From Diphasiastrum complanatum (lineage: Eukaryota; Streptophyta; Lycopodiopsida; Lycopodiales; Lycopodiaceae), in the NCBI GenBank assembly GCA_029204225.1, contig CM055097.1, positions 3,182,620 to 3,246,619 of the forward strand: 64,000 nt of DNA, in the 5' to 3' direction. The position numbers and the translations under genes were made by a program. The notes beneath the pieces were generated by a model. That model ran no database searches and was not told the DNA's origin. It saw only the letters and a list, made by a program, of their open reading frames with translations. Positions 1-64,000 of this stretch are shown piece by piece (position 1 is the first letter of the stretch; each line of letters begins with the position of its first letter).

Positions 1-567
1 TTCACATGCAATATATGCGCGTCGATTGGCTATTGAGTGAAATAATGGCCGTTGGAATTTTTCGAAATTATAATAATTGGATATAAAAAAGGTCAGATAT
101 TTATAGTTTAACCTTGTCAATTTTAACAATAAATTGTAGATGTGACCATACTTTTGTAGCTTTAATTGTAGATGTGACCATACTTTAGTTGAAATTAATT
201 TTGGTTTATTCGATATCGACTAATCATTTTGATGATAGATGGATATTTAGTTTGATTTGATTGACAAGACTCAGAGTAATTATCATCGTAATCCGAATCT
301 CGTACATCCAACCCACCACGTTTGCAATCATTTCAAATTTTTCCTATATATACTGATGGACGATGCTGAAATTTTTTTGCTTAATGTTCTTACAGTTCTC
401 TACATCCATGCATAGCGATTCAGCGCACTCGAAACAAACTTCCTTCCATTCGCTATTACTCATGCGCGCCCATCTGCTACCAGCTATCGGTTTGGTTCGG
501 CTCAAGTATCGATTCGACGCACTCGACCTGACTTCTTATCTTGGGTTCTCCTTCTTCGTGGACATTA
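1..567. other. AT-rich non-coding start of window
   Basis: No convincing gene is seen. A 23-bp direct repeat (core TTGTAGATGTGACCATACTT) occurs at 132-154 and 164-186, a 32-bp period. An open frame at about 363-605 overlaps the start of the histone-like frame, has no recognisable content and is treated as chance. The segment probably holds the upstream region of the histone-like sequence, but no TATA box could be assigned with confidence. Confidence 0.5.
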
Positions 568-1228
568 ATGGCGTGGACCAAACAAACAACACAAGGCCAC
601 CCTAGTGGAATACCAATCTCAGGAGCGGGTCAGGAAAATCCACCACCACCACCTCGTCCACCACCACCACCTCCTCCTAGGCCAAGGAGCAGAAGAAGAG
701 ACCCACCCTGGCTAAAGGATATTCGGAAGTTACAAAAGACAAATAATCTTCTGATTCCAAAAGCTCACATACAGAGATCCATCAGACAGGTTACAAGAAG
801 TTTATTAACAGATGTGAGATGGACGGTAACAACAATTGAGGCGTTGCACACTGCATATGAGGATTTTCAGGTGAAATTTTTTTTCAGATACTATTGTTGC
901 AACTATCCATGCCAAGAGGGTGACCATCATGCCCAAGGATTTCAACATTGTGTTCAGGCTTTGGGACACATATGACAAATTTGTAGAATACGTTAGACCC
1001 GCTCACTCCTCTCCTCCAAAACAAGATTCAGAGAGGAGAAAACAAAAGCAATCTCAAGCATCCCGGCTTGTTATTCATATACAAAGCGGGAGTGTTTCAA
1101 AGAAGAGGAGGTCTCTTGACCCTCCAAATAAAGCGAGGGATTTTTCCAAGACATTTCCTGTAGATGAGATTCTTTCTTCGAGGCATTCTCCTCCCAATTT
1201 TCCTCCTAAGTCTCCTTCTCTCTCCTAA
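568..1228 (+). pseudogene. Divergent histone H3 / CENH3-like gene, frameshifted
   Basis: Histone H3 is a core nucleosome protein, and CENH3 is its centromeric form. The ATG at 568 opens with MAWTKQTT, close to the H3 start MARTKQTA. A proline- and arginine-rich tail (residues about 25-44) replaces the lysine-rich H3 tail. A histone fold follows: DIRKLQKTNNLLIPKA, then a DVRW segment. A run of eight T (877-884) then breaks the frame. The next frame carries ATIHAKRVTIMPKDF, the most conserved H3 stretch, and continues to a stop at 1226-1228. NLLIP and the Trp after the loop resemble plant CENH3, but loop 1 has canonical H3 length, without the usual CENH3 insertion. The coding part has no introns although plant CENH3 genes are intron-rich, which suggests a retrocopy. 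The C-terminus is about 75 residues longer than in H3. Seven T instead of eight would keep the frame, so an assembly error is possible. Confidence 0.72.
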
Positions 1229-1541
1229 TAAATCTCCTCCTAAATCTCCTCCTCCTACCCCCATAAATATTGGTTCCCCTCCACCTGTTCTAGGAAATGA
1301 TTTAGATGATTTTGTTAATGTAAATGTAGAATCAATTTTGAATGACAATTCTTTTTCTGGTTTATTTGTATTACTTCCGTCACCCCCTGCCCTTGCCTTT
1401 GTAAATACTCCTCAATATGTACAGTATGACCAATTGTTAAACACGTATCTTAAAGCTTTAGGTCCTCGATACAGTTTTAGGATGCCGAAGACCAATGCTG
1501 GTCTCCCCCTTTCTAGTTTAGATACAGGTGAATTAGTTTAG
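1164..1541 (+). other. Proline/serine-rich open frame, possible tail of H3-like gene
   Basis: This frame overlaps the end of the histone-like frame. It begins with a hydrophobic stretch and then a run of repeated SPP/KSPP units, followed by an acidic LGNDLDDFVNVNVESILND segment and a plain hydrophobic C-terminus. The KSPP repeats also end the previous frame (HSPPNFPPKSP), so a second frameshift may divide one longer protein. I recognise no domain. It could equally be an unrelated low-complexity frame created by the CCTCCT-rich DNA at 1190-1265. Confidence 0.3.
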
Positions 1542-2175
1542 GTGACAATGTAGGAGGTGGGGCCATTTAGTACTAGATGGAATTTTTCCAGACCCCATTG
1601 TTTATAGATGTAGCATTGTTTCCCCTTCAATTCATGGCTGCATTTCATTTCCCTGATTTCAAAAGTCTGCACGATGATATGCTCTAACACGTTGCTTTTG
1701 TAGATTGGATCTTTTGTAGATCAAAACACTAAATAGGTCAATATACTTGTTCAATTCTGATTTTTGAATTCACATACTGGATTTGGCCGATTTTTGGATC
1801 ATTGGTTCAGCCTAAGTGGTGGCTTATAGATTGCATATCAAATTTTAAGCATTTGCATGTAGATTTGGAATAGTCATTTTTTTGTGATTTTGTCAAAACC
1901 CTAATTTTGATTGGATCTCTAGATAGTGAGGTTGTTGGACCTCATTTGAGTGTGTTTCAATATTAGGAAGTAGCAAAAGTCATTAGATTGAGGATAGATC
2001 ATAGGTTGATCAAGATTCCATGATTCTATGTGTTGATTTGCTTGGATAAGTGCTAGAAGAGAATTTGTGAGATAGTTTCAAATCTTGGTGATTTCCTTGG
2101 AAAGCATTTGTTGTTGCTCAAAGGAGTGCTTTGTGCATTGAAGCAGGTTGAAAGAGAAGATCAGGTCATTGCTAC
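1542..2175 (+). other. Non-coding leader upstream of copia gag
   Basis: No gene is visible. The segment lies directly upstream of a copia gag start. It should contain the LTR and primer-binding site of that element, but no TGGTATCAGAGC-like PBS or clear LTR end was found. The 5' end of the element is therefore either lost or too diverged to define by eye. Confidence 0.4.
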
Positions 2176-3717
2176 ATGGCAACCTCAATTGGAGTCATGT
2201 TGGAAGCCAATGATAGGCTTACCTCAAGTAACTATTCATTGTGGAAAGTGAGGATGGAGTCATTTCTTGAGATGAATGATGTTTTGGATATCGTTGTAGG
2301 CTTGGAGGAGAGACCAGCAACACAACAAGATCAATTGAGGTATGACAAGAGGGCCAAGAAGGCTCTACACATGATAAAGATGAATTTTACCAATGAACTT
2401 CTCAAGGAAGTTAATAAGTGCACATCATCTTTGGAAGCTTGGAATTCATTGAAGAAGCTTTATGAATCCAAGTCTACTTCTAGAGTGTTGACTCTAAGAA
2501 GACAACTCTTTTCTTGTTTGCAAAAGAATGAAGAAAGTCCAAGTACTTTTGTTTTGAGAATGAAAGCATTGAATGATGAGTTAGCTTGCATAGATGAAAG
2601 CATTAAGGAAGGAGAGCTTATTCAAGTGACTCTTAATGGCTTTTGGATGCTCATGCTAACATTGTTCAGAGTATTGCTATTCAAAAGACTTTGCCAAGTT
2701 TGATGGATCTTCAAGAGATCTTGATCAATGAGGAATATAGGCTTCAAGCAAGAGGTGGATCTACATCGACACTTCAAGAGGATGCTATGTTCACAAAGGA
2801 CAAATTCAAGGGCAAAACCAAAAGCAAGTGGTCTAAAGGGCAAGATCAAGTGGATGCTTCTTCAAGTGGCAAAAAGAAGGATAGATCAAAGTTCAAGTGC
2901 TTCTATTGTGGCATCAAAGGACACTTTGCAAGTGAGTGCTACAAGAAGAAGAGAGATCAAGGAGACAAGCAAGGTAATCTTACTCTTGATGAGAATGGTT
3001 TGGATGTGCAAGATGCAAATGATGATGCTTTTGTGATGTCTTCATGTATGCTTGCTAATGATGGAGATCTAGATCCTTGGTGGATTTTCACACATGACCT
3101 TTCACAAAGAGTACTTCTCTTCTTTGTTGGCATATGGAGATGACAAGAGAGTGATCTACACGACCAATGATGGTGAGTGTGTAATCAAAGGGATTGGCAC
3201 AATTCATATTGCTCTCTCTACAAATAGGAGTGTTCATTTGAAGGATGTCTTGTTTATTCCATCTATTACCAAGAATTTGCTTAGTGTGAGTCAAATGCTA
3301 AGTAAGGGCCTCAAGGTGGAGTTTGATGGAGATGCTTGTTTGATCAAAAGGAACTTGATTGGAAAAGGTAAAAGGCAAGGGAAGTTGTTCAAACTTGATT
3401 CTTGTGTTATTGCTAACCAAGTTGGATGTGTTGCAAGAGAGCAAATTTCTATTCAAGAGGTTTGGCACAAAAGGATTGGACACCTCAACTTCAAGTCATT
3501 GGAGGTAATGGCAAGGAAGAAGGTTGTGATTGGTCTTCCAAATTCCTTAAGTAATTACAAGCATGTATGTGAGTCTTGTGCTTTGTCTAAGTCACATAGA
3601 CTACCTTATACTAGATCTATTTCTAGATCTACAAAGTCTTTTCAACTTGTACATTCGGATATTCATGGATTTACTACAATTAGCAATGGAATAGTCACTT
3701 TAGCCTTCTATCTTTAG
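2176..3717 (+). pseudogene. Truncated Ty1/copia polyprotein (gag, protease remnant, start of integrase)
   Basis: This is retrotransposon polyprotein, read in at least three frames. Gag (2176 to about 2650) has the copia pattern NYSLWKVRMESFL and a later LTLRRQL helix. After a frameshift near 2640 there is an intact CCHC zinc knuckle, CFYCGIKGHFASEC (about 2900-2945). The text then runs DPWWI straight into a histidine-containing segment, and the D-S/T-G protease triad expected at about 3085-3095 is absent. Downstream, in a third frame, come the pre-integrase motif HKRIGHLNFKSLEV and the first catalytic Asp region QLVHSDIHGF (about 3660). Similarity stops at about 3680, so the rest of integrase, RT and RNase H are missing. 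The next LTR element begins 55 bp further on. The copia assignment is firm, and the copy cannot be autonomous. Confidence 0.85.
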
Positions 3718-3772
3718 AATTACCTTTGTCGATCTGGCTTTAAGTAGATTTGGGTCAGATCTATATACAATA

Positions 3773-4404
3773 TGTTGGAAATGGTGAACTCATGCAACCA
3801 TTCCCTGGCACTCCATGAAGACGAAACGAAGGACGAAAGAAAAGTGTTCGTCCTTGTAACGAAAAGACACTTTGGACAGAGAGCACGAACCAAAGGAAAA
3901 CAATTCGATCTGACAGGTGGCAGCTCGACGAGCGTGGAGTCTTGGACTATCACGCTCAGCCGCCAAGGGCCACGTCAACAGGGATAATTTTTAAACTATT
4001 ACTTAGTGACCCCCAAATAGATGATAAAAAGAGAATAAACAAAAACTATTCATAGATATACATAAGTGAGATACAGAAGAGAACATAGGCGTATTCAAGC
4101 ACTATAAGCTATGCATGAAAGTCTGCCAATGAGCAAAACATAGCTGATTTGTGAGAGGACTGACAGGCCGCCAACGAGTGAGACACTGATCAACTCACTC
4201 ATAACAGTAATACAAATTACAATTGCTCTCTTCTCTCGATCTTTTATCATTTGTGTCGTTTGTTTGATAGAATAATTTTGTGTCTATGGTTGCTTAGGAT
4301 CCTGCATTAATTTCGTAAGCTAGCCTAAGTAGGTAGCAAAACTCAAGTGTAGACAAGATCAGGAGCTCTTCTTGGTGAGATGAAAATAATCATGAACATC
4401 TACA
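3773..4404 (+). mobile_element. 5' LTR of a copia element
   Basis: A 632-bp segment begins TGTTGG and ends CA immediately before a consensus copia primer-binding site, which defines it as a 5' LTR. The five bases before it are CAATA, the expected position of a target-site duplication, but the 3' end of this element is not in the window so this cannot be confirmed. No second copy of this LTR was noticed. Confidence 0.7.
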
Positions 4405-4416
4405 TGGTATCAGAAC
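4405..4416 (+). promoter_or_regulatory. Primer-binding site, initiator tRNA-Met type
   Basis: TGGTATCAGAAC directly follows the LTR end. It matches the usual copia PBS TGGTATCAGAGC at 11 of 12 positions. That PBS is complementary to the 3' end of initiator tRNA-Met and primes minus-strand DNA synthesis. Confidence 0.85.
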
Positions 4417-4440
4417 AATGATTTCCTAAGACAACACAAT

Positions 4441-5480
4441 ATGGCTACAACGATCCAAACGAGAATAGCAATCAATCTTGATGGAGCAAACTACCGAATA
4501 TGGAAGTTTAAAATCAAAATGCTTCTGAAGGGTGAGAGCATCAAATCAGTGACCGATCTCACAGAAGAACAGCCTTTAGAGGGAGACTCGAGAAGAGCTG
4601 AGTGGATCAGAAAAGATGAGCATGCAATGGCAATCATCGTTTCATTTATCAGTAGCCTCCTCAATAGGACGACCATCCACTAGACCAAAAACTGAACCTG
4701 CCAATGGCAACGATTGAAGATTGAAGATTGAATATTGTATGAGCAGCTATAAAGCATGGGAAAGACTAAAACAGAACTACAAAGTAAAGACTGTCACTTT
4801 GGTGATGCACCTCCATAATCAGTTGCAAGCCATGCGATGGGATGACAATCAGTTAGATCAGCATGTCGAGAAGATTAGAACAATCTTCGCTCAACTTGCT
4901 GTATCTGGACAGGAGCACCAAGTCTCAACAAGGCAACAACTGATGCACTTTTTGAAATCATTGTCGACATCCTTTCAGGAATGCTCATTCTGAGCTTACC
5001 AAACATGAGATTCGAGCGAGCTGTCAATCTTGTCGCTGATGAGAGACAAAGGAGAAGGAAGCAGTGATCAGGAGAAGGCCCTTTTCACAAAGGGAAGGAA
5101 GAAGAACAAAAACAAGCCCAGCTTCGACAAAATGAATCCAAAGTCTTTGAGTAGAGGCAACGACAACCAAAAACCTCCTCCTGTGATCACTGTGACAAGC
5201 CGGGACACACAGCCAACAAATACTGGTTTAACCCGACAATACCTTACATGCACTACAATAAGAAGGGTTACTCTACATACGATTGCAGATTCAACCTGAA
5301 AAGAAAAAACAAGGCTGAGAAAGCAAATGTTGCAAAGTCATCAAGGGATGCTGACAAAAGCGATGAAGCCTTCACAATATTCAATGAGGCTTCAACAAGC
5401 TACACAAAAAAGTATAACAAAGATCAATCCCAACAATTATCCAATACAATAAACATAAAGATCCAAATAAAACATGAGAG
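4441..5480 (+). pseudogene. Copia gag remnant (second element)
   Basis: The reading starts 24 bp after the PBS with ATG. It has the gag signature INLDGANYRIWKFKIKMLL and then GAWERL-like and LHNQL segments typical of copia Gag (UBN2 family). Stops or frameshifts occur at about 4680, 4990 and 5200. A zinc-knuckle remnant, CDKPGHTANKYW, can be read near 5195-5235, with the last Cys replaced. After about 5500 the sequence changes character to GC-richer DNA with no pol, so the element is cut off or interrupted there. Protease, integrase and RT are absent. Confidence 0.75.
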
Positions 5481-5489
5481 ATGGAGCAA

Positions 5490-7140
5490 GAAAGAAGAGC
5501 AAGGACATCCGATTTCAATTCGATTGTTGAGATGGATTTTTCATCGAGGGATTGGTCCTGTCGGAAGATCCCCAGCGGGGGAAGGGCCGACACTACCCTT
5601 ACGCGAGTGACTAGGGTAACGACGTTTCCAATCCCGAAGGCCGTCCTAGTCACCCCGTACTCCCGGGTCAATGAGAGTTTTCCAGGATCTTAGAGGTATA
5701 AATGGGAGATGACATGGCTACTCGGTTAAGTGCTCGACTTGACTTCTCATATTCTTGGTCTATAAAGCAATGGTAGATACTGTGTGCTTGGGTAGGATCT
5801 AACAGGACCTCGAGAGACTCTAGATCAAAAACAGTTTAGTCCTAATAGGATCCCAACCTTATGGGATGCTAATAAGACTCGAACAGATTCTAAAAGGGAG
5901 TCATGGGAGGTCCACCCTAGAGCCCAACCTACAAATTCAATCTACTATCAGTGACAAGCCAATTGTTATCTTGCAACATACTTTGCGAGTTTGGCTCCCG
6001 TGTCTATGTGCATCATTGCATGGTTAACTTCTTCAGTGCTCTTGAAATGGGATCTCTTTTGTATCTGATTCTATATGGTCGAAAAAGCTTCTTGAGAGCT
6101 CGAAGCATGTTTGATCGACTTGAAACACGATTTTGATATTAGAATTGGTAGACGGGTCATATGTTAACAGCTTCAAAGTGAAAATGAAGGGGGAGAGACT
6201 TCAAAGGAGCTAGTTGTAGAGCATGTCCCCCATATCATGTCCCTCCTTTATGTAGAAACATTGTGGTTTGGGCCCAATGTAATGCCTTCTGGCCCTAGTG
6301 TCAAGGGTAGGTCCATAAAAGTGTGTGGTTTCCATCAATCAGTCATAAGCAAAGGGCTCGAGTGATATCTGCCAGACTCAACTTATGGTGCTCGATATAG
6401 GAGTTCAGTTCAGTTCCGATATTTATCAAGTCTCTCAATAAGTTGCATCAATTCATAGATGGTTTTTAGCAAATACAAAATGGATTCAGTTGAAAGTGTA
6501 TGCTTGGCTATTTTTCTCACTGTGCTCAGGGGATCGACGCACCTTGGCTGCTAGGTGGCCGAGTGCTCGCCTCCCAAGGCCCGTGTGTTTCAACGAGTGG
6601 CCTAGGCAGGTGCTCTAGGTGATGCAGTGACAGAGCAACAAATATTTTCTCCTAACTCGGGAGGTGTGTTTCACCCTCACCGAGTATAAAAGCCACCTCT
6701 ATGTTTCAAGAGGGTCGACATTGTTTTTACACTTACAACCAAGAAATTTGCGTATACACACTTACGATCAGTACCCAAGCGTTTTCAATAATTTTAACTT
6801 CCAAGCAATCCCTTCTTGTGATTTATAAAACAGGCACCTTGATGAACTCTAAACTCAATAGACACCTCATAGAATTTTTCAAACCACAATCGATATATGG
6901 GCTCTCTATTACCTCAATACCACTGTTTTATTGGGTAAGCTTAACATCACGCGTATCATTTACTCAAAGGAAACGATAGATTAAGTTAGAAAGTATACCT
7001 CAATGACCTTGGGGGATGGTGAATCTAGTGAAAGTCTTGCTCTAGTCTTCACAAGCGATTTTGTGCATTGAGGCCTTCCTTAAAGCTAGGTCCTTGTTGA
7101 AAATTGGATCACATTGTATAAAGAGGGAAAAGGACACCTA
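5490..7140. other. Unassigned repeat-like DNA with core-promoter-like sites
   Basis: No protein-coding content is recognised. Base composition is more GC-rich than the flanks at 5530-5680 and 6530-6700. TATA-like sites occur at 5696-5703 (GGTATAAATGGG context) and at 6683-6690 (GAGTATAAAAGCC). The second sits in an LTR-like setting, with GC-rich sequence before it and AT-rich sequence after. This may be an LTR or other non-coding part of an element that interrupted the copia copy upstream. No termini could be fixed. Confidence 0.35.
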
Positions 7141-7160
7141 CCCCCCCCCCCCCCCCCCCC
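7141..7160. repeat. Poly-C tract
   Basis: An uninterrupted run of 20 C is followed by a CTT/CTG-rich pyrimidine tract to about 7320. An open frame through this tract encodes only low-complexity Pro/Ser/Phe and is not considered a gene. Confidence 0.9.
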
Positions 7161-8747
<1,587 letters not shown>

Positions 8748-8969
8748 TGGTGACATTTTTTTCTTACTAATTTTTAAGACTCCCATTGATTGTCTACATT
8801 ATTTATCCCTCTTATTTCGTTGCACCCATTATGTTAGATACTGGATCCCCTAGTCAGAGGTTAGGCCATAGTCGCGGGTCATCTTGCCTTTCCTCTATGA
8901 GCCCTAAGTGAGCTTTTTAGTTACCTTGACCAGTTGTCTTCCTCGCATTAGGATAGGGTCTTACAGCAC

Positions 8970-10254
8970 TTGAGGGCTCGACGCGAGGCTCGTAGCTCCT
9001 CCCGATTGGTTGAGTACACATCATCGACCGAGGAGATTCAGTCCACTCCTTGTGTAGACCAGTCACATGTTTCCCTATATAGAAGCTCTTGGAAAGGCAA
9101 GATAATGGATTTTAAAGTATCACCTGCCGGTCAATCTATCACGGAAGTTTTAGTTCATCATGCTTATCTTCACAATGAGCTCAACATTCATGATTTGAAT
9201 CCAAATGATAGAAGAAAATGCAATTGTAAGTTTTCAGATTTAATTTCTTTTAAGGTTAGCATTTTCTTTAAATTATATTTTTCTTGTGATATTTTTGTTG
9301 GTTTTGCAGATTTGTATCCATCAAATTCCATTGAATGGCAAATAGTTCAATCGATTGCAGGAATAATCGATGTCATACATTCAAGTATCGGTATTTTACG
9401 ATATAAAGGTCGTTCTCCAAAATCACTTTTAGAGTCGGGAGTTTTCTTTTATGATCACATCTATTTTTCTGATTAAAATGGTCTAGTAGGTAGATTAGAG
9501 CCATATCCTCTACCAAATTTTTTGAGTAAGGAATGGATTTCTCCTGATGCAGCAATTTCAAAAAGTTTTTGATCTAGGCTATATATTGATATTCAAAGTA
9601 TATTAAAATGTAGCACTGGATCAAAGAATAATAGATTAAGTTGGTATCTACCTTTTAATATTTTTGTTGATTTTTTTTCCAAATGCAATGTTCGAAGAAC
9701 GAAAACAATGTTTATTTGTAAGGACTTGACTACTAAAATAATCGCCGAGTTGTTGGATGATGGTTGGGATACAAAACAAAATCAACAAGTTGAGTGCAAA
9801 GTATGTTACTCATCCATGACATTTAGATATCACATCGAAAAACAAATGCTCACTTTGCTGCTGTATTATAGAAGATGGATTAAATCCAAAAATGTTTGGA
9901 AGCCACTTGATCAAGATTTTGTTATAAACCCTCAAGAACAACTTCAGATAACAATGAAAAGAAATGACAACATTTTTGCAATGGTTGAGGTTGAGGAAGA
10001 TTGGTGTCTCAATGACATTCAATCAGAACTAGACATGCTGCAATTCGATTTACCTCAGTACTATCAATTTCGATTGAATGGTGTAAAGGTACGTTATGCC
10101 ATGTAAAAATATTTCTTTTTTTCTATTTCTAAGTGAATCAGTTTTATAAAATATATTAACTAAAACAATTTCTCTTGTGCAGGTAAGAGTAAGGCAGAAA
10201 GGCCATATAAAATGCAAAGATATTGGAACATCCATCGAAATTGAAGATCCATAG
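8970..10254 (+). pseudogene. Unrecognised intron-containing gene with two in-frame stops
   Basis: I do not recognise this protein. A single reading frame runs through three inferred exons: about 8970-9225, 9310-10088 and 10183-10254. Intron 1 is 84 bp (GTAAGT...TTTTGCAG) and intron 2 is 94 bp (GTACGT...CTTGTGCAG). Joining them keeps the frame up to a stop at 10252-10254. Two stops interrupt the middle exon: TAA at 9474-9476 and TGA at 9570-9572. Each is one C-to-T change from a sense codon (CAA, CGA), as expected of decay of methylated DNA. The protein would be about 365 residues, with no signal peptide or membrane segment seen. Its last third has a compact acidic/hydrophobic pattern, VEVEEDWCLNDIQSELDML and then FRLNGVKV. 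The true start may lie further upstream. The spliced structure argues for a former host gene or an intron-bearing DNA transposon gene rather than a retroelement. Confidence 0.5.
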
Positions 10255-10364
10255 ATTATGAACTATGGAATTTTGTATTATATGTAATACAATTTTTTGT
10301 ATACATCATCTTTGAAAATATATGAACCACTTTTTCTATAAGGCTCTTTCATTTCTATGAACTT

Positions 10365-10495
10365 TGTTTTCATGGTGCAAAACACAATGTAATTGCAATT
10401 GGATAAAATGAGTTCTCGATAACAAGATTCATTGTCTCCTGTAGGAAATGCATTATCTCCATTGGGGAGATCTTCATTCACTTGAATTCTAGTAA
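10365..10495 (-). pseudogene. Duplicate of the last exon of the C48-like gene
   Basis: Read on the minus strand this segment gives SPMEIMHFLQETMNLVIENS. It aligns with FPMEIMHFRKETIKLVIKNS in the exon at 10983-11112. An in-frame stop occurs early (FK stop MK). The duplicate lies about 600 bp downstream of the original exon, on the far side of a foldback element. It is a partial, non-functional copy. Confidence 0.6.
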
Positions 10496-10555
10496 CCACT
10501 ACAATCAGATATCGAATCGACGCTTGCCCTTGTTGAAGTCTCATATATATCGGTT

Positions 10556-10790
10556 GTATTTTTTGTTTTCATTGCCTTGGTCTGTATTGTCCTTGTCTTG
10601 GCATATTTGGATATGTTCAGATGATGATCTGATCAAAGCTTTGCTGCAACAAATCTAAATGAACTAATGTCGCATGTTTGGATTGGTTGTGACAAAGGTT
10701 CGATCAGATCATCATTCAGAACTTATCCAAAAAAAACCATGGTAAAGACAAGGCAGACCAAGGCTATGAAAAACAAACATGTCGAAATAC
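10556..10790. mobile_element. Foldback (MITE-like) element, about 235 bp
   Basis: The left arm, about 10561-10660, pairs imperfectly with the right arm, about 10672-10777. Shared blocks include GCCTTGGTCTG and ATGATGATCTGATC, read inward from each side. Almost the whole segment can fold into one hairpin, as in foldback MITEs. No coding capacity and no clear target-site duplication were seen. It lies between the two copies of the C48-like last exon, so it may have inserted there or taken part in the duplication. Confidence 0.6.
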
Positions 10791-11619
10791 CGTAGAAATT
10801 GAAGATGAATGAATCATAACCTCATTTGATAAGAGAAAAAAAAAAAAACAAGTAAGAACAACCATAGAAAAACTATAAATATATTTCTATTAAAATTTTT
10901 TGTACATGTGTCTCATCCACATCAAGTGAGACGAATATTTAATCAGTATCGACTATCTATGATCTCTTAATCCATTTCTCCAGTTGGAAGTAGCTTGGGT
11001 GGAGAACACTCGGCCACTGCAACTGGATATGAATTTTTGATCACAAGCTTTATGGTCTCCTTCCTGAAGTGCATTATCTCCATTGGGAAGACCTTCGGGC
11101 ATTTAAACTGAAAAAAAAAAAACATAAACACAGTTAAATGTAATTAATCAAAGATCAATTAATAGAAATTTGAATATAAAAAAAACAAAAACACAGGTAA
11201 AAGTTATTAATCGAAGATTACCTCTTCCAGATTTGGAAGTCCATCTTGTAGAGCAAGCCAATTAAAAAAGTGTTTGGCATTGCATACAGTATACCAACCA
11301 CAACTAACAGAATCAACTTGCTGGGAGGGTTGCAGAATCCAAATTTTAACATTATGAGATATCGGATCAACGCGCAGGATGTTATAATTAAATCGACAAC
11401 GGACACAAGCGCGCGTCGAATCGATATCCAAAAAATATTGTTTTAATATTGGATCAACGTGCACGTTATGAAAAGAAATCAAACAATAACTACAAGGGCG
11501 CATCAAACCGATATTGATAAATTTTTACCTCTACATCAACAATTTTTAGTTTCGTATATGCTTTTGTATTTGGTATTGGAAAGGATTCCAATATTTTCTG
11601 GATATGGCTCTTGGCAATT

Positions 11620-11624
11620 TTGTG

Positions 11625-11698
<74 letters not shown>
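11620..11698. repeat. (TG)n microsatellite
   Basis: About 78 bp of TG dinucleotides with one CG interruption near 11631. It lies inside the degenerate C48-like gene. The Cys-Val and Thr-His frames through it are artefacts. Confidence 0.95.
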
Positions 11699-11701
<3 letters not shown>

Positions 11702-11999
11702 GAGTTCATCTTTAAACAACTGGATTACGCAACCCTCATCATTGACGTATAAGGACAACACATATAAGATCCAATAATCACTGCAATCAGAAAACAATAA
11801 ATTTATGAGAATCAATGTGAAAACAAAATTCATATGAAAAATTCACATAATAAAATCTGAAAAAAGACACTTACTTTGTTATGTATGACAACACGAGAAT
11901 TGGATTTTGGTGTAGAATCCTCTCTAGCATGCTCTAGACTTGATATCTTCACAAAATCATTGATAGATATGATTTTCTCCTTCATAACCTGAAACACAA

Positions 12000-12011
12000 G
12001 CTCTGATACCA
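12000..12011 (-). promoter_or_regulatory. Primer-binding site, initiator tRNA-Met type, minus strand
   Basis: On the minus strand the 12 bases read TGGTATCAGAGC, a perfect copia-type PBS. They directly follow the end of the LTR at 12012-12661. This fixes the orientation of the LTR and marks 12011 downward as internal element sequence, where the C48-like gene lies. Confidence 0.85.
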
Positions 12012-12661
12012 TGTGAAAGATTTTAGATCCTTAAGATCCAATCTACTTGAATGATCTTTGGTTAGAAAGAGAAATACACTACCAATTTCACCAATGTAGA
12101 AAAATCAGCATCTACACACAATTTGAGATGCAAACACTAATAGAACTTGATCAAACTTGAATAAAAAGATTACGTACTGTTGCTGTCCGTACAAAACCAG
12201 CAATCTACTGTATTTCACACGTGTGGATCCCAAAATAGCAAATATAGATCATTCTACACATAGAATTGCAAGCAATCACCAAGATAGTGCACCAATGGAT
12301 AGTAGAACCCAAGAGAACCATGTATAAGCATGAAATGAGATAGAGAAGAGAGAAGATGACTCTCTCCATGAGTTACATCCTTTTATAGCAGGTCCAAACC
12401 CTGTTTGGCCACTTGGCTTTCCCATCAAAATGCTAACCCTACTAATTTTGGGTCTAGATTCAATGTACCCAACTTTTTCAAATTGAATCTACTCAAACTC
12501 GCATTCTATCTTTCCCACACTTTCAAAAAGTGTTTATTCAAATGAAATTTAGACTAATGAACTTTGAAAAGTCAACCTCTAAGTCTAAAACAAGTTCTGG
12601 CCTCAATATGCCAAATATGGAAATATTGCAAAATGTGATGAAACTAGTTGAATATTTCACA
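12012..12661 (-). mobile_element. LTR, minus orientation (family also at 37446)
   Basis: A 650-bp LTR starts TGTGAAA and ends TTTCACA, a 7-bp inverted terminus. A TATA box, TATAAAAG on the minus strand, lies at 12380-12387. The PBS follows directly at its 3' end. A related LTR is found on the plus strand at 37446-38037, with colinear similarity over most of its length. No partner LTR was found on the other side of the internal sequence (below 10970), so the element is incomplete in this window. Confidence 0.75.
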
Positions 12662-14647
12662 ACCATGATCATTGGACAAGGATGGAGAGTTTCAAATTCA
12701 CGATGATTTTGGCTTGTGTTGGTAGATTTTCTACCAAGATGACAATCAGCTGAAGGTATACTTTCTGGGGTCAGTTAATTCAAAAATTGGAGTAGCTAGA
12801 CTTGTGATTATGAACCCAACCATGGCATCTTGTTGTGTAAGATCATGAGTTGAGAAAAAACTAGTTAGTTACATTAAAGTTCGTTGGATGTAACCCAGAA
12901 GTGAAGAATTCAACAATTATTGAAAGTGACTGCCAAAAAGCTTGAGGGTGAGTGAGAAGAAGAGTCGAAGGAGGGCGGGATCGGGATCGGGCAATCCAAG
13001 GGAGGATAGTCGATTTGATGTGCTGGTGATCAGTGTTAGCGACTAGCAGAATTGACGAGGGAGCGAACATCTTGTGCATGGAGTCTTATAAGAAGTTATT
13101 GTTATTGGAATGAGAATCCTTGGAGTACTTATCATTTCTATGTACTATTTTGTTGCTCGAGTCGTGTGTTGGGTCCTTGAAGCATTCTGATGTTGAATGA
13201 CGTGAATTGTGAATGTGGGCAACAGTTTTATATCGAGTAAGTAAGAGATTATAGATCTACAGTTTGTGAGTAGTAATCTTGTAAAAAGCACAATAAATGA
13301 GTAGATCTAATTTGTAGTTAACCGAAGTGACAGGCTTGAGTTATGATGTTGAATGCTTAAGAAGTAGATTGTTAATTCCTTCTTGTCGTGTTTCATTCTT
13401 TGTAATAAAAGTTGATGGAAAGGGATCTATTGTGAGCAACAAGTATCTTCGGTTAATTTGAATAGAAGTCATAGGATTTTTAAATGGCAGATTCTAGTTC
13501 TAAGCAAGTGTTGATGACAATTGAGAGAAATCAGTATTAGAAGTTTTTAATCAAACATTGGTGCCGTTGACGACTCTCGTAGATTAGTGCAAAATACGAC
13601 AAGATTACAATCACAATCTCAGATGCATACACTTTTTTCTTGTTTTATTTTCTTAGATATTTTCTTGAGGAAATTGTTGACATGCACCATAGCATTGTTT
13701 CTACCTGAGCAACAATCTTTACAGTTCACCGCATACCTTTTTTATTTTTATTTTCATTTATTATCCTACAATTAGCATTTTGGTAATTATTGCTTAATCC
13801 ATAGCCATCATTTAACCGAACCCTTTACATACAAATCCACAACACCTTTGTGCTTCACCATTCTTTCCTTCATACCTATACCCAACCACTCTTTGTAAGG
13901 GGAGGATAAACAAGTAGTATTGTAATACTCCTTCGTATAAATAATGAATACTGAAAATTATGATGAGAGGTATCATCCAGAACTTGCAAGATGCAATTTG
14001 GAGATTTCACTTTTATGTGATTTTTGATAATTGTTGTAACAAATACTCTATGTCAAGCATGTTCCATTATGCATGTGCCAATTGTGAACACTATATGTAT
14101 GAGCTTTCTATATGTTGAAGCACCTGTGCTCTCTGAGCTCAATCAACAACTCTGATTGGGAAAGGGTGTCCTCCCGATGAACTTCACCCATAGAAACTAT
14201 GACATGCTCTTGAACTTGGGGACCTGCAGACCCCTGATATATGCTTGAACTTGATTCACCTAGTTGTTGTGGAGTCTTGTGAGGTAGTTATCACTAGGAT
14301 GTCACTATCAATCACCTTATCCTAGTGGTGAATAACTCTATACAGTTTGATTGGAGTAGGAAGTCAAAGTGATATATCTAGTTACACCAACTTTACATCA
14401 TATGATGGTTAATCAAGATGTAGCATGCACTTGCGCAATTATGTTCTGGTAATTAGAACTTGTGAGATAGATGGTAAAAGACTAGCATATAGATGCTCTA
14501 CTTCTCTCCAAGAGTCAACAAGGGAATAATTTCTATCTCACAAGTGCCAATATGAAAGTGCCCAAGACAAAGTAAGAACAAGTAATAGATATAGATAGAG
14601 CTGAGTAATTCCTTCATCAACATTTCTGGAATATTCTGTGTGGAAGA
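12662..14647. other. Unassigned; possible LTR end and tRNA-Asp-like PBS at 13557
   Basis: No gene is recognised. At 13556-13573 the sequence CA followed by TTGGTGCCGTTGACGAC resembles an LTR end plus a PBS of the TTGGCGCCGTTGCC type that plant Ty3/gypsy elements use with tRNA-Asp. A matching LTR start was not established; TGTTGTG at about 12832 is one candidate. Nothing coding follows the site. The rest to 14647 contains only short chance frames. Confidence 0.35.
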
Positions 14648-15502
14648 TGTTAGCAATTGTGCTAACACAGAGAAAAATAAAAAGAAAGAAATAAAACTCC
14701 GTGGCATGTGTTTTGTAAGCCCACGTATGAGTATCTGTCAATAAACTTCCACCATGGCATGTGTTTTGTAAGTCCATGAGTAGAAGCTTAAAATAATAAT
14801 AAAGTAGCTTAAACTTAGATTTAAAACTTAGACTTAGGAAACTTAAGATTAGAAATATTTGTCTTAAGTTTTCCTAAGTTAGAAACTTTGAAGTTCTAAA
14901 TCCTAAGTTAGAAGTTCTAGAATGGCTAGAAATAAGTTAGTCCCATAAGTTCTAGAATGGCTAGAAATAAATTAGTCCCATAAGTTAGTGGATACTTATG
15001 GAAGACCCTCCTTGCCATAAAAGAAGAGGTTTTTGCCATGTAAATAACACTTTTGAGATTATGCTAATTGCTCTCTTTTGAGATTATCTTGCTATTTCAC
15101 TTGTGTTCCCTTTGGAAAGATACATATAGCTTGAGGGAAGGTGCTCGGGTCTCCTCTTGCCTCCTTTTCATCAGTTTCTATATTGTGGCATATTCTTATA
15201 TGCTATTTGCTTAGTTAGCCGCAATCTATTATTTCCATTCCCATTAAGAGTTAATTTAGGATTTAGTTAACTACCTTGCTAGTTGTGTAAGCCTTAGTGA
15301 GGTCCTGTTATTTGTCATTTTTAGATAGTTCATTCCGTTCTAAGCACTAGTTGGGTAAGCCTTAGTGCTTTCACCATTATTCTTATTTTCGCATTTCTGT
15401 TTGAAGCTTGGGAGAAACTTAAAAAGTGGACGATCCTCTCTATACTACACCGCATTGTGAGTAGATCTAGCCAACACGCACAAACAAGATTTACTTCCAA
15501 CA
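14648..15502 (+). repeat. 5' LTR of non-autonomous element
   Basis: An 855-bp direct repeat partner of 17141-17922. It contains an insertion near its start (GAAAAATAAAAAGAAAG, about 14670-14700) and a tandem 35-bp duplication at about 14912-14982, neither of which is in the 3' LTR. It ends CCAACA directly before the PBS. Confidence 0.88.
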
Positions 15503-15518
15503 TTGGCGTTGTTGCCAC
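15503..15518 (+). promoter_or_regulatory. Primer-binding site, tRNA-Asp-like
   Basis: TTGGCGTTGTTGCCAC directly follows the LTR end. It resembles the TTGGCGCCGTTGCC motif that follows many plant gypsy LTRs, with a few mismatches. The tRNA-Asp assignment is an inference from that resemblance. Confidence 0.55.
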
Positions 15519-15609
15519 TTTTTTACGCTTTTTCTACTTAGCTTCTTTTTCTTTGATTTTTTCGCCTCCGTGTTGTGTGCTTACTTGCTTGCTTTTTATC
15601 TTCCAACCA

Positions 15610-17020
15610 CAACACGAGTCTTATCTTCAGGTCCTACACGAGCTGCAGAGCAACTTATCAAGCCGAAAGGAAGCAACAAAAGTGTCAGAATTCGTTGATA
15701 TGACTGTAGCCATAACAGACCATGATGATCTTTATCAAGAATTATGTTGAGCAACTTCTCTTGGCCAAAGATATTCTAAAAAACTTTGGTTTTGATCTCA
15801 CACACTTCTGTGACCAGCAAAGCGAGAGCCTGCTGATCCGAGCTGCCTACTCACATATTCGGATGAGTTCCACACATTCAAAATTACATCCAAGGGTGGC
15901 CATTCTCAGCATCATCAACATCTCTGCCAAGAATATCCAGAATATTGGATTTTATAATCTGGGAGAGACGATCCATGGCAAGGGCACGCGTTATGATGCC
16001 AAATATTTCATCAAGTTTCTGGCAGAGGACGGCAAAACCATTGCCCAAACCAATGACGGAATCACTATTCGTCTCCTTACCGATTCCCATCTCAGAGCGG
16101 CATCAGAGATCCGTGTTGCCATGATTAAGGTTCATACCATCAAAATGGGTCGCATCCCACCGAGCAATCTTTTCTCCTTGACGCTCACCATGGATGATCC
16201 CACTCAAAACTACAAGAGGGCAGAGAAGGTATCAAACAAACTCTGTGGGGCCCTAAAATCCAGGAAACCAACCACCAAATGTGGATATCTCCTCCACATG
16301 TTGGTCACCAAATAGTTGGGGCATCGAGCGGCCGCTGCTACCAAAGAGCTCGAAGACATCTATCTGAGCACCCAAAAGCGTGCCACCCCACAAATATCAG
16401 CTGAGTCTGTCTCACCTGCACCACCAACAAAGAAGCAGAAGGGCAAGTGTAAAACTCATAAAGAAGCAGTCAAACTCCTGGATCCACAACCCCTCTGGTG
16501 CCACCAGCTCTTCCTACAAAGCAAGACCTCCATGGCACGGTATCTTGAAGCACCCTCCTACATGCGTACAAGTCCCTATTATTATCCGGTAGCGAGGCGA
16601 GCACCATTTCCTACCACCAAGGGCAAGAATCGGCTATTTTGGCCCAAGCTCACAGGCGTCGATACTGGCAACTTAGTCGAAGACATGGTCACCAACTGCC
16701 ATGCATTCTACCAGAAGCACCATGGCAACCCGGATCGCAATGTCAGATATTTTGTGGACAATTGTGGCCTGGTAGCATTTTTGGTAGAACTGAAGGGTTT
16801 TTGGGATCGAGGGCTTTCCCCAATAGCCATTGATATCAATAAACCACTACGCACACAAGAAGACCACATCAACGTAGCAAGGCTTTATTATCGCGCCACC
16901 CTTACTTTGGCCCTGCACGTTGATATGGTGGAGCTATGGAAAACCACAATTTTGTACAGGGTTTGTTCCATTACTACAAACCCTGCCCTTCCTGAACAAA
17001 TTACGGTGGCAAATGATTGA
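15610..17020 (+). pseudogene. Orphan ORF of the non-autonomous LTR element
   Basis: I do not recognise this protein. It fills nearly the whole internal region. The first part, around EFVDMTVAITDHDDLYQEL, is in one frame up to about 15745. A one-base shift leads into VEQLLLAKDILKNFG, which runs to an in-frame TAG at 16313-16315. The same frame continues to 17018-17020. The total is about 460-470 residues. Features include a basic stretch, PPTKKQKGKCKTHKEAVK (about 16410-16470), and a Trp- and Leu-rich C-terminal half. No zinc knuckle, protease DSG, RT YxDD or integrase motif is present. By position it should be the Gag-equivalent, but similarity to known Gag families is not evident, so captured host sequence is also possible. 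One frameshift and one stop make this copy inactive. Confidence 0.55.
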
Positions 17021-17125
17021 GGGCATCAACAACAAAATTTACCATTCCCGACAACAACAATCTCGCCTCCAAGAAGCTCAAAAAATCCAGGACGAACTTC
17101 GATTGGTGTGGGACCACCAATCCAA

Positions 17126-17140
17126 TAAGGAGGGGGATAA
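17126..17140 (+). promoter_or_regulatory. Polypurine tract
   Basis: An AAGGAGGGGGATAA purine run lies immediately before the 3' LTR start at 17141. This is the expected plus-strand primer site for an LTR retrotransposon. Confidence 0.75.
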
Positions 17141-17922
17141 TGTTACCAACTGTGCTAACACAAAGAAAGTTTTGCAAGCCCACGTATGAGTATCTGTCAA
17201 TAAACTTCCACCATGGCATGTGTTTTGTAAGTCCACGAGTAGAAGCTTAAAATAATAATAAAATAGCTTAAACTTAGATTTAGAACTTAGACTTAGGAAA
17301 CTTAAGATTAGAAATATTTGTCTTAAGTTTTCCTAAGTTAGAAACTTTGAAGTTCTAAATCCTAAGTTAGTTCTAGAATGGCTAGAAATAAGTTAGTCCC
17401 ATAAGTGTTAGTGGATACTTATGGAAGACCCTCCTTGCCATAAAAGGAGAGGTATTTGCCATGTAAATAACACTTTTGAGATTATGCTAATTGCTCTCTC
17501 TTGAGATTATCTTGCTATTTCACTTGTGTTCCCTTTGGAAAGGTGCATAGCTTGAGGGAAGGTGCTCAGGCCTCCTCTTGCCTCCTTTTCATCGGTTTCT
17601 ATATTGTGGCATGTTCTTATTTGCTATTTGCTTAGTTAGCCGCAATCTATTATTTCCATTCCCGTTGGGAGTTTATTTAGGATTTAGTTAACTACCTTGC
17701 TAGTTGGATAAGCTTTAGTGAGGTCATGTTGTTTGTCATTTTTAGATAGTTCATTCCGTTCTGAGCACTAGTTGGGTAAGCCTTAGTGCTTTCATCATTA
17801 TTCTTATTTCCGCATTTCTGTTTGAAGCTTGGTAGAAACTTAAAAAGTGGATGATCCTCTCTATACTACACCGCATTGTGAGTAGTCTAGCCAACACGCA
17901 CAAACAAGATTTACTTCCAACA
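17141..17922 (+). repeat. 3' LTR of non-autonomous element
   Basis: A 782-bp partner of the LTR at 14648-15502. It starts TGTTACC and ends CCAACA, and is followed by GAATA, the probable target-site duplicate. Confidence 0.88.
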
Positions 17923-19289
17923 GAATACTAGGTGTTTTTGTGTTCATGTATGTATTTGATGCAGGCATACGGAAGACCATTGTATCTATGTACGGTTGTA
18001 AGCTGCATACCTCTTTATTTATCATTAAGCAAGCAACTTCAAGTAGAACGAGCAATCATGGAGATCTTTAAAATAAAGCTTTAAAGAGCTAAATTGTGTA
18101 AGTCATTCAGAAGGAAATTTGTGATGGTGAGAAGGAAACTGAGAATTTTGTGTTTAAGTTAGTAGTGAATTCATGATAGCATGTATGTTTTTTTTCTAGA
18201 GTGTCTAAATGCCATCCATGAATGAGTGCATGTCCCGCACTACAAATGTTGTGAGAGCAAGGCCAAGCAATTGGTTTCTGGAATGGTGGAGTAAGTTGGC
18301 CATCCACCCAAGTTGTGTTGGCATTAAGAAACACTTGTTATTTCCAGGGCAATGCTTCTAAAACCTAAATACATTTTGATGTTATATTGTTCGTATGTGG
18401 AATATTCAAAAATTCCTTAATGATTTGGAAAATGCAAAAGAATTTAGAAGATATTGTTGGTATGCGAATATAAATTTGTACAATTTATCCTCCCTATTTT
18501 TCTGCAACAAAATCATTCTAATGGAATCACTGCCAAATTCTAGAATAGTTCCATGTGACTTCAATCTGACTGATCTCAATACTGCTTGATTGTCCTTGCA
18601 TTAACTTTTGATTTGGCTTATTATTCAATACTACCTTGACTATCCTTGCATTAACTTTTGATTTGGCTTATTATTCAATACCACCTGTTAAGATGTATTT
18701 TCATTGTTTACAGTGTTACGTCTAGTAAATCCATGACCTTTTGAAAAGATGGAATTGTTAGCCCACAAGAGATGTTGAGATGTTCTACAATGGAGACCAT
18801 AACTAACCCTCTCCTTGTGTTCTTATAAACTATTATTGATCACATTCTATTTAGTCTAGATATATTACTTTGAACCCCAATTGATGCTAATTATAGAAAT
18901 CTAAAATCAGAGGAGTTGCAAAACTTGGAATCAAATGATGGAAAAGTTGATTAGAATTTTATGAAATATTTTACACACTTGTTGTTTCAACACTTAAGTT
19001 ACGAGAAATGCTGCTTTTGTGATCTCTGCTGGCAAATAACGGTTACTGATGAGAATGAAAACATGGAACAAGAATATAAAAATATTATTGTTAGGTGCAG
19101 TTGAGGTTTCTCAAGCTTCTCCACATGCTGCCTTATTAATGCTGATCTTAATCCCATATCAGCTCCGATGGCACTTCATCTTTGCAGTCCATTGTCGCGT
19201 GATAGAGTTTTTTGGGCCAATCATCATCACGGACTGAACAACTCCACAGCTTACTTGGATTGGTAGAGAGAAAAGCATTTGTAAAAAAA
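17923..19289. other. No recognisable gene; downstream flank of RING gene
   Basis: Ordinary AT-rich sequence. Apart from the 50-bp tandem repeat at 18586-18685, no structure is seen. The last few hundred bases must contain the 3' UTR and poly(A) region of the minus-strand RING gene, but no signal could be assigned with confidence. Confidence 0.45.
18586..18685. repeat. Two-copy 50-bp tandem repeat
   Basis: Two adjacent 50-bp units share a core, CCTTGCATTAACTTTTGATT, and the following TTATTCAATAC block, with about three mismatches. It is a simple tandem duplication. Confidence 0.9.
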
Positions 19290-20069
19290 TCAAAAGAGGA
19301 GAATCACTATAATGGCAAAACAGCCAAGAAACAGAAAGAGCCTTGAGACAATAATTTCGTGATGGTAGCCAATCGCTGGTAAAGCAGCAACGAGATTGAA
19401 AGGCAGTGGCAGGTGGACATGGCTAAGAGTATTCGGGAACCCAAGATGAAATCCTGGATCTTCGCTAAGGGTATCTGCAGTGTCAGGAAATTCATGCAAG
19501 TGAAGGCCAAATAGAGCTGGGAAAAGACCTATCCCAGCAGAAAGCATGATATGTCCAAATCTGGCTCTCGTAGGAACAATTGCTCTCCTGGACCCAATGA
19601 ACTCACGGTGCTCATAGTGTTCTATACGATGACGTACCCTCATCCGCCGCCCCTGTGGCCTGCGAGGAATCTCAAGAAAGCCCTTGAGGTTCTCATCCTT
19701 AGCAACCACCCTACCCCGGCCATAAAGCGGTATGACATGGTGCTCTTCAACCCAGGATTTGCACACAGGGCAATCCTGGCCGAGAGAATGGACATTGATC
19801 CATCTATAGAGACATGGCCAGCAGAAAAGGTGGCCACATAGGGTGACAACGGGATCTCGAGCAAGCTCTAAACAGATGTTACAATCAAAATCCCCAGATC
19901 TATTACTCCATTCAGAAGCCGAGCCATCTCCAGCAGCATGAAACTGAGAATCTTTATCAACTTGCTGCTTCCCATCCTCCTCCTCATCAGGAGGGGTGGC
20001 TGCCCCAGCAGGAATCTCTTCTGGATCATTTTGCCCACGTACTGGTCTGCTCTCGGCTGCTGCTGGCAT
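19290..20069 (-). CDS. RMA-type membrane-anchored RING E3 ubiquitin ligase
   Basis: The product is predicted to transfer ubiquitin from an E2 to membrane or ER proteins. It resembles plant RMA1-3 and animal RNF5/RNF185, which act in ER-associated degradation. It is 259 aa, uninterrupted, with ATG at 20069 and TGA at 19292-19290. Residues 1-60 are acidic and disordered. A C3HC4 RING follows with Cys63, Cys66, Cys78, His80, Cys83, Cys86, Cys100 and Cys103, all ligands present. The family-typical WVEEHHVIPLYGRGR segment comes next, then an arginine-rich linker. A C-terminal hydrophobic tail of about 17 residues (242-259) ends at the stop, as expected for a tail-anchored protein. The single-exon structure fits plant RMA genes. 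No defect is visible, so this is probably a working gene. Its targets cannot be read from sequence. Confidence 0.93.
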   Translation of the reverse strand: MPAAAESRPVRGQNDPEEIPAGAATPPDEEEDGKQQVDKDSQFHAAGDGSASEWSNRSGDFDCNICLELARDPVVTLCGHLFCWPCLYRWINVHSLGQDCPVCKSWVEEHHVIPLYGRGRVVAKDENLKGFLEIPRRPQGRRMRVRHRIEHYEHREFIGSRRAIVPTRARFGHIMLSAGIGLFPALFGLHLHEFPDTADTLSEDPGFHLGFPNTLSHVHLPLPFNLVAALPAIGYHHEIIVSRLFLFLGCFAIIVILLF

Positions 20070-20639
20070 GCCCGCTTCTTTCCTTAGGCTACGATCATAC
20101 CGCTGCCGGCATAGCCAGATGTTAATTCCTTTTCCTCTCCTCCTATATTTCCTTTCTTCCCTTCTCCCTTCCCCCTTCCCAGCCCTGGGACACGCTCAAC
20201 GGTCGAGCCTAGAGAAACGCCTAGTACCCCTTGGTGTTGCCACGTAGGCACGAGTCTAACCGGAAAGGGGGGGGGGATTTGTTTAGTTGGTACACTTAAA
20301 AGCCATGGTATAAAATTGAGGTGTCATAGGTTTTGGGCAAGTCTAAGAGGTTACCTTGATATGAGGATGAATCAACCGAGAGTTCCCTCCCCAAACTAAG
20401 TAAGGGTTGCCTAGATCTTACTTGAAGCTTCCTACTCTCCTTGGTCCTCAACACAATTTGGAGTTGATCTAAACATAGTATGCTATGCTTCCACTATGGC
20501 ATCACGTTGAACAAGATTAAAAAACACCTCTCCTAATTCATTCAACACCGCTTGAACTAATCTATTATTCGTAATAGAGTCCCCAATGGGGTTGGCTCTA
20601 GTAGTTGGCTTGGCATTCAAAGTTTCCTTGGTCCCAAGG
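20070..20639. other. Upstream region of RING gene
   Basis: About 200 bp directly upstream of the RING ATG (on the minus strand) is GC-rich and purine-rich, consistent with a 5' UTR and promoter. No clear TATA box is seen, so a TATA-less promoter is possible. A run of G lies near 20268-20277. Beyond 20300 no feature is recognised. Confidence 0.4.
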
Positions 20640-21070
20640 TCAGCCTCCCCTTGGAAACCAAGAAGCATTATCCTTAATAGGATCTCCTATACAAGGAAGC
20701 TCTTTATTTGAATCCTCAACTCTTAGAACATATTGAGGACCACTTTCATTTTTACCCCGTAAGCATTGAGGAATTTGATTCTTCAATGTTAGTAGCCTAG
20801 AGGTGTTCTTAGACTCCTGAATGGTTTGTAGAGTCTCCCAAGCCTCTTTGGTCGACATACATGCATCTACTTTTTTTAGCATTGCCAATTGATTTGCAAC
20901 ATTCATTTAATAGCATGCAAGGTTATTTTGCACTTTTTGGGGTACTTTGATGCTTCTCGTCGGTTAATTGGCTCATCTTCCAACCCAAGCAAAATATCCA
21001 TTGAATCTTGAAGCATAGAAATGGATTTCTTTCTTAGCTTCGAAGTTAAAAATTGGTAAATGTTAGCCTA
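20640..21070 (-). pseudogene. Copia gag fragment
   Basis: Minus-strand reading from about 21045 gives SMDILLGLEDEP, which matches the gag segment VLDIVVGLEERP at 2290-2330. A stop follows (20906 region), then ACMSTKEAWETLQ and LTLKNQI, the conserved copia Gag (UBN2) helices. The frame ends at about 20640. No pol is present. It is a small, decayed fragment. Confidence 0.65.
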
Positions 21071-21829
21071 TCACTATATTCCATCAAACAGTCAATCATG
21101 GAAGCCGTAGCATTAAATACTAATGTGTCTTGTTTGCTTGTTTTCATGCAGAGCAGACGTCAAGACGACGACAAGTAGATTAGGTTTTTAATATAAATTT
21201 TAGTTCATCTATCGTAAGTTAGAGAGATTGCAAAAGCAACAATTTGACACTTTCAATATATATATTATTGCAATTGATCACAATATTGTTATTGGTTTTG
21301 TATGTCGGAGTCCGAAATATGAGCAATGTCGTATTCTAAGGTGTGCAATGTCTTAACTAACTAGGAACGTTCAGTTGAAGCTAACAAAGTATAAGATATG
21401 TTACAAAAGTTGTCTACATCTATTTTCCCACTTTCTTTGGGACTTGAACAGAGCCTTATTTCTTCTTTAACAAAGTTACAACAATTTTGGACTTACTGTA
21501 TCCAAACAAACTGAAACTAGCTCAATGTGAAATAGATTCAAAAGAAAAAACACCTCCACTTTTACCACAAGATTTACAAAGGGATATGTATTCACTTTAG
21601 GTGATCTTACCACTTCTTAAAATGCACACTTAGGATTCTAAGCTCCTTAAATGAAGTTGGAAAAAATTATACTCAACAAGCATACAAGAGCTATCACGAA
21701 CTAATTCTTCTTACTATTGAAAGGGCACAGTCGGTCCCACTTTTTTGTTTGTTCTAAGTCACTTAGCTAAGTAGTAGCCCACAAGGTTCATGTGAATGGG
21801 CTAGAAGCTATCTAGATACTGCCTTTATA
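21071..21829. other. No recognisable gene
   Basis: AT-rich sequence without a recognisable motif on either strand. It lies between a copia gag scrap and gypsy scraps, so it is probably decayed repeat DNA. Confidence 0.35.
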
Positions 21830-21975
21830 ACACTTAAGAGTCTAGACTACTTCACATATCCGACTAAGAGCATTAACCACATGGTTAGGAGCACCTTTAC
21901 ATATTGGATCTCATAATTGAAATTCTACAGTAACTTAGCCCATTTAGGCTTTTAAGTACTAAGATCAGACGAATT
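21830..21975 (-). pseudogene. Ty3/gypsy RNase H tail fragment (copy 1)
   Basis: On the minus strand the segment reads KWAKLL, a stop, then NFNYEIQYVKGAPNHVVNALSR. This matches the end of gypsy RNase H (KW...L..F.F.I.Y..G..N.VADALSR). It is short, contains a stop, and is a second copy of the fragment found at 22590-22745. Confidence 0.62.
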
Positions 21976-22229
21976 GAGATGTTGGTTGTAATGATTGCGA
22001 AGTGAAGATCCTCTAGATCCTATTGCATGCGCCAAAAGGACTACTATGGGGGCCAACCCACCCAACCAACTGGAAACGAAGAGTCAAACCCTAATAAGCT
22101 TCACCCCCAAGCCCACTAAATACATGAGAGGAGAGGATTCTAGCAATTGGAAACAAGAAAATAGATGAAGAGTAGAGTGGTTCCTACAAGTGTATATAAG
22201 CCTCTTGAGGTCAAGTTCGTAAGCTAAAG

Positions 22230-22745
22230 AACCAACATGGCTCACACTTCACCACATAAGGCTTGACATATGGCTTGAGTTTCAGACAACAGAATTCTCT
22301 TCTAACCAAGTCTAGAGTCATATGCATACCTAGATGAGCTACACAGGGTACGTCATGACATTTATAAAGAATTCACTTTTTTAACTCATCATCCCCTGGT
22401 ACACAAACTTCCAAAATAGTAATTGAACTCAAATGGTGAACTGTTCCACAATCTTCTTATCTATCTTGGAGATCTGAGATCCATGTGAATTAATTTCTAT
22501 TCCATTCTCATTCATTCTAGTCTCAAGAATTTTCCATATTTGACCAATAGAAGAATCTGTTTCACACTTTTTTTTTTAACAAAAAATATAGATCTATAGA
22601 AATCTGGGTGAATGAAAGTTCATTTGATTCACCAATCTGACTAAGAGTGTCTGCAACCCTGTTAGAGCTGCATTTAACATATTAGATCTCATGATCTAAT
22701 TCTTATATAAGCTCAACCCACCGAGCTTTATGAACCCTCAGATTG
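22230..22745 (-). pseudogene. Ty3/gypsy RNase H tail and integrase zinc-binding fragment (copy 2)
   Basis: Minus strand from 22740 gives KARWVELI, a stop, ELDHEI, a stop, YVKCSSNRVADTLSQIGE, the gypsy RNase H end. Some 150 bp further, at about 22440-22240, it reads VCVPGDDELKK, a stop, then CHDVPCVAHLGMHMTLDLVRREF and a later YVVKCE. This is the H2C2 zinc-binding start of gypsy integrase. The order RNase H then integrase is correct for Ty3/gypsy. The catalytic core of integrase is not recognisable. Confidence 0.68.
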
Positions 22746-24480
22746 TGTAATCTCCTAGTCCTGGACCTTGTGCAAATTGATTGTAAATGTGAGAGTATGG
22801 AAATTATCTCGCCTATCATCATTTTAGAGGCAATACAATTAGCAATATTCAATATATCCCCACATATGTTAAAAAACTACTACAAAACAAGAAGATGCAC
22901 ATTAGAATCTAAAAAACACGTGACAGAATATGAGCATGTCAATGCTATCATGCAAATGTCCAAATAACATTTACCAAACCTTGTTGTTGGACTTGGATGA
23001 GTTGAACAATGGCTTGTTGAATTCAAAAGACTCACGTGGTTGCTTTGCACCAAGTGCCATCGTATGAGTTGTGGTAATCGCCTTGCATGTTCTTTTCCTT
23101 TACAACTTACCTTTGCAAGACGTAGGCGCATCAATGTTATGCATTGGGACAAAAAAATGCGCCCGTGGCATGCATATTATAGCTCTCTTTCTCATCTTTT
23201 GGGCAAAAACCTGTTGGAAAGTCGATCCACCGAGGATTGTTTGCTATTTTCCACTCATTTAAACTTATCATTGAAGTGATACGCATCATTGTACATACAA
23301 CTCTCCTTATCTATAGTTTGAGTCCATAGCCTAAAGTACGAAGACATCTTCTTAAGTTTGTTTATTTTCACCATACATTGCCTTTGCAATTTGTTGTGCT
23401 CATCTCTCTCTTTCTTGTATTGCGCCCTTTCAACTTGAACCTTTGTAGACATCAACTTCATTTAGATTGTTGTACAAAAATCACAATTTGAAAATCCATT
23501 GTCTTTTGCAATACGCACCTCTTTGAATTCTTTAAGATACTCCTTCAATGCTTGCCACTCCTAAGTTTTGATTTATTTCTTGCAAGACATCCTTTTTGTC
23601 ATGTACTTTTTTTCTCAACTTTTCTAAAAAGTTGTTCGACTTTTGTTGGAAATTTGATCAGTGGTTGTTTTGACCACATGCCACATTGTCTCCTTTGTTG
23701 TAGTGACATGTTTAGATTCCTTTGAGATGCCTTCATTCCCATGTATAACTTTCACACAACTTGAAAGCCATGCTCATTTGTATCAATGAAATGTGGCTCT
23801 TGAAATTTCATAGATTCTATACCATGCTTTTTAACAAACCAATGTTGATGCTAGCTCTGGAAGACAATGACATGGCATGCCATATGAAACTAAGTCTATA
23901 TGAAAATGGCTAACCACAATATTTTGTACGTGTCTTTAAAACTACATCACGTCTTGCCAATTGACAACATCTACGATGACAACAGTCAATCATGGCCCAA
24001 CTGCACAAACATTTTCATATGAGCAAGTTGATGTAATTTTTGGTTTTTTTATTTTTGAAAAATCTTTGCACCTCTATACGTGCATTTTCTTTTGGTATTG
24101 GTAGACTATATTGATACATATTGATGGTCACATTCGTCATCCAAAGAAAATAGGTCATCATTGTCCAAAATTGGGCAACTGGGACGTTGTCTAGATGGCC
24201 AATTATCGGGATGCGAATAATTGAAGTCCAAAACCTGGCAACTGGCATGTTCTCGAGCTAGGCCATTTGTAAGCTATAAATAGTTAAAACTAGGTAATTG
24301 GTATCTTGTTGAGAAAGGCCATTGATTGCTTGCATTTCACTTATATTCCACTTAGCGAAGCCACCAACCACCTCTTCCAAGGATGAAACTCCACATGAGG
24401 GATAAGGCAATTTAGCTTGTGAAATACATGCGCTTGTGACATTTACAAATGCACATCCTTCACCTATGACACTACATGAC
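22746..24480. other. No confident gene; weak coiled-coil-like frame
   Basis: A minus-strand frame at 23255-23461 encodes a Lys/Glu-rich, coiled-coil-like peptide (VQVERAQYKKERDEHNKLQR). The same character continues in other frames to about 23660, so a decayed coiled-coil gene is possible but not demonstrated. The rest shows no motif. A TATAAATA-like site at about 24270 has no associated gene. Confidence 0.3.
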
Positions 24481-24579
24481 AATTGGCCCTTGGATCCATG
24501 CTTGTAATATTTGCAAGGCCAACCATGTGGCCACCAACATACAAACGTACTTCATCACTTGCAATCATCTGCAATATTG

Positions 24580-26950
24580 AAAATGTTATAGGGAGATTCC
24601 AAACCTACGACAACGAATGCAGATTTTTTCTAGTTCTTCGAGGTGCTTGTTCGCGGAGGAATGGACACCTAGGTCATCAAGATAGATCTCGACAATCCTA
24701 TGTAACAAGTCTTGGAAGGCCACTTGCATGACCCTTTGAAACGTTGAAGGGGCATTGCATAAGCCAAAAGGCATGACATTATAAGCATAAACGCCGTTTT
24801 CTGTTGCAAACGCAGTTTTGTGTCTATCTTCTAGAGCAATTGTACCGAAAAATAGCCACTAAACCCATCCAAAAAGTTGAAAGCTTCAACTCCTGCCATT
24901 TTCTCAAGGATTTGTGTAGTTAAGGGTAAGGAAAAATGGTCTTTTTTTGTAACTGCGTTAAGATTCTTAAGATCGGTGCAGATATAAAGCTTGTCGTTTT
25001 TCTTGGGAACTACCACAATGGGTGATACCCAATCAGTATGTTGGACTTCATAGATGAAGCCAACATCCAGCAATTTCTTAATATCTTCATCGATCCGCTC
25101 GCGATAAACTCGGTATGGCTTAGTTGGAATAGACTTAGTGTTCTCCTCTAAAGGAATAGTATGGACCGCTATTTCAGGTAGGACTTCTTTCATTTTAGTA
25201 TAATTCCATGCAAATACATCCCTGTATTTGTGAAGTAAGGTTTCTAGATCAAGAAGTTGACCTGGCGTGAGGTGGGCTTCGACATGAACAATGCGATCCA
25301 CATCCTTAGGAGGATCTTTGAGATTTAACTCTATGGTTCTGGCTGGGCCTTCAAAGGATTGGGAAACTTTTGTAGGTTCCCTTTGTGGTTGTGGCAGCTG
25401 AATGACTATGTCATCAAGTGTAAAGTCCTTAAACTTGCTTGGTAGATCAAAGGCTGGTTCCACAAAGTTGCCCAGAACTTTGGGAATCACTTGTGTGGAT
25501 GTGCTACCAGATGTGGAAGCGTGATCGGAGGGTATGTCTTTTGTCTGTGCAGACAATAGCTTGATAGGTTAATTTCTCGTGCATCTGTTTTTGACGCTCG
25601 GTTAGTTTTGTATCAATAATTTTGGTTTTTTGTAATCGAGGTTTTCGAGGTTGTGGAGGGGACGGTGTTGCCCCCTCTCTTATCATGTCATCATTTATTG
25701 TATCCCTGACTTCATCCGGGACGTGTATATATCTTTGGTTTTGGTCTATAAGTTGTTGTGTTGGGTATATTGGAGGTCAGTTGGACGTGAGCCAAAGGCC
25801 CTGGTGACTTGATCTCTTGTGGAATTGATTTTGGCAGATAATGTTGGGCATCTAGATAAAGGAGTACATGTTCATCCGTCATTTCAACATCATTTACGAA
25901 AAGAATACCTTCTTCCGAAACATAGGTTGTAGAGACGCTAGGTTCTCCTGGGCACCAAGCTATAGGAATAGGTTCAATCATCATAAGCGGAATGATGAGT
26001 GTATCAATGTTTGTAGAAGATGGTAGATTATACACATCCTCTGCAGCAGTTTAGATACGACATCTGTTGAAATCAGCACAGTCCACAGTAACCAGTGCTT
26101 GACCCCAATTTATTATGTCTGTTGATCTCGTATAGTGGCCTTTCGGTTGGATCAAGTCACTATCTGATTCGTCATAAGTTGTTGATAACCAATCATCATA
26201 AACTTTAGTTGAGTTTACATGGCCAGTTGAGTCAACAGTGACTCGTTTGTCGTTATTGCCAAAGGTAATTTTGCTATGCTTCCAATCTTGGACAACGCCT
26301 GCCATCTATAGCCAAGGTGTGCCAAGAAGGAGTTTATATGTATTTGCATCATCTGGTAAATCAAGAATGACGCAATCAATGAAAAATTTGACACCTGCAA
26401 TACATACATTGATATTCGATAAATGACCGCGACAGGGTCTGTGACTCACTGATCAGCCATGCGAAGTTTGTAACGTGGCTGATCTAAGGTATGGAATCCC
26501 CATGACTTTTCTAGTGATAAAGCCATTATGTTTACACCTGATCGACTATCAAGGATAGTGGATACTGTTAGATAATCTTTATAGGTCATAGGTAAGGTGA
26601 TGCTAGTCCCCTTAGCAACACCGATGTTCATCAGATTCATAGGAATCTAGGGAATCTCTAGGTTCTCGTCTGGTTTTCGCTCTTCATCTGGGATAGTAGG
26701 CAGCTGAAAACTGTGATGGATATAACTTTGGAGACTGGTGAAAGACTTTATTGCGCTATGGAAGGGCATGGTGATTTGAGCCTTCAAGAGTTTAGAGAAT
26801 ACTTCGAGTCCCTGTAGGGGTTGCTCTTTGTCGAGGATCAGAGCAGATAACGGACTGTTAGTTTTCTGTTCTTCCTGCAAAAACTCAATTCTTCTTTGTT
26901 CCGTGTGTGGGTCTTGGTAATCTCTTGGTAAAGTGAAAGCTGTCAAGGAG
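24580..26950 (-). pseudogene. Ty3/gypsy gag-pol remnant (protease and RT)
   Basis: Reading on the minus strand from 26946 gives a gag/linker-like segment. The retropepsin region TILDSRSGVNIMA (about 26560-26520) follows, in which the usual D-S/T-G triad has become D-S-R. Further on, 25556-24831 carries the RT start: YRVYRERIDEDIKKLLDVGF, VSPIVVVPKKND, CTDLKNLNAVTKKDHF and FNFLDGFSGYF. After a frameshift comes MPFGLCNAPSTFQRVM with the catalytic EIYLDDLGVHS (about 24695-24660). It ends at about 24580, without RNase H or integrase. At least five stops or frameshifts divide the segments. No LTRs were matched to it. The gypsy assignment is firm from RT motifs, but the lineage is not determined. 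Confidence 0.82.
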
Positions 26951-27060
26951 CTTCCCTGATGGTTAGTTGATTTGTCAATGTGTTGCTGCTGTTCAAGGGA
27001 TCTTTAAATCCGATCATGCAGCATGCATGAGCCACATCCTGAAGCGGCAGCCTTACCTAG

Positions 27061-28130
27061 TGTTGGCCAAAAGAAAATTCCATTGAACAGATTGTGGTTG
27101 GTTTATGTCCAAGATAGCCATAAGGCAAATTCTGTTTTTCAAAAACCATTTGGTTATTCTTTTTGAAAGGTGAGATTTTTTGGATTATTCTACTATCAGG
27201 AGTGATTCATTTGAATAATCGATCTTTAATCTATATCCATTCATTATGTGATTTTGCAGTTTTATTCGTGTTTCTACACAGTTTGTAGAAATATTCAAGA
27301 ATCGCTCAACAAGTGGCTTTGACATATCAGACAACCTCCAACATATCGGATGACTCCAACGAAAGTCGAAAAAGTCTAACATGCCGAAGGATGATAGTTA
27401 ATGGTCCGTCTGATATGAAGCTGAAGACTTGTCCCTAACTGCTTTGCAAGTAAGTTTCTGGGAAGTTATAACTAGATGGATGACAACACATTATGGCTAA
27501 TTGCCAATTGCGATCTACGACCTAATTAGCTATCTTGCCATATATGTTTAAATTGATTTAGTATAAATAGATAATCGTTAAAGACTTCTATAGTCTCTAG
27601 AAAGTTTCTTTCCAGAGCTCTATTAGAGTATTGCTATTAGCGCTTACTACTTACTAGCGAAAGTACATCAGACATGGTTTTCAATTACTCAGAGATAGTT
27701 TAGAGTACACGGTTTCATCCGCTATTGCTTTGTGCTCTCATCATTTGATTTGTACATGCTACTTACTGAATCAATCTATTGCATTCAGTATCATGTCAGA
27801 ATGTATGCTTCTCTGTAGTCTTTTGTGACTGATAAATCTCTTATTCTTTCGTTTGATCTGTTGAATACTTCAACGCTGCAATATTCTATACATCACTTCG
27901 CACTCAAAAATTGTTTGGCTACAAAATCACTTTAGTACTAATGATCTCAAAGTTAGTTGCTAAAAGATTGAATGTGACTTCTGTCATTATAGGTTTGTTC
28001 AATTATTGATAGGCGTAGTCATGCATTAGGAAAGAAGGCTCATCTCGCTGCGCTCGATAGTTCATAGACTTTGGATTACTGAATTGTCCTTCTTCGAACA
28101 GATTGACTTTAAAACATCATCCTCAATGCA
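27061..28130 (+). mobile_element. Diverged copia LTR (relative of the 52252 element)
   Basis: Three anchors shared with the LTR at 52252-53411 occur in the same order: TCCGCTATTG (about 27720), TGTTTGGCTAC (about 27910) and TTGATAGGCGTAGTCATGC (about 28005). A TATA box, TATAAATA, is at 27562-27569. The start is placed at TGTTGGCC (27061) and the end before a weak PBS-like TGGCATATGA near 28134; both ends are tentative. No gag follows. The piece may be the left end of the copia fragment at 29300, but their LTR sequences do not match, so it is more likely a separate insertion. Confidence 0.5.
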
Positions 28131-29299
28131 CATAATGGCATATGAATATCTTGTTGGATTTCCTTTCTGCTTGAAGATGTTCAGTTTTGCACAATTAGGT
28201 AGCTTTTAAACGATTAGCAGCCCTTCCATGCCTGTTATAACATATCTATTATACTTTTTGTACACAAGAGCTTCCATTCTTCAAAGTTCAAATATTGGTT
28301 AACACTTCTCAACAGGTAAACACTTCTCAAATATTGGTAAACACTTCTCGACAGGTCATAGTAACAAAAATACTTGCCCATTCCGTTTTAGAATGCGTAC
28401 GGAACGTGACCCACAAATTTTCCTCGGAAGGCAAATGTAATTGTGCTTTTTTTTTTTCAAATTTTTGCAAGTTGATACAATTTCGATATCAGAATATCAG
28501 AATCTTTAGAATATCAAAATCCTAGAAGGTCATTCACTTAATCATTTTTATGGATCTCTTACCATGTTCTTTGGTGTTTTGTTAAGAGGACTAGCATGCT
28601 TGTATTTTTAGTAAGCTGTTGTTGCTCAAATTCAGAAGAACGAACTTCTAGATCTTTTAGTTCTACACTTAGATTCATATTCAAATTCAAATTCACGTTC
28701 AGGCCCCTCTAAATTTGCCCAACACTAATGGAATTGATTTAGGTGTGATATGCAGTTGTTATAATCATAACTTCTAGCTCTTGCAGGTGTGACACAATTG
28801 TTACAATCATAGATTTTTTGAATTCTAAATCTCCTTTTTTCGAGAGGTGGGATCACATGATAATCGCAATTTTTTTGTGTGGATGTGCCACGCGTGGCAG
28901 AGCCATGCAAACAAAAGAGTATAAATTTCAGCTAAGTCTCTAGTTTGCATGGCAAATGACACATATGTACTTGGGAATCTGATTATATGCCCCATATATA
29001 AATTTGGTAACAGTCCCTTGGCAACTATGTAGCAACTACTTGGTGTTGGTGAATGCTTAACTTCGTGGTGATGTGAATCGTTAGGTGTTGCGATCTGAAG
29101 ATAGAATGAGAAAAGAGAAAATAGAAAAAAATAGGAAAATGAGAATGACATAAAAAAAATCAGGGAAAAAAGGTGACAACAAATACTTAGATTGGAGGGA
29201 AGAGGAAAAAAAAGGAATTGTATATGATAGAAGATGGTTGTATAGAAATTAAACATAGAGATAAATGAAAGGGATATAAATAAATAGAAAACAAAAGAA
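28131..29299. other. No recognisable gene; small tandem repeat
   Basis: Three units of a GGTAAACACTTCTCAACA-like 18-25-mer lie at about 28297-28356. A looser repeat of GTGTGA and TTGTTAYAATCATA blocks occurs at about 28743-28812. The minus-strand frame at 28825-29256 is Phe/Ser-rich low complexity and is not called as a gene. Confidence 0.4.
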
Positions 29300-30930
29300 T
29301 GTTACACAATGACATTTGTGGCCCGATGCAGACTACTTCCATAGGGGGAGCTCTCTATTTCCTAACCTCATCGACGACTTCTCTCGAAGGACTACTACTT
29401 ACTTTATAAAGAACAAATCTGAAGCGTTTAAGTTCTTCAAGCAGTTCAAGGCATCTGCAAAAAATTAGACCCAGAGGAAGATCAAGGCTCTATGCACAGA
29501 TGAAGGGGAAGAGTATATCTCCACAGAATTCACGGAGTTCTGCAAGGCCAACAGAATACATCAATAATTTAGAACCAGCTTTTTACCTCAGTCCAATGGT
29601 ATAGCTGAACGGAAGAATAGGACACTCATCAAAAGTGCCAAGAGCATGCTGGCACATGACTCTCTTCCAAAGAAATTCTGGGCAGAAGCTGTTACTACAA
29701 CTGCTTATTTGCAAAATCGATTCATCATCAAAGCCCTGAATGGCAAGACACCTTATGAGGTGTGGACAAGATCAAAACCATCACTCAAAAATATTCGAGT
29801 GTTTAAATGCATCGCTTTCGTTCAGATCCTTGAAGATCTAAGAAGAAACTGGATGATAAGAGCAGAAACGATTTTCATCGGCTATTCCCTAGAGCACAAG
29901 GCATACAAGCTCTACAATATGGATACTGAGAAGGCATTCACCAGTAGAGATGTCATTTTTGTGGAAGACCAGTTCATCGACCACAAGGGGAAAGCTATTG
30001 ATAAATCCGACCCAAGGATCGAACAACCAAATTTCGATCGAGGGATTCAACTGTAGAATATTGACGCTGACTCATACAATGAGTCAGAACTTCAATGAGT
30101 CAACCTAGATAACGCGATGGACACTGAATTCCATTCTCTGATGGAGAATCAAACATGGACAGCCACTGATCTGCCAAAGGACCGAAACCCAATTCCATGG
30201 AAATGGATATTCAAGATGAAGTATGACGCTGAAGGAAGGCTAATCGTTACAAGGCCAGGCTAGTCGCCAAAGGCTTTTCCCAGATTCCAGTTCTGGATTA
30301 TTCAGAAACCTTTAGCCCAGTTGTCAAACATGCTTCGATCTACCTACTCCTCTCCTTTGCAACCGCAACAGATCTTGAAGTCCACCAGATGGATGTTCAG
30401 ACCGCTTTTCTCAATGTAACCATCGAAGAAGAAATCTATATGACGTAGCCAGAGGGATACAAATTCAACGACAAGCAACAACACCTTGTATGCAAAATCC
30501 ACAAGGCGCTCTATGGGCTGAAACAGTCACCCATCCAGAAGATCAACACATTTATGATAGGGAATGGTTTTATTCCAAGCTCGGCAGACTCGAATGTCTA
30601 CTTCAAGTCTATATTAGATTACTTCATCATCATCACTCTCTATGTAGATGATACACTCTTAATCAGTAACAATATGAATATGATGAAGGATACAATCCAT
30701 TGTGACAATCAAAGCACAATAGCGTTATCTCTCAATCCGGGATTTCACTCTCGAAGCAAATATATCGAAATCAGTTATCATTACCTTAGAGAGAAAGTGC
30801 ATAGCAAGGAAGTAGCATTACATGGCAGCAGGTTAATTCACAAAGGCTACATCAAAAGAGCAATATCTGAGATTTAACAATATGTTAAATTTGAAGATCA
30901 AGGTTTTTCAGGATCCACATTAAGGAGGAG
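29300..30930 (+). pseudogene. Copia pol fragment with internal deletion
   Basis: Integrase begins with a degraded NDICGPM and continues to YFIKNKSEAFKFFKQF, then ALCTDEGEEY (second catalytic Asp) and NGIAERKNRTL (catalytic Glu retained). The integrase C-terminal region SLPKKFWAEAV to FVEDQF is open from 29646 to 30056. RT follows in shifted frames: [33 protein letters not shown] and IITLYVDDTLL (30630-30665), so the YVDD is intact. At about 30690 the text jumps from RT directly to HCDNQSTIALSLNPGFHSRSK of RNase H, so the RT thumb and most of RNase H are deleted. A polypurine-like AAGGAGGAG precedes the LTR at 30931. The protein is of the same general lineage as the element at 52252. It is not functional. 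Confidence 0.85.
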
Positions 30931-31330
30931 TGTTAGATTTCTTGTGCTCAGCCTTAACAAATCGTTTAAGTAATGAAGATTTTGAAAATCGAAGGCCGAC
31001 TACATGTTTCGGACCTTCGCATTTTTGACCTTTGAGATTTTTTGTGTCTTAATTGTTTTTAAGGCACCTTCGCCTTTTTCGCACCTTCGCAAAAAATGCG
31101 ACACAGTGGCCAGAATGCCTTGGAATCCATTTTAGGACCACCTTCGTCTTTTTCTGCCTTCGTCTAGAGGCACCTTCAGGATTTACATACTTTCAGTCTA
31201 AGGGCACCTTCCGATTTTTTCGAGTTTTTCAATAGTGGCGGACCGACGTCGCTCAAAGCTTCGAGCTTCCGTTGTCGTTCATTTCCACGTTTTACGACAT
31301 ATTAGTGTAATCAACCTATGCCCGACCATG
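30931..31330 (+). mobile_element. Start of copia 3' LTR with CACCTTCG repeats
   Basis: TGTTAGATTTC begins directly after the polypurine tract, as TGTTGGATTT does in the related element at 57577. The LTR body holds about eight copies of a GCACCTTCG-like 9-mer between 31011 and 31210. The right end is not defined; 31330 is an approximate limit. No 5' partner was found. It ends within a few hundred bases of the PPR gene start. Confidence 0.6.
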
Positions 31331-31556
31331 TAACACTGTAACTTCTCGTGCATGTGGCATTTTAATAGCAAATTTGGAAAAAATAAAATTAAAATGAAAT
31401 TACAATCACAATGGAGTATGTTCAGGTTGGCCACTAGTATATTTTATTGGTCAGGCCCCATGAATAAGTTATGTCTTGGACCCTAACGTTATTAATGCAG
31501 AAAACAAATGAGTAAGAGAACGATATCAGTAAGAGAAAGACAGATGTTTTATTCTG

Positions 31557-33936
31557 ATGATCGGATCTGTGAGATGGAGGATGCTCAGAGGGAAGCTGGA
31601 ATTACGAAAAAGGAACCTTGTTTCTCGGTTTCTTGCTCTAACACCTGGTAAGATCATCCTTCTGTCTCTCACTCAAGTGTAGGTTTCTACAGGCAGTGGA
31701 TTTCTTTTAGGGCTCTTTAATCTTTGTAGATTTTGATAGATTGTGCCCATTCAAAGCAGGATCGCAATTGGGTTGTTTCCAAAATCACAATCCCAGAAGT
31801 GTAGGTGAATTTAGAATCTGCAGCATTGCTAATGGGCGATATCTGATCAACAAGAAGCTAAGCAAAGACATAAAGGATCCTCCCAGTCGGTTCAGCCTTG
31901 GCACACTTACAGCCCAGTATGCAGATCTCCTGCAGGGTTGTGCAGACAGAAGGGATGTGGCTGAGGGTAAGGCAGTCCATGCAGACATTATCAGGGTGGG
32001 TTTGGAGTCGAACAGATTCTTAGCCAACCATCTTGTCCATATGTATGGAAAATGTGGGAGTTTACAAGATGCACGAGCAGTGTTTGATAGCATCTGTGAT
32101 CCAAACGTTTATTCGTGGACCTCAATGATTGGAGCATATGCTCATCATGGGTATGGGAATGAAGCTTTGAATCTGTTCAGGCAAATGCAGAATGCATGTG
32201 TGCGGCCGGATAAGGTAACCCTAGTTACTGCTCTTAATGCGTGCTGCAATCAGGAAGCCAAAAAGGAAGGTGTGCTAATCCACTCTCAGGTTATGGAGAG
32301 TGGTTTGGAGTCGGATATAGTTGTGGCTTGCGGGCTTCTGAACATGTATCGTAGATGTGGAAGCCTTGAGGATGTTTGGGGAATATTCACCAAAATGCAT
32401 GAACGCGATGTAATTGTTTGGAATGTTATGATTGCAGCGTGCATCGAACATGAGCATAGCAAGCAGGCCGTGCAGCTCTTTGGGCAGATGCAGCTAGAAG
32501 GCACAATTCCAAACCAAATTACCTTCATCGGTATTCTTGGTACGTTTTCAGCTCCTGATGATGTAGCAGAGGGTGCACTATTACATGCTCACATTGCGAA
32601 AGCAGGTTATGAAGAGGATGTTTTTGTGGGGACTGCACTTGTGAATATGTATGGCAAGTGCGGAAGTTTAGAGGATTCTCGATATGTCTTTGATAGAATG
32701 CCAGAAAAGAATGTGGTTTCCTGGAATGCAATGTTGTCTGTCTATGCGCAATCTGGGAATGACAGAGAGGTTCTTCATCTTTTTGAACAAATGCAAAAGG
32801 ACATGAAACCAGACAAGGTTACTTTTCTGAATGTTCTTGATGCCTACGGCAATCTATCAGCCTTACGATATGGCAAGCACATCCATTCTCTCATTGAAGC
32901 TGGTAAATTACAAACAGATCTTACCATAGGAAATGCTCTTATTAGTATGTATGCAAAATGTGGAAGCGTGGAAAATGCTCGCAAGGTATTTGATAGCATG
33001 ATTGAGCGAGATGTGATCAGCTGGAATACCATGATAGCAGCTTATGGCCAGCATGGCTATGGGGAAGAAGCACTTCAACTTTTTCGTTCTATGCAGAAAA
33101 GCCATGTGCTTCCCAGTAAAATTACTTTCGTTAACATTCTCTCGGCATGCAGTCATGCAGGTTTGTTAGATGAGGGGCATAAAATTTTTTCTTCCATGAG
33201 TGCAGATTATGGCCTTCCACCTGCATTGGAGCATTATGGTTGCATGGTCGACTTGCTTGGACGATTAGGCCAATTAGATGAAGCAGAGAATATTTTAAAA
33301 CAAATGCCCTTTCCAGCTGATTCTCTTGTATACATGACCTTGCTTGGCGCATGCAGATTGCATGGAGATGTCGAGCGAGGTAAACGAGTTGCAGAGCACC
33401 TTTTTCAGATTGATGCTCGTAAATCTGCTCCATATGTGGTGTTATCAAACATATATGCTGCAACTGGCAGATGGGATGATGTATACAGGGTCAGACAGAA
33501 AATGATTGACAGGGGTGTGAAGAAGGAACCAGGATGCAGCTCCATTGTGGTCAAGAATAGAGTTCATGACTTCGTTGTAGGCAAGAGTTCCCATCCTAGA
33601 TTTAGGGATATATTTGTTGAGCTTGAGACCCTGACTAGGAAGATGAAGCGGTTAGGATATGTGCCTGATACACAGTTAGTACTTCACGATATAGAAGGTG
33701 AACAAAAGGAACACCTTCTTAGCCATCATAGTGAAAAACTGGCTGTCACCTTTGGAATCATTAACACACCTCCTCAAACTCCCATCCAAGTTGTCAAAAA
33801 CCTTAGAGTCTGTGAAGACTGTCATAATGCTGTTAAATTCATTTCTGTGATAACTCGACGAGAAATTGTGCTTAGAGATACTCATCGCTTTCATCGTTTT
33901 AAAGATGGCATGTGTTCTTGTGGAAACTTTTGGTAA
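31557..33936 (+). CDS. PLS-class PPR protein with DYW deaminase domain (predicted two exons)
   Basis: The product is predicted to bind a specific organelle RNA and convert C to U. The long open frame has no usable upstream ATG, since the first in-frame Met is at 32041, inside a repeat. I infer exon 1 as 31557-31647 (donor GTAAGA), a 112-bp intron ending AAAGCAG, and exon 2 as 31760-33936. The join is phase 1, keeps the frame and gives 755 aa. Exon 1 encodes an Arg-rich, acid-free-like leader (RWRMLRGKLELRKRNLVSRF), as expected for a mitochondrial or plastid transit peptide. PPR motifs fill residues of about 80-600, with MYGKCGSLEDAR-type units. The E domain and then DYW follow. The HSE deaminase motif is at about 687-689, CEDC zinc ligands at 715-718, and CSC near the end. 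The protein ends GNFW rather than GDYW. No stop interrupts it, so it is probably functional. The RNA target is unknown. Confidence 0.88.
31648..31759 (+). other. Predicted intron of the PPR gene
   Basis: Donor CTG|GTAAGAT and acceptor AAAGCAG|G delimit 112 bp. Removing it joins a phase-1 codon and links a basic leader peptide to the PPR frame. There is a stop in the PPR frame at 31708-31710, so read-through without splicing could not supply an ATG. An alternative acceptor at TTCTACAG (31692) would not keep the frame. Confidence 0.65.
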
Positions 33937-36131
33937 TATGTTCATGGTGACGTGGGAATCAGGGAGGCACACATCTCTTTGCCAATCTAAAAGTGGGCTC
34001 ACATGAAGGGCAGTAATAATATATAGGCATTGAATTCAAGGTCGGAGCAAGAATTCTATCATTTACTTTATTTGATTGAAATTCTTGCATTGGAGTCCTG
34101 CAATAAGGGTGCCATCCGCATTGGGAAATGAGGCATTAGCTATCTCAAATTTGGAACTGTTCTTGGATTCAGCATTTCTGAAACTGTTGGTGATAAATTA
34201 TATTTCTTGAATTCAAGGCTAGAGTAAGCCGGCTATTGTTTGGAATGCCTGCATTGAAGCCCTGCAGTAAGGGGGCCATCCGCATTGGAAAAGGAAGCAT
34301 TAGGTATCCATCCTCAAATTTGGATCTGTTCATGGATTCAGCAAGTTTTTCAGCCGATACAAGCATGATCTCCAGAGTATCATGGCCAATGTCACAAAAC
34401 AGTTTTAAGGTACTACTAAGTTCAAACTGGGAATCAGACTGAAAGAAGAATTAGTTTTGGAATTGATGTGTTTACTATAAAATTTTGAATGATGTGATCT
34501 TTGAGCTTGTGGATTACATGATATTTTCTGGTGCTTTTTCTTGAGAAAATTTGCGAATGCCTGATACTCTTGCGCCAGTGAAAGTACCATTCCTATGAGC
34601 CTGCTGATGTAAGTGTGAGCCTTATAGGAGGTAGTCTCATCTTTCGCCTTCTCAGAGTATGCTTGGTCATCGTTGCTACACGCCCTCTGAAGTTATGATG
34701 GATTTCTTGTAAACTATTTTTCTTTTAAGGCATCAGAACAGACTATGTAACACGTTAAACTGACAAGATTAGTGGTAATTCGTGAAAGAGCTTTACAAGA
34801 CAATGTGCTGCTTGTCAGTAAAGTACAAATTTGCTACTTGGAATGATGAGATCTTTCTAGGATTTTAATGTGCCTATATTGAGAAAGTATGTCAAAATTG
34901 ATTCAAATTTATTGATACTCGTGTCATTTCTATGAACTTGCTGTTTTGAGTGTGACTAGCAATATTGTTGGGACGGCTTTATAAGTGGTGGTATCATTGT
35001 TTGACATATTCTTTTTTCAGACCATATTCGACCATCTACGGAAGTGATGATGGATTTGTGGCCGTTTCTTTGCCTTTGAAGGCATATGAGTGTATGATCT
35101 CATCAAACCGATAATGTGAGTACGGGTGTCGTGCATGACAAAGTTGATGATCTAAGACTTTCTGGTGGGACTCCATAGCGTTGAAAATTGTGCATCTCCT
35201 TTGTTATGTTGGGTGGATATTATCTAGACATAACATCGATATTTTGCATCAAACTGACAAGATTTGCTGTGATTTGTCAGAGCTCAATGTTCTGCAATAG
35301 GAAACAAGAATTCCGTCTTCAAATTGTTGCAAATCTTCAAACCTACTGTTGCTGTGATGCATATTGAAAACTAAAGGATAGCAACTGTGTGCTCCACGAT
35401 GTAAGCTGAATAAGCACATTCTTACAAGCTACATTATTGTTGTGCCAATTACTTGCTTATGGCATTGGAGTGTTGTTTGCAGGTTGACGGTTGGCCCCAT
35501 AAAAAAGTACCAAGAAACCAAAGAATATACAGAAAGAACCAAACTGCGAAGTGCTTGCAATGAAGCCATCACTTGGTTTCTCCAAACATTCCAGATTCTA
35601 AAGAGTGATGTGTTATGACCAAAATCATACACTGAAAGCTGAAAGAAGTGGAGGAAATTGAACTTTAGTGATCAAATAAATGCACACCACTGACAAAATA
35701 AAGACCTCCTGGCACAAGATTCTGAATTTAACCATTTACTTGCCTTCACTGTGATATGCCCGTCTTAAGCTACCTCTAAACACTGAATGAACCAAAAAAA
35801 TGAGGCTTGTTGGCCTACCAAGTACTTGGTCTTTGGGGCCCATAACCTGAATGATTTTGACAAAAAGTTTATGTCCTATTTCTTCTCAATTTTAAAAAGT
35901 AGTAACTTAATAAATAAATGCAGAAACTTACAGATACGAAAGGCAATAAAATAACTGTGGACCCAAGATTCAAGTAATTGTGGTTTCACACTAAGTTGAG
36001 GGGAACTCTCCCTCATCCTATGAAAGACAGCATTCACACTGCTTGTAAAAAAAAATGGTGGAGAGTTGTAGATCATGTCAATGAAAATCTACATGTCATA
36101 AAGTAACCGCTCCTGCAAAACAAATGCATGA
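33937..36131. other. PPR 3' flank with decayed tandem duplications
   Basis: No gene is recognised. Two units at 34030-34174 and 34207-34343 are diverged direct copies, sharing blocks such as TGCATTG, GGGCCATCCGCATTGG and TGGATTCAGCA. A second, older pair is visible at about 34488-34815 and 34840-35305, with shared blocks such as CTGACAAGATT and GATGATGGATTT. The rest to 36131 shows nothing further. Confidence 0.6.
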
Positions 36132-36501
36132 GCTATAGCCATAGAACCCACGTGGGTCCCAAGAACTGCGGGTTGAACCGTACCATGGTTCATGAACCGT
36201 GATACGGTCCTTGTAATTAAGTGATTAATTAAATTTTTCTTTTTGATCCTTTTCCCCCGAAAACCCTTCCCACGGATTTTTGGCCCTCATTTCACTGTTT
36301 TGGGTCCTCATTTCTCTGTTTTATGCCCTCATTTTGGTTTTTTTTTTGGCTTTTTTTTGGGCTGTTTTTGGGGGTAGGAAGTAAAAAAAAAAAAAAATCA
36401 ATTAATTAATTACCACAGTTCTTGGAACCAAACTTTGTGAACCGTACGCTTCCAAGAACCGTGGTGAACCGTCCACGGTTCATGGGAACTATGGCTATAG
36501 C
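36132..36501. mobile_element. MITE, 370 bp, with TIR GCTATAGCCATAG
   Basis: The left end GCTATAGCCATAGAACCC and the right end, read on the other strand, GCTATAGCCATAGTTCCC form terminal inverted repeats. Inside, GAACCGT/ACGGTTC occurs repeatedly near both ends, so both flanks can fold back. The centre is T/C-rich with homopolymers. There is no coding capacity. A target-site duplication could not be assigned, so the superfamily is open. Confidence 0.75.
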
Positions 36502-37034
36502 ATATAAAAGCAAAATAAGGACATGGTTGCTGAGGGGTTGAATATCTTGTTGCAAAAGAAATTCATAAATTTTATGATGATGAATGTTTGGAATCTCTGT
36601 ATAGATGATAGCCATTGAAATGAAGGAAAATGACCATCGCCGATCCATTCTCTCATTCCTCAACTACAATTCTTGCCTGGAAATTCTAGCCTTAACAAAA
36701 ATCTTTTGCACCCACTTGGGCTCCAAAACCAATTCCAACAATTTTACTAATCACATTCACAACAACAAATTCATAAAACTAACAAGAGTATCAAAAACTC
36801 TGAATTAGATTAGACAAATTTTCTCAACAAAAGAAAGCACTAGAAAAAACATAGGCTAACATTTCAACATATGAGCGGTTCAAAGATCTCATCATTCTGA
36901 ATTCATACTTCACTAGCAAATAGCACATTGTCTTGTATAGCTCTTTCACATACTAAAAACAAATCTTTTCAATTTAATGTTTTTATACTTTTTGATCGGA
37001 TGCCCTCAAAGCAAAGGAAATGGCAAGAAGTCTT
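36502..37034. other. No recognisable gene
   Basis: AT-rich sequence downstream (on the minus strand) of the PPR pseudogene. No motif was recognised. Confidence 0.4.
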
Positions 37035-38130
37035 TGATAACCACCTCTTAGAAGAATGCATGCTATATTTAAAACAATTAACATGATGAGCATCTCTCAA
37101 TTCAAATTCGAGCCTAGCTAATGCAAAAATAAATTTGATAGAATCACATACTAAGGCTTTTGACAATGTGGATAGGAATTCCAAGACGTGTGTTAATGAC
37201 TCCAAAGAAATAGTAAGTTTTTCACTAAGATGGCTAAGAAGGTGCTCCTTTTGTTCACCTTCTACATCATGAAGTATTGTGTATCATGCACATATCCTAA
37301 CCCTTAAACTCGATAAATATGTCCCTAAATCTAGGGGGAACTAATGCCTACACCAAAATCATGAACTCTATTCTTGACTTGGAGCAACATTTTGATTTCT
37401 TTTTCACACTCCAGTCAATCATTTTGTCTAATCCTATATACATTATGTGAAAGAACCAACTAGTTTGATCATATTTGCTACATTTTTATATTTGGCAAAT
37501 TGAGGCCAACTTTATTTTAGACTTAGAGTTTGACTTTTCAAAGTTCATTAGTCTAAATTTCATTTGAATAAACACTTTTTGAAAGTGTGAGAAAGTTAGA
37601 AGTCAATTTTGAGTAGATTCAAATTTAAATGTTGGGTACATTGAATCTAGACCCAAAATAGTAGGGTTTACATTTTGGAGGGAAAGCCAAGTGGCCAAAT
37701 AGGGTTTGGACCTATTATAAAAGGATGTGCATATCTTCTCTCTTCTCTATCTCATTTCATGCTTATACATGGTTCTCTTGGGTTCTACTATCCATTGGTG
37801 CACTATACTTGTGATTGCTTGCAATTCTGTGTAGAATGATCTATATTTGCAAATTTTGGATCCACACATGTGAAATACAGTAGCTTGCTAGTTTTGTACG
37901 GACAACAACAGTACTTTATGTTTTGATACATGTTTGATCAAGTTCTATTAGAGTTTGCATCTCATTTTGTGTGTAGATGCTGATTTTTCTACATTGGCAA
38001 GATTGGTAGAGTAGCTTCTTTTGTATAAAAAGATCCTTTATGGATTTGGCAACATATATGTTTGATAACCTATATATGGAGCATATTTGCAAGCATCAAG
38101 CATGCCATGCACAGGTTTTCTAAGACACGA
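37035..38130 (-). pseudogene. PPR-DYW 3' end pseudogene, split by an LTR
   Basis: The minus strand is similar at DNA level to the 3' end of the PPR gene at 31557-33936. From about 38100 it reads MLDACKYAPYIGYQTYM, aligning with IDARKSAPYVVLSNIY. After the LTR insert at 37446-38037, it resumes at about 37440 with DNA closely matching the gene from the KMIDRG segment on: RVHDF, the PRFRDIF region, RLGYVHDTQ and a broken GEQKEHLLSHHSEK region (about 37230-37265). Last comes FALARLEFELRDAHHVNCFK, which aligns with the DYW end. Several frameshifts and stops are present, and the HSE and CxxC motifs are lost. It is the remnant of a closely related PPR-DYW gene or a partial duplicate of the neighbour in inverted orientation. 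Confidence 0.8.
37446..38037 (+). mobile_element. LTR inserted in the PPR pseudogene (family of 12012-12661)
   Basis: Plus-strand sequence starting TGTGAAAG is colinear with the LTR at 12012-12661 read in reverse, including TATAAAAGG (37716-37723) and the block TGTGTAGATGCTGATTTTTC. About 40-70 bp of the expected 3' end, including TTTCACA, is missing. PPR-like sequence flanks it on both sides, so it is a nested insertion, now a solo, end-truncated LTR. Confidence 0.75.
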
Positions 38131-39724
38131 GCTCTCCGGTTGAGATTTCAACACAGGGGGGGCTCCGATTGGGATGTGATCATGAGGGGACGGGCGGAGC
38201 GTGGACAAGGTTGTGGGTTTCTGATGTAGAAGGTGTTGGAGTTCAATGGGCAACAATGCCAAATGTTTACACAAATGTTTACAGATCAAAGGATCTAGAG
38301 CATTTGTTTACTACGGTTCTTTTGATCCTTGCTTACAACTTCTACAGCTTGGTATTCTGCCTGTTACTAGGCTTTCAGGGCATTCCTTATATGTGTTCTT
38401 GATATTACAATGCCAAACCAGGCAGAAGGGAACAGATTCTCATTGTAGTATATTTTTGTCCTGCCTGTCAGAGGACTACTCAGGGTCGAACTCTCTTGAA
38501 CGCACTTGCATTCTAATAGAGATGCAAGCCAAGAACGCTCATTCACAGATCAGAGTGTAGCCCATATGAACATTCAAAAGATTCTATAGCTATCTACTCA
38601 TAAAACGAACTGAATCAGATCCTAAGTATTACTAAACTGAACTACACTTGCATAAATTGACAAAACAAGAAACAAGAACTAATCTACAACATGTTAGTCC
38701 AAGAATCAAGAAACCAACCAGTTTTTTGATTCTTGGACATCCCAAGAACATCAAGAACTGGATTGTAAAGAGATATGCAAGAATTACACCACAGATCCAG
38801 CCTATTTAGTTTACCTGAATGCTGGTTCCTACATTAATCCACAAACAAGAAAAGAAGCTAATCCACTCTACAAAAGTAGCAATTCTAATCCATTCTACAG
38901 TCCACAACCACACACAAAAGGAGGGAAGGGCAAGATCATAAATGCATCACTCAAGAGACAAGAATGATCAAGGAGCTCAATGGATGCACCAAACTCGTGA
39001 AGGCTCTTCTCATTTCAGCATGGAGTTGATACAATTCACAAAAAGCTCCTCTTCACAAAGAGGGAGTCTCTTAAATAAGCAAGAGAGCTCCCTAGGTGGC
39101 ATCCTAGTGGAATTTCCACATTTCACAAATCACAAGTGGAATAATGCTCTCCACTAGAGGTCACCATCAAAAGGTGGCTCACTCTACTTTCTTTAAGAGG
39201 GGTCTACTTGCATTTATTACATTTGCTTAGAAATACTAGTTCCTACATGGTCATTCCATCTTTCGGGATTCACTATGAGGCTTACACAGTTCTTGCTTGC
39301 CATTCCTAACTAGCATTTCTTGGCTCCCATACTCGGCTCTCAGTCTTCATAATTCTCATCTTCTCAGAGACCTCCTCGGTCTAAGGTGAGAGGTGCTCTT
39401 GAGTTGCTCTGTCCGAGTATCTTGGGGATTCGTCAGAATCAGACAACACTTTCATGCCTAACAACAATGGTGCTTTGGGCCACAACATATAGGAATGCAT
39501 CTTAGTGTTTCTCTTGGAGGGGAGCAAGAGTATAAAAACACATTTCTGGTCGTGAATTCAATATAAAAAAATTCACTTAGTCCTCATTTTATAGTGTTTT
39601 CAAAATCGTATGGTTGTTGCTAGAGGAGATGGCGTAAGCCATTGTTCCAGTGTATAATTGCATCTATATTGGACTATGCAAATATACATGCTCTTTCCAT
39701 ACTTCAATGTTTATGTCGTTTTTA
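38131..39724. other. No recognisable gene
   Basis: No motif was recognised on either strand. Several short frames exist but lack any conserved pattern. The segment separates the PPR pseudogene from the tandem array. Confidence 0.4.
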
Positions 39725-40170
39725 TAATTATTTGAACACCTTGATATACATTATTGAGAATCATCATCTTCATTGTGCGTCTTCTTAGACTCGCAAGGGC
39801 ATAAATTTGGTCTAAGAAGTAACACAATGTGTCATCCACAATGCCTTGGTTCTAAAATTTCAACTCAAGCAAGATTGACTACTCAACATCCAGAAGTTGC
39901 CTTTCCATTTTTTTGGGAAAAAAAGTTTTAAGTAGAGGACGTGTTAGGTGCTTGCTATGAATGAAAGTCATTAAAATTATATAGTGCAATAAATGGGCCA
40001 AAATACAACCAATCAAATGTCCTAAGATGAGTGCAATTATGTTAGTTACCTTGTCATGCTCAAAGGGACTATTGTTTTTGTATTCTCAATGCAGAACTCA
40101 TTTTCAACAATTGGAAACTTTACATATAATGTGGTGTACGTTGAATGGCTAATATCTCGTGAATGTTAAT

Positions 40171-41040
40171 GAATCTTTTTTTTTTTCTCTCGAAAAGCTA
40201 ACCTTAGATTATGGACTTAGCTTTTTACAAAGTACAAGGCAAGATAGCAAAAACTTACAAAAGCAATAGTTATTAGCCTCCTTAAAAAGAAGCAAGAGGG
40301 AGATGACAAAATCACCAATCCCAGATTCCCTGCTATTTCTATCTAACCAAATGTTCCAAAGTGTAATAACTCTAATACATTACCAAAAAGCATTTACATA
40401 AGCATCATCAAAAGTAATATCATACAAGAGTAAATCCATGTGGCTAAACCTCCTGAATCTGACATGAAAGCACACCGTGAAAAGGTTAGTCACTGATTTC
40501 CATAATGAGGCATAACAATAAAAAAGAAAATGTATCACGTCCTCATTAGATGTTTGCATTTAGAGCAGACATGCGACACATTGCCCCTATAACTAGCACG
40601 ATGAAGAAAAAGTTGGAGAATACTACGAGAAGAATCTATATTTACCATGTTTGGTTTTATGGGTGTGGAGAAATTGTTCCTTCCAAAGATGAGGGGAATA
40701 CAAAAGGTTCCACTTAGAGTTCAACTAAGAAAATATTGTCTCCTACTTTGTTTTTGATGTCTAGCATCACTTGAGTAGCACTATGACATTTTATCCACAA
40801 AGGCCTTACATCTACACAAAGTAAGGCAAAGAGAAAAAATGATTAAATCCAAATTACTTTTAGGGGAAAAATCAATTCCGTTGATAATAGTTGGATAAGG
40901 TCTTTCCTTTAGATATTGATGACCAAGGCTCAAATCTTGTTGTGCGTGGACATGAGACCCCTTAGAGTCGTTGGCCTTGAAACACGGCCGTGCAAAATGA
41001 TGCCACATGCTTAATGTGTTTTTGCAATGTGAGGCCATGT
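40171..41040 (-). pseudogene. 5'-truncated LINE ORF2 end, copy A
   Basis: The minus strand gives FLHTHKTKHGKYRFFS, then a broken RGQCVACL region and HFLFIVMPHYG. This is a decayed zf-RVT zinc-binding domain of a plant LINE. A broken LWNIWLDRNSR-like segment follows. A run of A on the minus strand (T run at about 40171-40182) ends it, like a LINE poly(A) tail. RT itself is absent. It shares its site with copies B and C. Confidence 0.65.
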
Positions 41041-41737
41041 TAAATATCTAGATGTGTTTGTCAAAGATTAAGACTTCCTACCAAAATGTTGATGTGGACA
41101 ACAAATGAAGGATTGATTCCTACCACTAAATTTTATGCCATAATGTTTAAATGGACAACCAATAAACTATTTCCCCAGAGAAGATCCAAATGCTATGTTG
41201 GAGGCAATCGTTAATTGTTCACATCAAATTTCTAACATAGGGTTTAGTTTTCTATAGACTTCTATGAAATATAAGCTCACACTTCGAAGATACACAAGTT
41301 GGTACCTTCCATGTCTTAAGTGAGTTTGAGTTTAAAAAAAAAATGAGAGTTTATATTAGCCTTTCAAATTTCTAGCCCTTTTTTTAACTTTTTGATATTT
41401 TGAATTTCTAATGTGCCCGTCAAAGTTGGCCGCAATTTTTAAAAATTTATGTGTTTGGTTTTCAGAAAGAAAAATCATTAACTGATGGGTCAAAGAAAAG
41501 ACCATAATTTTAGATTGCAAAGGCGTTCAAAAAATGCTTAAGTTGCAAATTTCGCATGCAAATTAAATTCTCGACATAAAAGGGATAGCTATCCGTTCTC
41601 TAGGATGATAGGATGAATTGAATGCTTAGGTTCAATGTTTTGAATCTCACTCAAATGTATATCAATGTCATCCAATGGAATTGTGGAAATGAACAACCAT
41701 TACATGATATTACATGGAATTGCGGAAATGAACAAAT

Positions 41738-41748
41738 CCCCCCCCCCC

Positions 41749-41792
<44 letters not shown>
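41738..41792. repeat. Poly-C plus (CT)n tract, copy A
   Basis: A run of 22 C (41738-41759) is followed by about 16 CT repeats. The equivalent place in copy B has CT only, for 166 bp. Confidence 0.95.
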
Positions 41793-41796
<4 letters not shown>

Positions 41797-41966
41797 TGGT
41801 TTCTATTGTGTAGTCTCAACAGAGTTTGATAAAAGGACAATCCTTTATTTTATGGGAACCATCCTTTTAAAACTTGAGGGAGCCCCCACGAGTCACCTGA
41901 CATGGAGTCGTTGGGCTTCCAAAGTTCTCTGTGGACTGCGTGGGAGGCGGACTCAAGAGTGTTGTA

Positions 41967-42060
41967 CTTCCTATTTCGTTTCAAAGCAGGCAGTCAATGC
42001 TACAGGTTGATGCCCGTCAACCTGCAGCATTGACTGTCTGCTTGGAAACGAAGTAGGAAG
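41967..42060. repeat. Imperfect palindrome, copy A
   Basis: Two arms of about 45 bp, meeting at a GATGCCCG centre, are inverted copies with about five mismatches. It is the counterpart of the perfect palindrome at 45601-45694. At one position both arms differ from copy B in a paired way. Confidence 0.9.
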
Positions 42061-43696
42061 TTGGTTGAGAAGCTAAAGAAGGGTAGGTGAGAGTTGGAGT
42101 TTGGTTGTTGAGTCCGAAACAAATCTGGTGACATAATGCAAAATATGCAAAAAATAATATATACAAATAAAATAAATGTAAATGTAAATGTGTGGTAGCC
42201 GGAATTCATATGGTATAGATGTTGTGCCTTTAGAGTCATCATGTTGACTGGGCGTTGCACCTAACAGTCTACAAGTGCTACCAGTCACCGAATTCTAAGG
42301 CAGATTCCTCCTCCCCATTTTGATGGGGGCATGGGCCCTTTGGATATGGTAATAGTCACCTCCACGTTTTGCATAAATGTCCCTCTCTCACCATCATCGT
42401 TTGGAGGCACCTGAGGGTTTTTTTTTTTTTTTTTTTTTTTTTGCAGCGTCTGAAGCAACTAGTGGTCGGTTATTTATATACAACATATATACAACCTAGC
42501 AACTTTAATTGGTCGCAGAAGTCACTTATTAGCACGGGAGCAGAAGTAACTTCCTGCTCCCGTGACACGTGGCGCTGTTGCTTGGATAAAATGCCCGGAC
42601 GGATTTTGATTTTTTCGAGCACTGTCAGACAAGTCTTTTTCTCGGGTGCGTTTGAGCACGGGTGCATTGGGGATGAGCAATACAAGGAGAAAAGAGATTG
42701 AGGAGGGACATTGAGGATACCATTATGTCATGTTCTCTCAACCCTTAATTATTTGAACACCTTGATATACATTATTGAGAATCATCATCTTCGTTGTGCG
42801 TCTTCTTAAACTCGCAAGGGCATAAATTTGGTTTAAGAGGTAACACAATGTGTCATTCACAATGCCTTGGTTCTAAAATTTCAACTCAAGCAAGATTGAC
42901 TACTCAACATCCAAAAGTTGCCTTTCCATTTTTTGGGAAAAAAAGTTTTAGAGGAGGTGTTAGGTGCTTGCTATGAATGAAAGTCATTAAAAATATATAG
43001 TGCAATAAATGGGCCAAAATACATCCAATTATATATTATATTGGTGGGCCTTGTTAAGAGTTAGTTGGACCCAATCAAGTAGAATTGTTTACCTACTTCT
43101 TACATGAAGTTGGGCATTTTTCTACATGGAGGCTATCGTTAACAAATCTAATTTAAGTGAATAATTTGGAGCTTGAGAGGAGCCTTTTTTTGTTGGTTCA
43201 GTTGCCTTTGTTTCCAAACGTGAGTTTTCTCATACTCTAGTTTCAAGCTTGATATCATGAATGTCATTGATTGTGCTTTGATTCAAATCCATTTCATAAG
43301 ATTTATTGCTTTCTTAACTCATCTTTAATGTTTCTTGAGGAATTGTAAGCAAACATTTAGATCTTTACATTTCAATTTAAAAAAAACATAATGATGGCTA
43401 TAAAATTTGGCAAGTTCTAACTTGTTGTCACTCCATACTTGTTCCTTTTGAAGCCCCTATTACTTGGTGTTATTTTCGATCAACTTGTGTTTTAACTGTG
43501 TCAAGGATTCTCAAGACTTATAGCCTCCTTGGTGATCCATTATAGTTAAAAGGCTCTCATGAACTCTAAAATTGTCTATTTTAATCCAGAGTTCTTGCTG
43601 TTTAAACATGAGAGGACGAAAATTAAATCATGAGAAACTTTACATATCATGTGGTGTACATTGAATGGCTAATATCTCGTGAATGTTAATGAATTT

Positions 43697-44590
43697 TTTT
43701 TTTTGTCTCGAAAAGCTAACCTTAGATTATGGACTTAGCTTTTTACAAAGTACAAGGCAAGATAGCAAAAACTTAAAGAAGCAATAGTTTATTAACCTCG
43801 TTAAAAAGAAGCAAGAGGGAGATGACAAAATCACCAATCCCAGATTCCCTGCTATTTCTATCTAACCAAATGTTCCAAAGTGTAATAACTCTAATACATT
43901 ACCAAAAAGCATTTACATAAGCATAATCAAAAGTAATATCATTCAACAGTAAATCCATGTGGCTAAACCTCTTGAATCTGACATGAAAGCACACCGTGAA
44001 AAGGTTAGTCACTGATTTCCATAATGAGGCATAACAATAAAAAAGAAAATGTATCACGTCCTCATTAGATGTTTGCATTTAGAGCAGACATGCGACACAT
44101 TGCCCCTATAACTAGCACGATGAAGAAAAAGTAGGAGAATATTACAAGAGAAGAATCTATATTTACCATGTCTGGTTTTATGGTGTGGAGAAATTGGTCC
44201 TTCCAAAGATGAGGGGAATACAAAAGGTTCCACTTAGAGTTCAACTAAGAAAATATTGACTCCTTTGTTTTTTATGTCTAGCATCACTTGAGTAGCTCTA
44301 TGACATTCTATCCACAAAGGCCTTACATCTGCACAAAGCAAGGCAAAGAGAAAAAATGATGAAATCCAAGATTAACTTTTAGGGAAAAAATCAATTCCCT
44401 TGATAATAGTTGGATAAGGTCTTTCCTTTAGATATTGATGACCAAGGCTCAAACCTTGTTGTGCATGGACATGAGACGCCTTAGAGTCGTTGGCCTTGAA
44501 ACACGGCCGTGCAAAGTTGAGGATACATTGTGTAGATACATAATGTACGTGATGCCGCATGCTTAATGTTTCTTTGCAATGTGAGGCCAT
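43697..44590 (-). pseudogene. 5'-truncated LINE ORF2 end, copy B
   Basis: This is the same minus-strand zf-RVT-like remnant and terminal A run as copies A and C, at the same relative position in the repeat unit. The shared junction shows that the LINE insertion predates the tandem duplication. Confidence 0.62.
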
Positions 44591-45258
44591 GTTAGATATC
44601 TAGATGTGTTTGTCAAAGATTAAGACTTCCTACCAAAATGTTGATGTGGACAACAAATGAAGGATTGATTCCTAGCACTAAATTTTATGCCATAATGTTC
44701 AAATGGACAACCAATAAACTATTTCCCCAGAGAAGATCCAAATGCTATGTTGGAGTCAATCATTAATTGTTCACATCAAATTTCTGACATAGGGTTTAGT
44801 TTTCTATAGACTTCTATGAAATATAAGCTCTTCCATGTTTTAAGTGAGTTTGAGTTTTAAAAAAAATGAGAGTTTATATTTTAGCCTTTCAAATTTCTAG
44901 TCCTTTTTTAACTTTTTGATATTTTGAATTTCTAATGTGCCCGTCAAAGTTGGCTGCAATTTTTAAAAATTTATGTGTTTGGTTTTCGGAAAAAAAAACC
45001 ATTAACTGATGGGTCAAAGAAAAGACCATAATTTTAGATGGCAAAGGCGTGCCAAAAATGCTTAAGTTGCAAATTTCGCATGCAAATTGAATTCTTGACA
45101 TAAAAGGGATAACTATCCGCTCTCTAGGATGATAGGATGAATTGAACGCTCAGGTTCAATGTTTTGAACCTCACTCAAATGTATATCAATGTCATGCAAT
45201 GGAATTGTGGAAATGAACAACCATTACATGATAATACATGGAATTGTGGAAAGGAACA

Positions 45259-45430
<172 letters not shown>

Positions 45431-45600
45431 TGGTGTCTATTGTGTAGTCTCAACAAAGTTTGATAAAAGGACAATCCATTATTTTATGGGAACCATCCTT
45501 TCAAAACTTGAGGGAGCCCCCACGAGTCACCTGGCATGGAGTCGTTGGGCTTCCAAAGTTCCCTGTGGACTGCGTGGGAGGCGGACTCAAGAGTGTTGTA

Positions 45601-45694
45601 CTTCCTACTTCGTTTCAAAGCAGACAATCAATGCTGCAGGTTGACGCCTGTCAACCTGCAGCATTGATTGTCTGCTTTGAAACGAAGTAGGAAG
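45601..45694. repeat. Perfect 45-bp-arm palindrome, copy B
   Basis: Arms 45601-45645 and 45650-45694 are exact reverse complements around a 4-base centre, GCCT. The arm begins CTTCCTACTTCGTTTCAAAG and ends GCAGGTTGAC. The DNA could extrude as a cruciform, or the RNA could form a long hairpin. No coding role is seen. Confidence 0.97.
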
Positions 45695-47561
45695 TTGGTT
45701 GAGAAGCTGAAGAAGGGTAGGTGAGAGCTAGAGTTTGGTCGTTGAGTCCGAAACAAATCTGGTGACGTAATGCAAAATTTACAAAATATAAAATCTACAA
45801 ATAAAATAAATGTAAATGTAAATGTATGGCAGCCGATAATTCATATGGTATAGATGTTGTGCCTTTAGAATCATCATGTTGACCGGGCGTTGCACCTAAC
45901 AGTCTACAAGTGCTACCAGTCACCGAATTCTAAGGCAGATTCCTCCTCCCTGTTTTGATGGGGGCATGGGCCCTTGGGATATGGTAATAGTCACCTCCGT
46001 GTTTTGCATAAGCGTCCCTCTCTCGCCATCGTTGTTTTGAGGCACCTGAGGGTTTTTTTTTTTTTTTTTTTGCAGCGTTCGAAGCAACCAGTGGTCAGTT
46101 ATTTATATACAACATATATACAACCTAGCAACTTTAATTGGTCGTAGAAGTCACTTATTAGCACGGGAGCGGAAGTAATTCCTGCGCCCGTGACATGTGG
46201 CGCTATTGCTTGGATAAAATGCCCGGATGGATTTTGATTTGTTCGGGCATTGCCGGACAAGTCTTTTTCTCGGGTGCGTTTGAGCACGGGTGCGTTGGAG
46301 ATGAGCAATACAAGGAGAAAAGAGATTGAGGAGGGACACTGAGGATACTATTGTGTCATGTTCTCTCAACCCTTAATTATTTGAACACCTTGATATACAT
46401 TATTGAGAATCATCATCTTCGTTGTGCGTCTTCTTAAACTCGCAAGGGCATAAATTTGGTTTAAGAGGTAACACAATGTGTCATTCACAATGCCTTGGTT
46501 CTAAAATTTCAACTCAAGCAAGATTGACTACTCAACATCCAAAAGTTGCCTTTCCATTTTTTGGGAAAAAAAAGTTTTAAGTAGAGGAGGTGTTAGGTGC
46601 TTGCTATGAATGAAAGTCATTAAAAATATATAGTGCAATAAATGGGCCAAAATATAGCCAATCATATATTATGTTGGTGGGACTTGTTAAGAGGTAGTTG
46701 GACCCAATCAAGTAGAATTGTTTACCTACTTCTTAAATGAATTTGGGCATTTTTCTACATGGAGGCTATCGTTAACAACTCTAATTTAAGTGAATAATTT
46801 GGAGCTTCTCTTTGAGAGGAGCCTTTTTTTTGTTGGTTTAGTTGCCTTTGTTTCCAAATGTGAGTTTTCTCATACTCTAGTTTCAAGCTCGACATCATGA
46901 ATGTCATTGATTGTGCTTTGATTCAAATCCATTTCATAAGCTTTATTGCTTTCTTAACTCATCTTTAATGTTTCTTGAAGGAATTGTAAGCAAACATTTA
47001 GATCTTTACATTTCAATTTGAAAAAACATAATGATGGCTATAAAATTATCATTGGCACATGACAAGTTCTAACTTGTTGTCACTCCATACTTGTTCCTTT
47101 TAGAGGCCCTATTACTTGGTGTTATTTTCCACCAACTTCTGTTTTAAATGTGTCAAGGATTCTCAAGACTTATAGCCTCCTTGGTGATCCATTATAGTTA
47201 AAAGGCTCTCATGAACTCTAAAATTGTCTATTTTAATCTAGAGTTCTTGCTGTTTAAACATGAGAGGACGAAAATAAAATGATGAGTTAAACTAGATACA
47301 TGCCCAAGCTGAGCTCCAAGACTCAACTCCCATTTCTAGTGTATGTTTTGCTTCAAGTTTGGTAGACACTAGCCCCTTGAGTCATGTCTTTGTCATGTCA
47401 AATGTCCTAAGATGAGTGCAATTATGTTAGTTACCTTATCATGCTCAAAGGGACTATGGTTTTTGTATTCTCAATGCAGAATTCATTTTCAACAATTGGA
47501 AACTTTACATATCATGTGGTGTACGTTGAATGGCTAATATCTCGTGAATGTTAATGAATCT

Positions 47562-48462
47562 TTTTTTTTTCTCTTGAAAAGCTAACCTTAGATTATGGAC
47601 TTAGCTTTTTACAAAGTACAAGGCAACATAGCAAAAACTTACAGAAGCAATAGTTTATTAGCCTCCTGAAAAAGAAGCAAGAGGGAGATGACAAAATCAC
47701 CAATCCCAGATTCCCTGCTATTTCTATCTAACCAAATGTTCCAAAGTGTAATAACTCTAATACATTACCAAAAAGCATTTACATAAGCATCATCAAAAGT
47801 AATATCATTCAACAGTAAATCCATGTGGCTAAATCTCCTGAATCTGACATAAAAGCACACCGTGAAAAGGCCAATCACTGATTTCCATAATGAGGGATAA
47901 CAATAAAAAAGATAATGTATTACGTCCTCATTAGATGTTTGCATTTAGAGCAGACATGCGACACATTGCCCCTATAACTAGCACGAACCGGTAGAAAAAG
48001 TTGGAGAATACTACGAGAGAAGAATCTATATTTACCATGTCTGGTTTTATGGGTGTGGAAAAATTGGTCCTTCCAAAGATGAGGGAATACAAAAGGTTCC
48101 ACTTAGAGTTCAACTAAAAAAATATTGTCTCCTACTTTGTTTTTAATGTCTAGCATCACTTGAGTAGCTCTATGACATTCTATCCACAAAGGCCTTACAT
48201 CTACACAAAGCAAGGCAAAGAGAAAAAATGATTAAATCCAAGATTAACTTTTAAGGGAAAAATCAATTCCCTTGATAATAGTTGGATAAGGTCTTTCCTT
48301 TAGATATTGAAGACCAAGGCTCAAATCTTGTTGTGGGTGGACATGAGACCCCTTAGAGTCGTTGGCCTTGAAACACGGCCGTGCAAAGTTGAGGATAAAT
48401 TGTGTATATACATAGTGTACGTGATGCCACATGCTTGATGTTTCTTTGCAATGTGAGGCCAT
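47562..48462 (-). pseudogene. 5'-truncated LINE ORF2 end (zf-RVT), copy C
   Basis: This is the best preserved of the three. The minus strand from about 48100 reads FPHLWKDQFFHTHKTRHGKY and RGNVSHVCSKCKHLMRT. After a stop or shift it continues HYLFYCYPSLWKSV, giving the C..C...H...C pattern of the zf-RVT domain at the end of plant LINE ORF2. An LWNIWLDRNSRESG segment follows and then the A-rich tail (T run at 47562-47572). Confidence 0.7.
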
Positions 48463-48862
48463 GTTAAATATCTAGATGTGTTTGTCAAAGATTAAGACTT
48501 CCTACCAAAATGTTGATGTGGACAACAAATGAAGGATTGATTCCTATCGCTAAATTTTATGCCATAATGTTCAAGTGGACAACCAATAAACTATTTCCCC
48601 AGAGAAGATCCAAATGCTATGTTGGAGTCAATCATTAATTGTTCACATCAAATTTCTAACATAGGGTTTAGTTTTCTATAGATTTCTATGAAATATAAGC
48701 TCACACTTCGGAGATACACAGGTTGGGACCTTCCACGTTTTAAGTGAGCGAAGTAAATTCCTGCTCCCATGACATGTGGCGCTGTTGCTTGGATAAAATG
48801 CCCGGACGGATTTTGATTTGTTCGGGCACTGCCGAGTCTTTTTCTCGGGTGCGTTCGAGCAC

Positions 48863-49545
48863 GGGTCCCGAATCTTTGGGCACCCAATAAGATTCACCTA
48901 GCACACGTGCGTGAGGCCGCAGGAGACCCCAATTTTGATGGGCACCAGACCACCTCACGCCCACACACACATGCAGTTGTGGAAAGTTTTTCAGAAAACT
49001 TATGGAATAATCTGTAAATGCCATGTGGCCTACAATGAAACTAATGTGAGCCACAATTGTGCAGGCGCTGGGGGTACCGGGCAGGAGCAGGTACGGGCAA
49101 TGGGCCGGGCAACATCTGAGCGACACTGGACACACGACGATGATCGACACATGTCAGGAGTTATCGACTCCGTCATAATAAGCTACGAGGTTTGAACAAT
49201 ACCATGTGAGATGCAAGCCCCTAAGATATAACTTCACAGCGGTCAAAAATCGAGCCTGTGCCTATCTGGTCACAGTCAACACATACACCCCACTGCGATT
49301 GACCACCTAAGGGTTTTGACTCGTTAGCCCAAGACAAGGGTGCCTAAAATGAGGAAGGCTAGAGGTTGTGGCCCTTCCTCGACTTAAAGCACTCGCAAAG
49401 GATTGATCATTCTAGTCTCTTAGAAAAAAAAAACCTCTAAATTCATGAAGGGATTTAGATTGTTGAAATTGTTGATTACCTTGATAAAAGCCCAACAAGA
49501 AGACTTCATCCTTTAGCTCAAAAAGTATATAGATCTTAACAATAT
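48863..49545. other. No recognisable gene
   Basis: GC-richer than its surroundings at 48890-49330, with no coding pattern recognised. It lies just past the end of array copy C. Confidence 0.4.
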
Positions 49546-49549
49546 GAAT

Positions 49550-51230
49550 TTATTAAGGGTAGGCACATTTTTGACAAGGTTTTGATATTGTTACTACCAT
49601 TGGAAATGCATTGCTTCAATACACTCCTTTAATGGTCATGAAGCTAGATCTTAAAAAAGTATTTAATGTAACTTAACTTGAGCTATAGTTTTCTTTCTTG
49701 CTACAAGAATCTAGGAGTATCAATCAATAAAAGAGCTTCAAGTGTTATCAACATCAATGGAAAGATAGTGTCTAGCATAATGAACTTGAGAAGCGGAGTC
49801 ATTGTCTCTTTTCTTTACACCATAGTGGCCCTTTTCTTAATGAGTGATTTTAAAGAAGCACCAAACAAAGGAAAACATTTTGGTATGAAGCCTCTATCAA
49901 AAAGTAATTTCACATCAAGTGTTCACCAATGACATCACTCTTTTCCTTTAAGCTTTGAAAAAGGACCTAGCAAACATGTGTGGTATCTTTGATCGATTTT
50001 GTAGCATATTTGGTTTGAGTATAAATTGGACAAAATCTTACGCACTCTATGTTGGTCCTCTAGATATTTTGGACTAGCTTATGGAATTTATGCTCATTGG
50101 ATCAAAACTGGTGAGTTAATCACACACTTGGAGATTACTATTGGACTTCAGTATCTAATAAACATAGATTTCATTGGATTTTGACAATATTTCAAAATAT
50201 ATTAACTAAATGGGATACACCCTTTCTATCATTTGCTGACAAAGATTTGTTGCTAAAGTATCTTGTTTTCTTTGTTATGTCCTATTCTGTTGTTCAATAT
50301 AAGGAAAATGAGACAATTTTAGCTTAAAGGATTGGATTGTTGTTGATCGTGATATGTAGATGAAAGGGTGTGTAATACAGAAAAGATCATGGCCTATATC
50401 AATACAATAAAAAAGCATATTATTTCTAAAACATATTGAAGATCAACCATAAAGATAGAATTAGATCTTCAAGACTGCTTTGGCAATAACAACAAAAGTT
50501 GGATGTTGATTGATCATGTTGCTGCTTGTGCAATAGCCAGAAACAACCTAACCTTTGAGTGGTCATTTGTTTATTAGGGATTCCTTGAAACCTAATAATA
50601 TATATATGTTTGATTCCTGATTTGCATCATCATGTTGGCAACTCTAGTGTATCTATAAACTCAACCAAAAACAACTTTCTTTGGATATGGACCATAAAAA
50701 AAGATTACAAGAATTTAGCTATGACGTTGCTTTTACTATTAGTAAAGGTCAATATTACATGTAGGATTGGTATATTTCAAGTGGAAGATGAAGGATGATT
50801 GGAATGTATGGCTCTTTAGATTAGCATTAAAAAAAAATTCCAGGTGGGTATTTTAATAATGGAGAATCATAACAAAGGGTAACACAAGAGAGATAATTGG
50901 GTACTTACTTCATGATTTCCATATTTTCTTATGAGAATGTTCAATGTTTGCAATTTGGGAGGCCATCAATATGTAGATAGAAATGACATATCGCTTAAAC
51001 ATTTTTAAGTGATCATTGTGGAAATCTTTTGATTGATGACAAACTTTTATTGGTTGTGACATTTGAAGATATAGATATGATGTTTTGTAGAAAGATCATG
51101 GAACTTTATTACCTATGGACTTACAATTGAAAGAGATTAGTTGCTAGTTTACTCCTACATTATCAAAGACAAAGAGTCACCAAATGGTTAAAGCTCAAGC
51201 AATTTGGGGACATGCCTAATGAGCATGCTA
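49550..51230 (+). pseudogene. Decayed LINE reverse transcriptase
   Basis: A plus-strand reading in mixed frames gives VMKLDLKKVFN (about 49640-49670), equivalent to the LINE RT motif KLDLEKAFD. Later, at about 49920-50060, FTNDITLF stands in place of F.DD..LF and is followed by FGLSINWTKSYALYVG, like the SGL.IN..KS motif. The catalytic YADD/FADD is lost. Beyond 50100 similarity fades, and the limit at 51230 is approximate. No poly(A) tail was identified. This LINE is in opposite orientation to those of the array. Confidence 0.6.
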
Positions 51231-51239
51231 ATCAGAGAC

Positions 51240-51990
51240 ATGATGATACGGGAAATGTGGGAAGTTTCTCAGCAAGATGGCTTCTTTTAAAACATTAGTG
51301 GCAACAATGTATTCAAATTTAGTAGACAATATTTCCATAAATGTTTGCTTTGTGTTGTTCCATCCTTTGTTAAACAAGACGACAAAGCCAGATACAAAGT
51401 GTCTAGTGTCAACATCCCCAGCCCAATCAACATCTGTAAATCCTTTGGAAACATTGGTAGTCTGGCTGGCTCCATGTTAGATGCATAAATTCTTTGTGAC
51501 TTGTGGATACTTCAGGACTTCTAGAAGTGCTTTCCAATGTGTCAAATTGGGATTTAATATAAATTCATCTAATGTATGGATAGAATAAGCTAAATCATAT
51601 ATAGTGCAAAACATTGCATACATTATGAACCAATAATGGAATAAAAAGAATAGTGGTTCATACGTTCCTTTTCAGCATTAGTTTATGTACACTGATTTCT
51701 TGAAAATTTTAATGTTGGATCCAAATGACATAGCTCATTTTGCAAATTGTAAATTTTGAATCACATTACGAACATATCTTTGTTGGATTATTCTATCAGC
51801 TCAATCTTTGTATATTTGAATCCCAAGACAAAATGTGCTGGTACTTGGTCTTCCATTTTTTTATATGACAAGATAGCTTTGACATCTTTCAAAAATTATA
51901 GATTGTTGCTGAATATTAAATTATTATCTACAAATAATGTGATAATAATGAAGGATGTAGCAATTGCCTGAAATCATTATGACCAAGATG
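51240..51990 (-). pseudogene. Copia RT to RNase H fragment
   Basis: Minus strand from about 51975 reads IIITLFVDNNLIFSNN, the copia YVDD box with YVDD changed to FVDN. VLGFKYTKIELI and a SYRSIIGSL-like remnant with stops come next. Then, at about 51450-51330, it reads DVDWAGDVDTRH, SGFVVLFN and LSTKFEYIVA, the copia RNase H motifs. The glutamate of STEAEY is still readable as FEY. Ends are ragged, with no LTR. Confidence 0.75.
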
Positions 51991-52251
51991 TTGATTTATA
52001 TTCTATATTGATGCTCTAGTGGACTGCTTTACCCACATAGAGCCTTGTGCAATCTAGATCCATTCACATAGTCTATTTTGAGCATGTATATACACAAATT
52101 TAACTAGTGATTGAAAGAAGATTTAGTATTGTAAAGATAATCTAGTTTAATGTAATCAAAGTTAATAAAGTCTTGATCCTAGGCTAAATTGAAATTTGAG
52201 TCGATTTGAGTTTGATATCAACCCAACTAGAGCTGATATTGACCAAGGTAT

Positions 52252-53313
52252 TGTTGGATTTACTCCTTCTACTCTCCTAAAGCCCTTTTTTTTTAATCTG
52301 CCTCCATTCTTGCTGCATATTTACTAACGTTGTCACGCAGCCTGCATATTTACATGCAAATTTGCACAGACGAATAAAAGGCGAAAGAATCGTGAACACT
52401 TTGTTTTTACACATGTTATGGTGACAGGCGAAAAGGGGACACTATCCTACCGAATGCCGAAGGTGCCCTAAAAGCTAAGGCACCGTATGAATCTTCTCCT
52501 AAGGCCATTCGTAAGAGTGACCCACTTTTCGCATCATCACCAACGTTCATTTCAACAATGGCTGACGTCGCACCCTTTTTATGCTCACTCCATGCAGTTG
52601 CGCTAACAGATTGGACAACAATTGCAGCCACCACGATCTCCTATAGACAACACATCCACTCTGTACTTTCACAATCTGCACACCAGTAATATAATGTATA
52701 TATATTGGATACCATCCATGTATTCAACATACACATAGAGAGAGTTAGATGAGAAGCGAGAGAAGAAGAGACTAAGAGAAGAGGTTTCATTCCTCATTAC
52801 CGACAAAATAAGCTTCGTAGGGCACACAATTTCGTCCGCTATTGTATTGTGCTCTGCCGCATTATTACCTTGTGTACATGATATACTTAATCTGATATAG
52901 CTCTTTGTTCTGCATTCAAATCTGTGTTAATATTGCTATGCTTGTTCTTCATTTTGTTTGATCTTTCTAGTTGCTTTTTCTGGTAATAGACGATCAACTT
53001 TTAGTCTCGTCTTTCGCGAATAATTTGTGACTAATTATTAGTCGAGCACAGTCTAGCTCTTCACGAATCATTCATGACAGATAAATTGTTTGCAATTCGT
53101 GACAAATTATTCATCTAGTGCTTCATCCATTAAATGTTTGGCTACGTAATCTAGAATGACTGTGATTTCTATCACTGAAGTTCTCTTCATTCTGATAGGC
53201 GTAGTCATGCTTACGGAGAGAGTCAAATAATTCATTCCATTGCGCACGAACATTTTCTATTCGAGTTCGCTTCTTGTTCGTTTGTTGTTCGAGTTCGTTT
53301 CTCATTCATGTTC

Positions 53314-53406
<93 letters not shown>

Positions 53407-53411
53407 CAACA
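52252..53411 (+). repeat. 5' LTR of copia element
   Basis: Starts TGTTGG and ends AACA, 1,160 bp. It holds a TATATATAT site near 52695 and an 86-bp (TC)n microsatellite at 53319-53404, just before the PBS. The 3' LTR has C-run plus four TC instead. Confidence 0.92.
53319..53404. repeat. (TC)n microsatellite in LTR
   Basis: 86 bp of perfect TC dinucleotides near the LTR 3' end. Related LTR at 57577-58650 has an 11-C run and a short TC tract at the same place. Confidence 0.97.
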
Positions 53412-53423
53412 TGGTATCAGACT
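53412..53423 (+). promoter_or_regulatory. Primer-binding site, initiator tRNA-Met type
   Basis: TGGTATCAGACT directly after the LTR end; it matches the copia PBS at ten of twelve positions. Confidence 0.88.
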
Positions 53424-53562
53424 TATCTTCATAGCTTGGTTAGCTTCCACAGTACAAGACTCTACTAGCCGATAGAGTAATTGTTTTCTTGTTTAGTAAA
53501 TATCAGCTTTTCATACTTAAGTCACTGATAGTTTTTCCTATCACTTAGACTAATTCTTCCAC

Positions 53563-54595
53563 ATGGATTTCCAAGGGAAAGCCAGTCCTATCATGGACAA
53601 GCTTGATGGAGCCAATTACCATCTGTGAAAATTTAAGATGAAAACTATACTAATGGCAAAAGAATTGTTCGACGTTTTTACAGGTGCAGAAGGGAAACCC
53701 GAAGCAAATGACGTGACAATCGCTAGATGCAAGCTGTAAGGATAGAAAAGCTTTTGCGCTGATCATCCTCAACATCATGGATACCCAGATTGGCCATGTA
53801 TGTGAGGCTCAGACATCGAAAAAAGTCTAGGACATCTTGAGCACACTATATGAAGTGCGAGATATAGCTTCTAAGCTACATCTCAGGAAGAAATTCTACT
53901 CCCTCAAGATGACGAATGGTGATTCTCTGCAGAATTACATTAATCAATTCAAGAACCTGCTAAGACAAATGGCCACTGTCGGATCTGTCATAGACGATCA
54001 AGACGCAATGATGCAACTGCTTACAAGCTTGCCAAGTTCTTACGACAGCTGGGTGATGATCATAACGACTCATCCAGAATTGACTCTTTCGAGAGTCATT
54101 ACTATGTTGTTGCAGGAAGACACGCGAAGGAACGAAGCCTCGAGTTCCTCAGCTGATTCTCACACCTTGTACACCAACAAGAGCATGACAAAGTAGAAGA
54201 AGAAAAAAGGCCCGAAGCAATCAAAGCCAGACCAAAAACCAGCTCAGCATAAGGAACAGTTGAATCCACAGACAAAGAAGAAGTTGTTCTGTAGATACTG
54301 CAAACAAAACAACCACAAAATTCAAGACTACCGAATACTTCAAGCGAAGAACAATAGCAAGGGACAGTCGAATCAAGTGGCAAATGCAACTGTAGAAGCT
54401 CCACAACCTATTCAAGAAGCAGATCATGATGCCTTCATGACCAACCATCAAGAAGCATCTGGCGACAGTTCTTGGTTTCTGGATTTTGGAGCCACTCAGC
54501 ACATGACTAGCCTCATTGGCTGTTTCGAGTCCTATACACCTTACAGTACCTCGGTGACAATATCACACAAGCTATCAAAGGTGAAGGCACTGTAA
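53563..54595 (+). pseudogene. Copia gag and protease, inactivated
   Basis: The ATG at 53563 starts MDFQGKASPIMDKLDGANYH, then a TGA stops it where Trp is expected. Further stops occur near 53740. The core Gag resumes at 53837, with FYSLKMTNGDSLQNYINQF and TSLPSSYDSWV. The zinc knuckle reads CRYCKQNNHKIQDY, with the final Cys now Tyr. Protease is marked by WFLDFGATQHM (about 54475-54507), where the active-site DSG has become DFG. Each change alone would impair particle formation. Confidence 0.85.
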
Positions 54596-57520
54596 GATTA
54601 AGCTTTGCAAATCATCAATCTAAGCTACTCTCTAAAGTCCTATATGTACCAAATTTATCTACAAATATGCTCTTTGTAAGTAGAATCATAGATTTAGGAC
54701 ATAGAGTAGAGTTTGAATGTGATCAGTGTAAAGTATTTGATAGGACTAGCAAGATCCTAGCACTCAGAAAGAGGCATGGATACTTGTATAAATTAAGTCA
54801 TTGTTTTTTTGCCTCTAGTCAGGCTCTCAGTACTTCAATTCATACAAATAAAGATTTACTTTGGCATTATAGACTTGGTCATTTAAATCATGCTGCTGTA
54901 CAATGAATGTCTAGACAATCTATTGTTCTTGATCTCGACTATCCTCGCGAAAAAGTCGAGTTACCTATCTGTCAAGACTATCTAGTTGGTATACTGACTA
55001 GGAAACCATTTAAGTCAAGCCATCACCATGTTGCTAGAGGATTGCTAGATGTTGTACATTCAGATATTTGTGTCCCGATGAAAAATCCTTCGTTGAAGGA
55101 TGCCAAGTATTTTATAACCTTTATTGATGAATTCTCCAAAAGGACGATGGTGTATTTCATAAAGAAGAAATCAGAAGCCTTCAACTGCTTCAGAATATTC
55201 AAGGAGCGTGCAGAAAAGGACACTGGAAGGACGATCAAGGCCCTAAGGTCAGACAATGGTGGAGAATACATCTTTGTCGAGTTTAAGGAGTACTATCAAA
55301 GCCAAGGCATCGAGCAGCAATTCATCACTCCTTACAGTCCTCAGTCTAATGGCTTAGCTAAGAGGAAGAACCGTACTTTGGTCGAATCTGCTAAGTGTAT
55401 GCTATCGCATGCATCGTTGTCCAAGAGATTCTGGGCTGAAGCTGTATCCACTGTAGCTTACCTCCAGAATAGATGTTCGACCAAGGCCCTCTCAGAATAG
55501 ACACCCCACGAGGTGTGGACAGGCTCTAAGCCTTCTTTGAAGAACCTAAGAGTGTTCGGGTGCATGTTCTACGCGCAGATCCCAAAAGACACAAGGAAGA
55601 AATTGGACTTCCAAGGTCTCAAGACCATCCTGATCGGATATACTTTGTCTAATAATACCTACAAGTTGTATGATCCTGATATCCAGCAAATATTATATAG
55701 CCGAGATACAGTCTTTATCGAGGATCAATTCGTCGACCTCAAAGGCAAGGATATTGCTCAAGAAGAACCTACATATCATGCCATTGACATGATAGTCCGT
55801 GCTTCTGGCTCATGCGTGTCTATTGTCAACCCACTTCAAGATAGCGAATCAGACGAAGATGTTGCTGCTACCCAGCAACAAGTCCCAAGAGCGGTTCATC
55901 AGTCGAATCATCCCAGAAGATCAAGCCGAGTGCGCACACAGCCCACAAGGTATACTCCTGAGTCTGCTTGTCTCTTAATGCAGGAACCGACGACAGTCGA
56001 AGAGGCACTTAGCAACCAGACTCTGATCTCTAGAGAGAAGCCATGGACAGAGAGTATTCCTCTCTGATATAGAATCAAACATGGTTATCAGTTGAAGCTC
56101 CTATTGGATGCAATATTATTGATTGCAAATGGATCTTTAAGATCAAATATAATGCCAATAGCGCAATTGATCGAAGGAAGGCTAAACTAGTAGCACGAGG
56201 ATTCACCCAGATCCCGAATGTCGACTACAGTGAGACTTTTAGTCTAGTCATCAAACATTCGTCGATCAGAATGCTCTTGTCTTATGCTGCAACTGCCGAC
56301 CTCGAAGTACATCAACTTGATGTAAAAACAGCCTATCTAAACGAAGTCATACAAGAAGATATCTAAATGATCCAGCCTGAAGGATAAGTTCTGGAAGGCA
56401 TGAAGAATCATGTCTGTAAACTCCACAAAGCACTATACGGCTTAAAATAGTCTGCCAGAGCTTGGTTTCAGAGGATCAACACATTCATCATTGAACAAGG
56501 ATTCAAACCAAGCACTGCTGATTGCAACGTTTATTCAAGGTCAGTGCAGCAATCCTTCATTATCATCACCTTGTACGTTGATGATACGTTGCTCTTCAGC
56601 AACAATACCGAAATGGTCAAGGATGCAAAACAAATGTTGTTCTCAGAATTCGACATGACTGATCTGGACGAAGCTCACTTATGTCTTGGAATTCAAATCC
56701 ACAAAGACAGAGCAAATCGACTGATTCATATCACTCAACAAAGGTATCTTCACAATGTTCTTAACAAATACAATTTGACGAACTGTAAATCAGCTCACTC
56801 ACCAATGGATCCAAGCTTGCATATGTCAAAGGACCAATTTCCCCAGACCAAGCAGGAAGAGGAGCAGATGAGAGAATATCCGTATCGATCGATACTTGGA
56901 TCTCTCATGTACGCAATGGTCTGTACAAGACCAAATATCTCTTTTGTTGTAAGCTCACTCAGCCAATGTATGGCTAATCCTGGCATTACCCATTGGAAGG
57001 CTCTTATTCGAGCATGAGATATATTCGAGCTACCATGGACCAGTGCATCTGCTATGGAGATGTCAACAACGACAATCTTCATTAGCTCAGTGGCTATTCT
57101 GATGCAAGCTCGGGAGGAGATGCAGACAATCGTAAATCCACATCTGGATTTACATTCTTCTTCAACGATGGTCCTATTTCATGGAACAGTCATAAGCAAA
57201 CCTCTATCGCACTTTCTTCTACTGAAGCAGAATACATTGCTGCTTCTCAATCTATTAAGGAAGTGTTTTGATTGAGAAATTTGTTGTCAAACATCAATCT
57301 GTATCAGGACAGCCCCACAATTTTGTTTTGTGATAACAAAGTACTATTGCCTTATCGGCCAACCCTAGATTTCATTTTAGGAGTAAGCACATTGAGATCA
57401 GATATCACTACATCAGGGGCAAGGTTCTTGAAGGGAGGTAAGCTTAACATACTGCAGAATGCAGGACAAGGTTGCAGACATTTTCACAAAAGCACTCAGT
57501 ATTAATGCACAAAACAAATT
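54596..57520 (+). pseudogene. Copia integrase, RT and RNase H, inactivated
   Basis: The pre-integrase motif LWHYRLGHLNHAAVQ (about 54858-54903) ends in a stop. Integrase shows VHSDICVP and LRSDNGGEY for the first two Asp. The Glu of the NG.AERKNR motif is Lys (NGLAKRKNRTL, about 55345). RT starts near 56120 with CKWIFKIKYN; QLDVKTAYLN and LYGLK follow, separated by stops. The YVDD box is intact in IIITLYVDDTLLFS (about 56560-56600). The RT frame ends at 57017. RNase H in shifted frames shows a YSDA box (about 57090), SSTEAEYIAA (about 57215) and FCDNK (about 57330). The active sites of RT and RNase H therefore survive while the frames do not. Confidence 0.88.
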
Positions 57521-57562
57521 TTGTGCATTGCTCAGTTTGAAAATCAAGGCATTCACGGATCC

Positions 57563-57576
57563 AGATTAAGGGGGGG
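57563..57576 (+). promoter_or_regulatory. Polypurine tract
   Basis: AGATTAAGGGGGGG directly precedes the 3' LTR start at 57577. The same context, GGATCCA.ATTAAGG, precedes the LTR at 30931. Confidence 0.85.
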
Positions 57577-58650
57577 TGTTGGATTTACTCCTTCTACTCT
57601 CCTAAATCCTTTTTTTTTTTTTTTAATTTGCCTCCATTTTTCCTGCATATTTACTAACGTTGTCACGCAGCCTGCATATTTACACGCAAATTTGCATAGA
57701 CGAATAAAAGATGAAAGAATCACAAACACTATGTTTTTACACATGTTATGGCGAAAAGGGGACACTATCCTACCGAATGCCGAAGGTGCCCTAAAAGCTA
57801 AGGCATCCTATAAATCTTATCCTAAGGCCATTCGTAAGAGTGATCCACTTTTTGCATCATCACCAACTTTCACTTCAACACTGGTTGACGTTGCACCCTT
57901 TTTACGCTCACTCCATGCAGTTGCCGCTAACAAATTGGACAACAATTGTAGCCACCCACGATCTTCTACAGACATCACATCCACTCTGTACTTTCACATC
58001 TGCACACCTGTAATGTTATGCATATATATTGGATACCATTCGTGTATTCAACATACACATAGAGAGAGAGTTAGATGAGAAGCGAGAGAAGAAGAGACTA
58101 AGAGAAGAGGTTTCATTCCTCATTACAGACAAAATAAGCTTCGTAGGGCATGCAGTTTCGTCCGCTATTGTATTGTGCTCTGCCGCATTATTAACTTGTA
58201 TACATGATATACTTAATCTGATACAGCTCTTTGTTTTGCATTCAGATCTGTGTTAATATTGCTATGCTTGTTTTCATTTGGTCTGATCTTTCTAGTTGCT
58301 CTTTCTGGTAATAGACGATCAACTTTTAGTCTTGTCTTTCATGAATAATTCGTGACTAATTATTTGTCTAGCTCTTCGCAAATCATTCACGACAAATAAT
58401 TTGTCTTGCAATTTGCGACAAATTATTCATCTAGCGCTTTATCCATTAAATGTTTGGCTACGTAATCTAGAATCACTGTGATTTCTATCACTAAAGTTCT
58501 CTTCATTCTGATAGGCGTAGTCATGCTTACGGAGAGAGTTAAATAATTCATTCCGCTGCGCACGAACATTTTCTGTTCGAGTTCGCTTCTCGTTTGTTTC
58601 TTGTTCATGTTCGTCATTTATTCTCCCCCCCCCCCTCTCTCTCCATAACA
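57577..58650 (+). repeat. 3' LTR of copia element
   Basis: 1,074 bp, colinear with 52252-53411, starting TGTTGGATTT and ending ATAACA. It is followed by AGTAT. A long open frame in it (57521-58078) is not conserved in the 5' LTR and is not a gene. Confidence 0.92.
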
Positions 58651-59484
58651 AGTATAATATTGACCTAGAGCTAATATCAATCTAAGGTCAATTCAAACTC
58701 CATTTTGACCTTTGGTTTCTAATCTACAAATTGAATTTTTTTAGGTATGTACAAACTTTTATAGGAGACACAATTGTAGTGGACTTTTAGTTTTTATATA
58801 AATCCAATAGTTAGTCCTCTATTGGTAAATGTATATTTAATCGATTGTAGGGTGATTTGGCTGATTGGTTCTTCACATAGTTTTTTTGAAGGTCTTCGTG
58901 TTATTTAAGGCTTGTGAGTGAGTTTTTGGTGGTTGAATCATGTTTTTTTTGGAAAATAGCTACTTGTGAAAAATAGGCAAAATCTAGCTTGATCTTTTGC
59001 AATATCATGTACACAGTGAAATTTCACATGTGTGGAGCATGTTCCCACGTGTGGAGGGTAGCCATAATCTTTTTAATTCATTTATGAAGAGTTTGAATAG
59101 TCAATAGGCCTTAATCTTGAGTTTGGGGGTACTTTGACTTTTCTACCCCATTCACACATGTTAGTAGGTGATTAGTCCAACTTTGGTGTGTGATGTAGCT
59201 CGAGGTAGGCTAGGCTTCTTACACATGGCATGATAGTAGAGGGCTAGTGACACTTTCCTATGTGTTGTCATGAAGTCATGTGACCAATCAAAAGTGAAAT
59301 GTTTTGAGCACTGGTATACTTATGAAAAAGAACTAACAACCTATGAGGATGTATACAACATTTTTCTACACGTAGAATAGAAGTGAGAGGTTGTAAAAGC
59401 TTGTAGTGAATTATCAAACAACTAGGCCTTATCTTCAATAGAGCAAGCATTGCTAACAAAGAAACCCTATAGTAGAACATTAGA

Positions 59485-59690
59485 CAACAAGAAGAAAAAT
59501 AAAAAATGTTGTGACTGACATAAGAATGGGCCTTGGGCCAAAGATTGTCAAAATAAAGGATATATATCAATGAAGGCAAACTAAAGTAGCAATCAATTAA
59601 ATGTGTTTGTTGTTGCATTGGCTTCACAAGACAATGACAATAATTGATTTAGGGGCAACACAACACATGATTGACAATTGACAATGGTTT
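59485..59690 (+). pseudogene. Copia gag zinc knuckle and protease scrap
   Basis: The segment reads CD, a stop, HKNGPWAKDCQNKGY, a broken CCHC zinc knuckle. About 35 residues later it reads IIDLGATQHMIDN, the copia protease site with DSG changed to DLG. Nothing before or after is recognisable. It is a short relic. Confidence 0.6.
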
Positions 59691-61564
59691 CTCCAATTCA
59701 CTCCATTGGTGACAATGTAGCGCAAGCGTTTAATGGGGATAAAATCTTAAACTTGCACCCCAAATAAAAGTACCCATCATTTTTGAGCGGAAAGGTAAGG
59801 AATATCTTGAATGTGTTTTTTGTGACATGCTTAAAGAAAAGTATAATAACTATTTTCTGAAAATTGTCAACTACTTTTCTAGCTTTTTAGTTAGTTTTGC
59901 AATTTGAGCCTAAATGAGGCCAAATTATTTTGTACACACAAAAGTTCATTTTTAGGTTTACTTGGCAATTTTGGCCAATATGACTAGTTTAGGTCAAGTT
60001 TTGGATAAGCTAAGCCAAATGACTCTAGAGAAAGGAGAAAGAGAGTCATCACTTTTAGCTATAAATAGTAGGCTCTTTGCTGGAATAGCATTAGGAGCAA
60101 CTTCATAGGTGCATATGTCATTGAAGAAAGAGTTCTTTTATGCTTTGAAAAAAATGTTGAAACATCTCACAAACGAGATTATCACAATTTCTAGGTCTTT
60201 GAATTGTTTGCCAAATATTTGTTTATCGATTACTATTTGAGGATATTGAAATGCATAATAAATTTAACGACCTTAAGAATAGGTTTTACATGTAAATAAT
60301 ACATGGATGACATAATTGACTTACAAAGCATGTCTCAAATTTGGTGTACTTTATAGTTTTTGATCTTGAATTTGATGCAACATTCTCATCGAAGTATGGC
60401 CTCAAAATTTGTTTATAGGTATACGATGTTTCCACATTCATTTATTCCTCCAACTTCTCTACATTTTATTGGCTATTTATGAGATTGTGCTAAACATCAT
60501 AATGCTATAAAGCCATCATTGGTTTGAACTTGTACCCTTTATAGGGTTTCATTTACATTGAAAGCAAGGAAAAACTTTCAAGTCAAGCTTTTCTTATTTT
60601 TCTTCCAGAGGCATAGTATCTCAGGATCTTCTTAGATCAAAGTGTTAATCTTGTCTATGTACTTGTAGTGCAATCACATTTGTAGCACTCTTTTGTCGTA
60701 AAATAAGTTTCAGCTTCTTTGATGAATAAAACACATTCATATCCTTCGGGGGAATATGTTTTCTTTTTGCATTTTTTTTAAGGTCCATGTAAAACACAAT
60801 TTATGGAAAAAAAACAACTATTTTCTTGTTTGGTAAGGTTTGCCTTCTCAGCCCTTCCATCGTTGGATGAGCTTTGCATTGGGTTACCGCCCTAGGCAGC
60901 AGGTCCTGCCCTGCCGAAAGAGCCTCAGAGTGTGTATAGCAAAATAATAAGCCAAAAGTGAAAACACTGAATCCTGTTGGATAAATTTTCATTACAAATT
61001 TTGGTTAGCATATTAATATGGAAATCAAGTCTATGTGGTTAATTCATGCACATTGCTAAGATTCTTCTATGACAGATCAGTAACACGATTCATAAATTTC
61101 ATTCACGTAACATCAAAATTGAAAAGAAAAGTTACAGTTCTAAACAATTCCAGAACACAGACTCAGCATTGCACCAGGGGCATTCTAGCCAGCAACATTG
61201 CATGCAGCTAAATGATTATTTGAAAAAATTATACTCTTTGCACTGAAATTGGCTAAAAGCCACAAGGTGAATCAAGCATATCCCCTGATATAGGTGAATG
61301 TTGCTATGTATCAGGGTTACTATATAATATAAGCTAACAAATTTTGCTATACAAAACCTCAATCTATTGCTAAACTGTTCTGCTGTAACGCTTTTTGGTA
61401 ATATCAACCCGTGGGAGCACAGAGAAATGTTCTGCTATAAATTATGGCATAGGACAGGATACCTTGCATTGATAGCAAGTCTTGCTTGTGTTGGATCCAT
61501 CAGAGCTCCTGCATTCTTGATTTATATGAGGAAAGAGATTGCTGCTGGGCTTATGTCAAGCCGT
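59691..61564. other. No recognisable gene; 3' flank of O-methyltransferase
   Basis: AT-rich with short chance frames. The last few hundred bases lie downstream of the minus-strand O-methyltransferase and should include its 3' UTR, but no poly(A) signal was fixed. Confidence 0.4.
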
Positions 61565-62813
61565 TCAGAGTTCTAGAACTTTGTAGAATTCTAAAACAGA
61601 CATGGAATCAATAGTGCAGATCACTTTAATCCCTGCAAACCCAGCAGCAAGGGCCAGATCCTTGAATTCTTCCTCGGTGCGCTCCTTTCCACCTTGATTG
61701 TAGGCCAGCATGAGCAGATCTACGCTGTAGCCAACTTTGGCAGCAAGACTATGATCTACTGTAGCAGGCAACACAGCGTCTACCACAATCACTTTGCCGG
61801 CGTCGGGAACAGACTTGTAGCAATTTTTGAGGATTGTGAGGCAGTGATCATCGCTCCAATCGTGCAAGATCCACTGCAAAAACCCGCAAGTAGTCAATCT
61901 CCACAGTACCAAAAAGTCCAGGGGAAAAGGATTCGATAAAAGGACTAGCTCAAATGCTTTATAGAAAAAAAAGCTTTAGTACCTTCATGAAGATGGCTTC
62001 TCCTGAAGGCACGCTTTCAAACATGTTCCCACCAACGTGCTCTACACCAGGATATTGTGGGGCAAGAGCCACAACATGAGGCTGATCGAAATTTATCCCT
62101 TGAATGTGGGGATATTTCGACACAATCATGTTGAGCGATGATCCGAATCCTCCCCCTACATCAACCAGTTTGCTGATGTTCTTAAAGCCATCATATGCAT
62201 CAAGGGTAGCTTTCATGAAGAGTGTTGAGTGGCTTCCCATGGCGGTGTTGAAGAGCTTGTCCAAGCGAGGATCTTCTGTCCCCAGCTGGAATGCATTCTT
62301 GCCATGAGCTTTGAAGAAAGGCTCTCCTCCATCCAGCACTGCCTCAGGAAGGTACTGCCATGAGGCCATGAACACTTTATCCTGGTTCATCACAACCAGA
62401 GGTGCCAATGACATGCCCATCTCATCCTTGATTAGATACTTGCAAAGAGGAGTGAGTCCATATCTGCTCTCTTTCTTACCATCTACCTCCACAATTGTGT
62501 CACTGAGAATTTCTCTGGATGCAAGAAGCTTAAGGATGCGGTCAAGGTAGACAGCAGATTTGGTCGTAGTGGTAGGAATGTGAGCAACAATGTCTTTTGC
62601 AGAGATGGGTTCAGTAGGGCTCACTTTGTTGATGATCTCAAACACATCCAGAATAATGGCTGCTCTGAGAGCCATGGGAACTGTGCTCAAAGTGCCCAGC
62701 TCCAATACCTTCATTCTCTCCAAGTTCTGTACCTTGGTGGGCTCTGCTTCTTTCTCTTCCACCTTGGAAGCTGCCCCATTCTCTTCCACCAGTCCAATCT
62801 TGTCAGAACCCAT
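61565..62813 (-). CDS. Plant class II O-methyltransferase (COMT/flavonoid OMT-like), two exons
   Basis: The product is predicted to transfer a methyl group from S-adenosylmethionine to a phenolic hydroxyl in the cytosol. Exon 1 is 62813-61983 and exon 2 is 61873-61565. They are joined across a 109-bp intron (GTACTA...TTTGCAG) at FMK|WILHDW, the intron site usual for COMT genes. The protein is 379 aa, slightly longer than typical COMT because of a charged N-terminal extension (about 1-30). A dimerisation domain lies at about 30-130. SAM motif LVDVGGGFG is at 216-224, with NFDQPHVV after it. The catalytic base is His281 (HDWSDDHC), with Glu341 (GGKE). The second catalytic acid is Asp309 (VVDAVLP), where lignin COMT has Glu and chalcone/isoflavone OMTs have Asp. 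The overall sequence is still COMT-like. Exact substrate is open: phenylpropanoid or flavonoid. No defect is visible. Confidence 0.92.
61874..61982 (-). other. Intron of O-methyltransferase gene
   Basis: 109 bp, phase 0, with GT at the minus-strand 5' end and a pyrimidine-rich TTTTTGCAG acceptor. Position between FMK and WILHDW is conserved in the family. Confidence 0.88.
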
Positions 62814-62971
62814 CTCTCCTCGCCCTTTTCCTCTCTATCTGTGAAATTATTTTGTGCTTCGAAGTTCCTCTGCAGCCTTCCGAAAAAAGTCGCTCTCTTT
62901 CTCTCTGATAACAGAGATGGAGCACAAAAGAAAACGTGAGCTGCTGTGAGACTCGAAGAAGAGAAGCGCGA

Positions 62972-62979
62972 ATTATATA
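62972..62979 (-). promoter_or_regulatory. Candidate TATA box of O-methyltransferase gene
   Basis: Minus-strand TATATAAT lies about 160 bp upstream of the ATG at 62813. The intervening DNA is CT/GA-rich leader. Position and sequence fit a core promoter; TSS is not shown. Confidence 0.55.
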
Positions 62980-63051
62980 GAATTTAGAAAACGTCAAGTT
63001 AGAATAGGTACACCTACTGCTTTCCTTTGCTTGTGGCCAGGACAAGGACAC

Positions 63052-63056
<5 letters not shown>

Positions 63057-63086
<30 letters not shown>
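63057..63086. repeat. (CT)n microsatellite upstream of OMT gene
   Basis: About 30 bp of CT repeat (GA on the gene strand), 245-275 bp upstream of the ATG. GA repeats are common in plant promoters and can bind BBR/BPC proteins, but a role here is speculative. Confidence 0.9.
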
Positions 63087-63090
<4 letters not shown>

Positions 63091-64000
63091 GGCTAAACAA
63101 TTTAACCACCTCAAGCAATAGTTACTTGTTTTTCTCTCTTTCTCTCAAAGGAATCTTAGGACAATATCTAAAGGCTGAACAATTTAAGCACCTATGACCT
63201 CAGCCATAGTTCTTTTCACTTGGTTTCTTTTTTGGCCACTAGAGCAACTAGTTAGTTATATGTATAAGTTACACAACAAGCATAACTAATTTCCTAGGTT
63301 TGAAGCAAGCTCCTAGTGTCTCTTGTGTCTACCTAGAAAATAATTTAATCCTTGCTCATCAACTTTGCAAATAATGCCCTTGTCCAACTCACCACTCAAG
63401 TGCATTGGGATAAAATAAGTATTGTTCTTTACCTTGTAAAAATTTATCTTCATTCTTTTAACTTAAGAGGGTTTTCATCAAATAAGTCTAAAATGAACTA
63501 TTGAGCTATCTTAAACACAACTACAAATATGGGGCTGGCACCTTTGCCACACACATAAGACGCGGCCCATGTTTGGCCTGTAAGGCCTAGCGTGGTAGTT
63601 TTCGTGGCAATCAATGGCAACAGACGAGTGGTAGTGCCATGTTGCCAAAATTTTCAATTGATGACAACTTTAAATTTGAGATTTTTGTAACAAAATTAAA
63701 GAATGTAGTAATGCAATGACTACTCAGAAAACATAGCAACTTCAAGCTTATCATTCTCGATGCCTTCACATATCCTCCCTCTCCTCTTATGTGTTGCTAA
63801 AGGGTGTCTTAGTTTTTGTAAAGTTGTCCTATGTACTTGAGGCCATATTCATTTTTCCATTCTAAGTATCCTTAGTGACTTTGGCCGTTTACTAGTACTT
63901 TTGGTTTTGCGGACTATTGAGATTTTGCTTGAGTTTGCGATAAGATATGTTGGAATTTGGTTAGTGTTGTACAATCACTCTTCAAATGTACATGTTCTTT
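63087..64000. other. No recognisable gene
   Basis: AT-rich upstream flank of the O-methyltransferase gene. No gene, repeat or RNA was recognised up to the window end. Confidence 0.45.

Follow-up and report, generated by a model that had tools for sequence, protein, structure and literature searches.

Near the left end of a 64,000-nucleotide stretch of Diphasiastrum complanatum DNA (the window; C6:3182620-3246619) lies an open reading frame that joins an H3-like core and a few CENH3-like residues to a proline-rich tail. The question is whether this frame is a host histone gene, a damaged copy of one or something else. A reading made from the letters of the window (the sequence-only reading) had proposed either a retrocopied divergent H3 variant or a live variant interrupted by an assembly error. 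Comparison with the rest of the genome (1.74 Gb, 5,176 contigs) indicates that the frame almost certainly belongs to a transposon gene, of which it appears to be a decayed, 3'-truncated and dead copy.

The frame that begins at position 568 reads MAWTKQTTQGHPSG... (opening MAWTKQTT), passes through a proline/arginine run and continues as WLKDIRKLQKTNNLLIPKAHIQR... up to a T run at 877-884, and a second frame from 887 reads DTIVATIHAKRVTIMPKDFNIVF... / DTIVATIHAKRVTIMPKDFN. The Pfam Histone model matched the first piece (568-882) above its cut-off (E=3e-10, 40.9 bits) and the second (887-1225) below it (E=2.4e-4, 21.8 bits, cut-off 26.4), and the piece 568-885 matched PDB chains of H3.3, H3.2 and CENP-A-type histones (phmmer; best E=5e-8). 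This similarity to histones is far beyond chance. The H3-like ORF is thus real, and so are the proline-rich tail, the LLIP motif, the loop-1 tryptophan and the H3-like loop-1 length that had been pointed out in it.

Three frame breaks separate the window copy from its sister copies elsewhere in the genome. At the first, the T run, the window copy has eight T; two of the three aligned sister copies differ there and are not open as read, while the third (L052) is open through. At the second, near 1218, 44 bp present in all three aligned sister copies are missing, and at the third, near 1536, 16 bp are missing in the window copy and also in L050; both losses break the frame. The sequence-only reading was therefore right about a frameshift in the T run, although this is not the sole break. 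Because the length of the run differs among repeat copies, the frameshift can be copy variation, and an assembly error is not needed to explain it. The C-terminal extension that had been described is also present, but it is made up of a linker and the first part of a protease domain: aligned with the corresponding extension of a related family (family B, below), it scored 71 against 33.8 +/- 5.3 for shuffles (0 of 300) in one of three frames. The window copy ends at 1692, upstream of the catalytic exons (Table 1).

Table 1. Transposon-related features of the window, in window coordinates
Feature	Position	Strand	Basis
Family-C transposon segment	380..1692	+	Sister-copy similarity begins at query start 380 and ends at 1692-1694
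Decayed exon 1 of putative b-type gene	568..1541	+	N-tail, H3 fold, basic/proline linker, start of Ulp1/C48 region
H3 histone-fold domain, in two frames	709..982	+	tblastn matches at W 10329-10602; Pfam Histone
T run, first frame break, differs between copies	877..884	+	Sister-copy alignment
Frame MEFFQTPLFIDVALFPLQFMAAF..., start of C48 region per sister copies; window copy truncated	1577..1687	+	
Copia-type gag/pol remnants past the truncation point	2176..3717	+	Reading of ORFs
ORF2 relative, opposite to the orientation expected for the element at 568	9078..10091	+	ORF2_B 47% identity, 1.4e-45; ORF2_A 3.6e-34
Relative of cysteine-bearing C48 exon (PQQNxxxxCGWYT)	11246..11338	-	61% over 31 aa, 2e-9

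Among the best 40 of 1,729 candidates scored, the window segment matched 39 other places at 81-95% identity, most matches spanning nearly all of the query (1-1313) and some being partial. What had been taken for a single retrocopy thus belongs to a transposon-borne gene with at least 40 copies, the window's own included. We call this family C. Its more distant relatives, families A, B and D, emerged from a genome search with the histone model (PF00125; best 150 of 6,325 candidates), which returned 13 matches at 163-165 bits, three short exon matches and some 130 weaker matches at 95-110 bits; the last lie on many contigs, many contain stops, and their frames reach up to 417 aa. Eight of the strongest matches were cut out; the six translated on the correct strand are all canonical H3, and the short exon matches are parts of intron-bearing H3.3-like genes. 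All 31 of the weaker matches retrieved have an H3-like fold (18 in family A, 10 in B and three in D), and the 20 (14 A, 6 B) for which 9 kb of sequence was retrieved all lie within multi-kilobase repeats. Family-D elements were seen in two longer stretches. In an automatic annotation, elements of this kind may be mistaken for histone or CENH3 genes. The members of two pairs, L020/L021 and L012/L023, have the same 25-bp left flank within each pair and probably arose by segmental duplication rather than by transposition.

Elements of families A and B end in inverted repeats (TIRs) of about 35 bp (CATTAG...), which read CATTAGGGCCCTTTTTGGACTCAAAAAGG... in A and CATTAGAGGAGTTCTCAATATCAAAAAGACCC... 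in B. The repeats are a perfect 35 bp in B19 (element length 8,681 bp), span about 37 bp in A22 (8,955 bp), where two positions mismatch, and are shorter and imperfect in B28 (9,305 bp); for the window's own element we found no convincing TIR. With up to three mismatches the family-B TIR occurs 2,417 times in the genome (1,177 + 1,240), a count that takes in any shortened, gene-less elements, and the reversed-pattern control occurs 0 times. A search for target-site duplications of 2-10 bp found none in three of the four elements with two ends, and only a 2-bp match in the fourth. B28 is inserted in a copia-like gag, the frame of which appears from its translation to continue across the site. 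In the left part of family-A elements (L011:1-9001), several copies have a long CT microsatellite with a Leu-Ser reading immediately inward of their left end.

Besides the H3-like gene, families A and B have in common a transposase-like gene, ORF2 and ORF3, which in family B are ordered transposase (+), ORF3 (-), H3-like (+), ORF2 (-). The transposase-like gene has conserved KLDE, EWHLAxDLKTLK (WHLAxDLK) and QGMEKSH blocks in A and B, for which we infer a catalytic role. Its pieces, scanned as single ORFs and as one composite joined by hand, gave no NCBIfam match, no Pfam match above cut-off and no match in a phage collection; in all pieces scanned, nothing besides the histone fold exceeded a Pfam cut-off, and neither hAT nor Mutator was matched, nor RAG1/Transib above the cut-off. 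The E-motif of the transposase resembles RAG1 near the catalytic Glu, below cut-off in the hand-joined composite (Pfam E=0.032) and with PDB E=0.46-1.2, so that kinship with RAG1 is weakly indicated, a lead only. Structure models were poor for both the transposase (mean pLDDT 44) and ORF2 (mean pLDDT 41); a BAH domain suspected by eye in ORF2 was dropped given this poor model and the lack of Pfam or PDB support. The family-D elements D48 and D49, both decayed, each have two H3-like genes, one of a type shared with family A (a-type) and one of a type shared with families B and C (b-type). D49 also has two types of ORF3. From these doubled genes, the H3-like/ORF3 pair seems to have been duplicated. 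In D49 (1426-3920, reverse complement of L049) the ORF3b region is present as tandem pieces of ~95% identity. Taken together, the repeats and gene content define a group of TIR-bearing, DNA-transposon-like elements predicted to encode one or two H3-like proteins.

The two types of H3-like gene differ in what follows the fold. In the a-type protein (A, D) nothing follows the H3 fold, which in A is preceded by a long low-complexity tail. In the b-type gene, the H3-like exon is followed by short open stretches with DHW and PQQNDSFNCGWYT. The b-type gene of B19 can be read as four exons separated by GT-AG introns of 107, 111 and 99 bp, and its spliced product of 470 aa matched both PF00125 (97.3 bits, 1e-27) and PF02902, Peptidase_C48 (42.2 bits, 1.1e-10, cut-off 20.7), as well as PDB structures of Ulp1 (phmmer, E 0.001-0.0015). 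PF00125 scores were 95-97 bits for L025 and family B. Six of the ten family-B loci were examined for the fusion, the remaining four being too short, and two of the six (B19 and L028) are fully open with the three GT-AG introns. The exons of L016 have 33 bases missing and 123 inserted; those of L026 have 50 missing and 27 inserted, with loss of the cysteine stretch; L018 contains two stops, and its cysteine is changed; and in L027 the 3' part is absent. The C48 pieces of D49 scored 20.7 bits, exactly the Pfam cut-off. Those of family C had no Pfam C48 match, and aligned with the family-B C48 region at a score of 147 against a null of 31.5 +/- 5.2 (0 of 500). We consider it highly probable that the b-type genes of B, C and D encode an H3 fold fused to a Ulp1/C48 SUMO-protease domain, with C and D placed here by alignment. 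The sequence-only reading had called the window gene intronless and had suggested looking for an intron-bearing homologue in the same genome. Exon 1 is indeed without an intron, and homologues with three introns do exist in family B, but these introns interrupt the protease half, further 3', and the homologues are transposon genes.

B19 and L028 have the C48 residues DHW, NCG/SCG and PQQN, and the Asp position reads KMNS in families B and C. Protease activity is not assured, since the usual Ulp1 Asp is not in place. A fusion of a histone with Ulp1 was not found in the open-access literature on transposon-borne histones, as judged by titles and abstracts.

The N-terminal tails were scanned in 36 rows, and the pattern M-x-x-x-K-Q-T was found in 28, representing 27 distinct genes. 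Of the eight rows without it, L039, L041-L043 and L047 are in short stretches, and L020, L021 and L024 have none within 1.5 kb. In all 27 tails found, position 9 is not K (it is D, G, E, V, A or T), and the remainder of the tail is unrelated to the canonical H3 tail (K4, K9, K14, K27). H3K9 methylation should thus be impossible on these proteins. The apparent retention of K4-Q5-T6 is not independent evidence, because the search pattern demanded K-Q. The tail of the family-C copy L051, MVRTKKTTRGH, has K4, lacks Q5 and is likewise without K9. A-type frames have an in-frame Met upstream of MARTKQT, so that their true start is unsure and the tail may not be N-terminal.

Within the fold, we use H113, R116 and D123 as what we take to be the position names of the H3-fold residues scored in the A, B and D rows. 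The equivalents of H113 and R116 are kept in 31 of 31 such rows and that of D123 in 29 of 31, which makes pairing with H4 and formation of tetramers plausible for the good copies; the family-C copy L053 has lost the equivalents of both H113 and R116. Loop 1 has the H3 length in A, C and D and is one residue longer in B.

In a tree of 21 rows, in which plant CENH3 is represented by presumed sequences, a split with 87/87 support separates the 16 transposon rows from both host H3 and plant CENH3, and the inner support was 91/87 for the a-type and 74/67 for the b-type. This topology is compatible with a single capture. Descent of the transposon proteins from an old CENH3 is possible, the support for the tree being moderate and below the starred level. 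Like plant CENH3, they combine an H3 fold with LLIP, a loop-1 W (in family C) and a divergent tail. They are unlike it in being multi-copy transposon genes, in the length of loop 1, in a W/F in the TVAL segment at helix N and in the protease fusion of the b-type. We rejected the window gene as the host's CENH3, since it is a high-copy repeat with a loop 1 that is not lengthened and stands apart in the tree. Identity with canonical H3.1 or H3.3 was rejected too, given the lack of K9, the unrelated tail and the host H3 and H3.3 genes found separately. The gene encodes, as had been surmised, a divergent H3-fold protein with CENH3-like residues rather than a decayed H3.1/H3.3, and related genes do occur in the genome. 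The lineage has probably been little studied for chromatin and centromeres.

Selection was measured as dN/dS on the ~87-codon fold, in copies that came from the best Pfam matches, are therefore biased towards intact ones and include the segmental duplicates L012/L023 and L020/L021. Here the dN/dS check suggested by the sequence-only reading came out in two ways. Pooled dN/dS was 0.39 in family A (18 copies; bootstrap 0.30-0.55) and 0.22 in family B (10 copies; bootstrap 0.16-0.38), whereas the window's own family C gave 0.75 over five rows and looks old, decaying and close to neutral. Changes common to several copies, which should reflect mobile lineages, had dN/dS of 0.33 (A) and 0.10 (B), and changes private to single copies 0.68 (A) and 0.87 (B). 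In four family-B copies the pooled values were 0.18 for the fold, 0.60 for the linker and 0.40 for the C48 region. The fold of the two open copies, B19 and L028, which are the closest pair, differs by 12 nonsynonymous and two synonymous changes (dN/dS 1.65; C48 0.52), so that recent change in this pair carries no sign of constraint. Overall, these values are signs that selection has acted in the past on a mobile histone-fold gene. The family-C copies L051 and L053 share an in-frame TAG where helix 2 of the fold ends, and some copies of this family may thus have spread after that codon became a stop.

Parts of this anatomy have been published for other transposons. The hAT transposons of Pyrenophora tritici-repentis (PMC3538342) and of relatives of Pseudocercospora fijiensis (PMC6710886) carry H3-like (H3L) genes; according to these reports, the P. 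tritici-repentis H3L has a tail that departs from H3 and fully matches neither H3 nor CenH3, and the hAT of the P. fijiensis group has an 18-bp TIR and 8-bp target duplications. As there, the plant elements place an H3-like gene within a TIR-bearing DNA transposon amplified genome-wide. Unlike them, they have no hAT match in the pieces scanned and no target duplication that we could see, comprise several diverged gene-bearing families with two H3-like types, and have a protease fusion, which goes unmentioned for the fungal H3L in the available text of the two papers. A second parallel is VANDAL-KIU / Kaonashi among eudicot MULEs, in which, as summarised in a review (PMC13317346), VANC is fused to Ulp1: VANC-type proteins counter silencing, the VANDAL system with VANC-Ulp1 (KIU) takes methylation off related elements, and the function of the Ulp1 part is given as unknown. 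Both are plant DNA transposons with an Ulp1 domain on a gene other than the transposase. From what the review describes, however, the partner of Ulp1 in VANDAL-KIU is VANC, a sequence-specific factor, where here it is a histone fold, and VANDAL-KIU are non-TIR MULEs, where the present elements have TIRs and their scanned pieces did not match Mutator. Ginger1 transposons carry Ulp1 or OTU domains (PMC2836005) and so also resemble our elements in having an Ulp1-type protease on a DNA transposon, but there the protease domain is part of an integrase-like transposase, and the text available for Ginger1 makes no mention of a histone. In the sources available to us, then, H3 genes are already published for fungal hAT elements and Ulp1 domains for Mutator, VANDAL-KIU and Ginger elements, and we found no precedent for a histone-protease fusion.

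What might such a gene do? In the explanation that we prefer, the H3-like proteins would pair with host H4 and enter the chromatin of the element or of its transposition complex. Their tails, without K9 and mostly with K4-Q5-T6, would leave no site for H3K9 methylation on them. The b-type protein would carry a deSUMOylase to that chromatin and might strip SUMO off silencing factors or off the transposase. The outcome would be anti-silencing, with the element kept expressible and mobile. This role is suggested by the parallel with the VANC-Ulp1 proteins of VANDAL elements; against it stand the fold dN/dS of the pair B19/L028, the near-neutral family C and KMNS at the Asp site. We lean, by a little, towards the whole statement of a transposon-borne histone-protease gene with an anti-silencing role; for anti-silencing as its main role the chances seem slightly less than even. 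Its furthest-reaching form, in which self-chromatinising transposons replace host H3 with their own K9-less H3 variants, one of them fused to a SUMO protease, and so dismantle SUMO-dependent silencing, is more tentative still.

The main rival keeps the same anatomy and gives it another purpose: the H3-like proteins and the protease would serve transposition, for example by guiding the choice of target through a link between the transposase and K4-methylated or open chromatin, or by deSUMOylating the transposase or repair factors. The K-Q-T kept in most tails found would fit such a role, as would the weakly RAG1-like E-motif and the Ulp1 domains of Ginger1 transposases and Mutator elements, for which a role in transposition has been proposed (PMC2836005). 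The loss of K9 is not explained by this reading itself, and we regard it as rather unlikely. Less probable again, and disfavoured, is a passenger, a host H3 gene taken up and amplified without use. Such a case is on record in P. fijiensis, where hAT elements hold 784 H3 copies, all RIP-inactivated according to the available account (PMC6710886), and the near-neutral family C and the two unconstrained open B copies would suit it. A passenger would, however, hardly combine pooled dN/dS values in A and B that are far under 1, a low proportion of nonsynonymous changes among the common ones, a fold kept across four strongly diverged families and a second, fused enzyme domain. The reading of the frame as retrocopied from a divergent H3 or CENH3 of the host, or as a host variant that is live but misassembled, is scarcely credible: it would account for LLIP and the loop-1 W as in CENH3, for the intronless exon 1 and for a single-base break in the T run, but not for the 39 further places, the TIR-bounded relatives, the 3' introns of family B, the differing T runs and the separation from both H3 and CENH3 in the tree.

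The anti-silencing explanation touches on the question of whether transposons can make chromatin of their own and not only evade or recruit that of the host. If it is true, selfish DNA would here be using a histone, fused to a protease, as a weapon of counter-defence. A natural H3 variant with a K4 site, without K9 and with a SUMO protease would also be a compact tool for work on silencing by SUMO and H3K9 methylation.

The surroundings of the window copy contain further remains of these elements. Remnants of the transposase and ORF3 lie to its left, outside the window (L029:7215-7956 and L029:8252-8632). In families A and B, ORF2 is conserved and adjoins one end of the element. No H3-like gene was found on the minus strand beside the window's ORF2 relative. 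Between 9078 and 11338, this relative (+) and the C48 exon (-) stand in the reverse of the family-B order, and the interval probably holds part of another element, inverted and adjacent to the first. Elsewhere in the window, translations read by eye include a RING-finger-like ORF (19293-20195, -), a PPR-like ORF of 741 aa (31711-33933, +) and an O-methyltransferase-like gene (61568-62834, -).
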